A program made the position numbers and the translations under genes. The notes below the pieces were generated by a model. That model ran no database searches. It was not told the origin of the DNA and saw only the letters and a program-made list of their open reading frames with translations. A stretch of DNA of 64,000 nt, taken from Halorubrum ruber. Lineage in GTDB: Archaea > Halobacteriota > Halobacteria > Halobacteriales > Haloferacaceae. Location: positions 1,488,001 through 1,552,000 of the forward strand of contig NZ_CP073695.1 in NCBI RefSeq assembly GCF_018228765.1, read 5' to 3'. This document shows positions 1-64,000 of the stretch, one piece after another; position 1 is the stretch's first letter, and each line of letters starts with the position of its first letter.

Positions 1-16
1 GACTCCGGGTCAGCCA
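1..16 (-). CDS. 5' end of a gene running off the window (tentative)
   Basis: On the minus strand an ATG at 16 is preceded by a GGAGGAGGAG run (bases 17-26), a good Shine-Dalgarno match close to the start. Only five codons (MADPE) are inside the window, so no function can be given. The long AT-rich stretch on the other side, and the divergent gene at 448, make a divergent pair of genes plausible. Confidence 0.35.
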
Positions 17-447
17 TCTCCTCCTCCGGCGCGGGCCGTCCGCCCCGTCCGAATCGTCCGCCGACGGGCCTGTCCGCCGACGGCTCGTGAGGGAGCGCGG
101 GTGCGTCTCTGCGGGCGTTCGCGAGCGTCGCGTTGGATCGTCATCAGTCGGCCGCCGCTTCCGTTTGCGCTGGTAAATACTTGCGGTGTGGATCGTATAA
201 GGAATTGGTACAGTTACGGCTGAGTGGAGTAGAGTTACTCGTGAAGCACGATGTACGTGCGATTAGAATCGGAATAATCTAATATACTTGAACTTCGATG
301 CCGCTGAACGAAGGAATAACTCGTCTCCCAAAATAACACGCCCAATTTGAGTACGTTTGAATAGAAATTAGTCACAGAATAATCGTTCTAAGCATATAAT
401 GTGATTATATACGAACATTTATTAGTTAGATAGAGTTCGATTTGTCC
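17..447. promoter_or_regulatory. AT-rich divergent intergenic region
   Basis: About 430 bases without a convincing gene. Bases 160-447 are far more AT-rich than the flanking coding DNA. An ATTTATTA box at 417-424 lies about 27 bases before the ATG at 448 and fits a haloarchaeal TATA box for a leaderless transcript. No RNA gene or clear inverted repeat was recognised in the rest. Confidence 0.55.
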
Positions 448-1104
448 ATGTCACGCATCCAGCTGAGTTCGAGTCAGGAACGCGTGCTCACCGCGCTCGT
501 GAACCTCTCCGAGGGCCGGGAGGCGCCGGTACAGGGCCGCGAGATCGCCGACGCGATCGACCGCAATCCGGGAACGGTGCGGAACCGCATGGGGAGCCTC
601 AGCACGCTCGGGCTCGTCAAGGGCGTTGCCGGGCCCGACGGCGGCTACATCCCGACCGACGAGGCGTACGACACGCTCGGCATCGAGCGCTTAGAGGACG
701 CCGCGACGACGCCGGTCGAGCGCGAGGGCGACCCCGTCGAGGACGTCACCGTCGCGGAGATAGACCTGTCGAGCGTCGCAAATCCGGAGCTGTGTCGCGC
801 CGAACTCGTGATCCGCGGCCCGGTCGGCCCCTTCGACGCGGGCGATCACGTGACCGTCGGGCCGACGCCCGCCACCGGGCTGCGGCTCTCCGGCGTCGTC
901 GACGCGACGAACGTCGACGGCAACAGCCTCCTGGTCCGCGTCGACGGCATGGAGACGCCGGCGGGGGGTCGGCCGCCTGAGTGGGATCCTGAACGGGGGC
1001 CTGAGCGGGGACCAGAGCCGCGGCCGTCCGGAAGCCCGATTCACTCCTCGTCGACCGCGGAGAACAGCCTGTCGCGGACCGCATCGGTCGCGGCCGCGGC
1101 GTGA
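448..1104 (+). CDS. winged-helix DNA-binding protein, haloarchaeal family
   Basis: Residues 5-70 read as a winged helix-turn-helix: 'GREIADAIDRNPGTVRNRM' has the spacing of helices two and three, followed by a wing ('GLVKGVAGPDGGYIPT'). Residues about 80-165 form a second, beta-rich domain of unknown role, possibly ligand-sensing. The tail is low complexity and rich in Pro, Arg and Glu, and its last 64 bases overlap the convergent truA. A TTG start at 442 is also open, but the ATG at 448 is placed correctly behind the TATA box. It is probably a transcription regulator; target and ligand are not visible. Confidence 0.75.
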   Translation: MSRIQLSSSQERVLTALVNLSEGREAPVQGREIADAIDRNPGTVRNRMGSLSTLGLVKGVAGPDGGYIPTDEAYDTLGIERLEDAATTPVEREGDPVEDVTVAEIDLSSVANPELCRAELVIRGPVGPFDAGDHVTVGPTPATGLRLSGVVDATNVDGNSLLVRVDGMETPAGGRPPEWDPERGPERGPEPRPSGSPIHSSSTAENSLSRTASVAAAA

Positions 1105-1958
1105 CGCGCGTCCCGGTGTCGCTCGCCGAAGGCGACGCGCGCGCTCTCCGCCGCCTCGCGGTCGACGGTGAACTCCGCGTCGGGGTAGGTCACGTCCCAC
1201 AACACGAGCGGTTCCGGGGGCGCGGGACCGACGCCGCGGTCTCCCGGGATCGGCTCGGCGGCGAGCAGCCGGTCGATCCACGCGAGGTCGGCGGTTCCGC
1301 GACCGACGGCGCGAGCGGCGGCGACGACCCGCCGGACGAGCGCGCGCGGGAACCCGTCCGCCGAGAGTTCGACGACGAGCGCGTCGCCCTCGCGGGTCGC
1401 CCGCGCGTCGAGGTCGCGGACCGTCCCCGTCTCGTCGGTCGTCAGGTTGTGGAAGTCGTGCTCGCCGTCGAAGCGCGCGAGCGCGGCCCGGAACCGGTCG
1501 TCGTCGACCGCGTGTTCCGGGTCTCGGCGCGCGCGGTCCGAGCCGGATTCGGAACTCGATTCGGGCGCGTAGAGGTGGTACCGGTAGGTCCGCCGGACCG
1601 CGTCGTGCGTCGCGTGAAAGCCGTCTGCGACGTCGGCGGCGGCCCACACGCGGACCGATCCCGGCAGGTGGCCGTTGAACGCGCGCGGCGTGAGCCACGG
1701 CGGCGCCTCGAAGGCGACGGTCTGGGCAACCGCTGAGACGCCGGCGTCGGTCCGGCCCGCCGCGGCGTAGCCGGGCGGCGTGGCGTGGGTCGACCCGTCG
1801 CCGCGATCGACCACGCCGTGTTCCGCGAGCGCTTCGAGGAGCGCGTCCGCGACCGTGCGGGCGTGCGGCTGGCGCTGGAAGCCGGCGTACTCTCGGCCGT
1901 CGTACGCGACCCGGAAGGCGCGGGTAACCGTCCCGTGACCGTTCGACGCGGCCGTCAC
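1041..1958 (-). CDS. truA: tRNA pseudouridine(38-40) synthase TruA
   Basis: TruA converts uridine to pseudouridine at positions 38-40 in the anticodon arm of tRNAs. The catalytic motif 'AAGRTDAGVSA' is at residues 67-77 with the nucleophilic Asp at 71; 'YAGFQRQ' near residue 25 is the usual N-terminal family signature. The length of 305 residues suits an archaeal TruA with some acidic insertions. The ATG start overlaps the stop of the universal stress protein gene upstream (1955-1958), so the two are probably co-transcribed and translationally coupled. The 3' end is antisense to the end of the winged-helix gene. Confidence 0.93.
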   Translation of the reverse strand: MTAASNGHGTVTRAFRVAYDGREYAGFQRQPHARTVADALLEALAEHGVVDRGDGSTHATPPGYAAAGRTDAGVSAVAQTVAFEAPPWLTPRAFNGHLPGSVRVWAAADVADGFHATHDAVRRTYRYHLYAPESSSESGSDRARRDPEHAVDDDRFRAALARFDGEHDFHNLTTDETGTVRDLDARATREGDALVVELSADGFPRALVRRVVAAARAVGRGTADLAWIDRLLAAEPIPGDRGVGPAPPEPLVLWDVTYPDAEFTVDREAAESARVAFGERHRDARHAAAATDAVRDRLFSAVDEE

Positions 1959-2488
1959 TGATCGTCGGACGCGTCGCCGCCGTCCGTCGCGTCGCCGCCG
2001 CCCGTCGCGTTGCCCGCGCCTTCGTCGGTATCGGTCGACTCCGTCTCTCCGTCCGCCCCGTCGGGATCGGCCATCGGGACGGTCACTACCGGCACCGACG
2101 CGACGCGGACGACCTTCTCGGTGACGCTCCCGAGGAGCAGCCGGCGGATCCCGCGGCGGGTGTGACTCGGCATGACGACGATGTCAGCGCCGTCGTCGAT
2201 CGCGTTCTCGATGACGTCCAGCGGGTCGCCGCGGACGACGCTTCCGACTGCCTCGACGCCGGCCGCTTCCAGTTCTGCGGTCACCGCCTCGACGCGTTCC
2301 TCGGCCGCCTCCGCGAGCCGGTCGGAGAACACGCCGGTCCGCGGGCCGGCGAGCGTGTCGACTGCGGTATCGGCGGCCGAGAGGACGTGGACCGTCGCGT
2401 CGTATCGCTCGGCGAGGCTGGCGGCGTGCGGGATGGCGTCGTTCGCCTCCCCGCCGGGCGCGACGGGCAGGAGGATGTCGTCGTACAT
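1955..2488 (-). CDS. universal stress protein (UspA family)
   Basis: The fold signature is clear: 'ILLPVAPGG' at the first strand, 'ADIVVMPSHTRRGIRRLLLG' around residues 103-122 as the nucleotide-binding loop, and 'GSVTEKVVRVASVPVVTV' after it. The first Gly of the classical G-2x-G-9x-G(S/T) ATP motif is Ser here, so nucleotide binding may be weakened. From residue 140 a 37-residue acidic, Gly/Asp/Thr-rich tail follows that is not part of the Usp fold. First gene of a two-gene unit with truA (4-base overlap). The physiological role of most archaeal Usp proteins is unknown. Confidence 0.9.
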   Translation of the reverse strand: MYDDILLPVAPGGEANDAIPHAASLAERYDATVHVLSAADTAVDTLAGPRTGVFSDRLAEAAEERVEAVTAELEAAGVEAVGSVVRGDPLDVIENAIDDGADIVVMPSHTRRGIRRLLLGSVTEKVVRVASVPVVTVPMADPDGADGETESTDTDEGAGNATGGGDATDGGDASDDQ

Positions 2489-2616
2489 ACGCGGTACTGC
2501 TCGCGCCCGGCGGAAAACGATACCGGCCGTTGAAGCGGTTGGACTGAGGTCCGGTACGGTCGGATCGCAGCGACGGACAGAACGAAGTGCGGGCCTGTGT
2601 CGACGCGTCCGCGGCG

Positions 2617-2628
2617 CTTATTTATAAG
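2617..2628 (+). promoter_or_regulatory. TATA box of the cyclophilin gene
   Basis: CTTATTTATAAG is AT-rich in an otherwise GC-rich context and would place transcription start near 2650, giving a 5' leader of about 50 bases to the ATG at 2702. Confidence 0.5.
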
Positions 2629-2701
2629 TGCGATGCTCGCTCCCGGTGCGCTGCTCGCACGGATGGGCAGGGTTTTCCGACGCGCGTCCCTCCTCGCGGA
2701 C

Positions 2702-3268
2702 ATGGCACGAGAGGTTTCCGACCCCGACAACCCGCAGGTGACGCTCCAGACCAACCACGGCGACATCGTCGTCGAGCTGTTCGCCGACCGCGCGCCGAAG
2801 ACGGTCGAGAACTTCCTCGGGCTGGCCCGCCACGACCCCGCCGCCGACGCGGAGCCCGCGCGCGACACAAACACCTGGGAGGACCCGAAAAGCGGCGAGG
2901 TCCGCGGCGACTCGCTGTACGAGGGCATCGTCTTCCACCGCGTCATCGACGACTTCATGATCCAGGGCGGCGACCCGATGGAGAACGGTCGCGGCGGCCC
3001 CGGCTACCAGTTCGACGACGAGTTCCACGACGACCTCACCCACGACGGGCCCGGGATCCTCTCGATGGCGAACTCCGGCCCGAACACGAACGGTTCGCAG
3101 TTCTTCATCACGCTCGACGCGACCCCGCACCTCGACGGCAAACACGCCGTCTTCGGGCAGGTCATCGACGGGATGGATGTCGTCGAGGAGATCGGCGGCG
3201 TGCCGACCGGGCGCAACGACGACCCCCGAGAGGCCGTCGAGATCGAGAAGGTCGACGTCGACGAGTAG
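2702..3268 (+). CDS. peptidyl-prolyl cis-trans isomerase, cyclophilin type
   Basis: Cyclophilin that speeds prolyl bond isomerisation during protein folding; no signal peptide, so cytoplasmic. Motifs are '[15 protein letters not shown]' (residues 78-92, with the catalytic Arg at 80) and '[12 protein letters not shown]' (126-137). Residues 42-70 ('[14 protein letters not shown]...') are an insertion typical of short archaeal/bacterial cyclophilins. In-frame starts at 2597, 2633 and 2663 are possible. A TATA-like CTTATTTATAAG at 2617-2628 puts transcription start near 2650, which rules out the first two; 2702 gives the usual family N-terminus. Confidence 0.9.
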
Positions 3269-3359
3269 TCGGTCCGGGTTCCCCCGTCCCGTGTTCGACC
3301 CTCCCACGTCGGGGGGAGTTAAGAAGATATAAATCATCCCCGCCGTAAGCGATAATCGC

Positions 3360-3468
3360 GCTCGGTTGGTGTAGTCCGGCCAATCATGTTGGCCTTTCGG
3401 CGGACGCGGCGCCTCGGCGCCGGTTCGGAAGTCAGCCGACGACCAGGGTTCAAATCCCTGACCGAGCA
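3360..3468 (+). tRNA. tRNA-Glu(TTC) with a 34-nt intron
   Basis: Acceptor arms GCTCGGT (3360-3366) and ACCGAGC (3461-3467) pair over seven bases, with discriminator A at 3468. The T-arm is CAGGG-TTCAAAT-CCCTG (3444-3460). The anticodon stem is TTGGC (3389-3393) with GCCGA (3435-3439); the loop reads C-T-TTC-G plus A at 3434, so the anticodon is TTC (3396-3398). Between G37 (3399) and A38 (3434) lies an intron at 3400-3433, the canonical archaeal 37/38 site. CTTTC (3394-3398) pairs with GGAAG (3427-3431), leaving three-base bulges (GGC and TCA), i.e. a bulge-helix-bulge for the splicing endonuclease. The intron core folds on GGCGCC-TC-GGCGCC. Spliced length is 75. Confidence 0.93.
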
Positions 3469-3575
3469 TCCACTCTCACACCGCGAGCGACGCGTCTCGT
3501 TCTCCGGTCGTCCGTTCCGTTCTCCGGTCAGTCCGAAGGGGAAGAATCACGGCCGTCGGTGGCGGAGCATCGGGT

Positions 3576-4805
3576 ATGAGCGACCGATCCGACGGCGGCG
3601 ACGGTGACGGAGGCGACGGCCGCGGCGGCGACGGGGGTTACGGCGGCGCCGACGACCGCCGCTTCGAGACCCGCGCGATCCACGCCGGCCAAGAGCCGGA
3701 CCCGGAGACGGGCGCGTTGATGACGCCGATTCACGCGAACTCGACGTACGAGCAGGACGGGCCGGGTGACCACCGCGGCTACGAGTACAGCCGCACGGGG
3801 AACCCGACGCGCAGTGACCTCGAAGCGAACCTCGCCTCGCTGGAGTCGGGCAGCCACGCGCGCTGTTTCTCCTCCGGCATGGGCGCGATCAACACCGTCC
3901 TCAACCTCCTCTCGGCGGGCGACCACGTCGTCGCGGGCGACGACGTGTACGGCGGGACGCACCGCATCCTGACGCAGGTGTACGACGAGTACGACATCGA
4001 GACCAGCTTCGTCGACACGACGGACCACGACGCGGTCCGGGACGCGATGCGCGAGGAGACCGAGTTAGTGTGGGTCGAGACGCCGACGAACCCCCTGATG
4101 AACGTCAACGACATCGGTGCGCTCGCCGACATCGCCCACGAGGGCGACGCGCTCTGCGCGGTCGACAACACGTTCGCGACCCCGTACCTCCAGCGCCCGC
4201 TCGAACACGGCGCGGACGTCGTCTGCCAGTCGCTGACGAAGTACCTCGGCGGCCACTCGGACACCATCGGCGGCGCCCTCATCGTCGACGACGAGGAGTT
4301 GGACGAGCGGCTCGGCTTCTACCAGAACTCCGTCGGCGCAACGCCCGGCCCGTTCGACGCGTTCCTCGTCCTCCGCGGGACGAAGACGCTCCCGGTGCGG
4401 ATGGACCGCCACTGCGAGAACGCGATGGCGCTCGCCGAATGGCTGGAGGACCACGACGCGGTCGAGCGCGTCTACTACCCCGGGCTGGAGTCGCATCCCG
4501 ATCACGAGCTGGCCGCCGAGCAGATGGACGACTTCGGCGGCATGCTCTCCTTCGAGCTGGACGGCACCCTCGAAGAGGCGTCGACGGTCGTGAGCGAGAC
4601 GGAGGTGTTCACGCTCGCGGAGTCGCTCGGCGGCGTCGAGAGCCTCATCGAGCAGCCCGCCGCGATGACCCACGCCGCGATCCCGCGCGAGGAGCGGCTC
4701 GCGGCCGGGCTCACCGACGGCCTCATCCGGGTGTCCGTGGGGATCGAACACGTCGACGACATGAAGGCTGACCTCCAAGCGGCGTTCGACGCGGCGCTGT
4801 CGTAG
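3576..4805 (+). CDS. Cys/Met metabolism PLP enzyme (cystathionine gamma-synthase/lyase type)
   Basis: PLP-dependent enzyme of the trans-sulfuration family. Visible signatures are 'YEYSRTGNPT' (69-78, phosphate and substrate binding), 'SSGMGAI' (99-105), 'VETPTNPLMNV' (167-177) and 'QSLTKYLGGHSD' (218-229) with the PLP Schiff-base Lys at 222. The family includes cystathionine gamma-synthase, gamma-lyase and O-acylhomoserine sulfhydrylases, which cannot be told apart safely by eye. The first 25 residues are Gly/Asp-rich and low complexity, an acidic extension not found in bacterial homologues. It stands alone between the tRNA-Glu and a dehydrogenase gene. Cytoplasmic. Confidence 0.9.
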   Translation: MSDRSDGGDGDGGDGRGGDGGYGGADDRRFETRAIHAGQEPDPETGALMTPIHANSTYEQDGPGDHRGYEYSRTGNPTRSDLEANLASLESGSHARCFSSGMGAINTVLNLLSAGDHVVAGDDVYGGTHRILTQVYDEYDIETSFVDTTDHDAVRDAMREETELVWVETPTNPLMNVNDIGALADIAHEGDALCAVDNTFATPYLQRPLEHGADVVCQSLTKYLGGHSDTIGGALIVDDEELDERLGFYQNSVGATPGPFDAFLVLRGTKTLPVRMDRHCENAMALAEWLEDHDAVERVYYPGLESHPDHELAAEQMDDFGGMLSFELDGTLEEASTVVSETEVFTLAESLGGVESLIEQPAAMTHAAIPREERLAAGLTDGLIRVSVGIEHVDDMKADLQAAFDAALS

Positions 4806-4884
4806 CGGGCTCTCCGGAACGGGAGGTCGCGTCCGGCGCCGGCCGACTGACACCATTTTTATCGGTTCCGCCGAGACTGCCCAC

Positions 4885-5832
4885 ATGAGCGATCCAGACG
4901 TTCTGGTGCTTCGACAGACGATCCACGGGCTGGGCCCCGACGAACTGGTGGCGGCGATCCGCGATCGACTCCCCGACGCGGAGGTCACGCGGGCGCGGAC
5001 TCCCGCTGAGGAGCGCGACCTGATCCGGACCGCGCGGGTCGCCGTCGGGCTCACCATCGACGAGGAGCTGCTCGCGGCCGCCGAGGAGTTAGAGCTGTTC
5101 GCCTGCGTGTTCGCGGGGACGGGGCACCTGCCGCGCGACCTGCTCGACGACCACGGGGTCGCCGTGACGAACGCGTCGGGCGTCCACGGTTCGAACATCG
5201 CCGAGCACGTCATTGGCTCGATGATCGCGCACGCGCGGCAGTTCCACCGGGCGTACCGCCAGCAGTCCCGCCGCGAGTGGCGCACCTACGAGACGACGGA
5301 GGTGTACGGCTCGACCGTCGCCGTGGTGGGGCTCGGCGCCATCGGGCAGGCCGTCGTCGATCGGCTGGAGTCGTTCGATGTCGACACGGTCGGCGTGCGC
5401 TACTCCCCGGAGAAGGGCGGTCCGACCGACGATGTGTACGGGTTCGACGAGTTCCACGAGGCCGTCACGGACGCCGAGTACGTCGTGCTGGCGTGTCCGC
5501 TCACGGAGACGACGCGGGGGCTCGTCGACGCCGACGCGCTCCGGACGATGCGGCCCGACGCCGTCCTCGTCAACATCGCGCGCGGGCCGATCGTCGACAC
5601 CGACGCCTTGGTGACGGAGCTCCGGAACAACCGCATCCGCGGCGCGGCGCTGGACGTCACGGACCCGGAGCCCCTCCCGGAGGACCACCCGCTGTGGGGC
5701 CTGTCGAACGCGACGATCACGCCGCACAACGCCGGTCACACGCCCGAATACTACGAGCGCGTCGCGGACATCTTGGCTGACAACGTCGCGCGGCTTGACG
5801 CCGGCGACGAGCTTCGGAACCGGGTCGTCTGA
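4885..5832 (+). CDS. D-2-hydroxyacid dehydrogenase
   Basis: NAD(P)-dependent oxidoreductase reducing a 2-oxo acid to a D-2-hydroxy acid. The Rossmann motif 'VVGLGAIGQAVVDRL' has GLGAIG at 149-154. Catalytic residues of the family are in place: Arg233 in 'VNIARGPIVD', Glu262 in 'TDPEPLPEDHPL', His281 in 'TPHNAGHTP'. The exact substrate (glyoxylate, hydroxypyruvate, lactate and others) is not readable. A TATA-like ATTTTTATC at 4853-4861 lies about 27 bases upstream of the ATG, supporting this start and a leaderless mRNA. Length of 315 is usual. Confidence 0.9.
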   Translation: MSDPDVLVLRQTIHGLGPDELVAAIRDRLPDAEVTRARTPAEERDLIRTARVAVGLTIDEELLAAAEELELFACVFAGTGHLPRDLLDDHGVAVTNASGVHGSNIAEHVIGSMIAHARQFHRAYRQQSRREWRTYETTEVYGSTVAVVGLGAIGQAVVDRLESFDVDTVGVRYSPEKGGPTDDVYGFDEFHEAVTDAEYVVLACPLTETTRGLVDADALRTMRPDAVLVNIARGPIVDTDALVTELRNNRIRGAALDVTDPEPLPEDHPLWGLSNATITPHNAGHTPEYYERVADILADNVARLDAGDELRNRVV

Positions 5833-6023
5833 GGCGAGACCAGAGAGGTTCGCGACCGGTGTGAAATATATAGAAGTATATAGCGCTAATATTATCCTAA
5901 TAGAGGGCCTGATACGGTTCAAAAGCAGCGACCGGGGTGGCAGACATCGGATGAATCCTCACATGTACGTCGAAGTATATATTTTTGATCAAGATTAAGG
6001 TGTTCCGCTCCGGAGGGCGAACC
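5833..6023. promoter_or_regulatory. AT-rich promoter region of the AbrB-PhoU gene
   Basis: The stretch is unusually AT-rich, with several ATATATAG/TATAGCGC runs at 5868-5886 and TATATATTTTTG near 5976-5987. The latter would start transcription close to 6010, just before the ATG at 6024. The upstream runs may be binding sites or simply the 3' flank of the dehydrogenase gene. Confidence 0.4.
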
Positions 6024-7022
6024 ATGGAAACGCGGAAGGTCCAGGTCACCGGCGGTTCGACGTACACGGTCTCGATCCCGAAGACGTGGGCGACCGACAA
6101 CGACGTCGAGGCGGGGACGGAGATCGAGTTCCACCCGGACGGCGACTCGCTGGTCCTCACCCCGCGGTCCGACGAAGAGCGGACGCGGGGGACGCTAGAC
6201 ATCGCCGACCTGACGGGGCAGGCGCTCCAGCGCGCGGTGACGACGATGTACGTCAGCGGCTTCGACGTCATCGAGCTGGAGGCCGCGGAGATCAGCACCG
6301 AGCAGCGGTCGACGATCCGCGACGCGGTCCAGAGCCTCGTCGGCTTGGAGGTGTTAGAGGAGACGCGCGACAGGGTCGTCGTTCAGGACCTCCTCGACTC
6401 CTCGGAGCTTTCGATCCACAACGCGGTCACGCGGATGCGGCTGATCTCGCTGTCGATGCTCGAAGACGCGATCACCGCGCTCGCGGAGCGCGACCACGAC
6501 CTCGCGCGCGACGTGATCGGCCGCGACGACGACCTCGACCGGCTGTGGCTCGTCGTCTCGCGGATCTTCCGCGCCACGCTGCGGACGCCGAAGGCAGCCG
6601 AAGAGCTCGGGCTCCCGCGCGAGGAGTGTTTCGACTACCACTCCAGCGCTCGTCAGTTAGAGCGGATCGGCGACCACGCGACGAAGATCGCGCACCTGAC
6701 GCTGAACATCGACGAGCCCCTTCCCGACGAGGTCGTCGAGGCGGTGAGTGACCTCCACGGCGACGCGGTCGAGGTGATCGACACCGCGATGGACGCGCTG
6801 TTCGACGACGACACCGATGAGGCGACCCGACGGGCCAACGAGGCGCGGACGATGGTCAGGGCGATCGACGAGCGGGTGCGCGCCATCGACGAGCTTCTAC
6901 GTGATCTTGATCCGACGCGCGCGCAATTGCTGGGGCTCGTCGTCGACTCCGTGCTTCGCTCGGCCGACTACGGCGGCAACATCGCCGAGACCGCGCTCCA
7001 GAAGGCCGCGCCGACGCCGTGA
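6024..7022 (+). CDS. PhoU-domain protein with N-terminal AbrB/SpoVT DNA-binding domain
   Basis: Residues 1-50 are a swapped-hairpin AbrB domain ('METRKVQVTGGSTYTVSIPK', then 'WATDNDVEAGTEIEFHPDGD'). Residues about 95-330 are helical PhoU repeats with the metal-binding style 'ARQLERIGDHATKIAHL' and, at the end, 'RSADYGGNIAETAL'. PhoU proteins restrain phosphate uptake and tune phosphate signalling; the fused AbrB domain suggests direct DNA binding. No pst transporter genes are next to it. An earlier ATT start at 5985 is in frame but would lie over the TATA box, so the ATG at 6024 is chosen. The stop overlaps the GTG of the next gene. Confidence 0.88.
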   Translation: METRKVQVTGGSTYTVSIPKTWATDNDVEAGTEIEFHPDGDSLVLTPRSDEERTRGTLDIADLTGQALQRAVTTMYVSGFDVIELEAAEISTEQRSTIRDAVQSLVGLEVLEETRDRVVVQDLLDSSELSIHNAVTRMRLISLSMLEDAITALAERDHDLARDVIGRDDDLDRLWLVVSRIFRATLRTPKAAEELGLPREECFDYHSSARQLERIGDHATKIAHLTLNIDEPLPDEVVEAVSDLHGDAVEVIDTAMDALFDDDTDEATRRANEARTMVRAIDERVRAIDELLRDLDPTRAQLLGLVVDSVLRSADYGGNIAETALQKAAPTP

Positions 7023-7891
7023 GGGGCGTCCTCGACGCGATAGCGCGTCGACTGCCCGAGCGCCGGACGCTCGCGTTCGCCGGGGGTGCGGTCGTCCTCC
7101 TCGTCGGGCTCGTCGTCGCCGGCGGCGCCGCGTACTTCGCCGCCGGCCTGGGGCCGGACGCGGACGCGGTCGCGGCCGTCGAGGCCGACCCGAACGTCTC
7201 CGTGGACCGGATGGCGGTCGGGACCGCGGTCCGCGACGGGCCGGTGACGTCGTCGACCGTCGGGCTCGTCTACTATCCGGGCGGGCGGGTGGATCACGAG
7301 AGCTACGTTCCCACCGCCGCCGAGATCGTGGCGGCGTCCGATCGCGCCGCGCTCGTCGTCGTGGTGGACATGCCGCTCAACCTGGCCGTCCTCGCGCCGG
7401 ACCGCGCCGAGCGCGTCCGCGAACGCTACCCCGAGGTGGACGCGTGGGCGGTCGGCGGCCACTCGCTCGGCGGCGCCATGGCCTGCCGACACGCGGCCGG
7501 AAACGCCGAGGCGTACGACGCGCTCGTCCTCCACGCCGCGTACTGCGACCGCGACGTCTCCGAGAGCGGCCTCGACGCGCTCTCGGTCTTGGGCGGCGCC
7601 GACGGGGTGATCGACGCCGAGCGCGAGCGCGCGTCTCGGTCGAACCTGCCGGCGGACGCTCGGATCGTCGAACTCGACGGCGTCAACCACGCCGGATTCG
7701 GCGCGTACGGACCACAGCCCGGCGACGATCCCGCGTCGCTGTCGCCGGACGCCAGCCGGCGAGCGGTCGGGAACGCGACCGGAACGTGGCTCTCGGAGCG
7801 GGGAGCGGCGAACCGGGACATCCGGTCGCGATCGGTGTCGACCGCCGGCTCGGAGAGTGTCCGCTCCGCCGCGCTCGACGTTGCCGGGTGA
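7019..7891 (+). CDS. membrane-anchored alpha/beta hydrolase
   Basis: Residues 17-42 form one hydrophobic segment, so the enzyme is probably anchored in the membrane with the catalytic domain outside or inside. The nucleophile elbow 'GGHSLGGAMA' places Ser149 within G-x-S-x-G, and 'DGVNHAGFG' supplies His224. The overall pattern resembles the 'alpha/beta hydrolase 5' group; substrate unknown. The GTG start overlaps the stop of the AbrB-PhoU gene by four bases, implying co-translation. The last 30 residues are Arg/Ser-rich and look unstructured. Confidence 0.82.
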   Translation: MRGVLDAIARRLPERRTLAFAGGAVVLLVGLVVAGGAAYFAAGLGPDADAVAAVEADPNVSVDRMAVGTAVRDGPVTSSTVGLVYYPGGRVDHESYVPTAAEIVAASDRAALVVVVDMPLNLAVLAPDRAERVRERYPEVDAWAVGGHSLGGAMACRHAAGNAEAYDALVLHAAYCDRDVSESGLDALSVLGGADGVIDAERERASRSNLPADARIVELDGVNHAGFGAYGPQPGDDPASLSPDASRRAVGNATGTWLSERGAANRDIRSRSVSTAGSESVRSAALDVAG

Positions 7892-7927
7892 GCGGGTTTT
7901 TTGAGCGCGCTCCCCCGAGGGGATCGC

Positions 7928-8311
7928 ATGCCAGAGATCGAACTCGGCGTCCCGAAGGGCGTCGTCGAGTCGCTCCCGGAGGAGGAGGGGACCGCCGAAC
8001 GAGACATGCGACGTGCCATCACCGGCATCCAGTCGCGGTTGAACGACGCGCTCGACGAGGCGGATCCGGACGAGGCGGCCGAGGTCGTCGCGGACGCGGT
8101 CGAGCGCATGGAGTCGCAGGCGAGCACGTACCACGAGTTCGTCCCGGAGCTGCGCGCGTGGGGGCAGTCGCCCATCTACGCGATCGCGTGGCGGAACCTC
8201 TACCTCGAGCTGATCGGCCAGCTGTACGACCACGAGTGGCTCGCCGACGACCTCGACCGCGAGCGCAACTTCCGGCTGGTCGAAGACGGGATCCGCCTCT
8301 CCGACCTGTAG
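7928..8311 (+). CDS. conserved haloarchaeal protein of unknown function
   Basis: 127 residues from the ATG at 7928, mostly alpha-helical and acidic. No known catalytic motif was seen. Conserved-looking core: 'ESQASTYHEFVPELRAWGQS' followed by 'PIYAIAWRNLYLELIGQLYD'. A GGTTTTTTGAGC run at 7896-7907 upstream could be the TATA region. It is downstream of the hydrolase and in the same direction, but it has its own likely promoter. Probably cytoplasmic. I do not recognise a function. Confidence 0.75.
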   Translation: MPEIELGVPKGVVESLPEEEGTAERDMRRAITGIQSRLNDALDEADPDEAAEVVADAVERMESQASTYHEFVPELRAWGQSPIYAIAWRNLYLELIGQLYDHEWLADDLDRERNFRLVEDGIRLSDL

Positions 8312-8388
8312 TCGGCGACGCGTCGACTTCTCGACCGTCGCCTTCCGCGGCCGGCCGCTTTTAAGCCGCCGCGACACGACGTACGGGT

Positions 8389-8670
8389 ATGGAACTGGAA
8401 CTGCGGTTCTTCGCGACGTTTCGCGAGGCCGCCGGCGGGAAGACGGTGAACGCGGAGTTCGCCGACGGCTCCACGGTCGGCGACGTGCTGCGCGACCTGG
8501 AGTCGGAGTACGAGGGGATGGAGGGCCGACTGATCGTCGACGGCGACCTCGCCCCGCAGATCAACGTCCTGAAGAACGGCCGCGAGGTGCTCCACCTCGA
8601 CGGGCTCGACACGCAGATGGCGGACGGCGACCGGCTCTCCGTGTTCCCGCCGGTCGCGGGGGGTTCATGA
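8389..8670 (+). CDS. samp1: ubiquitin-like small archaeal modifier protein (SAMP1/MoaD type)
   Basis: A beta-grasp protein of 93 residues. SAMP1 is activated by the E1-like UbaA and joined to lysines of target proteins, and the same protein serves as sulfur carrier for molybdopterin. Signatures are 'LRFFATFREAAGGKT' at the start and 'GDRLSVFPPVAGG' at the end. The reading frame continues one codon past the diglycine, so the protein ends GGS; known SAMP1 ends in GG and needs a free diglycine. The TGA stop overlaps the next gene's ATG (8667). A CTTTTAAG TATA box at 8359-8366 gives a leaderless start at 8389. Confidence 0.9.
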   Translation: MELELRFFATFREAAGGKTVNAEFADGSTVGDVLRDLESEYEGMEGRLIVDGDLAPQINVLKNGREVLHLDGLDTQMADGDRLSVFPPVAGGS

Positions 8671-9029
8671 GCGACGACGGGTCGACGACGGCGGAGGAGG
8701 CCGGGGACGACGCGAGCTCCGGTTCTCCCGATCTTCCGCCCGCGGAGGAGGGGTGGGAGCGCGAGACGGTGGCGTACCGCGGCATCTCCCGGCGGCTTGC
8801 GGCCCACTACCTCCGGAATCTGGGCGGGAAGCTCGTGGGGACTGACGACCCCGCGGCGGCGACCCGCGTGGACGGCGACGGCTGGCGGGTGACCCTCAGC
8901 GCCGAGAAGGTGACCGCCGCGGCCGCGATCAAACTCACGGAGGTGACCGCCGAGTTCGCGGGCGACCCCGAAGTCCTCGCCGAATTGCTCCCCAAGTACC
9001 GGCAGAAGGCGATGCGCGCAGGCGGGTGA
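8667..9029 (+). CDS. conserved haloarchaeal protein following SAMP1
   Basis: 120 residues; the first 32 are acidic and unstructured. The rest carries 'YRGISRRLAAHYLRNLGGKL' and 'WRVTLSAEKVTAAAAIKLTE', which suggests a small compact alpha/beta domain. No known motif. Start and stop overlap both neighbours (ATGA with samp1, TGATG with the next gene), a three-gene operon. The context hints at a role in SAMP or molybdopterin biology, but nothing in the sequence proves this. Confidence 0.78.
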   Translation: MSDDGSTTAEEAGDDASSGSPDLPPAEEGWERETVAYRGISRRLAAHYLRNLGGKLVGTDDPAAATRVDGDGWRVTLSAEKVTAAAAIKLTEVTAEFAGDPEVLAELLPKYRQKAMRAGG

Positions 9030-9439
9030 TGTCCGGCGACGCCGACGACGGTGAGGGAGAGACGGGGCCGTATCCGATCGAGGGCACCGCGCTGGTGAAG
9101 ACGGCCGCGCTCGCGAGCGTGCCTGCGGCCCGCGTGCCCGCCCTGCTCACGCGCGTCCAAGCCGATCTCGGGCCCAGAATCGACGCGTACCGCCGGCGCT
9201 ACGAGCGAATCGCGGCCGAGCCGGGCCGGGAGACGTTCCTCGTCGAGCCGGACCACTGGGAGGCGGTGGCCGACCGCGTCGGGCTCACCGAGCGCGAGCG
9301 CGACGCCGTGGTCCGCGCTCACGAGGCCGCGGTCGAGCGGATCGGCTCCGGGAGCGGTCGCCGGGAGGAGTTCGACACGGCGCTGGAGATCCGGTCCGGG
9401 GTCGTCATCGGCGTGAATGCGGACGAAGAAGGCGACTGA
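9029..9439 (+). CDS. conserved haloarchaeal protein, third gene of the samp1 operon
   Basis: About 136 residues, helical in the middle: 'LLTRVQADLGPRIDAYRRRY' then 'EPDHWEAVADRVGLTERERD'. No recognised enzyme motif. The ATG at 9029 shares one base with the previous stop; a GTG at 9026 is equally open. Its position at the end of a tightly overlapping operon with samp1 is the only functional clue. Confidence 0.75.
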   Translation: MSGDADDGEGETGPYPIEGTALVKTAALASVPAARVPALLTRVQADLGPRIDAYRRRYERIAAEPGRETFLVEPDHWEAVADRVGLTERERDAVVRAHEAAVERIGSGSGRREEFDTALEIRSGVVIGVNADEEGD

Positions 9440-9493
9440 TCCGAGTCCTGCCGTCATCGACGCCTTTTCGGACCGCAGCGCGGACGTTCCCGC

Positions 9494-10225
9494 ATGCGAC
9501 TCGCTCGACTGCTCACGCCGGACGGACCCGTCGCCGGCCGCTACGTCGACGGCGCGGTCGTCGCCGACGACGGCCGCTACGAGGTCGGTCGCGACGGGCG
9601 ACTGCTCCCGCCCTGTGACCCCACCGCGCTCTACTGCGTCGGTCGGAACTACGCCGAGACGCTCGACCAGATGGAGTACGAGCGCCCCGAGGAGCCGGAC
9701 TTCTTCGTCAAGCCGCCGGCGAGCCTGCTCGCGCACGGCGAGCCGATCCGCTATCCGGAGTGGACCGACGAGCTGACGTACGCCGGCGAACTGGTCGCGG
9801 TGATCGACGAGCGGTGCCGCGACCTCGACCCCGAGGAGGTCCCGGACGCCGTGCGCGGCTACACGGTCATGAACGACGTCGACGCGCTCGACCAACAGGG
9901 GCGGACCGCGCGCAAGGCGTTCGACGGCTCGGCGCCGCTCGGGCCGTGGATCGAGACCGACGTGGACCCGACGGGACTCGACATCGAGACGACCGTGGGC
10001 GGCGAGAGGAGACAGGACGCCAACACGGAGCTGATGTTGTTCGGACCGTACGAAATCGTCTCGTACCTCTCGAAGCGGTTCACCTTCGAGCCCGGCGACT
10101 GTATCGCGTTCGGTAGCCCCGCGAATCCCGGTCTCGTCGAGCCCGGCGAGCGCGTCGAGATCACCTACGAGGGGGTCGGCACGCTCTCGAACGCGGTGGT
10201 CGCGCCCGGCGATGATCGGGCGTAG
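9494..10225 (+). CDS. fumarylacetoacetate hydrolase family protein
   Basis: FAH-fold enzyme that uses a divalent metal to cleave or decarboxylate dicarbonyl acids in aromatic catabolism or related paths. Visible are 'YCVGRNYAETLDQMEYERPE' at the domain start, 'FFVKPPASLL' and the metal-ligand zone 'YAGELVAVID' and 'GYTVMNDVDALDQQ', and the C-terminal 'GDCIAFGSPANPGLVEPGE'. Family members with this layout act on acylpyruvates, 2-keto-3-deoxy sugar acids or 5-oxopent-3-ene-1,2,5-tricarboxylate. The exact substrate is unclear. No pathway partner is adjacent. CCTTTTC at 9461 may be the TATA box. Confidence 0.87.
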   Translation: MRLARLLTPDGPVAGRYVDGAVVADDGRYEVGRDGRLLPPCDPTALYCVGRNYAETLDQMEYERPEEPDFFVKPPASLLAHGEPIRYPEWTDELTYAGELVAVIDERCRDLDPEEVPDAVRGYTVMNDVDALDQQGRTARKAFDGSAPLGPWIETDVDPTGLDIETTVGGERRQDANTELMLFGPYEIVSYLSKRFTFEPGDCIAFGSPANPGLVEPGERVEITYEGVGTLSNAVVAPGDDRA

Positions 10226-10256
10226 GCCTGCGACGCGCGCCGACGCTCGACCCCTC

Positions 10257-11144
10257 TCAGCCGTCCGTCGGATCGAGGTCGTCGACGCTCGCGTCGTCGA
10301 TCAGGTCGTCGGCGTTCGTTAGCGCCGTCTCGTCGCCGGTCCGGACGTACGCTCCGAGCGCGTCGGCCGCCTCGACGAGGGCGTCCGCGGCCGCGGGCGG
10401 CACGTCGCCACCGAGGGCGTCGACGCGCGTGACGCGGTCGCGGAGGCGTTCGAACGCGTCGCGGGCGGGGCCGATCCTCGCTTCCGGATTCTCTCCGTCG
10501 ACGGTGACCGTCGGGGCGTCTTCGTCGCTCTCTGTCTGGTCGATTTCGGCGTCGTTGCTTTCGGTATCGCCGCTTTCGGCGTTGTCTCGGTCGGCGTCGT
10601 TTCGGTCGGTGCCGGCTTCGAGTTCGTCGAGGAAGTCGAGCGCGTCGCTCCGGTACGCTTCGACCGCGCGCACGGCCGCCATCCCGCGGGCCTCGCGGAG
10701 CGCTGTCGGGACCTCGTCCGCCGGCGGTCGGTCGCCGTCGTCGGCGCCGGCGAGCAGCGCGAGGAGGTACTCGCGGTCGGCGTCGGTCGGGTCGCGCAGT
10801 CGCTCGAAGCAGTCGACGGCCTCCAGCAGTTCGCGGGCCGCGAGGTACGTCTCGTCGAGCGGGGCGAGCCGGCCGCCGTCGATGAACCCGCGCTTCCGGC
10901 AGTACTCCCGGAGGTCGGACTGGAGATCGTCGGTCCCCGACCGGGGGAGGGTCTCGGGCGCGTCGCCGAACCGCTCGCGGTGGGCGGCGAGGTCGAGCGA
11001 GGCGGAGGTGTCGGTGTGGGCGGTGCGGGCGTCGACGCCGACGCTGCGGAGGTCGCCGCAGCTTGGACACGCGACGGAGCCCGTCTCGTAGTACGACCAC
11101 CGCGTGCCGCAGGACTGACACTCGCGTTCGCCGCGGACCTTCAT
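10257..11144 (-). CDS. zinc-ribbon haloarchaeal protein of unknown function
   Basis: The N-terminus has a CxxC-CxxC zinc ribbon, Cys9/12 and Cys26/29 ('CQSC' and 'CPSC'). Residues 45-165 are helical and carry 'LREYCRKRGFIDGGRLAPLD', a conserved-looking stretch. Residues 170-210 are an Asn/Asp/Glu/Thr-rich low-complexity linker, visible in the DNA as repeated GTCTCGGTC-like words. The C-terminus is again helical. Probably cytoplasmic; the zinc ribbon suggests nucleic-acid or protein contact. Divergent from the membrane gene at 11258, with about 110 bases between them. Confidence 0.78.
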   Translation of the reverse strand: MKVRGERECQSCGTRWSYYETGSVACPSCGDLRSVGVDARTAHTDTSASLDLAAHRERFGDAPETLPRSGTDDLQSDLREYCRKRGFIDGGRLAPLDETYLAARELLEAVDCFERLRDPTDADREYLLALLAGADDGDRPPADEVPTALREARGMAAVRAVEAYRSDALDFLDELEAGTDRNDADRDNAESGDTESNDAEIDQTESDEDAPTVTVDGENPEARIGPARDAFERLRDRVTRVDALGGDVPPAAADALVEAADALGAYVRTGDETALTNADDLIDDASVDDLDPTDG

Positions 11145-11257
11145 ACGAGGTCGTTCGTCGCGTCCGCCCTAAACGACTGCGGGTCGACGGTCAGTTCGCG
11201 AAGCGAGCGACGGTGTCCGTGGCCAGCCTATTTGACGCTCTCCGGCGAACGGTCGGT

Positions 11258-12394
11258 ATGACTTGGCACGCCGTCGACGCGCTCGACCGCGCCGTTGACG
11301 CGACGCGGCGGCTCCTCTTTCCCTTCGAGGCGGTGCGGTGGGTGAAGCTCGCGTTCCTCGCGCTCTTCATGGTCGGCGGTGGCGCCGGCATGTCGGGCGG
11401 GGCGACGTCCGCTTTCAGCGCCCCCGCCAGCGGCGTCGGCGCTCTCGGCGCCCCCGCTGGCGGCGTCGGCGCTTGGAACGACGTCTCCCCGGACTCCGGC
11501 GAGGCGGTGCCCTCGGGCTTCGAAGGCACCGTGAGCGCGGGTTTCGAGCGTCTCGCCGAGCTCGACCCCGGGCTGCTGGCCGGGGTCGCCGTCGGTCTCC
11601 TGTTCGTGGGGACCGTCCTGTTCGCGTGTTCCATCGCCTTCCGGCTCGCCTTCTACGACGCGCTCGCGACGACCGAGGTCGCGATCTGGCGGCCGTTCCG
11701 CGACCGGTTCGGACAGGCGCTGGGGCTCCTCGGCTTCTCGGTGGTGACCGCGGCCGTCACCGTGCTTCCCGCGGCCGCGCTCGCGGTGGCGCTCGACCCC
11801 GACGCGCTGCGAGTCCTCGGCGTCTCCGTCGGCGCGCTCTCCGGGCGATCGCCGGCGGCCACCTCCGCGTTCGCAGTGTTGGGCGCGCTTGCGGCCGCCG
11901 TCGCGCTCGCCGGGACCGTCGTTTCACGGCTCACGTTCGAGTTCGTCGCGCCGGCGATGGTCGCCCGAGACGTCGGCGTCGTCGACGGGTGGCGGGCGGT
12001 CTGGGCGTCGTTCCGCGGATCGTGGGCAGAGGTGGTCGTCTACGTCGCGGTTCACTTCGTCCTCGCGGCCGGTGTCGGGATCGTTCAGGCCGTCGCCGTC
12101 GCGTTCGTCGGCGGCGGCGTCGCGGTGGCGGGTCTCGTCGCGCTCCTCCTCGCGGCGGTTTCCCTCGGCGGCGTCGAGGCGCTGATCGGGACGACCGCGG
12201 GGGTGATCGTTCTCGCGACCGTTCTGGGTTGCGCGGTCGTCGCCGTCGTGGTCCTGACGCTCCCGGTCACCTTGCTCGTGAGGACGTACCTGACCGCGTA
12301 CGAGGTCTCGACGCTTGCCGGGGTCGATCCCGACTTGGCCCCCTTGTCGACGGCGCTCATCGCGCGCGACGAATCGGCATCAGTGGGGGAGTGA
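11258..12394 (+). CDS. multi-pass membrane protein, haloarchaeal family
   Basis: 378 residues with roughly six hydrophobic segments: near residues 28-45, 110-135, 155-185, 205-235, 265-300 and 310-345. '[20 protein letters not shown]' is an amphipathic start before the first segment. It resembles haloarchaeal families of the DUF4013/DUF7544 sort with no assigned role. An extracytoplasmic-looking Ala/Gly/Ser-rich loop follows the first segment and contains a short repeat ('[11 protein letters not shown]', 'AGGVGAW'). A CTATTTGAC box at 11228-11236 lies about 27 bases upstream, which supports the ATG at 11258 over the longer open frame. Confidence 0.78.
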
Positions 12395-12585
12395 TTCGGT
12401 GGTGATGGCGGGCTGCTGAGGGTGATTCTGTGGTGATGGCGCATCGCTGGGGGGAATTTATCGATGGTCGCGCGTCGTCAGGGTTCTCGGCATCGTATAG
12501 CGAACGTCGAATGATCGTCGAACGTCGAATCGTATATTCGACACCATAGGATACCTTTTTACTCCGTTCACGAATGGAGAGAGAC
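12395..12585. promoter_or_regulatory. maeB control region with direct and inverted repeats
   Basis: Two imperfect copies of GTGATTCNGTGGTGATGGCG lie at about 12391-12410 and 12421-12440. CGAACGTCGAAT occurs twice (12501-12512 and 12519-12530). GTCGAAT-CGTAT-ATTCGAC (12524-12542) is a 7-bp inverted repeat directly before the TATA-like CCTTTTTA at 12554-12561. This placement suits an operator or activator site for the malic enzyme gene. Confidence 0.5.
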
Positions 12586-14838
<2,253 letters not shown>

Positions 14839-14904
14839 TTCATCGGTCGCAGCCCGGCGCTCGGCACACCAATTTTACTTGTTTCCGACTACGACAGTAT
14901 TGGT

Positions 14905-15719
14905 ATGGGACCGAGCGAGGATCCGGACGAACCGACCGGGCCGCGAGTGCTCGACAACAGGCGCGACGCGACTCGGTACCGGGTTCTCGTCGAGATCGCC
15001 GCGCGACAGCCGGCGGTGAGCCAGGAGGAGATCGCCGACGTCATCGGCGTGACGTCGCAGGCGGTCAGCGACTACGTCCGCGATCTGGTCGACGGCGGGT
15101 TCGTGGAGAAGCGCGGTCGCGGTCGGTACGAGGTGACGAAGGAGGGCGTCGACTGGATCATCACGCGGACCGACGCCCTCTCGGAGTTCGTCTCCCGGGT
15201 GTCCGACGACGTCTTGGGAAGCGTCGACGTCGACGCCGCGGTGGCGACCGACGCGCTCGCGGAGGGGGACGACGTCGGACTGGAGATGCGCGACGGCGTG
15301 TTACACGCCGTCCCCGAGGGCGGCGCGGCGGCGACGGCGGTCGTCGTCACGGGCGGCGAGGCGGGAGAGGCGGTCGGCGTCACCGACTTCGAAGGCGTCG
15401 TCGAGTACGACCCGGGCGTGGTGACGGTCGTTCCCGTCCCCGCCGTGACTGAGGGGGAGCCTCCTTCTCCAGACGTGATCAGGGACCGTGCCACCGGGCA
15501 GACCTCGTCGCGGTCGGCGGAACCGAGGCCTACGCCCTCGCGACCCGTACCGGACTGCGGCCCGACGTGCGGTTCGGGTCGGCGACGGGCGTCTCTCAGG
15601 CCGCCCTTCGCGGCCTGGACGTGCTCTTGCTCGTGTCGACCGACGAACTCTCTCGGCACACGACTCGGCTCCGCGAAGACGGCGTGCGGTACGAGGTTCG
15701 CGACTCCCTCGACCGCTGA
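14905..15719 (+). pseudogene. MarR-like helix-turn-helix regulator, frameshifted
   Basis: Residues 15-85 are a winged helix ('SQEEIADVIGVTSQAVSDYV' then 'RDLVDGGFVEKRGRGRYEVT'). Residues 85-200 belong to an alpha/beta sensor-like domain. After 'PDVIRDRATG' the frame breaks: the expected continuation lies in the +2 frame from about 15501 and reads 'DLVAVGGTEAYALATRTGLR' on to 'RYEVRDSLDR', stopping at 15719. One G missing from the GGG at 15496-15498 explains it exactly. The unshifted frame runs on to 15786 as Arg/Ser/Cys-rich nonsense. A TATA-like ATTTTACTT at 14872 gives a leaderless start. It could be a true mutation or a sequencing error. Confidence 0.82.
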
Positions 15720-15818
15720 GTCCGTCACTGAGCGCGAGTGCGAGCGGGACGCCGTGCGGGTCACGCGCGGGGCGACTCACAGGTAGGTGCGAATGGTGAG
15801 TGATATGAGCGGAGAGAC

Positions 15819-15838
15819 ACACCGTGTTTCCGGTGAAA
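15819..15838 (+). repeat. origin-recognition-box-like element 1
   Basis: ACACCGTGTTTCCGGTGAAA. Same orientation as element 3, opposite to elements 2, 4 and 5. It lies on the left side of the AT-rich segment. Confidence 0.72.
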
Positions 15839-15884
15839 TCGGGGTGTGGCTGGGTGCGGTCGGTGCGTGGGCGGGACATGTCGT

Positions 15885-15950
15885 CTGAGAAACCGCAGTT
15901 TCTGACCGTATTAAAACAACAGGTTTTATTACCCGTCTCAGAGTAAAGCT
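15885..15950. other. AT-rich candidate duplex-unwinding element
   Basis: The strand contains TATTAAAAC and GGTTTTATTA within 30 bases, in a region otherwise close to 65% GC. TAAAAC-AACAG-GTTTTA (15912-15928) can form a 6-bp stem. It lies between two oppositely oriented box elements (15819 and 15994), as expected for the melting site. Confidence 0.6.
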
Positions 15951-15970
15951 CGCCAAGCCAAGTTGGCGAG
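15949..15970. repeat. perfect 8-bp inverted repeat in the origin
   Basis: CTCGCCAA (15949-15956), loop GCCAAG, then TTGGCGAG (15963-15970). It follows the AT-rich segment directly and could form a cruciform or RNA hairpin. Confidence 0.6.
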
Positions 15971-15993
15971 TGCTCGCCGAGCCATGACGGGCG

Positions 15994-16013
15994 TTTCACC
16001 GGAAACGTGGTCT
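15994..16013 (-). repeat. origin-recognition-box-like element 2
   Basis: TTTCACCGGAAACGTGGTCT on the plus strand, i.e. the reverse orientation of element 1; right flank of the AT-rich segment. Its outer end differs from the others (GTGGTCT). Confidence 0.7.
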
Positions 16014-16046
16014 CTCCCGTGATGGTGTCGACCCTCAGCTCGTCGA

Positions 16047-16066
16047 ACACCGTGTTTCCGGTGAAA
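16047..16066 (+). repeat. origin-recognition-box-like element 3
   Basis: ACACCGTGTTTCCGGTGAAA, identical over 20 bases to element 1. Confidence 0.72.
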
Positions 16067-16170
16067 CCGGCCGACGATCGTCCCCGTTGTTAACCTCGTT
16101 CACTCAGTTTCGGGCCGCCTTTCCCTCCGGTGTTGTCTGCTGACACCGCCTCCACGTGCTCTCGTCGTAC

Positions 16171-16220
16171 TCTCGTTAACTCGCATCCGCTCTCGTTAAC
16201 TCGCACCTGCTCTCGTCGTC
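16171..16220. repeat. 20-bp tandem repeat with GTTAAC
   Basis: TCTCGTTAACTCGCA occurs at 16171 and again at 16191 (period 20), with a third partial copy at 16211 (TCTCGTCGT). Each full copy has the palindrome GTTAAC; another GTTAAC is at 16088. Inside the origin, upstream of the 26-bp repeats. Confidence 0.65.
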
Positions 16221-16286
16221 CGTTCACCCCATCAGTCCTCTCTCGACCTGTCTCCCTGGATCTCTCCCAACCCACCCTTCCTCAGG

Positions 16287-16364
16287 CCTTTCCCAGCTCA
16301 TCCCTCCTCAGACCTTTCCCAGCTCATCCCTCCTCAGACCTTTCCCAGCTCATCCCTCCTCAGA
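16287..16364. repeat. 26-bp pyrimidine-rich tandem repeat, three copies
   Basis: Three exact 26-bp units (16287-16312, 16313-16338, 16339-16364), core CCTTTCCCAGCTCATCCCTC, with degenerate partial copies on both sides. The plus strand is nearly free of G over the whole stretch. It separates box elements 3 and 4. Confidence 0.8.
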
Positions 16365-16396
16365 CCTTTCCCAACCCTCCCCTCCCCAGCCCCCGT

Positions 16397-16416
16397 TTTC
16401 ACCGGAAACACGGTGT
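16397..16416 (-). repeat. origin-recognition-box-like element 4
   Basis: TTTCACCGGAAACACGGTGT, the exact reverse complement of elements 1 and 3. Confidence 0.72.
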
Positions 16417-16490
16417 GTGTCTCGACGGACCAACCCGTCCCCCGACCGCCCCGCGCCCGCGCCCCACACGCGGCCGCGAAACAGAACTCA

Positions 16491-16510
16491 TTTCACCGGA
16501 AACCCGGTGT
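16491..16510 (-). repeat. origin-recognition-box-like element 5, overlapping the cdc6 promoter
   Basis: TTTCACCGGAAACCCGGTGT ends only seven bases before the ATG of orc1/cdc6. Bound initiator here would block transcription or translation start, so self-regulation is likely. Confidence 0.7.
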
Positions 16511-16517
16511 CTCTCTC

Positions 16518-17723
16518 ATGGACGCAGCGGACGACCTCTTCACGAGGGAGGACCCCATCTTCGCGAACAAGGAGCTCCTCGAGATCAGTCACCTGCCGGG
16601 CGAGGGCCGAATCGTCGGCCGAGACGACGAGATCGCCGACTTGGCGACGGCGGTCAATCCGGCCATCTTCGGGCAGAGCCCGAGCAACGTCCTCATCTAC
16701 GGGAAGACTGGTACGGGGAAGTCGCTGTGTGCGAAGTACGTCTCCAAGCGACTCGTCTCGACCGCGAGCGAGGAGGGCGTCACGGCGACGTTCGCCTACG
16801 TCGACTGCGCGCAGGACACCACGGAGACGCAGGCGGTCCAGACGATCGCCGAGGGCGTCAACGACCCCGAGGAGACCGGAATCAACGTCCCAGACAAGGG
16901 GCTCTCCACCTCCACGTACTACAAGCGGCTCTGGCGGATACTCGACCAGCGGTACGACGTCGTCCTGATCCTGCTCGACGAGATCGACAAGCTCGACGAC
17001 GACGCCATCCTGATGCAGCTGTCCCGCGCGGGCGAGGCCGGAAAGATCACCGACTGTAAGCTGGGCGTCGTCGGGATCAGCAACAAGATCCAGTACAAAG
17101 ACCGGATGGACGAGCGCGTCAAGTCGAGCCTCTGTGAGCGCGAGTTCGTCTTCCCGCCGTACGACGCGAACCAGCTACGGGAGATCATGCAGGCGCGCGC
17201 GGACGCGTTCCACGACGACGTTCTCGATCCGTCCACTATCCCGCGCGCTGCGGCGCTCGCGGCACGTGAGCACGGGGATGCGCGGAAGGCAATCGACATC
17301 CTCAGATACGCGGGCGAGATCGCACAGGGGAACGACGAGCCCACCGTCCGCGAGGAGTTCGTCACGCAGGCGCGCGAGCGCGCCGAGACCGACCGCTTCC
17401 GCGAACTCATCCGCGGCTCCACGCCGCACTCGCGGTACGTGCTCCAGGCGCTCGCGCTGCTATCGCTTTCGAACGGTCGACAAGACGGATTCCGGACGAG
17501 CCGCGTGTACGAAATCTACGAGAACATCTGTCGACAGGAGGGCTCCGACAGCCTCTCGCTGCGACGCGTCCGCGACCTCCTGAAGGAACACGCCTTCCTC
17601 GACATCATCGAACAGTCGAAACACAGCGGCGGTAGCGCCGAGGGAAGCTACACCAAACACCAGCTTCTCGAGGACCCGAGCGTCGTCAAAGAGGTCCTCA
17701 CCGAGGACGACGCCGAAGCGTAA
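16518..17723 (+). CDS. cdc6: Orc1/Cdc6 replication initiator
   Basis: AAA+ ATPase that binds origin boxes and loads the MCM helicase. Walker A is 'YGKTGTGKS' (61-69) and Walker B 'VVLILLDEIDKLD' with Asp154-Glu155. 'EFVFPPYDANQLREIM' marks sensor/lid residues, and residues 320-401 are the DNA-binding winged helix ('RYVLQALALLSLSNGRQDGF'). The length of 401 is typical for the family. The open frame continues upstream to 16413, but that part covers box elements 4 and 5; 'MDAADDLFTREDPIF' from 16518 is the usual N-terminus. It is transcribed away from the origin it sits next to. Confidence 0.95.
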   Translation: MDAADDLFTREDPIFANKELLEISHLPGEGRIVGRDDEIADLATAVNPAIFGQSPSNVLIYGKTGTGKSLCAKYVSKRLVSTASEEGVTATFAYVDCAQDTTETQAVQTIAEGVNDPEETGINVPDKGLSTSTYYKRLWRILDQRYDVVLILLDEIDKLDDDAILMQLSRAGEAGKITDCKLGVVGISNKIQYKDRMDERVKSSLCEREFVFPPYDANQLREIMQARADAFHDDVLDPSTIPRAAALAAREHGDARKAIDILRYAGEIAQGNDEPTVREEFVTQARERAETDRFRELIRGSTPHSRYVLQALALLSLSNGRQDGFRTSRVYEIYENICRQEGSDSLSLRRVRDLLKEHAFLDIIEQSKHSGGSAEGSYTKHQLLEDPSVVKEVLTEDDAEA

Positions 17724-17736
17724 CCGAACCGCACCC

Positions 17737-17834
17737 GGCCGCTCGACACTGACTGACGGCCGCTCGGCACTGATTGACGGCCGCTCGACACTGACTGACG
17801 GCCGCTCGGCACTGATTGACGGCCGCTCGACACC
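17737..17834. repeat. 21-bp tandem repeat between cdc6 and tbp
   Basis: Four full units of 21 bp (17737, 17758, 17779, 17800) and a partial fifth. Unit: GGCCGCTCGACACTGACTGA plus C. Two variants alternate (GACACTGACTGAC and GGCACTGATTGAC), so the real duplication unit was 42 bp. It lies between the convergent cdc6 and tbp genes. Confidence 0.85.
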
Positions 17835-17888
17835 GACCACCACCTCATGTCGAGGCGGTGGGAACCGAACAGACCGATCGATTCAACT

Positions 17889-18449
17889 TCAGCCGAGCAG
17901 GCCGAGCCCTTCGATGCGCTCGACGATCTCCTCGACCGCTTCCTCGGCGTCGTCGGTCCGCTTGCCGCCGGTGATAACGATCTTTCCGCTCCCGAAGAGC
18001 AGAATGACGACTTCGGGTTCGTCCATCCGGTAGACGAGCCCGGGGAACTGCTCCGGTTCGTACTCGACGTCCTCGAGGCCGAGCCCGATCGCGAGGGCGT
18101 TGAGGTTGAGGTTGTGCCCGAGGTCCGCGCTCGACACGATGTTCTGAACGGTGATCTCCGGGTCGTCTTCGACGGGGATCTGGAGGCCGCGCAGCTTCTC
18201 GAAGATGATCCCGAGCGCCTCGTGGACGTCGTCGATACTCTTCGCGCCCGTACAGACGATCTTCCCCGAGCGGAAGATGAGCGCGGCCGCCTTCGGCTCC
18301 TGGGTCCGGTACACGAGGCCGGGGAAGTTGTCCGGGTTGAAATCCGCGCCCGGGAGGTCTTCCGCGAGCGCCTCCAAATCGAGCTCCTGACCGATACCCG
18401 TCGATGCAACAACGTTCTGAATCTCGATCGAGTCTGCAGGGTTCGTCAT
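17889..18449 (-). CDS. tbp: TATA-box-binding protein TBP
   Basis: General transcription factor that bends promoter DNA and, with TFB, recruits archaeal RNA polymerase. Two direct repeats of the saddle fold cover residues 8-90 and 98-182, each with the signature 'FPGLVYR' followed by 'ALIFRSGKIVCTGAKS' or 'VILLFGSGKIVITGGK'. The length of 186 and acidic surface are typical. Upstream on the minus strand are two TATA-like boxes (about 18455-18460 and 18474-18482), so TBP may control its own gene. Convergent with orc1/cdc6 and divergent from the rRNA operon. Confidence 0.96.
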   Translation of the reverse strand: MTNPADSIEIQNVVASTGIGQELDLEALAEDLPGADFNPDNFPGLVYRTQEPKAAALIFRSGKIVCTGAKSIDDVHEALGIIFEKLRGLQIPVEDDPEITVQNIVSSADLGHNLNLNALAIGLGLEDVEYEPEQFPGLVYRMDEPEVVILLFGSGKIVITGGKRTDDAEEAVEEIVERIEGLGLLG

Positions 18450-19119
18450 CGTTCGCTTTTATATGTGTCCCCCTCCCTTATAAACGCCCGTGGTATAAAC
18501 GACCAGCTCGCCCCGAAACGAAATACCTCTTCTCCCGCGTACGCGTGTGACCCCGACATGGCGTGAGATACTATGAACTCATTCTGATATATTTCCCGAT
18601 CACGAGTTCTGCTCCAACGACTCGATGGCACCGCCCGTCTCCGAGTACGGCTAGTCGTTGACGGATCAACTCGTTGTAAACTGCTCCGTGAAACCGCATG
18701 ACGTGGCGTAGTTAGTTCGACGGGGTTAAGTACAACCCGGGCATTCGATGAGATGCGAGGCGCCCCCGCCGAGGGGGCACCGACCGGCCGTTTGCGCGGC
18801 CGGTCGAAGCGTTCCGACGTGCTTAAGTGTACAAGCCCGTTCGGTTGATACGCGAAGAACGCACCGCGGACTCGGGCCGTTCAACTCGGCCCGGTTTCGC
18901 AGAGTCGGCTCGTCCGACTCATCCGATGAGGATCACGCCCCCTGCGCTCCGGCGTAAGCGGTGATCTGATGTGAGCCGTGGTCGTTCGGTGTCATCCAAG
19001 CCGTTGGATGGCCCGGACACCACACAGACCAATGCAATGGTGTGTCAACCCTCGTCTTCGACGAGATTGACACCCGCCAACACCCCCTTCGAGCCGGGAA
19101 TCAGGCTCGAAGGATATTC
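18450..19119 (+). promoter_or_regulatory. rRNA operon promoters and leader
   Basis: Two tandem promoters are visible. The first is GTTAGTTCGACGGGGTTAAG then TACAACCC (18711-18738, TATA part TTAAGTA at 18725). The second is TTCCGACGTGCTTAAGTGTA (18812-18831). Both have the TTCGA/TTCCGA upstream element and TTAAGT box known from haloarchaeal rRNA promoters. Between them are two GC hairpins (GCCCCC/GGGGGC at 18762-18778; CGACCGGCC/GGCCGGTCG at 18781-18806). The leader then holds the 5' half of the 16S processing stem. Bases 18450-18700 show nothing beyond the tbp promoter. Confidence 0.75.
19015..19039 (+). other. 5' half of the 16S rRNA processing stem
   Basis: GGACACCACACAGACCAATG here can pair, with a few bulges, with CATTCGCATTGGCCTGTGTA at 20652-20671 and GTCC after it. 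Such a stem loops out the 16S and is cut at a bulge-helix-bulge by the tRNA splicing endonuclease in archaea. Confidence 0.6.
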
Positions 19120-20589
<1,470 letters not shown>

Positions 20590-20651
20590 CGACCCGAGAC
20601 TCGCCCTCTGGGCGAGCTCACCTTACGACCGTCACCACGACGGTCACTACT

Positions 20652-20676
20652 CATTCGCATTGGCCTGTGTACGTCC
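20652..20676 (+). other. 3' half of the 16S rRNA processing stem
   Basis: CATTCGCATTGGCCTGTGTA and the following CGTCC pair with 19015-19039 in the leader; small mismatches would form the bulges of a bulge-helix-bulge. Confidence 0.6.
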
Positions 20677-20763
20677 GCCCACCCATCGGCTTGGACACCT
20701 TAGAACGACCACGGCTCGCAACACAAACGCGACACACACCAGACCTTCCCCTCGCGGGAAGGT

Positions 20764-20835
20764 GGGCTCATAGCTCAGCGGTAGAGTGCCTCCCTTGCAA
20801 GGAGGATGCCCTGGGTTCGAATCCCAGTGAGTCCA
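20764..20835 (+). tRNA. tRNA-Ala(TGC)
   Basis: Acceptor GGGCTCA (20764-20770) pairs with TGAGTCC (20828-20834) with one G-T pair; discriminator A at 20835. Anticodon stem CCTCC/GGAGG encloses CTTGCAA, anticodon TGC. T-arm is CTGGG-TTCGAAT-CCCAG. CCA is not encoded. Its place in the 16S-23S spacer is the common archaeal arrangement. Confidence 0.97.
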
Positions 20836-20974
20836 TGTCCGTTCGGTCCGAATCCGTCCCCTTATATGGGAGACGCGACTCGGATCGAACACGACGACCG
20901 ATGCACCATCCCGGGAAACCGCGGATGGGAAGGGTTCGACGAACGCCCCGTCACACCCGGGGCGATTCAATGAC

Positions 20975-20998
20975 AACCGTGTATACGTGCGATCCAGA
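20975..20998 (+). other. 5' half of the 23S rRNA processing stem
   Basis: AACCGTGTATACGTGCGATC plus CAGA is the perfect reverse complement of 24066-24089, a 24-bp helix that loops out the 23S precursor. Confidence 0.85.
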
Positions 20999-21111
20999 CG
21001 TCCACTGAACTCATCCGAGTTCGTGGAACGTCAGTGAACCATATACAGTCGGGTGACACTATGTCACTTGACACCGTCAGCACTCTCTTCTGGAGAGTTG
21101 GCTGACACACT

Positions 21112-24022
<2,911 letters not shown>

Positions 24023-24065
24023 CATTGGCGCTGACGCGCCACGACTCGCATGAGTTCAGGCGGTA

Positions 24066-24089
24066 TCTGGATCGCACGTATACACGGTT
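24066..24089 (+). other. 3' half of the 23S rRNA processing stem
   Basis: TCTGGATCGCACGTATACAC plus GGTT pairs perfectly with 20975-20998 over 24 bp. It closes the helix from which pre-23S is excised. Confidence 0.85.
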
Positions 24090-24103
24090 GGTATCGAACC
24101 AGA

Positions 24104-24163
24104 CCGACACAGGAGTCTCACTGTAGGAGATACAGTGAGTCTCGGTTCAACTCCGAGAGTCGG
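24104..24163 (+). ncRNA. tRNA-like element immediately before 5S rRNA
   Basis: A three-helix fold that copies half a tRNA. CCGAC (24104-24108) pairs with GTCGG (24159-24163) as an acceptor-like stem. CTCACTGTA (24117-24125) pairs with TACAGTGAG (24131-24139) in a 9-bp hairpin with loop GGAGA. CTCGG-TTCAACT-CCGAG (24141-24157) is a perfect T-arm with a seven-base loop. There is no D-arm and no usable anticodon loop. In Haloferax volcanii a tRNA-like element upstream of 5S directs tRNase Z to make the 5S 5' end; this element sits exactly where that requires. Confidence 0.8.
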
Positions 24164-24165
24164 CA

Positions 24166-24288
24166 TGAAGGCGGCCAGAGCGGTAGGGAAACACCCGTAC
24201 CCATTCCGAACACGGAAGTTAAGCCTACCAGCGTATCGTGAAGTACTGGAGTGAGCGATCCTCTGGGAACCACGAGTCGCCGCCTGCC
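24166..24288 (+). rRNA. rrf: 5S ribosomal RNA
   Basis: Terminal helix AGGCGGC/GCCGCCT closes the molecule. The internal ACCCGTACCCATTCCGAACA and GGAAGTTAAGC are typical archaeal 5S sequence. About 122 nt. The 5' end follows the tRNA-like element by two or three bases; the terminator starts 27 bases after the 3' end. No tRNA-Cys follows. Confidence 0.96.
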
Positions 24289-24314
24289 CACTCATACGGG
24301 AGTATTCCCACCAA

Positions 24315-24345
24315 GCCCACGGACGTTGTGTCCGTGGGCTTTTTT
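24315..24345 (+). terminator. hairpin plus T-run ending the rRNA operon
   Basis: GCCCACGGAC (24315-24324), loop GTTGT, GTCCGTGGGC (24330-24339), then TTTTTT. A perfect 10-bp stem with T-tract, unusually bacterial-looking for an archaeon, though T-runs are the main archaeal stop signal. Confidence 0.85.
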
Positions 24346-24579
24346 CATATCCAGCGACCCACCGCGCTCGCATTTTACTCGCGTTCACAGACTGTCGACC
24401 GACGGTCTCGCTTGCGTGGTCCGCAACCGTTGCGAATTTACTGATCCTAGGGCTCGGTCGGGTCGGCACTGGTCCGCGGACAACTCACCGCGCTCGGCTG
24501 ATCGTCTCGCGGGACGGCGTATCAGTACTAATAGTTCCATCCGTAAGTTTATCACTTTTGTCGATGAACCCAACGTATC

Positions 24580-25425
24580 GTGGATAGATCGAACGGTACG
24601 GTACGACTGTTCTGTGGCGACCAGCCGTCGGTTCGCGACGGAGTCGCCTCGGAGCGTGTCGTGTCCGTGTTGTTCGGAACCGACGTTGAGGCGTGGCGGA
24701 GCGGATGGGAGCGAAGGCCGGCGGGGCCGCCGACGCGGGAGGCGGTGGTGGACGTGAGCGGCGTCGCTCGGAGCGGGGCCGCCGCGTCGACGCAGGTAGT
24801 ACCGAACAACGGGCTCGCGTACACCGTACTCGGCCGCGACGCCGAGAGCGAACGAATTCTCGACGCCGTCGACGATAACCTCGACGGAGTCCCTTCGGGA
24901 ACGGTCGACCTGGTAATCGACGACATCGCGCCGGTCGCCGCTCGGGATGGCGTCGATGCCGCCGTCGCGTTCGCGGACCGGCTCCTCGGCCGGTTCGGGG
25001 ACCGAGCGAACCGGGTCGCGATCGGGTGTTCCTTCGAGGGGCCCGTGGAGTTGCTGTCGCGCGTCGGCGATCGCGTTGACGCCGTCGTCGGTGCCGACGC
25101 GGACGCCACGGCGGCGGTCGAACGGCTCTCCCGCGACGACCCCACGACCTTCGGATACGTGCGCCGTCACTGGGCCGAGGCCATGCGCGGCATCGAGACG
25201 TGCGACCGGAACTATCCGCAGTCGAAACAGGTCCACGCCGCGCTGACCGACCCGGAGACGACACCGCGGACGCTGGGGGCGACCCTGTCGGGACTGGTCA
25301 CGCTCGGCGCGCTGGAGACGTGGGGAGACACCGTGGGGCCGACCCGATACGACCTCACCGCGTACCGGCCGGAGCGGGCGTGGGCAGTCGGCGCCGCGCT
25401 CGAAGCGGGCGCCTCCGAGGAGTGA
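24580..25425 (+). CDS. conserved haloarchaeal protein (DUF7504-like), role unknown
   Basis: 281 residues, acidic and alpha/beta. It starts with 'RLFCGDQPSVRDGVASERVV' and includes alternating hydrophobic strands such as 'GTVDLVIDDIAP' and 'RVAIGCSFEGPVELLSRVGD', a pattern like a RecA/KaiC-derived fold without a Walker A motif. The end resembles a winged-helix ('TLGATLSGLVTLGALETWGD'). The start is GTG; a GTTTATCAC box at 24547-24555 puts transcription start at the GTG, so it is likely leaderless. First gene after the rRNA terminator. Confidence 0.72.
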   Translation: MDRSNGTVRLFCGDQPSVRDGVASERVVSVLFGTDVEAWRSGWERRPAGPPTREAVVDVSGVARSGAAASTQVVPNNGLAYTVLGRDAESERILDAVDDNLDGVPSGTVDLVIDDIAPVAARDGVDAAVAFADRLLGRFGDRANRVAIGCSFEGPVELLSRVGDRVDAVVGADADATAAVERLSRDDPTTFGYVRRHWAEAMRGIETCDRNYPQSKQVHAALTDPETTPRTLGATLSGLVTLGALETWGDTVGPTRYDLTAYRPERAWAVGAALEAGASEE

Positions 25426-25451
25426 AACGGCCGCGGCGCTGACTCGGACCG

Positions 25452-25802
25452 TCAGTCGCCCGCATCGTCCCGACCGTCGGGCGGCGCGACGCGGTTGAGG
25501 TCGGTCTCGACCACGGTGCCGTCAGGTTCGAGCGTCACGCTCCCGAGAGCGGCAGTCTCGCCGGTGTCGTACCGCGCAGCGACGGCCTCAAGGGTCGGGC
25601 GGCGGTTGAGTTGCTCCCACACGGCCTCCGCGACCAGCGACTGGAACGCCTCGGGATCGGTCCACCCGGCGTCGATATCGGAAGGGACGCCGACGACGAC
25701 TCGGAGCTCCGTCTCGGCGACGCGGATGCCGACGCCGAACGTGTCCGCACACATGAGCGGTGGTTCGCGCCGGGGTGTGAAATCTCCGTCGGCGTCGTCC
25801 AT
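25452..25802 (-). CDS. conserved haloarchaeal small acidic protein
   Basis: 116 residues from the ATG at 25802; the frame opens to 25889, but the extra 29 residues are Arg/Pro-rich and lie over the divergent promoter. The core reads 'FGVGIRVAETELRVVVGVPS' and 'FQSLVAEAVWEQLNRRPTLE', an alpha/beta protein without a known motif. It is convergent with the gene before and divergent from the EamA transporter. Function not recognised. Confidence 0.65.
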   Translation of the reverse strand: MDDADGDFTPRREPPLMCADTFGVGIRVAETELRVVVGVPSDIDAGWTDPEAFQSLVAEAVWEQLNRRPTLEAVAARYDTGETAALGSVTLEPDGTVVETDLNRVAPPDGRDDAGD

Positions 25803-25905
25803 TGGCGTCGTCCGTCGGGGGAGAGCGAGAGGAGTACCTCGCCGTGCCGGCGGGTCAGCTCTCGAAACCGGTAAGCGCCTGTCGCTCAAACGACCACGAG
25901 ATCCG

Positions 25906-26793
25906 ATGAGTTCGAAGCCGGCGGTGTCGCCGAAGGCGGGACTGGCGGCCGCGGTCGTCGCGGTGAGCGCGGGCGCGATCCTCGTCCGTCTGAGCGACGC
26001 GCCGAGCTCGGTCGCCGCCTTCTACCGGGTGCTGTTCACGACTCTGCCGCTGGCTGCGATAGCGGCGTGGCGGTACCGCGGGGAGTTCGCGCGGATCCGG
26101 TCTCGCGACCTCGCGTTCGCGGTGCTGTCCGGAGTCGCGCTCGCGGTCCACTTCGCGGCCTGGTTCGAGAGCCTCCGGTGGACGAGCGTCGCCGCGAGCG
26201 TGACGCTCGTTCAGGCGCAGCCGGTGTTCGTCTCGATCGGCGCGTGGCTCCTGTTGCGCGAGCGCGTCACGCGCCGGATGGCCGCGGGCATCGCGGTCGC
26301 CGTCGGCGGGATGGCGTCGATGTCGCTCGGTGACTTTCTCGCCGGCGTGGCGGTCGGTCCTCGTCCGCTGTACGGCAACGCGCTGGCGCTTGCGGGCGCC
26401 GTCGCCGCCGCGGGCTACGTGCTGGCCGGTCGCTCGCTTCGGCAGCGGATCTCGCTGATCCCGTACGTCACCGTCGTGTACGGCGTCTGCGTGGTCGTTC
26501 TGCTCGCGTTCGTCCTCGCCGCGGGACACCCCCTCACGGGATATCCCGCTCGGGAGTGGCTCCTGTTCGCCGGGCTCGCGGTCGGACCGGGCCTGCTCGG
26601 TCACACCGTCCTCAACTGGGCGCTCGCGCATCTCGAGTCGAGCGTCGTCTCGGTCTCGCTGCTCGGCGAACCGGTCGGTGCGACGCTGCTCGCGTTCGCC
26701 TTGCTGTCGGAGACGCCGACGCCGATAACGATCGCGGGCGGATGCGTCGTCCTCGCCGGTATCTACGTCACTGCGACGGCGGCTCAGTCGTAG
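25906..26793 (+). CDS. DMT-superfamily transporter, EamA type
   Basis: 295 residues with about ten transmembrane helices in two homologous halves. Half one carries 'GAILVRLSDAPSSVAAFYRV' and half two 'YVLAGRSLRQRISLIPYVTV', both EamA-like. Members export amino acids, metabolites or nucleotide sugars; substrate not readable. The open frame starts at 25495, but 'MSSKPAVSPKAGLAAAVVAV' from 25906 is the natural start before the first helix. Cell membrane. Confidence 0.9.
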   Translation: MSSKPAVSPKAGLAAAVVAVSAGAILVRLSDAPSSVAAFYRVLFTTLPLAAIAAWRYRGEFARIRSRDLAFAVLSGVALAVHFAAWFESLRWTSVAASVTLVQAQPVFVSIGAWLLLRERVTRRMAAGIAVAVGGMASMSLGDFLAGVAVGPRPLYGNALALAGAVAAAGYVLAGRSLRQRISLIPYVTVVYGVCVVVLLAFVLAAGHPLTGYPAREWLLFAGLAVGPGLLGHTVLNWALAHLESSVVSVSLLGEPVGATLLAFALLSETPTPITIAGGCVVLAGIYVTATAAQS

Positions 26794-26853
26794 CGTTTTC
26801 AGCACCGATATTTTGGGGTGAACGTTGAAGCCATCCGAACGAGTGAACCGGAT

Positions 26854-28431
26854 ATGGACCGGCGAACGGTCGTCGCGTTCGTGGGCGAGGACCCGAGCGC
26901 GAGCGAACGCGTGTCCCGAGCGGTCGACGCCGTCTGGGGCGGCCCGAGGGGACCAGAACTCCGCGTGTTCGTTCCGACGGACTTGGACGACGACCGCGAC
27001 GGCGAGGATCCGCTGAACGAGACGTGCGGCGTCGTCGTCACCGCTGCGGCCGCGACCGAGGACCGGGTAACGGAGCGGCTCGCAGCGCTCCCGTCGAACG
27101 TGCCAGTGATCGCGCTCGTCGAGGACGCGACGCCGACGACGGTCAGGGCCCTGCTCGCGGCCGACGCAGACGACATAGTCGACGCCGGCGACTGGGCGTC
27201 CGATCCAGACGAGATCGACGCGACCCACCCGCTCGCCGAACGGCTTGCGGGCCGACTGGACCCCGACCGCGTCCGACTCGGCGGCGACGATGTCGCCCGT
27301 CTCTCAGAGGTGTTGCTTGACGCCGGAACGACGCTGATGAGCACCCGCACCGACGAGGTCGGGACGAAGATCGAGTGGACGATGGAGAACGTCGGCGAAC
27401 ACGCCGAGCTCGATCGGATCGTCTGTTACCGGGAGGATGACGGGCAGTTCGTCCCCGCGTACGGCTGGTGTCCCGACGGGTCCGAGCCGGAACCGAGGCC
27501 GTTCGAGGCGTTTCCGGACCCCGAAACGCTGTCGACGTTCGGTAACGTCGCGCGCGGATCCCTCCCCGCCGGGAATGCGGACGGCGAAGGCGACGAGGTT
27601 CAGGTCGCGGAATCGCCGGCGACGGTTCACGTCCCGCTCGTCGTCGACTGGGAGCTGAGCGGGATCGTCGCGTTCGAGTCCGACGACCCCCGCGCTTGGA
27701 CGGACGACGAGGTCGATCTGTACCGCACCCTCGGCGACCTGATCGCGCACACGATCGCGCGCAACGACCGCAGGACGGCGCTCCGCCGGCAGGCGGAACA
27801 GCTGGAACAGTTCAGCGCGGTCGTCTCACACGACCTGCGGAACCCACTGAACGTGCTCTCGGGCTACCTGTCGCTCTCCGAGGACGAACTCGCTCCCTCG
27901 CGGTACGACGCCATGAGCGGCGCGGTCGACCGCATGGAGACGCTGATCGACGACCTGCTCATGCTCGCGCGGCGAGGAGAGACGATCGGGGAGACCGAGC
28001 CGGTCCCGATCGCTGCCGTCGCGGAGGAGGCGTGGGGGTCGGTGCGCGCGCCCGACGCGACGCTCACGATCGCTGGCGAGGTCGGCCGCGTCGAGGCCGA
28101 CCCGGGTCGGCTCCGGCAGGCCTTAGAGAACCTCTTCCGGAACGCCGTCGACCACGGCGGCCCGGAGGTGTCGATAGAGGTCGGCCCGCTCACCGCGAAC
28201 GGCGGCGTCGGCGGGATGTACGTCGCGGACGACGGGCCCGGGATCCCGGTCGAACTCGCCGACACGGTCTTCGATTCGGGCGTCTCGTCGGCAGACAGTT
28301 CCGGGATCGGACTGGCTATCGTCGACCGGATCGTCGAGGCGCACGAGTGGGATATCGAGGCCCGAAACGACGACGGCGCCGTCTTCGAACTCACGTTCGG
28401 CGCTGACGCGACCCGGGTCGCGGCGCCGTGA
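26854..28431 (+). CDS. sensor histidine kinase: pseudo-receiver, GAF, HisKA, HATPase
   Basis: 525 residues without transmembrane helices, so a cytoplasmic sensor. Residues 1-135 resemble a receiver domain but the phosphoacceptor Asp is missing ('GVVVTAAAATEDR' where D would stand). Residues 155-300 are a GAF domain ('LLDAGTTLMSTRTDEVGTKI'). The H-box 'FSAVVSHDLRNPLNVLSGYL' has His326. The N-box 'ALENLFRNAVDHGG' and 'ADDGPGIP' and 'SSGIGLAIVDRIV' complete the ATPase. GTG at 26818 is also open. No response regulator is adjacent, as usual in haloarchaea. Confidence 0.88.
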   Translation: MDRRTVVAFVGEDPSASERVSRAVDAVWGGPRGPELRVFVPTDLDDDRDGEDPLNETCGVVVTAAAATEDRVTERLAALPSNVPVIALVEDATPTTVRALLAADADDIVDAGDWASDPDEIDATHPLAERLAGRLDPDRVRLGGDDVARLSEVLLDAGTTLMSTRTDEVGTKIEWTMENVGEHAELDRIVCYREDDGQFVPAYGWCPDGSEPEPRPFEAFPDPETLSTFGNVARGSLPAGNADGEGDEVQVAESPATVHVPLVVDWELSGIVAFESDDPRAWTDDEVDLYRTLGDLIAHTIARNDRRTALRRQAEQLEQFSAVVSHDLRNPLNVLSGYLSLSEDELAPSRYDAMSGAVDRMETLIDDLLMLARRGETIGETEPVPIAAVAEEAWGSVRAPDATLTIAGEVGRVEADPGRLRQALENLFRNAVDHGGPEVSIEVGPLTANGGVGGMYVADDGPGIPVELADTVFDSGVSSADSSGIGLAIVDRIVEAHEWDIEARNDDGAVFELTFGADATRVAAP

Positions 28432-28462
28432 GGATCGGACGGTCAAGCCGCCGCGGCGGTGT

Positions 28463-28963
28463 TCAGCTCTCGGAGAACCGCTCGACCGTCCGGCGGTGCC
28501 GGTCGCGGAACATCCCCTCGAACCCGACCTTCGCCATCGGTCCGACCGCGTCGCCGAGCGGGCCGAGCGGCAGCCGATAGGCGACCGTGTCGACGAGGAG
28601 GGTCTCGTCGCCGTCGGCGTAGAACGCGTGGGTGTGTTCCCACCGCCGGAACGGACCGCCTTCCATCTCGTCGACGAACCGAGCGGACCGCTCCGGCGAC
28701 GCCGTGCCGTCGGGCTCGCGCTCGACGATCCGCGAGGTCCACCGCTGGCGCGGACCGGCCCCGAACGGCCGGATCGACATCGCTATCTCCGAGCCGGCGA
28801 CGAGGACCTCGGGGTCGGGCGACCCGTCCGGTCCCTCGACGCCACCCACGCGGAGCCGCATCCAGTCCGGAGTGAGCTCTCGCAGTCCGTCGACCGTGGA
28901 GTGAAACGCCCACACGTCTTCGATCGGGGCCGGCACCCGAGTCGTCCGCCTGTACGTCGGCAT
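28463..28963 (-). CDS. SRPBCC-family (START-like) protein
   Basis: 166 residues in a helix-grip fold. It opens 'RRTTRVPAPIEDVWAFHSTV', the standard start of polyketide-cyclase/CoxG-like proteins, and continues with 'RWTSRIVEREPDGTASPERS' and 'MEGGPFRRWEHTHAFYADGD'. Such proteins bind small hydrophobic ligands. The ligand is unknown. The last helix 'GFEGMFRDRHRRTVERF' fits. It is convergent with the histidine kinase gene and divergent from the DNA glycosylase, with about 120 bases between. Confidence 0.87.
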   Translation of the reverse strand: MPTYRRTTRVPAPIEDVWAFHSTVDGLRELTPDWMRLRVGGVEGPDGSPDPEVLVAGSEIAMSIRPFGAGPRQRWTSRIVEREPDGTASPERSARFVDEMEGGPFRRWEHTHAFYADGDETLLVDTVAYRLPLGPLGDAVGPMAKVGFEGMFRDRHRRTVERFSES

Positions 28964-29082
28964 ACGTCAGATACGGGTCGCGCGGACAAAAACCCGTCCT
29001 CGGCGGCGGTTCGGGAGCGCGCCGATCGGTTACCGCGGCGGGACCGAAACCCGCATGCCCGCGGGCCTCCTGTCCCAAGACG

Positions 29083-30009
29083 ATGGAACGCGGGGCGATC
29101 GACGTCGGCGACCTGGCTGGACCGTTCGACCTACAGGCGACCCTCGAGAGCGGCCAGAGCTACCTCTGGAACCGCGCGGACGGCGAGACGTACGCCGATC
29201 TCCACGCACACGGCGGCGACGCGTGGTACGAGACGGTCGTCGACCCGATCCCCGGCGTGACCGAGGAGCGCGTCGCGGTCCGAGTCCGACAGGAGGGCGG
29301 CGTCCACGACGGGACGCTCTGCTGGGAGGCGTCGACGGACGCCGAGCCGCTGTTGACGCACCTGCTCCGGCTCGACGACGACCTCGACGCAATCTTAGAC
29401 GCCACGCCGGACCTCCCGCTCCTGGAGCGCGCGTACGACGCCTACGAGGGAATGCGGCTGACCCGCGATCCCGTCTTCCCCTGTCTGATATCGTTCATCT
29501 GCTCGGCGCAGATGCGGGTCGCCCGCATCCACGGGATGCAGCGACGGCTCCGGGAGACGTACGGCGACGCCGTCGCGCTCGGCGACGAGACATATCGGGC
29601 CTTCCCGACGCCCGAGCAGCTGGCCGCGCGCACCGAGGAAGAACTCCGCGACCTCTCCTTAGGCTACCGCGCGCCGTACGTCCGACGGACCGCGGAGATG
29701 GTCGCGAGCGGCGAGGCCGACCCCTTGGAGGCGGCTGACCTCCCCTACGAGGAGGCCCGGGAGTCGCTCACTCGGTTCGTCGGCGTTGGGGACAAGGTCG
29801 CCGACTGCGTGCTGCTGTTCTCGCTGGGGTTCCTCGAAGCGGTGCCGCTCGACACCTGGATCCGAACCACTATCGAGGAGTATTACCCCGACTGCGATCG
29901 CGGGAGCTACGCCGAGACCTCCCGGGCGATCCGCGAGCGGTTCGGCGGGGAGTTCGCCGGCTACGCGCAGACGTACGTGTTCTACTACCTCCGCGCCGGC
30001 GGTGAGTGA
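29083..30009 (+). CDS. 8-oxoguanine DNA glycosylase (OGG1 type)
   Basis: Helix-hairpin-helix base-excision repair enzyme with an associated AP-lyase activity in the family. The HhH-GPD motif 'RFVGVGDKVADCVLLFSLGF' holds the catalytic Lys238, and 'EAVPLDTWIR' the catalytic Asp257, matching Lys249 and Asp268 of human OGG1. Residues 1-110 form the N-terminal beta domain ('FDLQATLESGQSYLWNRADG'). Length 308 is normal for the OGG1-like group; 3-methyladenine glycosylase is the main alternative call. Stands alone. Confidence 0.9.
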   Translation: MERGAIDVGDLAGPFDLQATLESGQSYLWNRADGETYADLHAHGGDAWYETVVDPIPGVTEERVAVRVRQEGGVHDGTLCWEASTDAEPLLTHLLRLDDDLDAILDATPDLPLLERAYDAYEGMRLTRDPVFPCLISFICSAQMRVARIHGMQRRLRETYGDAVALGDETYRAFPTPEQLAARTEEELRDLSLGYRAPYVRRTAEMVASGEADPLEAADLPYEEARESLTRFVGVGDKVADCVLLFSLGFLEAVPLDTWIRTTIEEYYPDCDRGSYAETSRAIRERFGGEFAGYAQTYVFYYLRAGGE

Positions 30010-30100
30010 TCGGGGTCGAGACGGCCGGCTCTCGGCCCGCCGAGGCCGATCCGGTCGCGGCCGAAGTTTGATACTCGTTCGCGTGGTATCCGCACGCGTG

Positions 30101-30562
30101 ATGGACTGTCGAGTCGTCGTCGAGGCCGCGGTTCCGGTGTACGACGTGGAAACCGCCGACGAGGCGGTCCGGATCGCCATCTCGAAGACCGGCGAGATGC
30201 TCAATCCGGATCTCAACTACGTCGAGATCGACACCGGGACGCGAACGTCGCCGAGCGGCGAGGAGCTCGACCCGGCGTTCGTCGCGGCCGACGAGGCGCT
30301 CGTCGCCTTAGAGCTTCAGATGGACGTGTTCAACGTCGACCGCGACGAACACGCGAGCCGCGTCGCGCGCAAGGAGATCGGCAAGCGCCTCCGCAACATC
30401 CCGCTGAAAGTGCTTTCCGTCACCGAGATCGATTCCGAAGTGAGCGACCGCACGGAGGGAACTGGGGCCGCGGAGGAGGCCTCGTCCTCGGAGGAAACGT
30501 CCGAGTCGGACGGCCTCGGGGACGACGCCGGACACGGTACCGGAGAGGACGCCCAGTACTGA
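30101..30562 (+). CDS. DUF555 family protein
   Basis: 153 residues. The first 110 match the DUF555 family of euryarchaeal proteins ('DCRVVVEAAVPVYDVETADE', 'MLNPDLNYVEIDTG', 'RVARKEIGKRLRNIPL'). From residue 112 the tail is Ser/Glu/Asp-rich and unstructured. Function of the family is not known. An AGTTTGATAC box at 30064-30073 lies about 30 bases before the ATG, so the long frame from 29786 is not used. Confidence 0.87.
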   Translation: MDCRVVVEAAVPVYDVETADEAVRIAISKTGEMLNPDLNYVEIDTGTRTSPSGEELDPAFVAADEALVALELQMDVFNVDRDEHASRVARKEIGKRLRNIPLKVLSVTEIDSEVSDRTEGTGAAEEASSSEETSESDGLGDDAGHGTGEDAQY

Positions 30563-30625
30563 GCGACGGTCGCGACGCTGGTCGTCGATTGTGCGGTCAG
30601 CGAGGAGCAGCGCGCAGTAGACGTC

Positions 30626-30859
30626 TCAGTCGGCCGTCGGGGCCAGCGGCTCCGATTCGGACGATTCCATCGGCTCGGTGATTCCCTCTGTCAGCTTGAA
30701 AACGGCCGCTTTGTGGTCGGTCTTCGATTTGTGAATCGATGTCGGCTTCACGCCCAGTTCCTCGTAGGCTTCGAGGTCGACGTCGTCGTCCCAGAACTCG
30801 CACTGTTTTCGTACCTCCGCGAGGAGACCGTGAAGATGGATGAGCTCCTGCTTCTTCAT
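30626..30859 (-). CDS. UPF0058 family small protein
   Basis: 77 residues: 'MKKQELIHLHGLLAEVRKQC' then 'GVKPTSIHKSKTDHKAAVFK', the family signature, which is helical with a conserved HKSK. Role unknown; widespread in haloarchaea and methanogens. A second member is at 57135-57413. The TATA-like AATATAAAC on the minus strand about 30 bases upstream gives a nearly leaderless mRNA. Confidence 0.9.
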   Translation of the reverse strand: MKKQELIHLHGLLAEVRKQCEFWDDDVDLEAYEELGVKPTSIHKSKTDHKAAVFKLTEGITEPMESSESEPLAPTAD

Positions 30860-31099
30860 GAGTACCAGTCCTTTGCTACCGGAGGTTTATATTATTATCT
30901 TGAGTCACGTTACCACATCGTTCGCGTATTTCGCGAGTAGCGGGGCGGAGAAGTGTGTTCTCGATAGATCGATCAGGATCGTTTTCGGAGGTTCGCGGCG
31001 ACGCGCGAAGCGAGCGAAAGGCGTCACTGCGCAGTCAGTGAGTTCTCGATCTGGAGGGCGGCCCGTGGTCGGTTCGGCGGCGGCTGGCTCCGCCGCGCG

Positions 31100-31279
31100 T
31101 CACTGGAACTGCTTGACGGCCTCGAGGTCGCGTTCCGTTCGCATGAACTCGGTCAGGCGACGCGTCGCGTGACACGCCGGACAGCTGAAGTTAGACCGAA
31201 GATCCTGAAGTTCGGCGGGATTGTCCTGCCACTCCTTGCCGCACTCCGGACAGACGAGTCTGACGAACGCGTCAACCAT
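31100..31279 (-). CDS. 59-residue zinc-ribbon protein
   Basis: Translation reads 'MVDAFVRLVCPECGKEWQDN', then 'PAELQDLRSNFSCPACHATR' and 'RLTEFMRTERDLEAVKQFQ'. Two CxxC pairs (Cys10/13, Cys33/36) form a zinc ribbon followed by a helix. A TTTTTAAC TATA box at 31306-31313 lies about 30 bases upstream of the ATG. No function recognised. Bases 30860-31099 between this and the UPF0058 gene hold no gene that I can see. Confidence 0.82.
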   Translation of the reverse strand: MVDAFVRLVCPECGKEWQDNPAELQDLRSNFSCPACHATRRLTEFMRTERDLEAVKQFQ

Positions 31280-31391
31280 GTCACCGTGTACAGCCGGCCG
31301 CGTTAAAAACGTAGGTGCCGACGAGGTGCCGGCCGTCGCGGCGAGGTCCGAGCGTCGAACATCCGACGTCGAATCGGCACGTTGCGGCGCG

Positions 31392-32450
31392 TCAGGCGTT
31401 CACGGTACCGCTCGCCTCGAGCAGCTCCTTGTATCGGTTCCGGATGGTGACCTCCGAGACGTCGGCGACCTCGGACACTTGGCTCTGGGTCACCTTCTCG
31501 TTCGACAGCAGCGCCGCGGCGTAGACGGCGGCGGCGGCGAGTCCGACCGGCGACTTGCCGCTCGTGATCCCCGCGCTCGCGGCGTCGTCGAGCAGTTCGC
31601 GGGCGCGCCGTTCGGTCTCGTCCGAGAGGTCGAGCCGGGAGACGAACCGCGGGACGTAGCTCGTCGGGTCCGCGGGCTGGACGCGCAGTCCGAGCTCGCG
31701 AACGACGTAGCGGTACGTCCGGGTGAGCTCCATCTTCTCCACCCGGGAGACCGCCGTGAACTCGTCGAGGCTTCGGGGGTTCCCCACCTGCCGCGCGGCG
31801 GCGTACAGCGCCGCGGTCGCGACGCCCTCGATGGAGCGTCCGGGCAGGAGGTTCTCGCTCAGCGCGCGGCGGTAGATGACGGAGGCGGTCTCGCGGACGT
31901 TGTCCGGGAGGCCGAGCGCGGAGGCCATCCGGTCGATCTCGCCGAGGGCCTGTTTCAGGTTGCGCTCCTTGGAGTCGCGGGTGCGGAACCGCTCGTTCCA
32001 CGTCCGCAGTCGCTGCATCCGACGTCGCTGTCGCCCCGAGAGCGACTTGCCGTAGGCGTCTTTGTCCTGCCAGCCGATGTTCGTCGAGAGCCCCTTGTCG
32101 TGCATCATGTTCGTCGTCGGGGCACCGACCCGCGACTTGCTGTCCCGCTCGCCGGAGTTGAACGCACGCCACTCCGGGCCGCGGTCGACCGAGTCCTCCT
32201 CGACGACCAGCCCGCAGTCGCTGCAGACCGTCTCGCCGTGTTCCGTGTCCGTCGCGAGCCGGCCGTCGCACTCGGGACAGGTGGTGATCCGCTCGCGCTC
32301 GCTCTCCGTGCGCTCCTCGACGTCCGCCGACTCCTCTTCGGTCGCGTCCGCCCGCGTTCGCGTACGCTCGCCGTTCGCGGACGCGTCGCCCGGGTCCGCG
32401 AGTCGCTCTCGTTCCGTTCCGCCGTCGCTGTAAGTGTCTGTCTCTGTCAT
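31392..32450 (-). CDS. tfb: transcription initiation factor TFB
   Basis: TFIIB homologue that bridges TBP and RNA polymerase. The zinc ribbon is at residues 59-81 (CPEC, CSDC), the B-reader/finger at '[20 protein letters not shown]', and two cyclin repeats follow from about 140 ('[20 protein letters not shown]', 'RTYRYVVRELGLRV') with the helix-turn-helix '[20 protein letters not shown]' at the end. The first 55 residues are an acidic Glu/Thr/Arg-rich extension. TTG at 32498 is open but the ATG at 32450 is preferred. One of two TFBs here. Confidence 0.94.
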   Translation of the reverse strand: MTETDTYSDGGTERERLADPGDASANGERTRTRADATEEESADVEERTESERERITTCPECDGRLATDTEHGETVCSDCGLVVEEDSVDRGPEWRAFNSGERDSKSRVGAPTTNMMHDKGLSTNIGWQDKDAYGKSLSGRQRRRMQRLRTWNERFRTRDSKERNLKQALGEIDRMASALGLPDNVRETASVIYRRALSENLLPGRSIEGVATAALYAAARQVGNPRSLDEFTAVSRVEKMELTRTYRYVVRELGLRVQPADPTSYVPRFVSRLDLSDETERRARELLDDAASAGITSGKSPVGLAAAAVYAAALLSNEKVTQSQVSEVADVSEVTIRNRYKELLEASGTVNA

Positions 32451-32770
32451 GGGTGTGGCTCCGACGATCCCCCGACGAAAATACAGCGAGGTCCGCAATC
32501 GCCAGTCTGTTAACGTATAGTTAGTCTCGAGGGAATATAAATGTATCTATTATATCGGGCGCGGATCTGGTCATCGAAAAAACCCACGAGAGGCGTTTTG
32601 CGGTCACAACCGCCGAAAACGGCCACGGATCCGCCCCCACCGAGACGGAGTGCCGTCCGGCGACCGAGACGGACGAGCGCATATATACTTCACTCCCGGA
32701 TCGAGCCGGAGTAGTGAGTCCGGCTCGTGACCGCACTCGTCCCCGTGTCGAGGACACCGCCGCTGACGAC
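32451..32770. promoter_or_regulatory. intergenic region upstream of tfb
   Basis: On the minus strand ATTTATATTCCC (about 32532-32543) is the likely TATA box of tfb, with a leader of about 60 bases. The segment 32515-32590 is AT-rich. A second TATA-like CATATATACTTC at 32680-32691 on the plus strand has no gene behind it: only antisense of the MscS gene follows. Nothing else was recognised. Confidence 0.5.
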
Positions 32771-33727
32771 CTATCGGCTCCGACTCACCGGGAACGCCAC
32801 GCGGTCCGGGTTGTCGTTGAACCGCTCCAAGATCCGCTTGTACAGCCGGTTCTTCACGCGCTGCCCCCGCCTCGGGTGGGTGAGGTACCGGACGCGGAGT
32901 TCGACCCACGACTCCTCCTGCCGGACGTTGACCGTCGGGCCGTCGTGGACCTCCAGCTCGACGGGCGTCTCCGCGAGCGCCTCGCGGTAGGCGGCGATTC
33001 CCTCAGCCATGTCACGGCCGATCAGGTCGGTCGCCTCCTCGACCATCACCGAACGCGCGAACTCCAGGTCGGTCTCGTAGGCGACTTGGACGGAGACCTC
33101 GTTCCAGACGTACGGCGACCCGCCGCCGCCGAAGTTGACGACGTTCGACGAGAGGACGACGCTGTTCGGGACGGTGACCACCCGCCCGGAGGGCTGGTTC
33201 GTCGTCACCAGTTCGCCGTTGATCTCCCACAGCGTCGTCACCAGGAAGTCGACCCCGATCACGTCGCCCTTCGCGTCGTCGATCTTGACTCGGTCGCCGA
33301 CGCCGAACGGCTGCTTGACGGCGATGTACACCCACGCGATCAGCGACAGGAGCGGCTGCTGGAGCGCGAAGGTGACCGCGAACCCGATGACGCCGAGCGA
33401 GAAGAGGAGGCCGATCCAGTTCTCCGTCGCCACCGCGAGCGTCGCCACCGTCCCGACGACGCCGAACGCCAGCCGCAGCAGGTTCCGGACGTTGTGCGCG
33501 CGGCGCCTGTTGGCCGACCGCGTCAGCACTCGGACCGCGAGCAGGTAGGCTCCGTACACCAGTCCCGCGACGGCGACGACGAGCAGCGACCGGCCGACGA
33601 CGGTCGTTGCGGGGTACCCGCCGATCGGCGGCCAGTTCGCGAGCGCGTCGGTCGTGCCGGCGACCGTTCCGGCGACCCCCGCCAGCAGTCCAACGGCGAG
33701 CGACGCGAGTCCGAGCGGACGTCTCAC
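32771..33727 (-). CDS. small-conductance mechanosensitive channel (MscS family)
   Basis: Membrane channel that opens under tension to release solutes on osmotic down-shock. Residues 1-120 contain three to four transmembrane helices, the last with the pore-like 'GLLFSLGVIGFAVTFALQQP' and 'LLSLIAWVYIAVKQPFGVGD'. The MscS beta domain follows ('RVKIDDAKGDVIGVDFLVTT', 'TVPNSVVLSSNVVNF'), then the alpha/beta cytoplasmic cage. 318 residues is the usual size. Confidence 0.92.
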   Translation of the reverse strand: MRRPLGLASLAVGLLAGVAGTVAGTTDALANWPPIGGYPATTVVGRSLLVVAVAGLVYGAYLLAVRVLTRSANRRRAHNVRNLLRLAFGVVGTVATLAVATENWIGLLFSLGVIGFAVTFALQQPLLSLIAWVYIAVKQPFGVGDRVKIDDAKGDVIGVDFLVTTLWEINGELVTTNQPSGRVVTVPNSVVLSSNVVNFGGGGSPYVWNEVSVQVAYETDLEFARSVMVEEATDLIGRDMAEGIAAYREALAETPVELEVHDGPTVNVRQEESWVELRVRYLTHPRRGQRVKNRLYKRILERFNDNPDRVAFPVSRSR

Positions 33728-33800
33728 GCTCGTCGCTCGCGGCGGACCGGCAAAACGGTTGTGCCGTCGCGGAGTTCGATGCCACCTGCGCGAGCGACCC

Positions 33801-35111
33801 TCACTCGCCGTCCGCGACCCGCGCGAGCGCCCCGGCGAGCACCTCGGTCGCGGCGGCGCAGTCGGCCCAGTCGGTCCACTCGCGGGGGTTGTGGGAGATC
33901 CCGTCGCGAGAGGGGGCGAAGAGCAGCGACGCGTCGGTGACGCGCGCGACCCGCATCGCGTCGTGGGCGGCGCCGGAGTGGAGGTCGATCGCCTCGCGCC
34001 CGGCCGCGTCGGCGGCGGCGTGGGCGGCCTCGCGGAGGCGGTCGCTCATCGGCGTCGGGGCGACGTCGAACGGCCGCTCGAACTCGGTCTCGATCCCTCG
34101 CTCGCGCTCCAGCCGGGCCAGCGAGTCGCGCGCGGCGTCGACGATCGCCTCCATCGACGCGGCCTCGACGTCGCGAATATCGACGCCGGCCTCGACGCGA
34201 CCGGGAACCACGTTCGTCGCGTTCGGCTCGACCGACAGCGACCCGACGGTGCCGACCGCCGAGGGCGACGACGACTCGACGACCTCGTTCGCGGCGGCCT
34301 CGACGTCAAGCACGAACTCGCTCGCGGCCGCGAGCGCGTCCGTCCGTTCGTCCATCGCGGTCGCGCCCGCGTGGTTCGCCTCGCCCTCGACGGTCGCCTC
34401 GCAGTGGGTGATCCCGGTGATCGTCGTCACGACGCCGGCCGCCGCGCCCGCGTCCTCCAGCGTCGTGTCCTGCTCGACGTGGAGCTCGTAGAACGCCGCC
34501 CACGACGCGGGATCGAGCGTCGCAGGGTCGCCGTCGGCGTCGGTCGGCGTGGCGGCGTCGACCGCGCTCCCGCCGCGGTAGCCGATCCGGTCGAGCGCCT
34601 CGCCGAGCGTCTCCCCTTCCGGATTCGTCAGCGTGAGCGCCTCGTCGAGCGCCAGCTCGCCGGTCGCGACCGTCGAGCCGAGCAGGCCGTTGCCGAATGT
34701 CCCGCCCTCCTCCTCGGTGAAGCTCACGACGCCGACCGGGCGCTCGGGTTCGAACCCGTCGTCGCGCATCGCGCGAACGGCCTCCAGCGCGGCGTAGACG
34801 CCGAGCGGGCCGTCGAAGATTCCGCCCTCGGGGACGCTGTCGAGGTGGCTCCCCGAAACGACCGGCGCCGCGTCCGGGTCGGCGCTCTCCGGCGTCCACG
34901 TCCCGAGGACGTTCCCGACGGCGTCGACCGTCACGTCGAGGCCGGCCTCGCGGAGGCGTTCGACGAGCCGGTCCCTCGCCCGGCGATTGGCCTCGGTCCC
35001 CGTCCGATTCGTTCGCGCGTGCGCCTCGGCGTCGTCTGTCTCGACCCGACCGAACGCCGCGTTCGCCTCGATGTCCGCGCGGAGCCGGTCCGCGTCGACT
35101 GGGAGCGTCAT
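33801..35111 (-). CDS. M20-type Zn-dependent hydrolase (carbamoylase / allantoate amidohydrolase)
   Basis: Peptidase family M20 enzyme that hydrolyses N-carbamoyl amino acids, ureidoglycolate or allantoate. Metal ligands appear in 'VVSGSHLDSVPEGGIFDGPL' (His and Asp), 'SFTEEEGGTFGNGLLGST' (Glu-Glu) and 'LHSGAAHDAM' (His near the C-terminus). 'ELHVEQDTTLEDAGAAAGVV' is the conserved dimer-domain start. 436 residues is standard. No purine or pyrimidine degradation genes lie beside it, so the substrate stays open. Confidence 0.88.
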   Translation of the reverse strand: MTLPVDADRLRADIEANAAFGRVETDDAEAHARTNRTGTEANRRARDRLVERLREAGLDVTVDAVGNVLGTWTPESADPDAAPVVSGSHLDSVPEGGIFDGPLGVYAALEAVRAMRDDGFEPERPVGVVSFTEEEGGTFGNGLLGSTVATGELALDEALTLTNPEGETLGEALDRIGYRGGSAVDAATPTDADGDPATLDPASWAAFYELHVEQDTTLEDAGAAAGVVTTITGITHCEATVEGEANHAGATAMDERTDALAAASEFVLDVEAAANEVVESSSPSAVGTVGSLSVEPNATNVVPGRVEAGVDIRDVEAASMEAIVDAARDSLARLERERGIETEFERPFDVAPTPMSDRLREAAHAAADAAGREAIDLHSGAAHDAMRVARVTDASLLFAPSRDGISHNPREWTDWADCAAATEVLAGALARVADGE

Positions 35112-35198
35112 ACCGGCACCGGGCGCCGCGGGATCAAAACGGTTCGGTCTCCGGCGGGGCTCTGCGGGCCGCCCGGAGCGATGCCCGGCCCGGGTCCG

Positions 35199-35528
35199 CT
35201 ACTCACCGCGCCGCGCGAGCCAGTAACCGGCCGACCCCGCTCCGAGCCCGGCCGCGAACGAACGCTTCGACGCCGGATCGTCGACGGATCGGTCGACCGC
35301 GACGCCGATCGCCGTCCACGCCAGCGCGACACCGACGCTCCGTACCGGCCCGCTCCGGAACCGCCGACAGCCCGCGACCGCTCGCGCGTGGCGGTAGAGG
35401 TAGCCGGTCGCGAAGCCGACCGCGAGCGGGACGGTCCGCACCTCGGCGTCGGCGGCCGCCGACACAGCGAGCAGAACGCCGCCGAGACACTCGCCCGCGG
35501 CGCCGACCGCACGCACCACGTTATTCAT
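35199..35528 (-). CDS. small Ala/Gly-rich membrane-associated protein
   Basis: 109 residues from the ATG at 35528 with two or three weakly hydrophobic segments ('AAGECLGGVLLAVSAAADAE', 'VGVALAWTAIGVAVD', 'FAAGLGAGSAGYWLA'). No known motif. Divergent from the small membrane protein at 35624. It could be a genuine small membrane protein of unknown role; coding support is only the open frame, start position and typical composition. Confidence 0.55.
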   Translation of the reverse strand: MNNVVRAVGAAGECLGGVLLAVSAAADAEVRTVPLAVGFATGYLYRHARAVAGCRRFRSGPVRSVGVALAWTAIGVAVDRSVDDPASKRSFAAGLGAGSAGYWLARRGE

Positions 35529-35623
35529 GTGACACGTTCGCACTCGACGCGAAAAGCGGTTTCGCCGAGTGCCCGGTGAGGATCCGAAAACACTTATCGG
35601 AGGGCGTGCTGATATCGGGCGGC

Positions 35624-35836
35624 ATGTCCCCGTTGCTCCTCCAAGGCGCGGCCGCCGGGATCGCCCTCCTGATCAGCCTCCTCTTCCTCGCCGTCCACCT
35701 CGCGATGATCGTGTGGACCTACTCGGACGCGGAGTCGCGCAGCGACCACCCGCCGGTCCTCTGGGCGCTCGTGGTGTTCTTCGCGCCGATCCTCGGCCTG
35801 CTGCTGTACCTCATTATCGGTCGGAACTCCTACTGA
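35624..35836 (+). CDS. small membrane protein with PLDc_N-like hairpin
   Basis: 70 residues and two transmembrane helices: 'LLLQGAAAGIALLISLLFLA' and 'VLWALVVFFAPILGLLLYLI', separated by 'WTYSDAESRSDHPP'. The pattern resembles the N-terminal two-helix domain of phospholipase D/cardiolipin synthases, which also exists as stand-alone small proteins. An ACACTTATCGG box at 35590-35600 suits a TATA box; the frame opens earlier (35576) but over the promoter. Confidence 0.72.
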   Translation: MSPLLLQGAAAGIALLISLLFLAVHLAMIVWTYSDAESRSDHPPVLWALVVFFAPILGLLLYLIIGRNSY

Positions 35837-35884
35837 GGAATCGCCGTCCGGCGACCGTCGGAGCGAGACCGCTCGTGCCGGGCC

Positions 35885-36913
35885 TCACACACCCTTCAGC
35901 ACGCTCGTCGCCCCGATCGTCTCGGCGACGACCCACGCGACGAACAGCCCGTAGGCCGCGAGCAGCGCGTACGATTCGCGATCGGTGAGCGCGAGGCTCG
36001 TCCGCAGGGTCACGAACAGCAGGACGGTCGCGGCCGTCAATACGCCCAGCATCGGCACCGCGGTCGAGAAGTTGACGGCCACCTCGCCGACGATCAGCAC
36101 GCCGAGCGGGATCGCGACGAGCAGGTCGAAGGTGTTCGACCCGAGGACGTTGCCGAGGCTCGTCGCGCCGCGGTTCTCGCGTGCGGTCCGGACGCTCACC
36201 AGCGCGTCCGGCAGGCTCGTCGCCGCCGCGACGACCGTGACGCCGGCGAGGAACTCGGGGACTCCGAACGTGGCGCCGAGCGATTCGACCGACGCGACGA
36301 GCCGCTCGACGGTGACGACGATGAGCCCGAGCCCGGCCGCCAGCTTCCCCCACTCGCGGCGGACGTCGACCTCGTCGCGCACAGGGTCGATCGCCGCGTC
36401 GTCGACGTCCTGGACCTGAATGAACAGGTAGAGGACGTACAGCGCGAGCGGGATGACCGCGAGCGAGCGCGGCATCGTCCCGACGATCGGGTCCGCCGAG
36501 ACCGGGAAGTAGATGACCGCGAGCGCGAACGTCACGACCAGCGCCGACACCGCGAGCATGTAGAACTGCGCCTCCTTGTACACGATCGCTCGGTTGGCCT
36601 CCAGCTCGTCGTCGGCCCCGAGCCCGGCGACAGCGGGGATCACGAGGACGTTGAAGATCGCCGATCCGACGAGCGCGCCCACGCCCATGTCGAAGACGCC
36701 GGTGAGGGCGGTGACGAGCACGCTCGTCAGCTCCGGGAAGCTCGACCCGACTGCGACGACGATCGACCCCTGAACCACCGCCGGGAGCCCGTAGTACCCG
36801 GCGAGCGTCTCGGCGGCCTCTTCCAGCCAGCCGCTCCCGAGCCAGATGAGGCCGGTCGCCGCGGCGATCACGAGGACGTGGACGACCGGCGCGTCGGGCA
36901 GGGGTCCGATCAC
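35885..36913 (-). CDS. Na+/Ca2+ exchanger family (CaCA) antiporter
   Basis: 342 residues and about ten transmembrane helices in two inverted halves. Ion-binding alpha-repeats are 'GSIVVAVGSSFPELTSVLVT' and 'GVTVVAAATSLPDALVSVRT', with 'GSAIFNVLVIPAV' and 'GNVLGSNTFDLLVAIPLGVL' after them. A charged cytoplasmic loop with Asp/Glu around residues 170-195 ('DVDDAAIDPVRDEVDV') lies between the halves. It exchanges Ca2+ or another cation for Na+/H+. Starts four bases after the malQ stop, so it is in an operon with the glucan genes. Confidence 0.92.
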   Translation of the reverse strand: MIGPLPDAPVVHVLVIAAATGLIWLGSGWLEEAAETLAGYYGLPAVVQGSIVVAVGSSFPELTSVLVTALTGVFDMGVGALVGSAIFNVLVIPAVAGLGADDELEANRAIVYKEAQFYMLAVSALVVTFALAVIYFPVSADPIVGTMPRSLAVIPLALYVLYLFIQVQDVDDAAIDPVRDEVDVRREWGKLAAGLGLIVVTVERLVASVESLGATFGVPEFLAGVTVVAAATSLPDALVSVRTARENRGATSLGNVLGSNTFDLLVAIPLGVLIVGEVAVNFSTAVPMLGVLTAATVLLFVTLRTSLALTDRESYALLAAYGLFVAWVVAETIGATSVLKGV

Positions 36914-36916
36914 GGG

Positions 36917-38407
36917 TCAGCGCACGTGTTTCCCGCTCAGCTCCCATAGCCGGTCCGCGATTTCGTCGTCAAGCGCGTCGCGGGCGACGCGCCACTCCCA
37001 GTTGCCGTCGAGGGTGCCCGGCTCGTTGAACCGCGCCTCGCTGCCGAGCCCGAGCAGGTCCTGAAGCGTCGTCACCGCGAGGATGGCGTCCGAGCCCCAC
37101 ACCGCGTCGATGATCGCCCACTCGCTCGGCTCGTCGGGGTCGGAACCGACGTTGTACCGGAAGCAGTCCCGCTGCGCGGCCGGGAGGTCCTCGAAGTAGC
37201 CGGCCCACGTGTCCGTGTCGTGCGTCGAGGTGTAGCCCACGACGCCCTCGCCGTAGTGTATCGGCTGGTACTCGTTCCCCTCCGCGCACCAGTCCGCGTA
37301 CTGCGGGACGCGCATGCCGGGGAAGCCGAACTCGGCCATCAGTTCGTCCATCGCCGGCTCCTCGAAACCGAGGTCCTCGGCGATGAAGGGGGCCTCACCG
37401 AGCTCGCGCTCCACCGTCTCGAAGAGGTCGCGGCCAGGACCGTCTCGCCACTCGCCGTCCGCGGGGTCGTCGCTGTCGGCCGGGATCGCCCAGTAGTTCA
37501 CGAACCCGAGGAAGTGGTCGAGCCGAGCCACGTCCGCGAGCTCGAACAGCCGGCGGAACCGGTCGAGCCACCAGTCGTACCCGGTGTCGGCGAGGTGTTC
37601 CCAGTCGTACAGCGGGTTCCCCCAGCGCTGGCCGGAGTCGCCGGCGTTGGGCGGGACGCCCGCGACCGCAGTCGGGCGGTTCCCCTCGTCGAGCCGGAAC
37701 GCCTCCGGGCTCGCCCACACGTCGGCGGAGTCGAGCGCGACGTAGATGGGCACGTCGCCGACGATCGACACCCCCTCCTCGGCCGCGACGGCGCGCAGGT
37801 CGCGCCACTGGCGGTCGAACGTCCACTGGACGAACTCGCGGAACCGGACCTCGCGAGCGTGTTCCTCGCGCGCGTCGGCCAGCGCCTCGGGGTCGCGCGT
37901 CCGCAGCGGCGCCGGCCAGTCAGTCCAGACGTCTTCCGGCCGCGCGTCGGAGAGCGCCCGGAACAGCGCGTAGTCGGCGAGCCACGGCTCGTGCTCGCGG
38001 AATTCGGCTACCGCCGCGCGGTCGTCCTCGCTCGCCCGCTCCTCGAACCGCTCGAACGCGGTCCGCAACAGCGGGAGCTTGTACTCGCGGACCGCGTCGT
38101 AGTCGACGCGGTCGGTCGGGAAGTCGGGAACCGGTTCGAGGTCGTCCTCGTCGAGCCAGCCGTCGTCGACGAGCCCGTCGGGGTCGACGAACAGCGGGTT
38201 GCCGGCGAACGCCGACGGCGACTGGTACGGCGACTCTCCTGCGGCGGAGATGGTCGGCCCGATCGGACAGATCTGCCAGTGGTCGACGCCGGCGTCGCCG
38301 AGGAACGAGAGGAACTCCCGGGCGCCCTCGCCGAGGTCGCCGATCCCGTACGCCCCCGGCAGCGAGGTGACGTGACAGAAGACGGCGTCGGAGCGGTCGA
38401 ATCGCAT
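36917..38407 (-). CDS. malQ: 4-alpha-glucanotransferase (amylomaltase)
   Basis: GH77 enzyme that transfers alpha-1,4-glucan pieces between chains, releasing glucose. It starts with 'HVTSLPGAYGIGDLG' and has 'GPTISAAGESPYQSPSAFAG' (52-71). Catalytic residues are Asp297 in 'ARLDHFLGF' (nucleophile), Glu344 in 'FIAEDLGF' (acid/base) and Asp397 in 'YTSTHDTDT' (stabiliser). 496 residues is normal. Downstream of the GH13 gene and upstream of the exchanger, all on one strand. The product would hand glucose and re-modelled dextrins to central metabolism. Confidence 0.95.
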   Translation of the reverse strand: MRFDRSDAVFCHVTSLPGAYGIGDLGEGAREFLSFLGDAGVDHWQICPIGPTISAAGESPYQSPSAFAGNPLFVDPDGLVDDGWLDEDDLEPVPDFPTDRVDYDAVREYKLPLLRTAFERFEERASEDDRAAVAEFREHEPWLADYALFRALSDARPEDVWTDWPAPLRTRDPEALADAREEHAREVRFREFVQWTFDRQWRDLRAVAAEEGVSIVGDVPIYVALDSADVWASPEAFRLDEGNRPTAVAGVPPNAGDSGQRWGNPLYDWEHLADTGYDWWLDRFRRLFELADVARLDHFLGFVNYWAIPADSDDPADGEWRDGPGRDLFETVERELGEAPFIAEDLGFEEPAMDELMAEFGFPGMRVPQYADWCAEGNEYQPIHYGEGVVGYTSTHDTDTWAGYFEDLPAAQRDCFRYNVGSDPDEPSEWAIIDAVWGSDAILAVTTLQDLLGLGSEARFNEPGTLDGNWEWRVARDALDDEIADRLWELSGKHVR

Positions 38408-38503
38408 ACGCCACCCTGCGATCCCCACCGACTCAAGCGTTGCGTCCGGGGGCGTCGCGGCCGAGAGCGACTCCCGAAACAGACCGTCGTGCGAGGCGGC
38501 CGC

Positions 38504-40615
38504 CTACTCCTCCGTGACCGGCACGACCGCCACCTCGTCGACGCGGATCCGCTCCGTCCCCTCGCCGTCCTCGACGACGCATCGCTCGTCGGTCACGAGG
38601 TCGCGCTCGCCGTGGCCGACATCGACCGCGACGCTCGCGTCGGCGGGCGCGAAGTTGATGACGACGAGGAGGTCCTCCTCGCCGTCGTGCCGACGGAACG
38701 CGACCACGTCGTCCGGGTGGACGTCGCCGCTGGCGACGATCGGCCGTTCGGAGAGGTCGCCGCTCGCGACGTGGTAGCCGACGCGCGCGAGGTCGCCGTC
38801 CGGCCCGAGCGCGGGGTGGTCGCGCCGCGTTTCGAGCAGGCGCTCGTAGCGGTCGCGCACCTCTTCGCGCGCGTGGTCCCACGCGATCGCGTCCCGGCGG
38901 CCGCGCTGGCCGATCTCCTGGCCGGCGTACACCATCGGGACGCCCGGCAGCGTCATGATCGCCGCGCCCGCGGCCGCCGCGGCGGCGTCGCCGCACTCCA
39001 CGCGGTAGCGCGTCTCGTCGTGGTTCTCGATGTACTGGAGGAACTCGGCGTGGTCGGGGAACCCGATCTCGGCGCGCTGGTCGACCGCGTCCAGCACGCT
39101 CTCTGCGGGCTCGGCCCCGCGGCCGACCTGCCGGAGCTGGAAGTACAGCGTCGCGTCGAAGTGGACGTCGAACATCCCCTCGTGGAAGCCGGGGATGTAC
39201 GGGATCGTCTCGTCCATCAGGAGGAACTCCCGGTCGATGTCCTTCACGCGGTCGCGGAGTTCGCGCCAGAAGGAGTCGGGGACCGCCCACGCCATATCAC
39301 AGCGGAACCCGTCGACGAGCGGCGCCCACTCGTCGATCACGTCGAGCAGGAACCGCCGCACGTCGAGGTTCGCGTGGTTCAGGTTCGCGATCAGCTCCCA
39401 GTCGAAGTAGGTGCCCGGCTCGCCCGACTCCTGCCACTCGTAGCGGTCGCGGAACGGCGAGTCAGGGTTCTTGTAGGCGTCCTGAAACCACTCGTGGTCG
39501 CGCGCGGTGTGGTTCGCGACGAAGTCGAACAGCACGCGCATCCCGTGGTCGTGAGCGGTCTCGACGAGCGCCTCGAACTCCTCGCGGTCGCCGAGGTCGT
39601 CGGCGGTGTCGAAGAAGTCGACGATGTTGTAGCCGTGGGGTTTCCCGTCGTGGCCGAGGACCGGCGTGAGCCACAGCGTGTCGACGCCGAGTTCCGCGAT
39701 CCGCGGGATCCGCTCGGCGATGGCGTCGAACGCCTCGCCCTCCTCGGCGTCGGCGAAGGTGCGGACGAAGATCTCGTACACCGAGGCGTCCGCGGTCCAC
39801 GCCGGCGGATCGTTGAGTCGGACTGTCTCGAACTCGGGCGTGGCCGGCGTCAACATGGCCTCGCCCTCCGCCGCGTCGTCGATCGCGGACGGGCTACTGT
39901 CGACGCGCTCGATCGCCGCCGCATCGGCGACGCTGACTCGCGGGTCCTCGCCCGGGTCCCGAGCGACCGAGACGGCGTGAACCCGGAGCCGGTCGGGCAC
40001 CGCGTCGAGCGGCACGCGGAGCTCGCGGCCGTCATCGCTCACCTGGAGCGCGTCCCGCGGGTTCGCCCGCCCCGCCGCGACGGCGTCGGCGACGTCGCGG
40101 TCGTCGACGACGAACGTCACCGCCAAGTCGTCGGCGTCGAGCGATGACTCCGGATTCGGCGAGGGGACCGCGGTGAACACCGCCTCCCCGGCGTGTTCGC
40201 TCTCCCCGTCCGCCTCACCGTCGAACGCGACGCTCGCGTCGACCCGCACGCGCGGCCGGCCGACTCCCTCGTGTCGCTCACGGGCGGCGTAGTCGCGCGG
40301 CGCGTCGACGTCGCCCGCGTCGCGGTCGCGAATCGCGGTGCCGCTCCCGCCCGCGACGTCGACGCCCTCGTAGCTCGCCGGGAACGCGCGGACGGTGAGC
40401 AGGTGGTCGCCGTCCGGCGCGTCGAGGCCGATCAGGTAGCGTCCGGGGACGTCGGGCGTGAACTCGGTCACGGCGTCGTCGCCGACGGTCGCCTCGCTGT
40501 CGGGCGGCGCGTCCGCGACGCGCCACGCGTACGCGGCGTCGGGGTCGGGGTCTCTCGGCGCGAGTTCCGTCTGCTCGCCGGTCGCGAGGAAGCGCGGGGG
40601 TCCGGGGTGGTGCAT
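38504..40615 (-). CDS. alpha-amylase family glycosyl hydrolase (GH13)
   Basis: 703 residues with no signal peptide seen, so probably intracellular. Residues 1-270 are N-terminal beta domains. The catalytic (beta/alpha)8 barrel starts near 277 ('ASVYEIFVRTFADAEEG'). Region I is 'GMRVLFDFVANHT', region II 'DGFRCDMAWAV' with nucleophile Asp440, region III 'LLMDETIPYIPG' with acid Glu469, region IV 'YIENHDETRYRV' with Asp533. The C-terminal beta domain ends at 703. It resembles neopullulanase/maltogenic amylases. The minus-strand frame opens far upstream into the GH15 gene, but only the ATG at 40615 is sensible. Confidence 0.93.
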   Translation of the reverse strand: MHHPGPPRFLATGEQTELAPRDPDPDAAYAWRVADAPPDSEATVGDDAVTEFTPDVPGRYLIGLDAPDGDHLLTVRAFPASYEGVDVAGGSGTAIRDRDAGDVDAPRDYAARERHEGVGRPRVRVDASVAFDGEADGESEHAGEAVFTAVPSPNPESSLDADDLAVTFVVDDRDVADAVAAGRANPRDALQVSDDGRELRVPLDAVPDRLRVHAVSVARDPGEDPRVSVADAAAIERVDSSPSAIDDAAEGEAMLTPATPEFETVRLNDPPAWTADASVYEIFVRTFADAEEGEAFDAIAERIPRIAELGVDTLWLTPVLGHDGKPHGYNIVDFFDTADDLGDREEFEALVETAHDHGMRVLFDFVANHTARDHEWFQDAYKNPDSPFRDRYEWQESGEPGTYFDWELIANLNHANLDVRRFLLDVIDEWAPLVDGFRCDMAWAVPDSFWRELRDRVKDIDREFLLMDETIPYIPGFHEGMFDVHFDATLYFQLRQVGRGAEPAESVLDAVDQRAEIGFPDHAEFLQYIENHDETRYRVECGDAAAAAAGAAIMTLPGVPMVYAGQEIGQRGRRDAIAWDHAREEVRDRYERLLETRRDHPALGPDGDLARVGYHVASGDLSERPIVASGDVHPDDVVAFRRHDGEEDLLVVINFAPADASVAVDVGHGERDLVTDERCVVEDGEGTERIRVDEVAVVPVTEE

Positions 40616-40777
40616 GTGACGCCCATCGGCACCCGGGGCCTTCGGTGTTGCTCTTGTTTCGGTGGCGTCTGCGCGGCGACGACAGGCGCCTCGACGCTCC
40701 CGACCGGACCGCGGCCGGCGTCGCGCGGTGTCCGCCGCGGTCGTCAAGGCTTTTACTCCGGCCGGCGCAGACCGGGT
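40616..40777. promoter_or_regulatory. divergent promoter between GH13 and GH15 genes
   Basis: On the plus strand CTTTTACTCC (40749-40758) sits about 27 bases before the ATG of the GH15 gene and looks like its TATA box. No equally clear box was found for the GH13 side. Shared control of both genes is plausible. Confidence 0.5.
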
Positions 40778-43700
40778 ATGCGACTGCGTACCGCCCTTAC
40801 GGAGCACGAACGTCGGCGCGGGGAGCGCTACCCGGCGGAACACTCGATGACCGCCGGCGCGTTCACCGGCGACGACGGCCGACTGGTCCACGTGGGGCCG
40901 GACGGGACCGTCCACGACTGTTCGTACTCCCTCTCCGAGGTCGGCGGCGCCGACCGCCTCCGGATGGGGATAACCGCCGGGCGCGGCGTCCGCTGGTTCG
41001 ACGACCTCGAGACGACTCGCCAGCACTACGACGGCGACACGCCGCTCGTCGAGACCGAGTACGACGCCGGCCGCTACACCATCCACCAGTTCGACCTCGT
41101 GGTGAGCGACACGCACCTCACCCACGTCGAGCTCCGCGGCTCGCCGCCGGCCGACGCCGAGCTCGTCGCCGCCTACGCGTTCTCGCCCGACATGGTCGAG
41201 GGGCGGGTCGGCAACATGGTCCACGACGGTGCCGGCCCGAACGACGGCGGCGTCGTCGAGGTGTACCACCGCACCGAACACGACTTCCTCACCGCCTCGA
41301 CCGGCCTCTCGAACGCCCACGGGCAGCGCCTGCGGACGATCCCGGAACTGCTCGGCGAGGGCGGCGACGGGTTCCCACACCGCGGCGAGATCGACCGGCG
41401 CGAGGACTCGCGGCTCACTCCGGACGTCGTCGTCCGCGCGCCCTTCGAGCGCGACGGGCGCACGGAGCGCGTCACCCTCGCGGGCCGCGCCGTCGTCGAC
41501 CGCCGGGCGACGCGCGACACCGGCGACGACGCGAAGGACGCGCTCACCGACGGGATCGACCGCCAGCGCCGCATCGAGGCGGTCTCGAACATCGCCACCG
41601 CCTACCCCGACGCCGACGATCTCCGGGAGGCCGCGGACGGTCGCGGCCCGGACGTGCCCGAGGACGCTCCCCGCCGGTCGGTGATCGCCAGCGACCTCCG
41701 CGCGCTCGACCTGCTCACCGCGGAGTCCGGCGGCCGGATCGCCGCCCCCGAGTTCGACCCCTTCTACTCCACCTCCGGCGGCTACGGCTACACCTGGTTC
41801 CGCGACGAGGCGACGGTGTCGACCGCGCTGCTCGGCGCGAGCGAGGAACTCGGCCTCGACGCCGACGAGGAGCTGCTCGCGGCCGCGAGCTTCTTCTGCC
41901 GCACCCAGGACGCCGACGGCTCGTGGCCCCACCGCGTGTGGGCCGACTCGGGCAAGGTCGCGCCCGGCTGGGCGAACGCCCGGATCGAGGGCGCGAACGC
42001 GACGCCCGGCCCAAACGACCAGCTCGACCAGCCCGCCACCGTGGTCGCCTTCCTCGCGACGCTGCGCCGCGAGGCGGACCTCCCGACCGAGTGGCGCGAG
42101 CGGATCGACGAGACGATCGCGGACGCCGTCGAGTTCCTCTTGGAGACGACCGAGGACGACGGGCTGCCGCGCCGCTGTCAGAACTGCTGGGAGAACGCGC
42201 TCGGCCGGTTCACCCACACCGGCGCCGAGTACCTCCGGGCGTTCGCCGCCGTTGCGCGCGCGCCGGTCGACGAGGACCTCCGCGCCGCCGCCGCCGACGC
42301 CGCGGACGCGGCGCTGTCGGGACTCGACGCGCGCTGGAACCCCGACACGGAGCGGTTCCTCCAGCGCGCCAGCGACGAGGGGCAGGACGCCCGCGCCGAC
42401 GCCAGCACCTTCGCGCTCGCGACCGCGGCCGCCGAGTACGCCGCCCTGCTCGACGACGAGGCCGGAGCGGGAGACGACCCGAGCGCCGACGGCTCCGCGG
42501 CCGACGACGCCGCGACCGACGGCTCCGGCTCGATCGATCCCGTCGAGAGCAGCGAGTTCGACCGCTTCCTCGACCGCGTCAACACCCACGTCCGGCAGTC
42601 GATCGACGCGCTCCGCCGCGAGACCGCCTCGGTGGAGGGGCTCGTCAGGTTCACCGGCGACGACTGGCGCACGGCCGAACAGGGCGCCGCGAAGGTGTGG
42701 TCCATCGCGACGCTGTGGGGCGCGACCGCGGCGGCGACGCTCGCGGGCGTCGTCGAAGAGCGCGGCGGGGCCGCCGGGCCGCTGTTCGCCGACGCGCGCG
42801 AGCTGTACGCGCTCTGTGAACCCGACGGCCCCTTCGTCAACGAGGCGGGGCTGTTCGCGGAGCAGGCGTTCGACGACGGCGACCTCGACAGCGCGACCCC
42901 CATCGCGTGGTCGCACGCGCTCCGGATCGACGCGACGGTGACGCTCGCGAGCCACGGCGAGCTCCCGGTCCCGCACGACCGCGAGACCGGCCCCGAGGCG
43001 GCGCCCCACTGGACGACCGGTCGGAAGTTCGGCGTCGGCACGCCCGCGGACTACGAGGCCGACGAGCCGGTGCCGGTGTGGTTCACGCTCACCGAGGGGG
43101 CGCTCACCGAGGCGCGGTTCCCCCGGATCGACGTGATGAACGTCCGGACGTTCGACTTCCTCGTCGCCGACCCCGACTCCGAGTACGCGATCCGCACGTT
43201 CGACGAGACGGGCCACGTCACGGCGACGGAGACGATCGAGCGGACGACGGAGCCGGCGGCCGACGACGCGCTCGCGTACGTCCAGCGGATCCGCGAGACC
43301 GGCGACGGCCACGGCCACAGCTGGACGCTCCGCGTCGAGTACGCGGTCGACACCGACGGGACCGCGATCCTCGCGGACGTCCGGTTCGAGGGGAGCCGCG
43401 AGTACGACGTGTACGCGCTCGCGGACGCGACGATCGCCAACGTCGGCACGAACGACCGCGCCGAGCGCGTCGACGGCGACGCGGGGGCCCACCTGCTCGC
43501 GCAGAAGGATAACCCCGATCGCGACGCGGGGAAGCTCGTCGACGACGAGGGCGAACCGTTCGCCCCCGCGCTCGCGCTGGCGAGCGGCGACGGGTTCGAC
43601 TGGGCCAGCGCGCTCGGGGCCGGCGGCGACGCGGCGGCCGCGCTGTTCGGCGACGGCGAGCGCGGCGAGGAGTCGTCGGAGGCGGTCGGCAACGTCGTTC

Positions 43701-45511
43701 TCGCCGGGCTCGTCGGGAGCGGCGAGTCGGTGTCCGACACCGTCGCGCTCGGATTCGCCGAGGATTCGGACACCGCGGCCGCGCTCGGCGAGGCGGAGGG
43801 GGCGCTCGGCCGCAGCTTCGACGAGGCCGCTGACGCGTACGCAGAGACGTGGCGCTCGTGGCTCGCGGAGCGAGATCTCCCGGACTCGGTCGCGGGCGAC
43901 CCGGACCTCGCGGCGCAGTACCGCTTCGCCCTGATGACGCTGGCGGCCGTCGAGGACAAGGCCCACGACGGCGCAGGGATCGCCAGCCCCTCCGTCCCGT
44001 GGGGCGAGACGGAGTACGCCGCGGAGGACCGCGGCTACGGCTACAACTTCGTCTGGTCGCGGGACCTCTACCAGGTGTTCACGGCGCTGATCGAGATGGA
44101 CGACCTCGAACGCGGCGCCGACGCCTTGGCGTACCTGTACAACACCCAGCAGGACGACGACGGGTTCCTCCCGCAGAACACCTACATCGACGGGCGGACC
44201 CGGTGGGGCGGCGAGCAGATGGACAACATCGGGTTCCCCTCGGTGATGGCCTGGCAGCTGTACGAGCGCGGCGTGACGCTTGACGACGCCGGCTACACCT
44301 ACGACCAGGTCGCCCGCTCGCTCGACTACATCGCCGATAACGGCCCCGAGACCGCCCAGGAGCGCTGGGAGGAGGAGGCGGGCTACTCGCCGTCGAGCAT
44401 CGCTGCCGAGATCGCCGGCCTGGTCTGCGGCGCGGCGCTCGCGCTCGCGGAGGCCGACCGGCGCGACGGAGACGTGTCTGGGAGCGAGACCGCGGCGTCG
44501 CCGGAGTCGCTCCGCGCCGACGCGCTCGCGTGGCTGGCGCTCGCGGACGACTGGACGGCCCGCGTCGAGGAGTGGTGCGCGACCGCGACCGGCACCGACC
44601 GCCACGACCGGACCCCGTACTACATCCGGATCACGGCCGACGGGAACCCCGACTCCGGGCGCCCCCGCACCATCGCCAACGACGGCCCCACCTACGACGA
44701 GCGGGAGATAGTCGACGGCGGCTTCCTCGAACTCGTCCGGCTGGGGATCAAGCCCGCCGACGATCCGGTCGTCCGCAACTCCGTCTCCGTCGTCGACGAC
44801 TCGATCCGCGTCGACACGCCTCACGGCGCGGCTTGGTACCGCTACGTCGGCGACGCGTACGGCGAGATCGCCGTCGGCGACCCCGGCGCGCCGTGGGCCG
44901 GAACCGGCGACGGCCGCGGGCGGCTCTGGCCGATCTTCACCGGCGAGCGCGGGGAGTACGAGCTTCGCGCCCGCGCCGACGGCTCGGACGCCTTCGGCGG
45001 CACCGACGACGAGAAGCTCGAACCCGAGACGCTGCTGGAGACGATGGCCGGGTTCGGCAACTCCGGACTAATGTTACCCGAGCAGGTGTGGGACCGTGAA
45101 CACCCGACGAAGTACGGCTGGGAGTTCGGCGAGGGAACCGGGGGGGCCACCCCGCTCGCCTGGTCGATGGCCGGTTTCGTCCGGCTGGCGCACGGCGTCG
45201 ACGAGGGCGAACCCGTCGAGACGCCGACCGTCGTCCGCGACCGCTATGTCGAGCGCGACCGCCCTGCCGGCCCCGACCTGACGGCCACCGCCGAGTTCGT
45301 CGAGGATTCGGTCGTCGTCGCGGGCGAGACGGACGCCAAGACCGTCGCCGTCCACACCCGAACGACCTCGCGGCTCGTGACGCCGGACGACGACGGCGAC
45401 TTCGAGGTCGACCTCGACGCCGACACCGACGCGGACACCGTCGTGGTCGCGGCCGCGACCGACGACGACTTCGAGGCCGCGGGCACCGCTGTCGAGCGGT
45501 TGCGGCTGTAG
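40778..45511 (+). CDS. tandem double GH15 glucoamylase-like protein (1577 residues)
   Basis: GH15 enzymes release glucose from alpha-glucan ends. Two catalytic halves are visible. Half one has 'GGYGYTWFRDE' (about 334), 'CQNCWENALG' (about 470) and 'GLFAEQAFDDG' (about 691). Half two has a new beta-sandwich, then 'RGYGYNFVWSRDLY' (about 1087), 'WEEEAGYSPSS' (about 1197) and 'LMLPEQVWD' (about 1433). The Glu acid and base are kept in both. The C-terminus adds a beta domain ('DDGDFEVDLDADTD'). No signal peptide is seen. Leaderless start by the TATA box at 40749. Most homologues have one catalytic unit of about 650-800 residues. Confidence 0.88.
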   Translation: MRLRTALTEHERRRGERYPAEHSMTAGAFTGDDGRLVHVGPDGTVHDCSYSLSEVGGADRLRMGITAGRGVRWFDDLETTRQHYDGDTPLVETEYDAGRYTIHQFDLVVSDTHLTHVELRGSPPADAELVAAYAFSPDMVEGRVGNMVHDGAGPNDGGVVEVYHRTEHDFLTASTGLSNAHGQRLRTIPELLGEGGDGFPHRGEIDRREDSRLTPDVVVRAPFERDGRTERVTLAGRAVVDRRATRDTGDDAKDALTDGIDRQRRIEAVSNIATAYPDADDLREAADGRGPDVPEDAPRRSVIASDLRALDLLTAESGGRIAAPEFDPFYSTSGGYGYTWFRDEATVSTALLGASEELGLDADEELLAAASFFCRTQDADGSWPHRVWADSGKVAPGWANARIEGANATPGPNDQLDQPATVVAFLATLRREADLPTEWRERIDETIADAVEFLLETTEDDGLPRRCQNCWENALGRFTHTGAEYLRAFAAVARAPVDEDLRAAAADAADAALSGLDARWNPDTERFLQRASDEGQDARADASTFALATAAAEYAALLDDEAGAGDDPSADGSAADDAATDGSGSIDPVESSEFDRFLDRVNTHVRQSIDALRRETASVEGLVRFTGDDWRTAEQGAAKVWSIATLWGATAAATLAGVVEERGGAAGPLFADARELYALCEPDGPFVNEAGLFAEQAFDDGDLDSATPIAWSHALRIDATVTLASHGELPVPHDRETGPEAAPHWTTGRKFGVGTPADYEADEPVPVWFTLTEGALTEARFPRIDVMNVRTFDFLVADPDSEYAIRTFDETGHVTATETIERTTEPAADDALAYVQRIRETGDGHGHSWTLRVEYAVDTDGTAILADVRFEGSREYDVYALADATIANVGTNDRAERVDGDAGAHLLAQKDNPDRDAGKLVDDEGEPFAPALALASGDGFDWASALGAGGDAAAALFGDGERGEESSEAVGNVVLAGLVGSGESVSDTVALGFAEDSDTAAALGEAEGALGRSFDEAADAYAETWRSWLAERDLPDSVAGDPDLAAQYRFALMTLAAVEDKAHDGAGIASPSVPWGETEYAAEDRGYGYNFVWSRDLYQVFTALIEMDDLERGADALAYLYNTQQDDDGFLPQNTYIDGRTRWGGEQMDNIGFPSVMAWQLYERGVTLDDAGYTYDQVARSLDYIADNGPETAQERWEEEAGYSPSSIAAEIAGLVCGAALALAEADRRDGDVSGSETAASPESLRADALAWLALADDWTARVEEWCATATGTDRHDRTPYYIRITADGNPDSGRPRTIANDGPTYDEREIVDGGFLELVRLGIKPADDPVVRNSVSVVDDSIRVDTPHGAAWYRYVGDAYGEIAVGDPGAPWAGTGDGRGRLWPIFTGERGEYELRARADGSDAFGGTDDEKLEPETLLETMAGFGNSGLMLPEQVWDREHPTKYGWEFGEGTGGATPLAWSMAGFVRLAHGVDEGEPVETPTVVRDRYVERDRPAGPDLTATAEFVEDSVVVAGETDAKTVAVHTRTTSRLVTPDDDGDFEVDLDADTDADTVVVAAATDDDFEAAGTAVERLRL

Positions 45512-45532
45512 GCAGAACGGGGAACTCCGATT

Positions 45533-45997
45533 TTATGCGAGCGCGACCACGTCGACGGTGCGGGTCTCGTCGTCGACCTCGATCTCGACCGTCGAGCGGA
45601 CGCGCTCCCGGACGCGCTCGCGCCACGCCGCGACGGCTTCCGCGTGTCGCTCCCGCCGCGTTTCGAGGTCGGCGTCCGGGTACTCGCTCGCGGTCTCGTC
45701 CGGTTCGGGGTACGGCGGCACCTCCGCGACGAGGTTTCGGGGGTCGATGTGAAGCGGCGCGGGCGAGTCGGAGGCGTCGGCGCTCCCCGCACCCTCGCCG
45801 TCGCCACCGTCCCCGCCCGCGTCGAGCGCGTGGAGTCGGGCGCGCATCCGCCCGGAGAACGGCGGGGTCACCCGAAGGACGACCTCGCGGTCGCTCCGGA
45901 GGCTGGCTTCGAGCGCGTTCGCCACGTCCTCGCGGTGGACCGCGATCGACCGGAGCCGGTCGGGCCCGGGGTCGTGACCACGCCCCTCCTCAGTCAT
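45533..45997 (-). CDS. conserved haloarchaeal protein of unknown function
   Basis: 154 residues, acidic. 'RSIAVHREDVANALEASLRS' and 'REVVLRVTPPFSGRMRARLH' start it, then a Gly/Asp/Ala linker, then 'PRNLVAEVPPYPEP' and a helical C-terminus 'RRERHAEAVAAWRERVRERV'. I do not recognise a family. It overlaps the MutS-like gene's stop by eight bases and follows it on the same strand, so they are likely co-transcribed. Confidence 0.72.
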   Translation of the reverse strand: MTEEGRGHDPGPDRLRSIAVHREDVANALEASLRSDREVVLRVTPPFSGRMRARLHALDAGGDGGDGEGAGSADASDSPAPLHIDPRNLVAEVPPYPEPDETASEYPDADLETRRERHAEAVAAWRERVRERVRSTVEIEVDDETRTVDVVALA

Positions 45998-47843
45998 CGT
46001 TCGCCGCCCACTCGGCGTCGGAGAGCGTGCGCTGGACTGCCTCCTCGCCGACCGCGCCCGCGAGGTGTTCGAAGCCGGCGCGGACGCCGCGGTCGCCCGC
46101 GTTCGCGACTAACCGCGAGACGATGAACTCCGGCGTGGACTTGCCGATCGTGCCGAACCGCGGCTGGTAGTCGACGCGGAGTTCGAGGTCGTTCGTCAGT
46201 CCCTCCGCGAAGATGCCGTCGATCCGGGCGGCGTCGGGCAGCGGGCTCAGGTCCTCGGCGAGGTGGGTGACGTAGACGCCGAGCGCGCCGCGGTCGACGG
46301 TGAGCGTCACCAGCCCGTTCAGCAGGTCGGCGGCGCGCCCCGGCTCCGTGATCGCCTCGAACTCGTCGACGAGCATGAGCGTGCGGCCGTCCGCGGTCAG
46401 CGGCGGGACGACCGACTTCAGCGTCGACTCCAGCACCCCGGCGTTGAACGAGGCGTGCCGGCGGTGGAAGACGATCCGGTCGAACGTCCCCACCTCGGCC
46501 GCGTCCGCGGGGACGGGCAGGCCCATCGACGCGAGCAGCGCGACCGCACAGAGGGTTTCGAGGAGCGTCGTCTTCCCGCCGGAGTTCGCCCCGGTGAGGA
46601 CGCTCACGCGGTCGCCGGTCGGCGGCGCGTCCGCGCTTGCGACCCCCGGGTCGTCCGCCAGGGAGTGCGAGCCGACCCCGTAGGAGACGGGCTGGACCTC
46701 GCCGCCGAGGAAGGGGTTCCGCGCGCCGCGCACGGCGATACCGTCGTCGACGAGCGTCGGTCGGACATGCTCGTTCTCGGCCGCGAACCGCCCGAGCGAC
46801 AGGAGGAACGCCGCGTCCGAAACAGCCGTCGCGGCGCGCGCGACGGTCGTGTCGCCGCCGTCCGCTTCCCCCTCAGTGCCGTCCTCGTCGCCCGCGTCCG
46901 CCGCGGGCTCGTCGCCCAGCCGCTCGCGGATGTCCGCCGCCACGGCGGCCTCGCGCTCGTCGACGGCCGCCTCCAGCTCGACGACGAGCTCCCGCAGCGT
47001 CCCGGAGACGAAGTCGGCGGCGTCGAGCGCCTCGTCGGGCGCCGCCGACCGGACCGTCGCCGGCTCGACGCCCGTCTCGCGGGCGACGTGCTCGATCGTC
47101 GCCGCCTCCAGCGCCTCGAAGTCCCGGAGGCTCCCGTCCCGGACCGATTCGAGCACGTCGAACGCGGAGTCTGCGAGGTCGCGCGCGGCCGACAGCTGCT
47201 CGCGCAGGCGGTCCAGCTCGTCGTCGGCGCCGGCCGCGATCTCGATGTCGTCGCCGTCGAGCCCGCCGGCCGGGTCGATCGACCCCCGCACGTCGGCGAG
47301 CGCGTCGGCCGCGTCGCGCAGGCGGTCACCGTCGAGCGCGCCCACGTCGGCGAAGGGGCCGTCCGTCAGCCCCGCCTCGCGAAGCGCGACGGCGGTCTCG
47401 ACCGCGGCCAGATCCGAGCCGTCGGCCTCGTCGTACGCGGCGAAGGCGTCCGCGACGGCCTCGCGGTCCGCGCCGTCGAGGTCGCTCCACGCGTCGCGGG
47501 CGGCGACGACCCGGTCGAGTCGCTCCTCGACGGCGTCGCGGTCGAGCAGCGGGGTCAACACGCGGATCCGGTCGGCCGCGTGCGCGGTCAGCGCCGCGTC
47601 GGCCGCGAGCGAGAGGAGGTCGTCGTACACCGAGCGCGCGTCGCCCGTCGCGAGGACGTCCATGCCGGCCTCGCCGTTCGCTCTGCGGAGGATGCGGGTC
47701 GCGCGGCCGCGGTGGAGTCCGGCGTCGACGAGCGCGCGGACGTCGGCCGACTCGATCGCCTCGATCGCCCGCTCGGTCCCGAGCGCCTCCGTGAGCCGCT
47801 CGCTCGTCTTGGGGCCGATCCCCCAGTAGTCCTCCAGTCGCAT
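45990..47843 (-). CDS. MutS-family ATPase with N-terminal helix-hairpin-helix
   Basis: 617 residues. Residues 1-55 are a helix-hairpin-helix ('MRLEDYWGIGPKTSERLTEA'), 60-400 mainly helical (lever/clamp), and the ATPase has Walker A 'TGANSGGKTTLLE' at about 415-427 and Walker B 'TLMLVDEFEAI'. The mismatch-binding domain with its Phe-x-Glu motif is absent, so this is a MutS paralogue (MutS5-like/MutS2-like) and not a classical mismatch sensor. The open frame continues to 48167, overlapping the divergent MBL gene; the ATG at 47843 starts a normal domain. Confidence 0.85.
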   Translation of the reverse strand: MRLEDYWGIGPKTSERLTEALGTERAIEAIESADVRALVDAGLHRGRATRILRRANGEAGMDVLATGDARSVYDDLLSLAADAALTAHAADRIRVLTPLLDRDAVEERLDRVVAARDAWSDLDGADREAVADAFAAYDEADGSDLAAVETAVALREAGLTDGPFADVGALDGDRLRDAADALADVRGSIDPAGGLDGDDIEIAAGADDELDRLREQLSAARDLADSAFDVLESVRDGSLRDFEALEAATIEHVARETGVEPATVRSAAPDEALDAADFVSGTLRELVVELEAAVDEREAAVAADIRERLGDEPAADAGDEDGTEGEADGGDTTVARAATAVSDAAFLLSLGRFAAENEHVRPTLVDDGIAVRGARNPFLGGEVQPVSYGVGSHSLADDPGVASADAPPTGDRVSVLTGANSGGKTTLLETLCAVALLASMGLPVPADAAEVGTFDRIVFHRRHASFNAGVLESTLKSVVPPLTADGRTLMLVDEFEAITEPGRAADLLNGLVTLTVDRGALGVYVTHLAEDLSPLPDAARIDGIFAEGLTNDLELRVDYQPRFGTIGKSTPEFIVSRLVANAGDRGVRAGFEHLAGAVGEEAVQRTLSDAEWAANDD

Positions 47844-47985
47844 ACTCCGTGGTGTCGCCCCGGCGTCTTGGCGTTTTCGTCGCTCGGCCCGTCGTCGACG
47901 CGTAACTTTCGTCGTCTCGTCCGGTCCGCGACCGCTCGCTTCCGTCACGACAGCGTTCATTCGGCTCCGGATCGTACGCGCCGAC

Positions 47986-48660
47986 ATGGCGACGGAGATC
48001 GCGGACGGCGTCTGGCGGATCGAGTGTCGCGGCGTCAACGCGTACCTCGTCTTCGACGACGTGCCGACGCTCGTCGACGCCGGCACGCCGTGGGACGAGG
48101 AGACGATCCGACGCGGCCTCGACGAGGCGGGCGTAGAGGTCTCGTCGATCGGTCGTGTCCTCCTCACCCACTACGACCTCGACCACATCGGGACGCTGGC
48201 GGCGCTGGCTCCCGACCTCGACGCGCCGGTCCGCGCGTACAGGTTCGACGCGCAGCTGCTCCGCGGGGCGCGGTCGCCGCCGCTCGGGAACCACAAGGGA
48301 CTGATCCAGCGGCTCGGCGGACTCCTCACGGACCTCCCCGACCTCGACGTGGTCGACGTCCGCGACGGCGAGGCGATCGGCTCGTTCACCGCCTACCACA
48401 CGCCCGGGCACACGCCGGGCCACGTCGCGTACGTCAGCGAGGAGCTCGGCATCGGGCTGCTCGGCGACCTCGTCTCGGAGTCGGACAGCGACCTGAGCCC
48501 ATCTGGCTGGCTTATCAGCTACGACACCGACGCGGTCGCGGCGAGCGTCCGCGACCTCGCCGAGCGCGCATCGCCGTTCGAGGTCGCCTGCGTCGGGCAC
48601 GGCGATCCGCTCGCGTCGGGTGGGAGCGAAGCGCTGGTCGCGCTCGCGGCCCGGATCTGA
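47986..48660 (+). CDS. metallo-beta-lactamase-fold hydrolase
   Basis: 224 residues. The metal motif reads 'LLTHYDLDHIGTLA' (59-72): His62, Asp64, Asp66, His67, where the usual H-x-H-x-D-H has Asp in place of the second His. Further ligands are 'YHTPGHTPGHVAYVS' and 'ACVGHGDPLASGG' with the last His. This variant is known in part of the family. The substrate cannot be read; glyoxalase II-like or lactonase-like activity is possible. Divergent from the MutS gene, convergent with the acyl-CoA dehydrogenase. Confidence 0.88.
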   Translation: MATEIADGVWRIECRGVNAYLVFDDVPTLVDAGTPWDEETIRRGLDEAGVEVSSIGRVLLTHYDLDHIGTLAALAPDLDAPVRAYRFDAQLLRGARSPPLGNHKGLIQRLGGLLTDLPDLDVVDVRDGEAIGSFTAYHTPGHTPGHVAYVSEELGIGLLGDLVSESDSDLSPSGWLISYDTDAVAASVRDLAERASPFEVACVGHGDPLASGGSEALVALAARI

Positions 48661-48680
48661 CGAGCGTCGAACCGCTCGTC

Positions 48681-49829
48681 CTACCGCGACTGCCGGTAGA
48701 TGAGGTTGCGCTGAATGTCGTTCGCGCCCTCGTAGATCACCGGAATGCGCACGTCGCGATAGACGCGGGCGATCCGGCGGTCGGTGAGGATCGAGCGGCC
48801 GCCGTGGAGCTTCATTCCCTGCTCGGCGCAGTCGGTTGCGACCTCCGTCGACTTCGTCTTCGCCAGCGCGGCCCAGTAGCCGGCGTCCTCGTTGTTCGCG
48901 ACCTTCTCGCAGGCGCGCCAGTTGAGCGCGCGGGCCGACTCGAAGCCGATCCGCATGTCGGAGATGGTGTGCTGGACGGCCTGGAACTCGTCGATGGTGC
49001 GGCCGAACGCCTCGCGCTCGTCGATGAACGCCTCCGCCTCCTCGATGGCGGCGGCGGCGAGTCCGAGGCCGTGGCCGCCGACGATGACGCGGCCGTGGTT
49101 GAAGAAGTCCGCGAGGGCGTAGAAGCCGCCGCCCTCGCTGCCGACGACGTTCTCCTCGGGGACGAAGCAGTCCTCGAAGACGATGTGGCCCTGCTTGGAC
49201 GCGCGCATCCCCATCTTCTCGGGGATGTGCTCGGCCTCGTAGCCGTCGGAGTCGGTCTCGACGATGAACAGCGTGTAGTTCGAGTAGCGGTCGTCGCTCT
49301 CGCCGGTCTTCGCGTAGACGGTGAGCCAGTCGGCCTCGACCGCGTTGCCGACCCAGTACTTCTCGCCGGTGAGCTCGTAGCCCCCCTCGACCTTCTCGGC
49401 CTTCGTCGTCATCCCCGCCAGGTCCGAGCCGGTCTGCGGCTCGGAGACCGCGAGCCCGGAGATCTGGTCGTTCTCTGCGACAGGTCGGAGATATTTCTCC
49501 TTCTGCTCTTCAGTCCCGTAATCTTCGACCATCTCGGCGCCGAAGCTGGCGAGCTGGAGGGTGAGCGCGATGCCGGCGTCGGCGCGGTAGAACTCCTCCG
49601 CGATGGCGAGCACCTGCGCCAAGTCGAACCCCTTCCCGCCGTACTCCTCGCCGATGTCTTGGGCGACGAGCCCGGCGTCCATCCCCGCCTCGAGCACCTC
49701 CCACGGGTACTCGCCCGACTCGTAGTACGCCTCGGCGTTCGGGGCGATGTACTCGTCGGCGAACTCGCGGGCCTCCTGTTTGACGTCTCGCGCGCGTTCC
49801 GGCACGACGCTGTCGTCGAGCAGCTCCAT
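48681..49829 (-). CDS. acyl-CoA dehydrogenase
   Basis: FAD enzyme introducing a 2,3 double bond into acyl-CoA, in fatty-acid or branched-chain amino-acid breakdown. Signatures are 'LAVSEPQTGSDLAGM' (FAD and substrate contact), 'GEKYWVGNAVEADW', 'ERIAFGRTID'-like 'EREAFGRTIDEFQAVQ' and the active-site 'VIYEGANDIQRNLIYR' near the end with the catalytic Glu of the short-chain type. 382 residues is the usual size. It lies just after menE on the same strand (61 bases), possibly one transcript. Confidence 0.94.
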   Translation of the reverse strand: MELLDDSVVPERARDVKQEAREFADEYIAPNAEAYYESGEYPWEVLEAGMDAGLVAQDIGEEYGGKGFDLAQVLAIAEEFYRADAGIALTLQLASFGAEMVEDYGTEEQKEKYLRPVAENDQISGLAVSEPQTGSDLAGMTTKAEKVEGGYELTGEKYWVGNAVEADWLTVYAKTGESDDRYSNYTLFIVETDSDGYEAEHIPEKMGMRASKQGHIVFEDCFVPEENVVGSEGGGFYALADFFNHGRVIVGGHGLGLAAAAIEEAEAFIDEREAFGRTIDEFQAVQHTISDMRIGFESARALNWRACEKVANNEDAGYWAALAKTKSTEVATDCAEQGMKLHGGRSILTDRRIARVYRDVRIPVIYEGANDIQRNLIYRQSR

Positions 49830-49890
49830 ACGACCCGTGAGGACTCCGCGGGCAAAACGTTCGTGGAACAACGAAGAACGCCGGGGGAGT

Positions 49891-52095
49891 TTACTCCTCG
49901 TCGACCGCATCCGCGTCGCGCCCTTCTTTCTCGCCGTCGTCTCCCCCATCGCCTCGCTCCTCCGCTTCGAGGGCGTCCGTGTCGCCGGATTCCGCGGTGT
50001 TGGCGTCGCCGTCGCTCGGTCCGGTCGCGACCTCCTCCGCGTCGGCGATGTCGACCCCGCCGGTGTCGCTCGGCTCATCCTCGTCGGCGTCGCTCGGCTC
50101 GTCCGCGGTCGCGCCGTCGTCCGTCGCGTCGTCGGAATCGAGTCCCGGGGCGCCCGCCTCGCCGTCCGTCCTCTCCTCCGACTCCGCCGGCGGCTCGTCC
50201 GATTCGGACGGCTCGGCGGGGTCGGCAGGCTCGAACCCCGCGGTTTCGAGGTCCGCGTCGGCGTTCTCGCGGGGGTCCGCGCCGCGCTCGCGGAGGAGCG
50301 CGCGCGTCGCCCCCCTGTCGACCGTCCCCGAAACGGTCCGCGGCAGCTCCTCGACGTACGCGATCGTCTTCGGGATCTTGAACCGTGCGAGTCGCTCCCG
50401 AGCGAAGTCGACGAACGCCGTCTCGTCGATCGGCGCGGGACCGATGCCGCCGGCTTCGACCGCAGGCGGTTCGGATCCGTCGCTCTGCTCCGCGTCGCCC
50501 TCAGCCGTCTCGTCGCCCGAGGCGGTCTGTTCCGAGGCGGCCTGCTCGGTGGCATCGCGTTCCGAGGTGGCTTGTTCCGAGGCGGCCTGCTCGGTGGCAT
50601 CGCGTTCCGAGGTGGCTTGTTCCGAGGCGACCTGTTCCGAGGCGTCTCCCTCAACGGAGGCCGTCGCCGCCGACGGGAACCGGTCGCCGAGGGCCACGAG
50701 CGCCGCGACGCGCTCGCCCCACACCTCGTCGTCGAGCCCGACGACCGCCACGTCGTCGACCTCGTCGTACTCTCGGAGGACGCCCGCGACCTCTCCCGGC
50801 TCGACGTTCTCGCCGCCGCTGATGATCCGGTCGTCGACGCGGTTGAGCACGTGGAGATACCCCTCCTCGTCGAACCGACCGACATCGCCCGTGTGAAGTC
50901 CGTACGGGCCGAAATCGGATCGGTCGACGTCCGCGGGGTCGATCCCGTTCAGGTCGATCGCGTCGCCTGGGGACGCGTCGCCTTCGCCGACCGCGTCGGG
51001 GGAATCTCTCTCGTCTTCCACGAGGTACCCCGGCGTGATCGTCGGTCCGCTGACGACGATCTCGCCCGTGTCGCCCGGCTCGACCGGGTCGCCGTCGTCG
51101 ACGATCGTCACGTCGGTGCCGAAGAGGGGTCGGCCCACCGTCCCGATCCGGTCTCGGGTCTGTCGCGGCGTCGCGGTCGTGATCTGTGAGGCGGCCTCCG
51201 TCATCCCGTACGTCGGGTAGACGGGGACCGAGTAGTCGCGACACCGCTCCAACAGCTCCGCCGGTGCGGGCGCGCCGCCGAGCAGGACCACGCGGAGCGA
51301 GTCCGACAGCGTCCCCCGTCGGTCGAGCATCCGCTTGAGCATCGTCGGGACGAGCGAGACGCCGGTCACGTCGTACGCGTCGATGTCGTCGGCGGTCCCG
51401 CCCGCGTCGAACCCCTCGCGCAACACGAGGGTGGTCCCGTACAGCACCGACCGGTACACCGGCGCCAGCCCGCCCATGTGGTGGAGCGACAGCGACACGA
51501 GCCACCGGTCGTCTGCCTCGACGCCGAGGCGGAACGCGGAGGCGACCGCCGAGCTGTACACGTTGCCCGCGGTCAGCGGCACGGGCTTGGGGTCGCCGGT
51601 GGTCCCCGAGGTGAACAGCACGCAGAGCGGGTCCGCGAACGACCACTCGGGCGGATCGAGCGACGCCGGGTCGACGTCGTGGATCCCCGCGACCTCGGCG
51701 CTCGTGGGGTCGTCGACGGAGTAGACCGGGACGCCGTCGATCTCCGCCGCCGCGTTGGTCGCCGTCGGCTCGGTCGGCTCCGCGCAGACAACGGCGTCGA
51801 GGTCGGTCCGGTCGATCCGCGCGGCGATCTCGCGCGGGGTCAGCTCCTGGCCGAGCGGGACGAACGTCGCCCCGATCCGCATCGTCGCGTGGACGAGTCC
51901 GACGGTGCCCACGTACGGGGGCGTGAGCACGCCGATCCGGTCGCCCTCCCCTAGGCCGTGCGCGACGAGCCGGCCGGCCGTTTCGGCGACGAGCCGGTCG
52001 AGGTCGGTGTAGCTCCACGCCTCGCCGTCCTCGGCGCGGACGAGGGCGGTGTCGTCGGGCGACGAGACCACGCGGTGAGAGAGCCAGTCGCGCAT
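49891..52095 (-). CDS. menE: AMP-forming acyl-CoA ligase, MenE-like, with repeat insertion and acidic tail
   Basis: ANL-family enzyme, probably o-succinylbenzoate-CoA ligase of menaquinone synthesis. 'CVLFTSGTTGDPKPVPLTAG' (about 165) is the ATP loop; 'YPTYGMTEAASQITTATPRQ' and 'GPYGLHTGDVGRFDEEGYLH' and 'RVDDRIISGGENVEP' follow. Between residues about 475 and 545 the C-terminal lid carries an Ala/Ser/Glu/Thr repeat insertion. The A10 loop reads 'LPRTVSGTVDRGATRALL' where the adenylation Lys is normally at the Thr. About 125 acidic residues follow. GTG at 52104 is open too; the ATG at 52095 is used. Fatty-acid ligase is the alternative. Confidence 0.82.
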   Translation of the reverse strand: MRDWLSHRVVSSPDDTALVRAEDGEAWSYTDLDRLVAETAGRLVAHGLGEGDRIGVLTPPYVGTVGLVHATMRIGATFVPLGQELTPREIAARIDRTDLDAVVCAEPTEPTATNAAAEIDGVPVYSVDDPTSAEVAGIHDVDPASLDPPEWSFADPLCVLFTSGTTGDPKPVPLTAGNVYSSAVASAFRLGVEADDRWLVSLSLHHMGGLAPVYRSVLYGTTLVLREGFDAGGTADDIDAYDVTGVSLVPTMLKRMLDRRGTLSDSLRVVLLGGAPAPAELLERCRDYSVPVYPTYGMTEAASQITTATPRQTRDRIGTVGRPLFGTDVTIVDDGDPVEPGDTGEIVVSGPTITPGYLVEDERDSPDAVGEGDASPGDAIDLNGIDPADVDRSDFGPYGLHTGDVGRFDEEGYLHVLNRVDDRIISGGENVEPGEVAGVLREYDEVDDVAVVGLDDEVWGERVAALVALGDRFPSAATASVEGDASEQVASEQATSERDATEQAASEQATSERDATEQAASEQTASGDETAEGDAEQSDGSEPPAVEAGGIGPAPIDETAFVDFARERLARFKIPKTIAYVEELPRTVSGTVDRGATRALLRERGADPRENADADLETAGFEPADPAEPSESDEPPAESEERTDGEAGAPGLDSDDATDDGATADEPSDADEDEPSDTGGVDIADAEEVATGPSDGDANTAESGDTDALEAEERGDGGDDGEKEGRDADAVDEE
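50531..50640. repeat. 45-bp in-frame tandem repeat inside menE
   Basis: Two full 45-bp units (50531-50575, 50576-50620) and a 20-base partial third. Each encodes 15 residues of the type SEQATSERDATEQAA on the minus strand, and has an internal 15-base sub-repeat. The unit length keeps the frame, so the insertion can grow or shrink without breaking the gene. Confidence 0.88.
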
Positions 52096-52125
52096 CGGTG
52101 TCACCCTCGTTCGCCGAGTACGCGG

Positions 52126-52560
52126 CTACTCATCCGTCGGCTGTCGCACGGTCAACACCGGGACGTCGGAGGTGCGGACGACTCGCTCCGTGACGCTCCC
52201 GAGCAGGTAGCGGTCGAGCCCCTTCCGCCCGTGTGTCCCCATCACCACGACGTCGATACCGTGTTCGTCGACGTAGTCGTGGATCGACCGGTAGGCCGTT
52301 CCCGACGTCACGCTGGTGACGCACTCGACGCCGGCGTCCGCGGCGGCGTCGGCCACGCGCCTCGTCGCCTCCTCGCCCTCAGATTCGAGCGCCTCGACGA
52401 CGATCTCCGCGCCCGCCTCGAGGCTGGAGTACGCCGCGCCGTCGACGACGTACAGCGCGTGGAGGCGCGCGCCGTACTGGTCCGCGAGGTCGATCGCGTG
52501 TTCGATCGCGGCGTCTGACGCCGGACTGCCGTCGGTCGGAACGAGGATCTCTGAGTACAT
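52126..52560 (-). CDS. universal stress protein (UspA family)
   Basis: 144 residues, the plain one-domain form. 'EILVPTDGSPASDAAIEHAI' is the start; the ATP-binding loop is complete: 'VVMGTHGRKGLDRYLLGSVT' (G-T-H-G-R-K-G with GS nine later). Unlike the Usp at 1955-2488 the first Gly is present, so nucleotide binding is expected. It precedes menE on the same strand, with about 30 bases between them; co-transcription is possible. Role unknown. Confidence 0.93.
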   Translation of the reverse strand: MYSEILVPTDGSPASDAAIEHAIDLADQYGARLHALYVVDGAAYSSLEAGAEIVVEALESEGEEATRRVADAAADAGVECVTSVTSGTAYRSIHDYVDEHGIDVVVMGTHGRKGLDRYLLGSVTERVVRTSDVPVLTVRQPTDE

Positions 52561-52657
52561 CTCACTCCGTAGTACAGCGGGTATCGATTAAAAACCCGAT
52601 CAACTATCTCGAAGCCCGGCAAGGAACGAACACCGCGATTTCGAACGGGAGACCGCC

Positions 52658-53611
52658 CTAGCGGAAGCCCATCGCTTCGATCTGCTCCTGATACCGGTTG
52701 CGGATGGTGACCTCGGTGACCTGCGCGACGTCGGCGACCTCGCGCTGGGTCTTCTTCTCGTTACAGAGCAGCGAGGCCGCGTAGATGGCGGCCGCCGCGA
52801 AGCCGGTGGGCGACTTCCCGGAGAGCAGTCCCTGCTCGGCGGAGACGTCGATGATCTCGGTCGCCTTCGACTGGACCTCCTCGGAGAGCTGGAGCGACGA
52901 GGCGAACCGCGGGACGAACTGCTTGGGGTCGACCGGCTTCAGCTCTAAGCCGAGCTCTTGGGAGATGTACCGATAGGTCCGGCCGATCTCCTTCTGCGGG
53001 ACCCGCGAGACGTCCGCGACCTCGTCGAGGCTGCGCGGGATCCCCTCCTGGCGGCAGGCGGCGTACAGCGCGGCGGTGGAGACGCCCTCGATGGAGCGCC
53101 CCCGGATGAGGTCCTCGTTGAGCGCGCGTCGATAGATGACCGAGGCGACCTCTCGTACCGAGCGCGGGACCCCGAGCGCGCTCGCCATCCGGTCGATCTC
53201 CGAGAGCGCGAACTGGAGGTTGCGCTCGCCCGCGTCTTTGGTCCGAATCCGCTCCTGCCACTTGCGCAGGCGATGCATCTGCGAGCGTTTCTCCGAGGAG
53301 AGCGACCGCCCGTAGGCGTCCTTGTCCTTCCAGTCGATCGTCGTCGTCAGCCCCTTGTCGTGCATCGTCTCCGTGATGGGGGCGCCGACGCGCGACTTCG
53401 ACTGCCGCTCGTTGTGGTTGAACGCGCGCCACTCCGGCCCGCGGTCGATGTTCCGCTCGTCTAAGACGAGCCCGCAGTCCTCGCAGACGAGCTCTTGGTC
53501 GGCGTCGGTGACGATGTTCTCCGAGTCACACTCCGGACAGGAGACCGTCGATTCGTCCGTTTCCTGCTCCGTGTCTCGCTCCTGTTGCCGTTGGCGACTC
53601 GGACGTTCCAT
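52658..53611 (-). CDS. tfb: transcription initiation factor TFB (second copy)
   Basis: 317 residues. The zinc ribbon has Cys25, 28, 43 and 46; the B-reader '[20 protein letters not shown]' and two cyclin repeats ('[20 protein letters not shown]', '[20 protein letters not shown]') follow, ending in the recognition helix '[20 protein letters not shown]'. Its N-terminal extension is much shorter than in the TFB at 31392-32450, and this copy looks closer to the canonical housekeeping form. A CTTAAATAC TATA box lies on the minus strand at about 53636-53644. Confidence 0.95.
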
Positions 53612-54039
53612 TAAAAGGTTTGTGGTCAGTCGCGTATTTAAGCCTTGTCCACGTCCATCATCGATCCTGAGGATTCTTGGGTCGGCCTCGTGTCCGGTTT
53701 ATTCCGTTTAAAACGTCTGTAACGCCTGAAACGGGGACACAGATTCGAGTCGTCGACGACCTCGACGTGGTCCGCCGCGGTCCGGCACGACGCACGAAAC
53801 GTGACCGCACATTGAGGTCGAAATTCGACATTGAGAACACCCGCCAAGGGCCGAAGACGCCATGTCGGCAGTGGAGCGTGTTCGATCCCGGAACGTCAAC
53901 GGTGGAGTTCGTCCGGTTCCGGAACGTCAACGGTGGGGCGCGTTCGATCCCGGAGCGTGCCGTACGCGACCGCAGGACCTCTTATATTACTACTAAACAT
54001 CTATAAAGACTTTTGTATAACCTCTGCCAATGGATTTGT
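53612..54039. promoter_or_regulatory. intergenic region with a degenerate 31-bp repeat
   Basis: 428 bases without a recognised gene. Left end: promoter of tfb. Bases 53876-53968 hold three degenerate 31-bp units; the core CCGGAACGTCAACGGTGG occurs at 53888 and 53919, and TTCGATCCCGGARCGT at 53881 and 53943. GTCGAA-A-TTCGAC (53817-53829) is a short inverted repeat. Right end: AT-rich 53980-54030 (TCTTATATTACTACT, CTATAAAG, TGTATAACC), the promoter of the gene at 54040. A non-coding RNA is possible but unproven. Confidence 0.5.
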
Positions 54040-54435
54040 ATGAGCACTACTTCGTCTCCCGGCATCGAACGCACGCTGCGCGGCTGTCGCCCCGCCGATG
54101 TCGACCCCGTCGTCATCGACGCGGCGGACCTCGACAGCACCGCGCCAGAACACCTCCGCGACCTCAAGCGGGGGCTCGCGGCCCGCGGCTACCAGCCCGC
54201 TGCGGTCGCGACCGAGGCGGAGTTCGACGCCGAGAGCACGCTCGAACGCCAGCGCGAGGCCGACCGCCTCCGCGGGCTCGTCCGCGCGGCATCGTTCCTC
54301 GGCGCCGGTCGGATCGAGGTCAGCGTCGACGACGAGCCGTGCGAGGAGACCCGCACGGCGCTCGCGGCGCTCGCCGAGCGGGCCGACCGGGAGGGCGTCG
54401 AATTCGTCCGCGTCGAGGGCGACGGCGCGGCCTGA
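54040..54435 (+). CDS. conserved haloarchaeal protein next to METTL5
   Basis: 131 residues. 'VVIDAADLDSTAPEHLRDLK' and 'QREADRLRGLVRAASFLGAG' and 'EETRTALAALAERADREGVE' suggest an alpha/beta fold of the 'DUF-type tRNA/rRNA-associated' sort, with no motif that I can name. Only two bases separate its stop from the start of the METTL5-like gene, so they share an operon. A CTATAAAG box at 54001-54008 gives a leader of about 10-15 bases. Confidence 0.8.
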   Translation: MSTTSSPGIERTLRGCRPADVDPVVIDAADLDSTAPEHLRDLKRGLAARGYQPAAVATEAEFDAESTLERQREADRLRGLVRAASFLGAGRIEVSVDDEPCEETRTALAALAERADREGVEFVRVEGDGAA

Positions 54436-54437
54436 CG

Positions 54438-55061
54438 ATGGCGACAAAGCGGTCGCTCGCGACCAAGCTCGGCGTCGTCGCCGGCTTCGAGCGTCCCGAC
54501 GCGGCCCTCGAACAGTACCCGACGCCCCCGGAGTTAGCCGCCCACGTCGTCCACCTCGCGGACCTCCACGGCGACGTCGACGGCCGAACCGTGATCGACT
54601 TGGGCGCCGGTACGGGGATGCTCGCGCTGGCCGCCGCGCTGCGCGGCCCCGCTCGCGTCGTCGGCCTCGAGCTCGATGGGAGCGCGCTCGCGACCGCCCG
54701 GGCCAACGAGCGGCGCGTCGCCGCCAGCGCCCCCGTTCACTGGGTCCGCGGCGACGCTACCCGCCCGCCGCTCGCCGTCGCGGAGCCCGCGACGGTCGTG
54801 ATGAACCCCCCGTTCGGCGCGCAGGACGGGAACCGCAACGCGGACCGCGAGTTCCTCGCGGTCGCGAGCGACCTCGCGGCCGTCTCCTACTCGGTCCACA
54901 ACGCCGGCAGTCAGGAGTTCGTCGAGGCGTTCGCCGCCGACGAGGGCGGCGAGGTGACCCACGCGTTCGCGGCCGAGTTCCGGATCGACGCGCAGTTCGA
55001 CCACCACACCGACGCGGCGCGCGAGATCGACACCGAAGTGTACCGGATCGAGTGGGAGTAG
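54438..55061 (+). CDS. METTL5-type RNA adenine N6-methyltransferase
   Basis: 207 residues, Rossmann methyltransferase. SAM motif I is 'TVIDLGAGTGMLALAAAL' (51-68) and the catalytic motif 'VVMNPPFGAQDGNRNADREF' has NPPF at 123-126, the adenine-N6 type. Human METTL5 methylates 18S rRNA; the archaeal relatives probably act on 16S rRNA. 'QYPTPPELAAHVVHLADLHG' near the start is typical. Second gene of a pair with 54040-54435. Confidence 0.9.
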   Translation: MATKRSLATKLGVVAGFERPDAALEQYPTPPELAAHVVHLADLHGDVDGRTVIDLGAGTGMLALAAALRGPARVVGLELDGSALATARANERRVAASAPVHWVRGDATRPPLAVAEPATVVMNPPFGAQDGNRNADREFLAVASDLAAVSYSVHNAGSQEFVEAFAADEGGEVTHAFAAEFRIDAQFDHHTDAAREIDTEVYRIEWE

Positions 55062-55102
55062 CGCGGAGCTCGCCGGCGCCCCAGTTCGAGCGCCGAACCG
55101 AG

Positions 55103-57025
55103 CTACTGCCGCCCCTCGTACCGCTCCCGCTGCGCGATCCGTACGCGCGTCTCGCCGCGCTGCGCGTACACGCGGTCGCCGCCGCGGACGATGGAGACGC
55201 CCTGCGCCTCCAGGGTCGTGCCCTCCTCCGGCAGCGGGACGGTCACGGTCGCGTTCTCGTGGGTAACGCGGATCTCGAACCCCCCTTCGACGGCGGCGAC
55301 GCTGATGTTCCGCCCGTCGATCTGCGGCTCCGCTTGTGCCGGATCGCTCACGTACAGCGTCCGTCTGGTCTCGTTTCGCACGGCGTCGACCCGGTAGGTC
55401 GGGCCGCCGTTCGCGGCGACCCACCCGACGCGCTGGACCCAGACGGTCTCGCGCCAGCCGGTGCCGCCCACGTCGACCGCGCGGTACCCCCAGAACGCGA
55501 GGTTCCCCTTCGAGACCGCCGTCGTCCATATCTCGCGGTCCGGGTCGCTGACGATCACCCCTGAGGTGTTGACCGACGTCGAGCGCCCGAACGCCTCGAC
55601 GTCAACAACGCCCACGAGCTGGTCCTCCACGTCCTCCGCGTACGTCACCTGGTACCCCTCCACCTCGATCGGGTCGCCCGGGAGGTCGCCGTCGTCGACC
55701 GCGACGAGGTTCGGGACGACGGCCGGGCCGGCGACGGCCGCCAGCGCCCCGACGAGCAGGAGGAGTCCGACCGTCGCCGGCGTCGCCGACCGGATTCCCC
55801 CTCGGAGCGTTTCGGGCTCCGGAACCGCCCGAGTCGGCCACAGGGGATCGTCGCGCGAGACGGCCGCGACGGCGACGACCGCGGCCAGCAGCGCGAGCAG
55901 CCCGACGCCGACGGCGCGGTACAGTTCGTACCGCTCGTTGCCGAGGTACCAGTAGAGCGCCCACAGCCGACGGGAGGCGCCGAACAGCAGCAGCGCGCCG
56001 AAGACGAGGAGCGCGGACCGCTCGGTCGCGTCCGCGCGGGAGCCGTCGTCGCCGACTGCGGTCGAGAGGGGGTGGTAGCGCCACCGCCCCGCGGTTGCGT
56101 CTGGGTCCGCGTCCGAGCCCGCGCCGCGGCCCTCGTCGGGCTGTTCTCGGGCGCGACGCCGCAGGAGGACGACGGCGACCAGCGCGCCGCCGATGAGCCC
56201 GAGCGCGTGTCCCTGGATCGCGACGTTCGCCCACCCCGGCACGCCGTAGGAGGGGGAGGCTTCGGCGAACGCCACCGGGACGCGGAGGGCGTCGTAGAGG
56301 ACGCCGACGAGCGTCGTCCCCGCCATCGCGACGACCGCGGCGACGGGACGCGAGACGAGCGCGAACCCCCAGTACCCGAACACGACGACGGAGAAGCCGA
56401 TCACCGGACCGAGCGCGAACAGTGCGGAGAGGAGCCCGAACGCGACCGCGGCGCCGGGGACGATCAGGAACGCCCGCACGTAGGGGCTCTCGGCCGGCGA
56501 CTCGACGGCGGCTATTCGGCTCAGCACCTCCCGGACCCGTCGGGGGAGCCTACGGAGCCGGCTCGGGAGTTGTCGGGGGCGACTGAGCAGCCGCCGGAGG
56601 CGGACGACGAGGCCGTCCCCGCGGTCGACCTCGCGCCCGTCGGGGAAGTGGCCGTACGCGTACTCCGCGAGTCCGCCCGCGACGAGCGCGGAGAGGAGGT
56701 TCCCGGTGAGGTGTCCGCGGCCCGCGTGCGCGAAGCTGGACCAGACGAGCCCCTCGGGGTAGAAGTACGACCACGACCGGAACGGGATCACCACCGGTCG
56801 GTTCGGGTTCTCGATCCCCGACTGGACGAACAGGTACACCCCGATCACGCCGGCGATCACGAGGAGCGTCCCCCACGGGACGCCGAGGAGGAGCCGCGAC
56901 CGGGGCGCCCGCGTCCAGTCGTCGCTCGGGCGGTCGACGAGGTACACCGCGGCGAGCGCGACGACGACGCCGACGCCTCCGGCCGCGAGATGGACGGCGT
57001 CCGACGTCAGCGCTTCCGCGACCAT
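55103..57025 (-). CDS. rhomboid-family intramembrane serine protease with C-terminal extension
   Basis: 640 residues. The rhomboid core has the His-x3-Asn motif 'FAHAGRGHLTGNLLSALVAG' (about 99-118), the catalytic Ser in 'IGFSVVVFGYWGF' (about 211) and the catalytic His in 'AIQGHALGLIGGALVAVVLL' (about 271). Two to three more helices follow near 325-420. Residues about 430-640 are a beta-rich, non-membrane domain of unknown role, much longer than in ordinary rhomboids. The frame opens at 57049; ATG 57025 starts just before the first helix. Cell membrane. Confidence 0.85.
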   Translation of the reverse strand: MVAEALTSDAVHLAAGGVGVVVALAAVYLVDRPSDDWTRAPRSRLLLGVPWGTLLVIAGVIGVYLFVQSGIENPNRPVVIPFRSWSYFYPEGLVWSSFAHAGRGHLTGNLLSALVAGGLAEYAYGHFPDGREVDRGDGLVVRLRRLLSRPRQLPSRLRRLPRRVREVLSRIAAVESPAESPYVRAFLIVPGAAVAFGLLSALFALGPVIGFSVVVFGYWGFALVSRPVAAVVAMAGTTLVGVLYDALRVPVAFAEASPSYGVPGWANVAIQGHALGLIGGALVAVVLLRRRAREQPDEGRGAGSDADPDATAGRWRYHPLSTAVGDDGSRADATERSALLVFGALLLFGASRRLWALYWYLGNERYELYRAVGVGLLALLAAVVAVAAVSRDDPLWPTRAVPEPETLRGGIRSATPATVGLLLLVGALAAVAGPAVVPNLVAVDDGDLPGDPIEVEGYQVTYAEDVEDQLVGVVDVEAFGRSTSVNTSGVIVSDPDREIWTTAVSKGNLAFWGYRAVDVGGTGWRETVWVQRVGWVAANGGPTYRVDAVRNETRRTLYVSDPAQAEPQIDGRNISVAAVEGGFEIRVTHENATVTVPLPEEGTTLEAQGVSIVRGGDRVYAQRGETRVRIAQRERYEGRQ

Positions 57026-57134
57026 GTGGGGTTCGAGGGGGCCGCGCACACATCAATACGGGGGTCCGGCGCGTCGCGTCGCGATCGAAATAAGAGGAAG
57101 AGCGCGCCTCGACTCGTGACCGGAGCCTTCGGCC

Positions 57135-57413
57135 TCAGATCTTGTTCTCGGCGTCGTCAGCGAGCTCCTCCATCCGCTTGCCGACGCGGCCGGCGGGCGA
57201 GAACTCGTCTTCGCTCATCGCGTTCGCTAAGGCGTTACCGAGGACGAACACGGCGTGTTTGTGCTCGCTTTTCGACTTGTGGACGTGGGAAGGGTCGACC
57301 TCAAGCTCGTCGTAGGGGTCGAACAGCGAGCCGTCGACGGTCTCCTGCGCGCGGAAGTGTTCCATAATCGTCACCATCTGTTCGTGGAGTTCGAGCAGCT
57401 CGTCCTTGTGCAT
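57135..57413 (-). CDS. UPF0058 family small protein (second copy)
   Basis: 92 residues: 'MHKDELLELHEQMVTIMEHF', then 'LEVDPSHVHKSKSEHKHAVF', the same HKSK signature as in 30626-30859. The C-terminus is longer ('SEDEFSPAGRVGKRMEELAD'). A GTG at 57419 is an alternative start. Role unknown. About 90 bases separate it from the ribbon-helix-helix gene upstream, on the same strand. Confidence 0.9.
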   Translation of the reverse strand: MHKDELLELHEQMVTIMEHFRAQETVDGSLFDPYDELEVDPSHVHKSKSEHKHAVFVLGNALANAMSEDEFSPAGRVGKRMEELADDAENKI

Positions 57414-57506
57414 ATCCACGGATACGGGTTGTATACCCTATAAGGGTTGTTGAGGGCGGTACGCACGGATCCGTGCCGCGCGCGGTTCGACGCGGGGGTC
57501 GTTCGC

Positions 57507-57725
57507 TCAGAAGACGTACTCGTCTTCGTGGCCCATCATCCCCTCCTCCTCGAACCCGCTGTTGGAGTCGTCGTCGTCCCGGGGACCGCTCGTCTTGTAC
57601 GCCTTGATGCCAGTCGACAGCAGCTCCTCGACCGCCTCCTCCCGGTTGAGGAACTCTCCCTCCTCGACCATCTGGGCGATCTGCATCTCCAGATGCTCCG
57701 GCACGGTTATCTTCACTCGTGGCAT
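57507..57725 (-). CDS. ribbon-helix-helix (CopG-type) DNA-binding protein
   Basis: 72 residues. 'MPRVKITVPEHLEMQIAQMV' is the beta strand and first helix, and 'EEGEFLNREEAVEELLSTGI' the second helix of a dimeric RHH domain. An acidic 25-residue tail ends it. Most such proteins are small repressors. A TTTTATATACGCC box on the minus strand about 30 bases before the ATG makes a leaderless mRNA likely. Target genes unknown; it may control its own gene and the UPF0058 gene after it. Confidence 0.88.
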   Translation of the reverse strand: MPRVKITVPEHLEMQIAQMVEEGEFLNREEAVEELLSTGIKAYKTSGPRDDDDSNSGFEEEGMMGHEDEYVF

Positions 57726-57967
57726 TTGCTGTCCGGGTCTTGTGGCATGGCGTATATAAAATTGGCGTCGGAGATCCGCGTATATGAAAATTCAAGACGA
57801 CGACTCAAAAGCTCATTTTTGATCTTCTGAATACGCGTTAGAGATGTACGAACCCGGGCCGCACTCCTTCCAGCGCCGGGGGCGTTCCCGTCGAGCGCGG
57901 CGCGCTCGGACGCCCGACCGGCTCCGAGAGCGACATTCATACGTCGGTCCGGGCCGAACAGAGCCGC

Positions 57968-58582
57968 ATGACAGAGTCCGGCGTCGAGGCCGCCGAGGAT
58001 CTCACCGACCTCTACCGCGAGTACGGCGACGACCGGCTCCCGCCGGGGCAGCGCGAGACCGACGGTTTCCCGGTCCTCTCGAAGAGCGGAACGCCCTCGT
58101 GGAACCCGGAGACGTTCGAGCTCGAGCTGTGGGGCGCCGTCGAGGAGCCGCGCTCGTTCACGCTCGACGAGTTCCGCGACCTGCCGGCCGTCACCCAACG
58201 GCAGGACTTCCACTGCGTGACGGGGTGGAGCAAGTTCGACTGCGAGTTCACCGGGGTCGCGTTCGCGGACCTGGCCGAGCGCGCCGGCGTCCGCGACGAG
58301 GCGGAACACGTGATGTTCCACTCGCTGGACGGCTACACCACCGACCTCCCGCTCGACGAGTGTACGAAGCCGGGCGTCCAGCTCGCGTACGGCTTCGACG
58401 GCGACGACCTCCCGGCCGACCACGGCGGGCCGATCCGGGTCGTCACGCCGCACAAGTACGCGTACAAGGGCGCGAAGTGGGTCTCGGGCGTGGAGTTCCT
58501 CACCGAGCCCGAACTCGGCTACTGGGAGAAGCGCGGGTACAGCGACACGGCGAACCCCTGGAACGAGGAGCGGTACAGCTAA
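57968..58582 (+). CDS. molybdopterin-dependent oxidoreductase, sulfite-oxidase-like (YedY type)
   Basis: 204 residues, the stand-alone Mo-domain. The Mo-ligand Cys83 is in 'RQDFHCVTGWSKFDCEF', followed by 'HSLDGYTTDLPLDECTKPGV' and 'GGPIRVVTPHKYAYKGAKWV', the conserved pterin-binding Arg and Lys zone. No signal peptide (no Tat RR motif) is visible, so cytoplasmic. Family members reduce methionine sulfoxide or other oxides; the substrate is unknown. Stands alone between the RHH gene and menF. Confidence 0.9.
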   Translation: MTESGVEAAEDLTDLYREYGDDRLPPGQRETDGFPVLSKSGTPSWNPETFELELWGAVEEPRSFTLDEFRDLPAVTQRQDFHCVTGWSKFDCEFTGVAFADLAERAGVRDEAEHVMFHSLDGYTTDLPLDECTKPGVQLAYGFDGDDLPADHGGPIRVVTPHKYAYKGAKWVSGVEFLTEPELGYWEKRGYSDTANPWNEERYS

Positions 58583-58695
58583 TCGCGGGCCGCTCGCCGT
58601 TCGAGTTCCGTTCTCCACTCTCACCGCGTCGATTTCCCCCGTCCGCTCCGCCCCGATAGTCAGGATAAAGGGTCCCCGGTCCCGACTCGATACGC

Positions 58696-60090
58696 ATGGA
58701 ACGGGCGCGCTCTCGGTCGTCGCCGCCGCTGGTCAGCCGGACTACGGCGGTCGACGAACCGGCGTTCGCGGGGGCGTTCGACGCGCTCCCGTCGCCGCGC
58801 ACGACCTGGAGCGCGCCCGACGACGCGCTGGTGCTCGGCGGCGGCGCGGCCGCGACGCTCACCGCCGACGGCGGCGACCGGTTCGGGGCGATCCGGGAGG
58901 CAGCGACCGAGCTGTTCGAGTCGGGTGATGTCCACGCCGGCACCGAGGCGGCTCGTCCCCGCGTCTTCGGGGGGTTCGCCTTCCACGAGGGCGCCTGCGA
59001 CGGCGACCCGTGGGGGCCGTTTCCGGAGGCGCGGTTCGTGTTACCGCGGGTCCAGCTGACGATAGCGGACAACGGCGCGTGGCTCACCGTCAACGCGGTC
59101 GGCGCCGACGCGGACGCGTCCGCCGTTGAGGACCGCTTGGCGCGCGAGGTCGACCGGTTCGCCGCGCTCGACCGACGCGACTCCGGGGAGACGGGCGAGA
59201 GCGCGGCCGCCTCTCGGCCGCCCCGCCCGGGGATCAGCGAGAGCCGCCGGACGACGAGCCGCGAGGCGTGGCGCGAGAGCGTCGGCGCCGCGGTCGACCG
59301 GATCCGCGACGGCGACCTCCGGAAGGTGGTGTTGGCGCAGGCGCTGGAGGCCGACCTCGCGGCCGACTTCCCGCGCGCGGCGACGCTCGAACGCCTCGCG
59401 GAGAAGTACCCGGACTGCCACCGCTACTGGTTCGAGCCGGACGGGGGGGACAGCGCCTTCTTCGGCGCCACGCCGGAGCGGTTAGTCTCGCTCCGCGGCC
59501 GCACCGTCGAGACCGACGCGCTCGCCGGGACGACCGGGCGCGGCGAGACGCCGGCAGAAGACGAGTGGCTCGCGCAGGAGCTCCTCGACGACGAGAAGAA
59601 CGTCCACGAGCACGAGCTCGTCGCTGAGACGGTCCGCGACCAGCTGGAGCCGTTCGCGGCGTCGGTCTCCGCGGGCGAGCGCCGCGTCCGGCGGCTCGCG
59701 ACGGTCCAGCACCTCCATACGCCGATCACCGCCGAGCTCGACGCGGACCGCCACGTCCTCGACCTCGTCGAGGCGCTCCACCCGACGCCCGCGGTCGGCG
59801 GGCTCCCGCCGGACCGCGCGCTGGCGACGATCCGCGAGACGGAGCCGTTCGACCGCGGCTGGTACGCCGCGCCGGTCGGCTGGATCGACGCCGCGGGCAA
59901 CGGTGCGTTCGCGGTCGCGATCCGCTCGGCCGTGGCGAGCCGCCGGCGGGCCACGCTGTTCGCCGGCGTCGGCATCGTCTCCGACTCCGACCCCGACCGC
60001 GAGTGGGACGAGGTCCAGCTGAAGTACCGGCCGATCCTCGACGAACTGGAGGGCGACGGCGAGGAAGACGCCGACCGGGGCGGTCGGTAG
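58696..60090 (+). CDS. menF: isochorismate synthase MenF
   Basis: 464 residues. Isomerises chorismate to isochorismate, the first step of menaquinone synthesis. The C-terminal chorismate-binding domain runs from about 195: 'RDGDLRKVVLAQALEADLAA', 'FFGATPERLVSLRG', 'DALAGTTGRGETPAEDEWLA', 'EHELVAETVRDQLEPF', 'LHTPITAEL', 'HPTPAVGGLPPD' and 'DEVQLKYRPI'. The N-terminal 190 residues are divergent. A related step, menE, lies 6.6 kb away on the other strand; the other men genes are not in this window. Confidence 0.94.
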   Translation: MERARSRSSPPLVSRTTAVDEPAFAGAFDALPSPRTTWSAPDDALVLGGGAAATLTADGGDRFGAIREAATELFESGDVHAGTEAARPRVFGGFAFHEGACDGDPWGPFPEARFVLPRVQLTIADNGAWLTVNAVGADADASAVEDRLAREVDRFAALDRRDSGETGESAAASRPPRPGISESRRTTSREAWRESVGAAVDRIRDGDLRKVVLAQALEADLAADFPRAATLERLAEKYPDCHRYWFEPDGGDSAFFGATPERLVSLRGRTVETDALAGTTGRGETPAEDEWLAQELLDDEKNVHEHELVAETVRDQLEPFAASVSAGERRVRRLATVQHLHTPITAELDADRHVLDLVEALHPTPAVGGLPPDRALATIRETEPFDRGWYAAPVGWIDAAGNGAFAVAIRSAVASRRRATLFAGVGIVSDSDPDREWDEVQLKYRPILDELEGDGEEDADRGGR

Positions 60091-60116
60091 CGCGCCCCGC
60101 CGCGAACGGGACGCCG

Positions 60117-60857
60117 CTACTGGAACATCTTCAGCGGCTCGGCCTGCGAGCTCTCCTCTGTCGCCTGCCGCATCCGCTCGGCGAGCTGCTGTTTCGCGTT
60201 CCGGATCTCGGTCGCCTGCTCGACGAGCCCGTCGGTCGGCGTCTCGATCCCCGCGATGGGGTCGATACCGTCGGCGATGAGCACCCGCGCCGCCTCGGGG
60301 TCGGGGAACTTCGGGTCCGACTCGACGACGAGCCCGACCGCGTCGCGGTCGTTTTCGAGCGCCGCCGCGAGCATCGCGCCCGTCGGGCCGGAGACGAGCC
60401 CGGACTCGGACGGTTCGGACACTTTCGCGCGCCCGAGCGCCTCGGCGCCGTTTCCGGTCGCGATCCCGTACAGGTCCGGCGGCGCCTCGCCCTTCTCGCG
60501 GCCGAGCCCCGACAGGAAGACCGGGAACAGCTCGGCCTCGTCGAACCACGAGCCGAGGCACGCCGCGACCTCCGTCGCCGCGGCCGGGTTGACGGGCACG
60601 TCGCTGCGGAGCGCGACGAGGTCGTTCTCGGGGTCCGCGTACAGCCGCACGGGCGTCGTCGCGGCCGTCTCGGACTCGCGGTAGACGGCCACCGGCGGGA
60701 GCCCGTCGCAGTGGACGTTCGCGTAGTGGGTCATCTCGTGAACGTCGATCATGTGGTCGGTCGCGATCTTCCCGACGAGGCCGACGCCGGGGAACCCCTC
60801 GATCAGGGTGGGCTCGTCCAGCGAGACGTCGTCGTCAAGGACGGAGATGCGTGCCAT
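60117..60857 (-). CDS. PAC2 family protein (proteasome assembly chaperone-like)
   Basis: 246 residues. 'LIEGFPGVGLVGKIATDHMI' is the PAC2 start, with a further 'FPVFLSGLGREKGEAPPDLY' and 'GLVSGPTGAMLAAALENDRD'. A helical C-terminus ('ATEIRNAKQQLAERMRQA') ends it. The archaeal family is related to eukaryotic proteasome assembly chaperone 2 and to proteins of coenzyme metabolism; its exact role here is unknown. The frame opens to 61103 but 'MARISVLDDDVSLDEPTLIE' at 60857 is the standard start. Confidence 0.88.
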   Translation of the reverse strand: MARISVLDDDVSLDEPTLIEGFPGVGLVGKIATDHMIDVHEMTHYANVHCDGLPPVAVYRESETAATTPVRLYADPENDLVALRSDVPVNPAAATEVAACLGSWFDEAELFPVFLSGLGREKGEAPPDLYGIATGNGAEALGRAKVSEPSESGLVSGPTGAMLAAALENDRDAVGLVVESDPKFPDPEAARVLIADGIDPIAGIETPTDGLVEQATEIRNAKQQLAERMRQATEESSQAEPLKMFQ

Positions 60858-61002
60858 GCGCGCCCCTACGCCCGGGGCGGACCTAAAGGTGCGGCGCGGG
60901 GCGGTTCCGGAGGCGGGACACGCGGCGGAGATACAGGCGAGATGCGGGGCGACGGCGCGCGAGTCCCGAAACCGTCTAACGGCCCGCCGCGAAAGTGGAG
61001 CC

Positions 61003-61950
61003 ATGAATCCGCTCGACCGATACGAGCCGCTCGTCGACGACGTCGACGCGTTCCGGGCGGCGTGCGACCGGCCCCTCCCCTCGGTCGTGCGCACGAACGG
61101 CATCGCGGCGACCCCGGACCGCGTCCGTGAGGCGTTCGACGACGAGGGCGTCGCCTACGAGCCGGTCGACTGGCACGACGGCCTCTTCCGGCTCCCGGAC
61201 GGGAACCCCGGCGGCAACTGGCCGTACGTCCACGGCTGGACGCACGGCCAGGAGGAGGTGTCCGTGCTGCCGACGCTCGCGCTCGACCCGCAGCCGGGCG
61301 AGCGCGTCTGGGACGCCTGCGCGGCGCCCGGCAGCAAGACGACCCAGATCGCGGACGCGATGGACGACGAGGGAACGGTCGTCGCCAACGACAACAACCT
61401 CGGGCGGCTCTCGGCGCTCCGGCACAACGCCGAGCGGCTGGGGATTACGAATACGATCGTCACGAACCAGGACGCCCGCAACTTCTCGACGAAGCCGCTG
61501 GCGTTCGACGAGTTCGACCGCGCGCTCGTGGACGCGCCCTGCTCCTGTGAGGGCACCTGCCGCAAGAACCCGGACGTCTTAGACCAGTGGACGCTCGGCC
61601 ACGTCGACGCGGTCGCGGGGATCCAGAAGGGGATCCTGGCCCGGGCCGTCCAGGCGACCCGGCCGGGCGGCGTCGTCGTCTACTCCACGTGTACGTTCGC
61701 ACCCGAGGAGAACGAGGCCGTCCTCGACCACGTCCTCGCGAACGAGGACTGCGAGCTGGTGGAGTTCGACCTGCCGCTCGAAACCGACCCCGGCGTCACC
61801 GAGTGGGACGGCGAGGCGTACGACGAGTCGGTGACGCGCGCGAAGCGCATTTATCCGCACCGCAACGACACGGGCGGGTTCTTCTGTGCGAAGTTACGCG
61901 TGGGCGGCGAGGCAGATGAGAGCGCGAGCGACGGCGAGGTGGCCGCATGA
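61003..61950 (+). CDS. RsmB/NOP-family RNA (cytosine-5) methyltransferase
   Basis: 315 residues. SAM motif I is 'VWDACAAPGSKTTQIADAM' (102-120). The catalytic pair is Cys180/182 in 'DAPCSCEGTCRKNP' and Cys230 in 'VVVYSTCTFAPEENE'. Archaeal members methylate C5 of cytidines in tRNA or rRNA (the Nop2/NSUN group). A GTGGAGCC sits before the ATG at 61003. The stop overlaps the ATG of the next gene by four bases, so the two are coupled; the partner is probably an accessory RNA-binding domain. Confidence 0.94.
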   Translation: MNPLDRYEPLVDDVDAFRAACDRPLPSVVRTNGIAATPDRVREAFDDEGVAYEPVDWHDGLFRLPDGNPGGNWPYVHGWTHGQEEVSVLPTLALDPQPGERVWDACAAPGSKTTQIADAMDDEGTVVANDNNLGRLSALRHNAERLGITNTIVTNQDARNFSTKPLAFDEFDRALVDAPCSCEGTCRKNPDVLDQWTLGHVDAVAGIQKGILARAVQATRPGGVVVYSTCTFAPEENEAVLDHVLANEDCELVEFDLPLETDPGVTEWDGEAYDESVTRAKRIYPHRNDTGGFFCAKLRVGGEADESASDGEVAA

Positions 61951-62489
61951 GCGACGACGAACCGGGAGCGGCACCCACCAACGACGGGCAGCAGTTCGAT
62001 CGCCTCCCCGAGACGCCCGCCGACCGAGAGATCGAGGGCCGCGCGAGCCGCGCGGAAGTCCTCGATTGGTGGGACGAGCGGTTCGGGATCGAGAAAGAGG
62101 TGTTCGAGGAATACAGCTTCTGGGAGAAGGGGGCGGGGAAGATCTGGATCTTCAACGGCGAGGCGACCGACCCGAGCGAGGTGGAGGCTGTCGGAATGAC
62201 GTTCCTCCGGACGCGGCAGGAGCACTGGAAGCCGACCGGGCGTGCGGTCTCGCGGTTCGGATCGCGCGCGACGAAGAACGTGATCGAACTGGATCCGGCG
62301 CAAGCGGCTACCTTCGCGGCGGGGGATGATCAGGACATCCCCGAGTGGGACGGCGACTGGGGATACCTGATCGCGACTCACGAGGTTGCTGGTGAACGCG
62401 TGCCGATCGGGGTGGGGCTGTATTTATACGACGAACTGCGCTCCGTGGTCCCGAAGGGCAGTCGGGCCGACCTGCCCGTCGTGGAGTGA
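61947..62489 (+). CDS. NIP7/PUA-associated partner of the RsmB/NOP methyltransferase
   Basis: 180 residues. 'RAEVLDWWDERFGIEKEVFE' and 'YSFWEKGAGKIWIFNG' and 'GMTFLRTRQEHWKPTGRAVS' and 'KNVIELDPAQAATF' read as a pre-PUA followed by a PUA-like domain, as in the C-terminal region of some NSUN proteins. Its gene overlaps the methyltransferase gene (ATGA), so the domain that is fused in other organisms seems to be a separate protein here. Function by context: RNA binding for the methyltransferase. Confidence 0.8.
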   Translation: MSDDEPGAAPTNDGQQFDRLPETPADREIEGRASRAEVLDWWDERFGIEKEVFEEYSFWEKGAGKIWIFNGEATDPSEVEAVGMTFLRTRQEHWKPTGRAVSRFGSRATKNVIELDPAQAATFAAGDDQDIPEWDGDWGYLIATHEVAGERVPIGVGLYLYDELRSVVPKGSRADLPVVE

Positions 62490-62517
62490 CGGATCGCGTT
62501 CGCACGTCGATTTACTA

Positions 62518-62742
62518 CTTATAAATGGCTGATCGCGGATCGGCGGAGAACACCTCCAAAGCCATAGCCGCTCGCTTATAAATGGCTGATCGCGGATCGA
62601 CGGCGAACACCGCCAAAGCCCCAGCCGCTCGCTTATAAATGGCTGATCGCGGATCGACGGCGAACACCGCCAAAGCCCCAGCCGCTCGCTTATAAATGGC
62701 TGATCGCGGATCGACGGCGAACACCGCCAAAGCCCCAGCCGC
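62518..62742. repeat. 57-bp tandem repeat, four copies
   Basis: Units begin at 62518, 62575, 62632 and 62689 with CTTATAAATGGCTGATCGCG. Units 2-4 are practically identical; unit 1 differs at about five bases. Each has a TATA-like CTTATAAAT, a GATC-GCG-GATC motif and a small hairpin GGCG-AACAC-CGCC. In unit 1 the hairpin reads GGAG-AACAC-CTCC, so two changes keep it paired. The fourth unit ends where the 14-bp inverted repeat begins. Confidence 0.92.
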
Positions 62743-62826
62743 GAGGCCGCCGTACGCTCGTTGCGCTCCTCAGTCGCTCGCTTCGCTCGCTCCCTCCGGT
62801 GCTTACGTCGCCTACGGCGGCCTCGC
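62741..62826. repeat. 14-bp inverted repeat around a CG-rich spacer
   Basis: GCGAGGCCGCCGTA (62741-62754) and TACGGCGGCCTCGC (62813-62826) are exact reverse complements, with a 58-base spacer rich in TCGCTCGCTTCG words. It begins at the end of the 57-bp array and could be part of the same mobile or structural element. Confidence 0.8.
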
Positions 62827-62995
62827 GGCTGCCCCTTTGAGTCCCACCCGCCCGCACAGCGACCGCACCTCACGCCTCCCCAGCCTCGTCAGTCGCCGTC
62901 GCTTCGCTCCGGCGACTGACTCCCTCGCACGCGCTCCTCGCGGTCGCCGGGGGCGACCGCTCGGAGGCGCGCGCCACCGCATCGGTTTAAATAGC

Positions 62996-64000
62996 TTATT
63001 CCGATTTCTCCCGAACTGTCCCGCCGCCGAGCCCCTCCCACTCGACCCGATAGCCGAGCCGCGAGAGCGCGGCGCTCGCGTCGTCGACGCCGTACTCGTC
63101 GAGGGTCGCTTCGGCCTCCGAGAGCGCCATCCCGGCCTCGATTTCCTCGGCGAGCGTCTCTATCACCGCCGGCCGCACGAGCGTCCGCCCGATTCGCTCG
63201 TGGTCGGGGAACGACTTGTCCGCTAGCGCCTCGACGCTCACGCCGCGCTCGTCAGCGAGGTTGTCAAGGCCGATGGCGTCGGCGTCGGGCGAGAGGGTGT
63301 CGGGGAGGTCGGCGGCCGCGTCCGCGACGAACTCGGCCTCGTACTCGCGGAGCACGTCGACGACGTCCTTCACGCGCACCGTCCCGGAGTAGGTGACGAC
63401 GCGGTGGTCGCGGGCCGCGATCTCCTCGCCGACGCCGAGGCTCTCGTCGACGGCCACGAGGAGGTCAACGTCCTCCACGTCCGCGAGCTGGCCGAGCTTC
63501 TTTTCGACGTACTCGGGCGTCCAGAAGCCCATCACCTCGAAGAAGAGCCTGAAGTCGGCATGGTCGTAGTCGAAGGCGAAGTCCGGGATCATCACGCTCG
63601 CGCCGGTTTCGAGCGGCTCCGGCTCGCGAACCAGGGTCCAGTCGAGGTCGAGCCCGCGGACGCGCCCGGCGAAGTCTGCCTCGACCCCGCTGTCGAAGTC
63701 GGGCTCCGCGACGGGCTCAACGTCGGGCACCGTCACGTCGCCGTCCGAGAGGCGCATCGTGCGCTCGCGGCCGCGGTCGTCGATCGTCGCCTCAAGCGAC
63801 CACTCCGCCGACTCCGCGGCCGTCCGGAGCAGCCGCGCGAAGGCGGTCCCGTAGCGTCGCGTGCGCGAGAACAGCCGGTCCGGGCCGGTGACGACGAGCT
63901 CGCGGCCCTCCGGCGTCTTCTCGACCTCGTACATCAGTCGGAGTCGCTTGACGGCGGAGACGAGCCGTTTCGGGTCGTTCGACCGCACGCGGACCTCGGT
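62996..64000 (-). CDS. DUF790 / Bax1-like nuclease, 5' end beyond the window
   Basis: The reading frame is open from the window end (reading T-E-V-R-V-R-S-N-D-P) and stops at 62996; about 335 residues are visible and full family members are near 500, so the N-terminus is missing. 'RDHRVVTYSGTVRVKDVVDV' and 'FAFDYDHADFRLFFEVMGFW' and 'TPEYVEKKLGQLADVEDVDL' are conserved: the PD-(D/E)xK-like core with the E-V-M-G-F-W stretch. DUF790 (Bax1) proteins pair with the XPB helicase in archaeal nucleotide excision repair. An XPB gene probably lies next to it outside the window. Confidence 0.82.
   Translation of the reverse strand, partial: TEVRVRSNDPKRLVSAVKRLRLMYEVEKTPEGRELVVTGPDRLFSRTRRYGTAFARLLRTAAESAEWSLEATIDDRGRERTMRLSDGDVTVPDVEPVAEPDFDSGVEADFAGRVRGLDLDWTLVREPEPLETGASVMIPDFAFDYDHADFRLFFEVMGFWTPEYVEKKLGQLADVEDVDLLVAVDESLGVGEEIAARDHRVVTYSGTVRVKDVVDVLREYEAEFVADAAADLPDTLSPDADAIGLDNLADERGVSVEALADKSFPDHERIGRTLVRPAVIETLAEEIEAGMALSEAEATLDEYGVDDASAALSRLGYRVEWEGLGGGTVREKSE

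Follow-up and report, generated by a model that had tools for sequence, protein, structure and literature searches.

Chromosomal replication origins are assigned to the haloarchaeal oriCb family if the adjacent Orc/Cdc6 protein is at least 80% identical to known members (PMC3528665), and the family is represented by orc5/oriC2 of Haloferax volcanii (PMC3528665, PMC4441112). Synteny with an rRNA operon containing tRNA-Ala has been published for H. volcanii orc5, H. borinquense and H. lacusprofundi (PMC3528665). H. volcanii no longer initiates at oriC2 once orc5 is deleted (PMC6063281), and in H. mediterranei an ARS assay and replication profiling identified oriC3-cdc6G, whose Cdc6G is more than 90% identical to Orc5, as an active origin, one of three on the chromosome (PMC4595724). 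In the oriC1 of H. hispanica, an extended G-string is essential (PMC3936714).

Here, we analysed a 64-kb stretch of the 3.02-Mb genome of Halorubrum ruber (C1:1488001-1552000, hereafter the window), and find that it very probably harbours an oriCb-type chromosomal origin orthologous to H. volcanii oriC2-orc5. The features of the locus, in window coordinates, are as follows.

15819-15838, minus strand: box 1, TTTCACCGGAAACACGGTGT, left initiator box flanking the putative DNA unwinding element (DUE), tail outward
15899-15948: AT-rich putative DUE, 64% AT, between boxes 1 and 2
15994-16013, plus strand: box 2, right DUE-flanking box, tail GTGGTCT (GGTCT end)
16047-16066, minus strand: box 3, TTTCACCGGAAACACGGTGT
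16397-16416, plus strand: box 4, exact reverse complement of boxes 1 and 3, forming with box 1 the outer 38-nt inverted pair
16491-16510, plus strand: box 5, leader box, tail CCGGTGT, starting at -27 from the orc start
16518-17723, plus strand: orc1/cdc6 initiator gene of the Orc5/oriCb family (401 aa, AAA+ plus Cdc6_C winged helix, TIGR02928)
17889-18449, minus strand: TATA-box-binding protein gene (tbp), downstream neighbour
19120-24288, plus strand: rRNA operon (16S, tRNA-Ala, 23S, 5S), transcribed away from the origin, a synteny marker of this oriCb type

Anatomy of the locus and its family

Five 20-bp boxes had been predicted at 15819-16510, and a search of the whole 64-kb window with TTTCACCGGAAACNCGGTGT, allowing up to three mismatches, returned exactly these five. 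None appeared in 100 dinucleotide-preserving shuffles of the window, which rules out chance repeats as their source (0 expected). At the same threshold, only eight good boxes exist in the 3.02-Mb genome, the five in the window and three remote ones, and a reversed control pattern has no match anywhere in it. The internal relations of the set are also those originally described: boxes 1 and 3 share one minus-strand sequence, of which box 4 is the exact reverse complement, and boxes 2 and 5 deviate at the outer end only. Boxes 1 and 2 lie inverted, tails facing out, on either side of 15899-15948, the most AT-rich 50-mer of the region, whose 64% AT stands against a genome of roughly 69% GC and is equalled by only 0.35% of the 50-mers in the window. 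Box 5 falls in the cdc6 leader, as predicted, and stops 7 nt short of the ATG at 16518. The interval between boxes 3 and 4 holds pyrimidine-rich 26-nt tandem repeats (CTCCTCAGACCTTTCCCAGCTCATCC) at 16278-16366, and short tandem repeats (GGCCGCTCGRCACTGAYTGAC) lie at 17739-17830, between orc and tbp.

The traits that define the family are present throughout. The Orc protein is 94-100% identical to its counterparts in the Halorubrum-type loci (Halorubrum and close relatives); identity is about 87-91% with the proteins of Haloferax, Halogeometricum, Halobellus and related genera, above the 80% that marks oriCb members. Next to the orc gene lie inverted boxes with the family sequence, as judged against orthologous loci, and the AT-rich element is enclosed by opposed boxes. 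The rRNA operon with tRNA-Ala is syntenic, as in type 1 oriCb origins. A primer published for H. volcanii orc5 (PMC6063281) aligns with two mismatches to the 3' end of the Haloferax orthologue.

We then surveyed boxes upstream of 80 orthologues (loci L001-L080). In 80/80 loci, the gene has a plus-strand box ending in GGTGT in its leader, 20-45 nt before the start codon; this leader box begins at -27 in every Halorubrum-type locus (35/35) and between -27 and -41 over the full set. In each of the 76 testable loci, the AT-richest segment has minus-strand boxes ('<') to its left and plus-strand boxes ('>') to its right. The original prediction had staked itself on conservation of the boxes beside orthologous cdc6 genes, and at least the leader box is conserved beside every one of them. 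H. volcanii oriC2-orc5 and H. mediterranei oriC3-cdc6G have in common with Halorubrum the orthologous Orc, the box core, the GGTGT tail, the opposed boxes around an AT-rich element, the leader box and the downstream rRNA operon. They differ in detail: Halorubrum loci usually carry one left-hand box and about five in all, whereas Haloferax carries 4-8 left-hand boxes; the leader box begins at -27 in Halorubrum and at -34/-35 in Haloferax; and the conserved remote single boxes of Halorubrum have no counterpart in three Haloferax genomes.

Some members of the survey are arranged differently. Three lie on secondary replicons (L063, L070 and L076, on Halovivax chromosome 2 and on Salinibaculum and Natronorubrum plasmids). 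In L030 the origin boxes are about 3.2 kb from the orc gene, and in L026 and L029, as in L027, L028 and L031 (Halorubrum-type), the origin boxes are displaced or were not found upstream; all of these keep the leader box at -27. In Haloparvum sedimenti (L035), left-array boxes follow one another at 20-nt spacing from -966 to -886, counted from the first base of orc.

Taken as an origin, the locus is thus an ordinary, well-conserved member of a published family, and this membership is the best explanation of its boxes, their geometry, their family-wide conservation, the synteny and the box-initiator pairing.

Proposed mechanism and use of the origin

Orthologues and anatomy together suggest that the adjacent Orc1/Cdc6 would bind TTTCACCGGAAAC-NN-GGTGT boxes. 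Of the set, boxes 1 and 2 point away from each other and would flank the melting site, where the initiator would open the DNA and MCM would be recruited, and boxes 3 and 4 may act as further initiator sites. Box 5, spanning -27 to -8 before the ATG, falls where the core promoter of a leaderless haloarchaeal transcript is expected, so that initiator bound there would probably repress its own orc gene. A scan for sigma-70 promoters gave no matches, and such promoters are not expected in archaea. DNA binding, unwinding, autoregulation and firing in Halorubrum ruber are what we infer from these two sources. In archaeal ORBs it is the AAA+ domain that reads the G element (PMC3936714), and GGTGT is therefore probably read likewise.

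The origin could be intact but dormant or rarely used, with oriC1 and two other orc-linked candidates dominating firing. Dormant origins are known, such as oriC4 of H. mediterranei (PMC4595724), and the Halorubrum ruber genome holds three other orc loci with flanking repeats. However, the orthologous origins are active in both H. volcanii and H. mediterranei, and the retention of box geometry, leader box and rRNA synteny across the family suggests an origin in use, so that we regard dormancy as unlikely. GC skew shows no switch at the locus (+0.003 over the left 100 kb, -0.004 over the right 100 kb), is flat at the 10-kb scale and is irregular across 20 sampled genome stretches; since this is a multi-origin haloarchaeon, a flat skew neither supports nor refutes an origin.

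We consider it very unlikely that the boxes are mainly transcriptional operators of orc and other genes, and that the Orc protein regulates genes in the manner of Sulfolobus Orc1-2 instead of initiating replication. A non-initiator Orc1 regulator is reported from Sulfolobus (PMC9738581), a leader box stands before 80/80 orthologues, and single boxes occur at remote intergenic loci, one of them about 100 bp upstream of a gene. Against this reading stand the AT-rich element between opposed boxes and the measured origin activity of the orthologues, and one of the remote boxes (site B, below) lies between two convergent genes.

Box tails across the family and within one genome

The original prediction took a G-string beside the box core to be usual among haloarchaea, and its absence here to be an oddity that could reflect a lineage-specific pairing of box and initiator. 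The absence itself is real: none of the five window boxes ends in an extended G-run, which counts against the origin reading in so far as the G-string is essential in H. hispanica oriC1, although it is equally missing from the Haloferax orthologues. But it is not an oddity. Among 475 boxes beside the 80 orthologues, 416 end in GGTGT and 22 have GGGG in the tail, and the same core with GGTGT is found in Haloferax, Halogeometricum, Halobellus, Natrialba, Natronorubrum and others. The GGTCT end of box 2 recurs in 8/26 Halorubrum-type loci, where it is the commonest tail at that position.

The G-run is found in the same genome, at a paralogous origin. The oriC1 of Halorubrum ruber (C1:271890-272138) has boxes of the form GTTCCAC-CGAAACAAAGGGGTG plus a G-run, and its oriC1-type Orc gene lies at C1:269613-270866. 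As a class, haloarchaeal oriC1 (H. hispanica oriC1-cdc6A) resembles the window origin in its inverted boxes, outward tails, AT-rich element and adjoining orc gene, and differs from it in the core, TTCCACNCGAAACAAAGGGGTG plus a G-run, and in the Orc wing, SKGRYGRTKE. The window Orc instead carries GGSAEGSYTKH, largely conserved in its family. We therefore rejected assignment of the locus to oriC1, which with its G-run sits elsewhere in the genome, whereas the window locus has tbp and the rRNA operon as neighbours.

Boxes beside two further Orcs of this genome (at 2899276 and 2919095) have different cores, yet GGTGTGT tails. Thus, different boxes pair with different Orc winged helices among the paralogous origins of a single genome, a covariation that the original prediction had proposed to look for. 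These two orc-linked origin candidates, in L087 (C1:2895500-2904500) and L088 (C1:2915500-2924500), have the cores TCACTCGGTACGANGTGTGT and TTCANTTGAAANAGTGGTGTGTC and GGTGTGT-type tails, with boxes flanking each orc gene on both sides.

With GGTGT in 416/475 family boxes and an oriC1 G-run in the same genome, the G-run is a trait of oriC1 and GGTGT is the normal state, the oriCb family's version of the ORB G-element. Of the predicted lineage-specific pair, the match between the boxes and their own Orc stands, and the lineage specificity does not: a GGTGT that evolved within this lineage in place of a G-string would agree with its difference from the oriC1 G-run and with the different Orc wing, but it is scarcely credible given the same core and tail beside orthologues in many haloarchaeal genera, the GGTGT tails of 80/80 leader boxes, which make it family-specific, and the GGTGTGT ends of two other origins with other cores. 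The supposed haloarchaeal requirement for a G-run is thereby corrected, as it fits oriC1, while the oriCb family and two further origins of this genome use GGTGT. Because G-run and GGTGT origins coexist in one genome, the pairing of initiators with their boxes is open to study within a single cell.

Single boxes far from the origins

In bacteria, datA is a high-affinity initiator site outside the origin, the loss of which leads to over-initiation. In H. hispanica, oriC2D is an ORB-rich, Cdc6E-titrating region with 11 ORBs directly downstream of cdc6E (PMC3936714). Both are initiator boxes outside a functional origin and are proposed to tune initiator supply, and it is only with the remote boxes of Halorubrum that we compare them. 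Halorubrum ruber has three remote boxes of the window origin's type.

C1:1567733-1567752, plus strand: site A, single box, +63 kb from the origin (L091)
C1:1159988-1160007, minus strand: site B, single box, about -344 to -345 kb (L191)
C1:1817168-1817187, plus strand: site C, single box, +313 kb (L113)

Whereas oriC2D clusters its 11 ORBs beside cdc6E, these are three single boxes 63-345 kb away, each matching the exact pattern once, unlike a datA-like cluster of boxes. Across 15 Halorubrum genomes, namely Halorubrum ruber and 14 relatives, all with complete match lists, 41/41 non-origin matches to TTCAYCGGAAACNNGGTGT fall at orthologues of the three sites (A in 15 genomes, B in 13 and C in 13). 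In alignments of 26, 24 and 13 sequences for A, B and C, 16-17 of the 17 box columns are invariant, as are 0-3 of the 147 flank columns. The invariance of the box is partly built in because loci were picked by an exact or near-exact pattern; independent of that selection are the confinement of all matches to only three loci and the diverged, near-random flanks. Outside the genus, several genera have one to three remote boxes at unrelated loci, and no box near ndk, as at site B, was found in nine non-Halorubrum genomes.

Site A usually lies 75-140 bp upstream of a gene for a 194-aa membrane protein that has no significant Pfam match, and is kept even in genomes in which no adjacent ferredoxin gene was detected. 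Site B is flanked by ndk and a lipoprotein-like gene, each with its 3' end towards the box. Site C directly follows the 3' end of a gene that its sequence marks as fumarylacetoacetate-hydrolase-like, and the neighbour on the other side of the box varies. About 55 nt to the left of box B, most genomes (L126-L220) have a TTTATA-like element pointing into the convergent intergenic region, which could be a small-RNA promoter or a terminator.

A comparable site exists for the other initiator. A single oriC1-type box (C1:293860-293881, minus strand; L231:1361-1382) is located about 22 kb away from oriC1, in the interval bounded by the 3' ends of cgi121 (KEOPS) and tRNA-Gln, and is present in six Halorubrum genomes, in two of them with one or two mismatches. 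In G012 and G030, a similar box occurs at a distance of 22-24 kb from oriC1, in a different context.

At least two of the four satellite sites thus lie between convergent gene ends, positions that argue against plain promoter control and for titration or chromosome organization. For this reason we did not adopt a promoter regulon, which is opposed by the location of B between two 3' ends, of C 3' of the hydrolase gene and of the oriC1 satellite between the ends of cgi121 and tRNA-Gln; only A could fit such a role. Direction-dependent fork elements are not supported either, as the orientation of the boxes relative to the origin differs between genomes. A titrating role, by analogy with H. hispanica oriC2D (PMC3936714), or a chromosome-organizing one would fit the convergent positions better. 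We tentatively suggest, as a possibility still short of probable, that Halorubrum initiators each have an origin and a few conserved single satellites, three for this Orc and at least one for that of oriC1, which would be initiator-bound non-origins rather than ordinary promoters, and would influence replication, either by sequestering initiator or by linking distant loci to the origin.

No description of remote single boxes was found in the literature searched, which included few subscription journals and no supplements, and the one haloarchaeal precedent found there is oriC2D of H. hispanica. The satellite boxes therefore go beyond that literature and are the part of this locus most worth following: if bound by their initiators, they would make it possible to test, in a defined setting, how archaea restrict or coordinate the firing of several origins.
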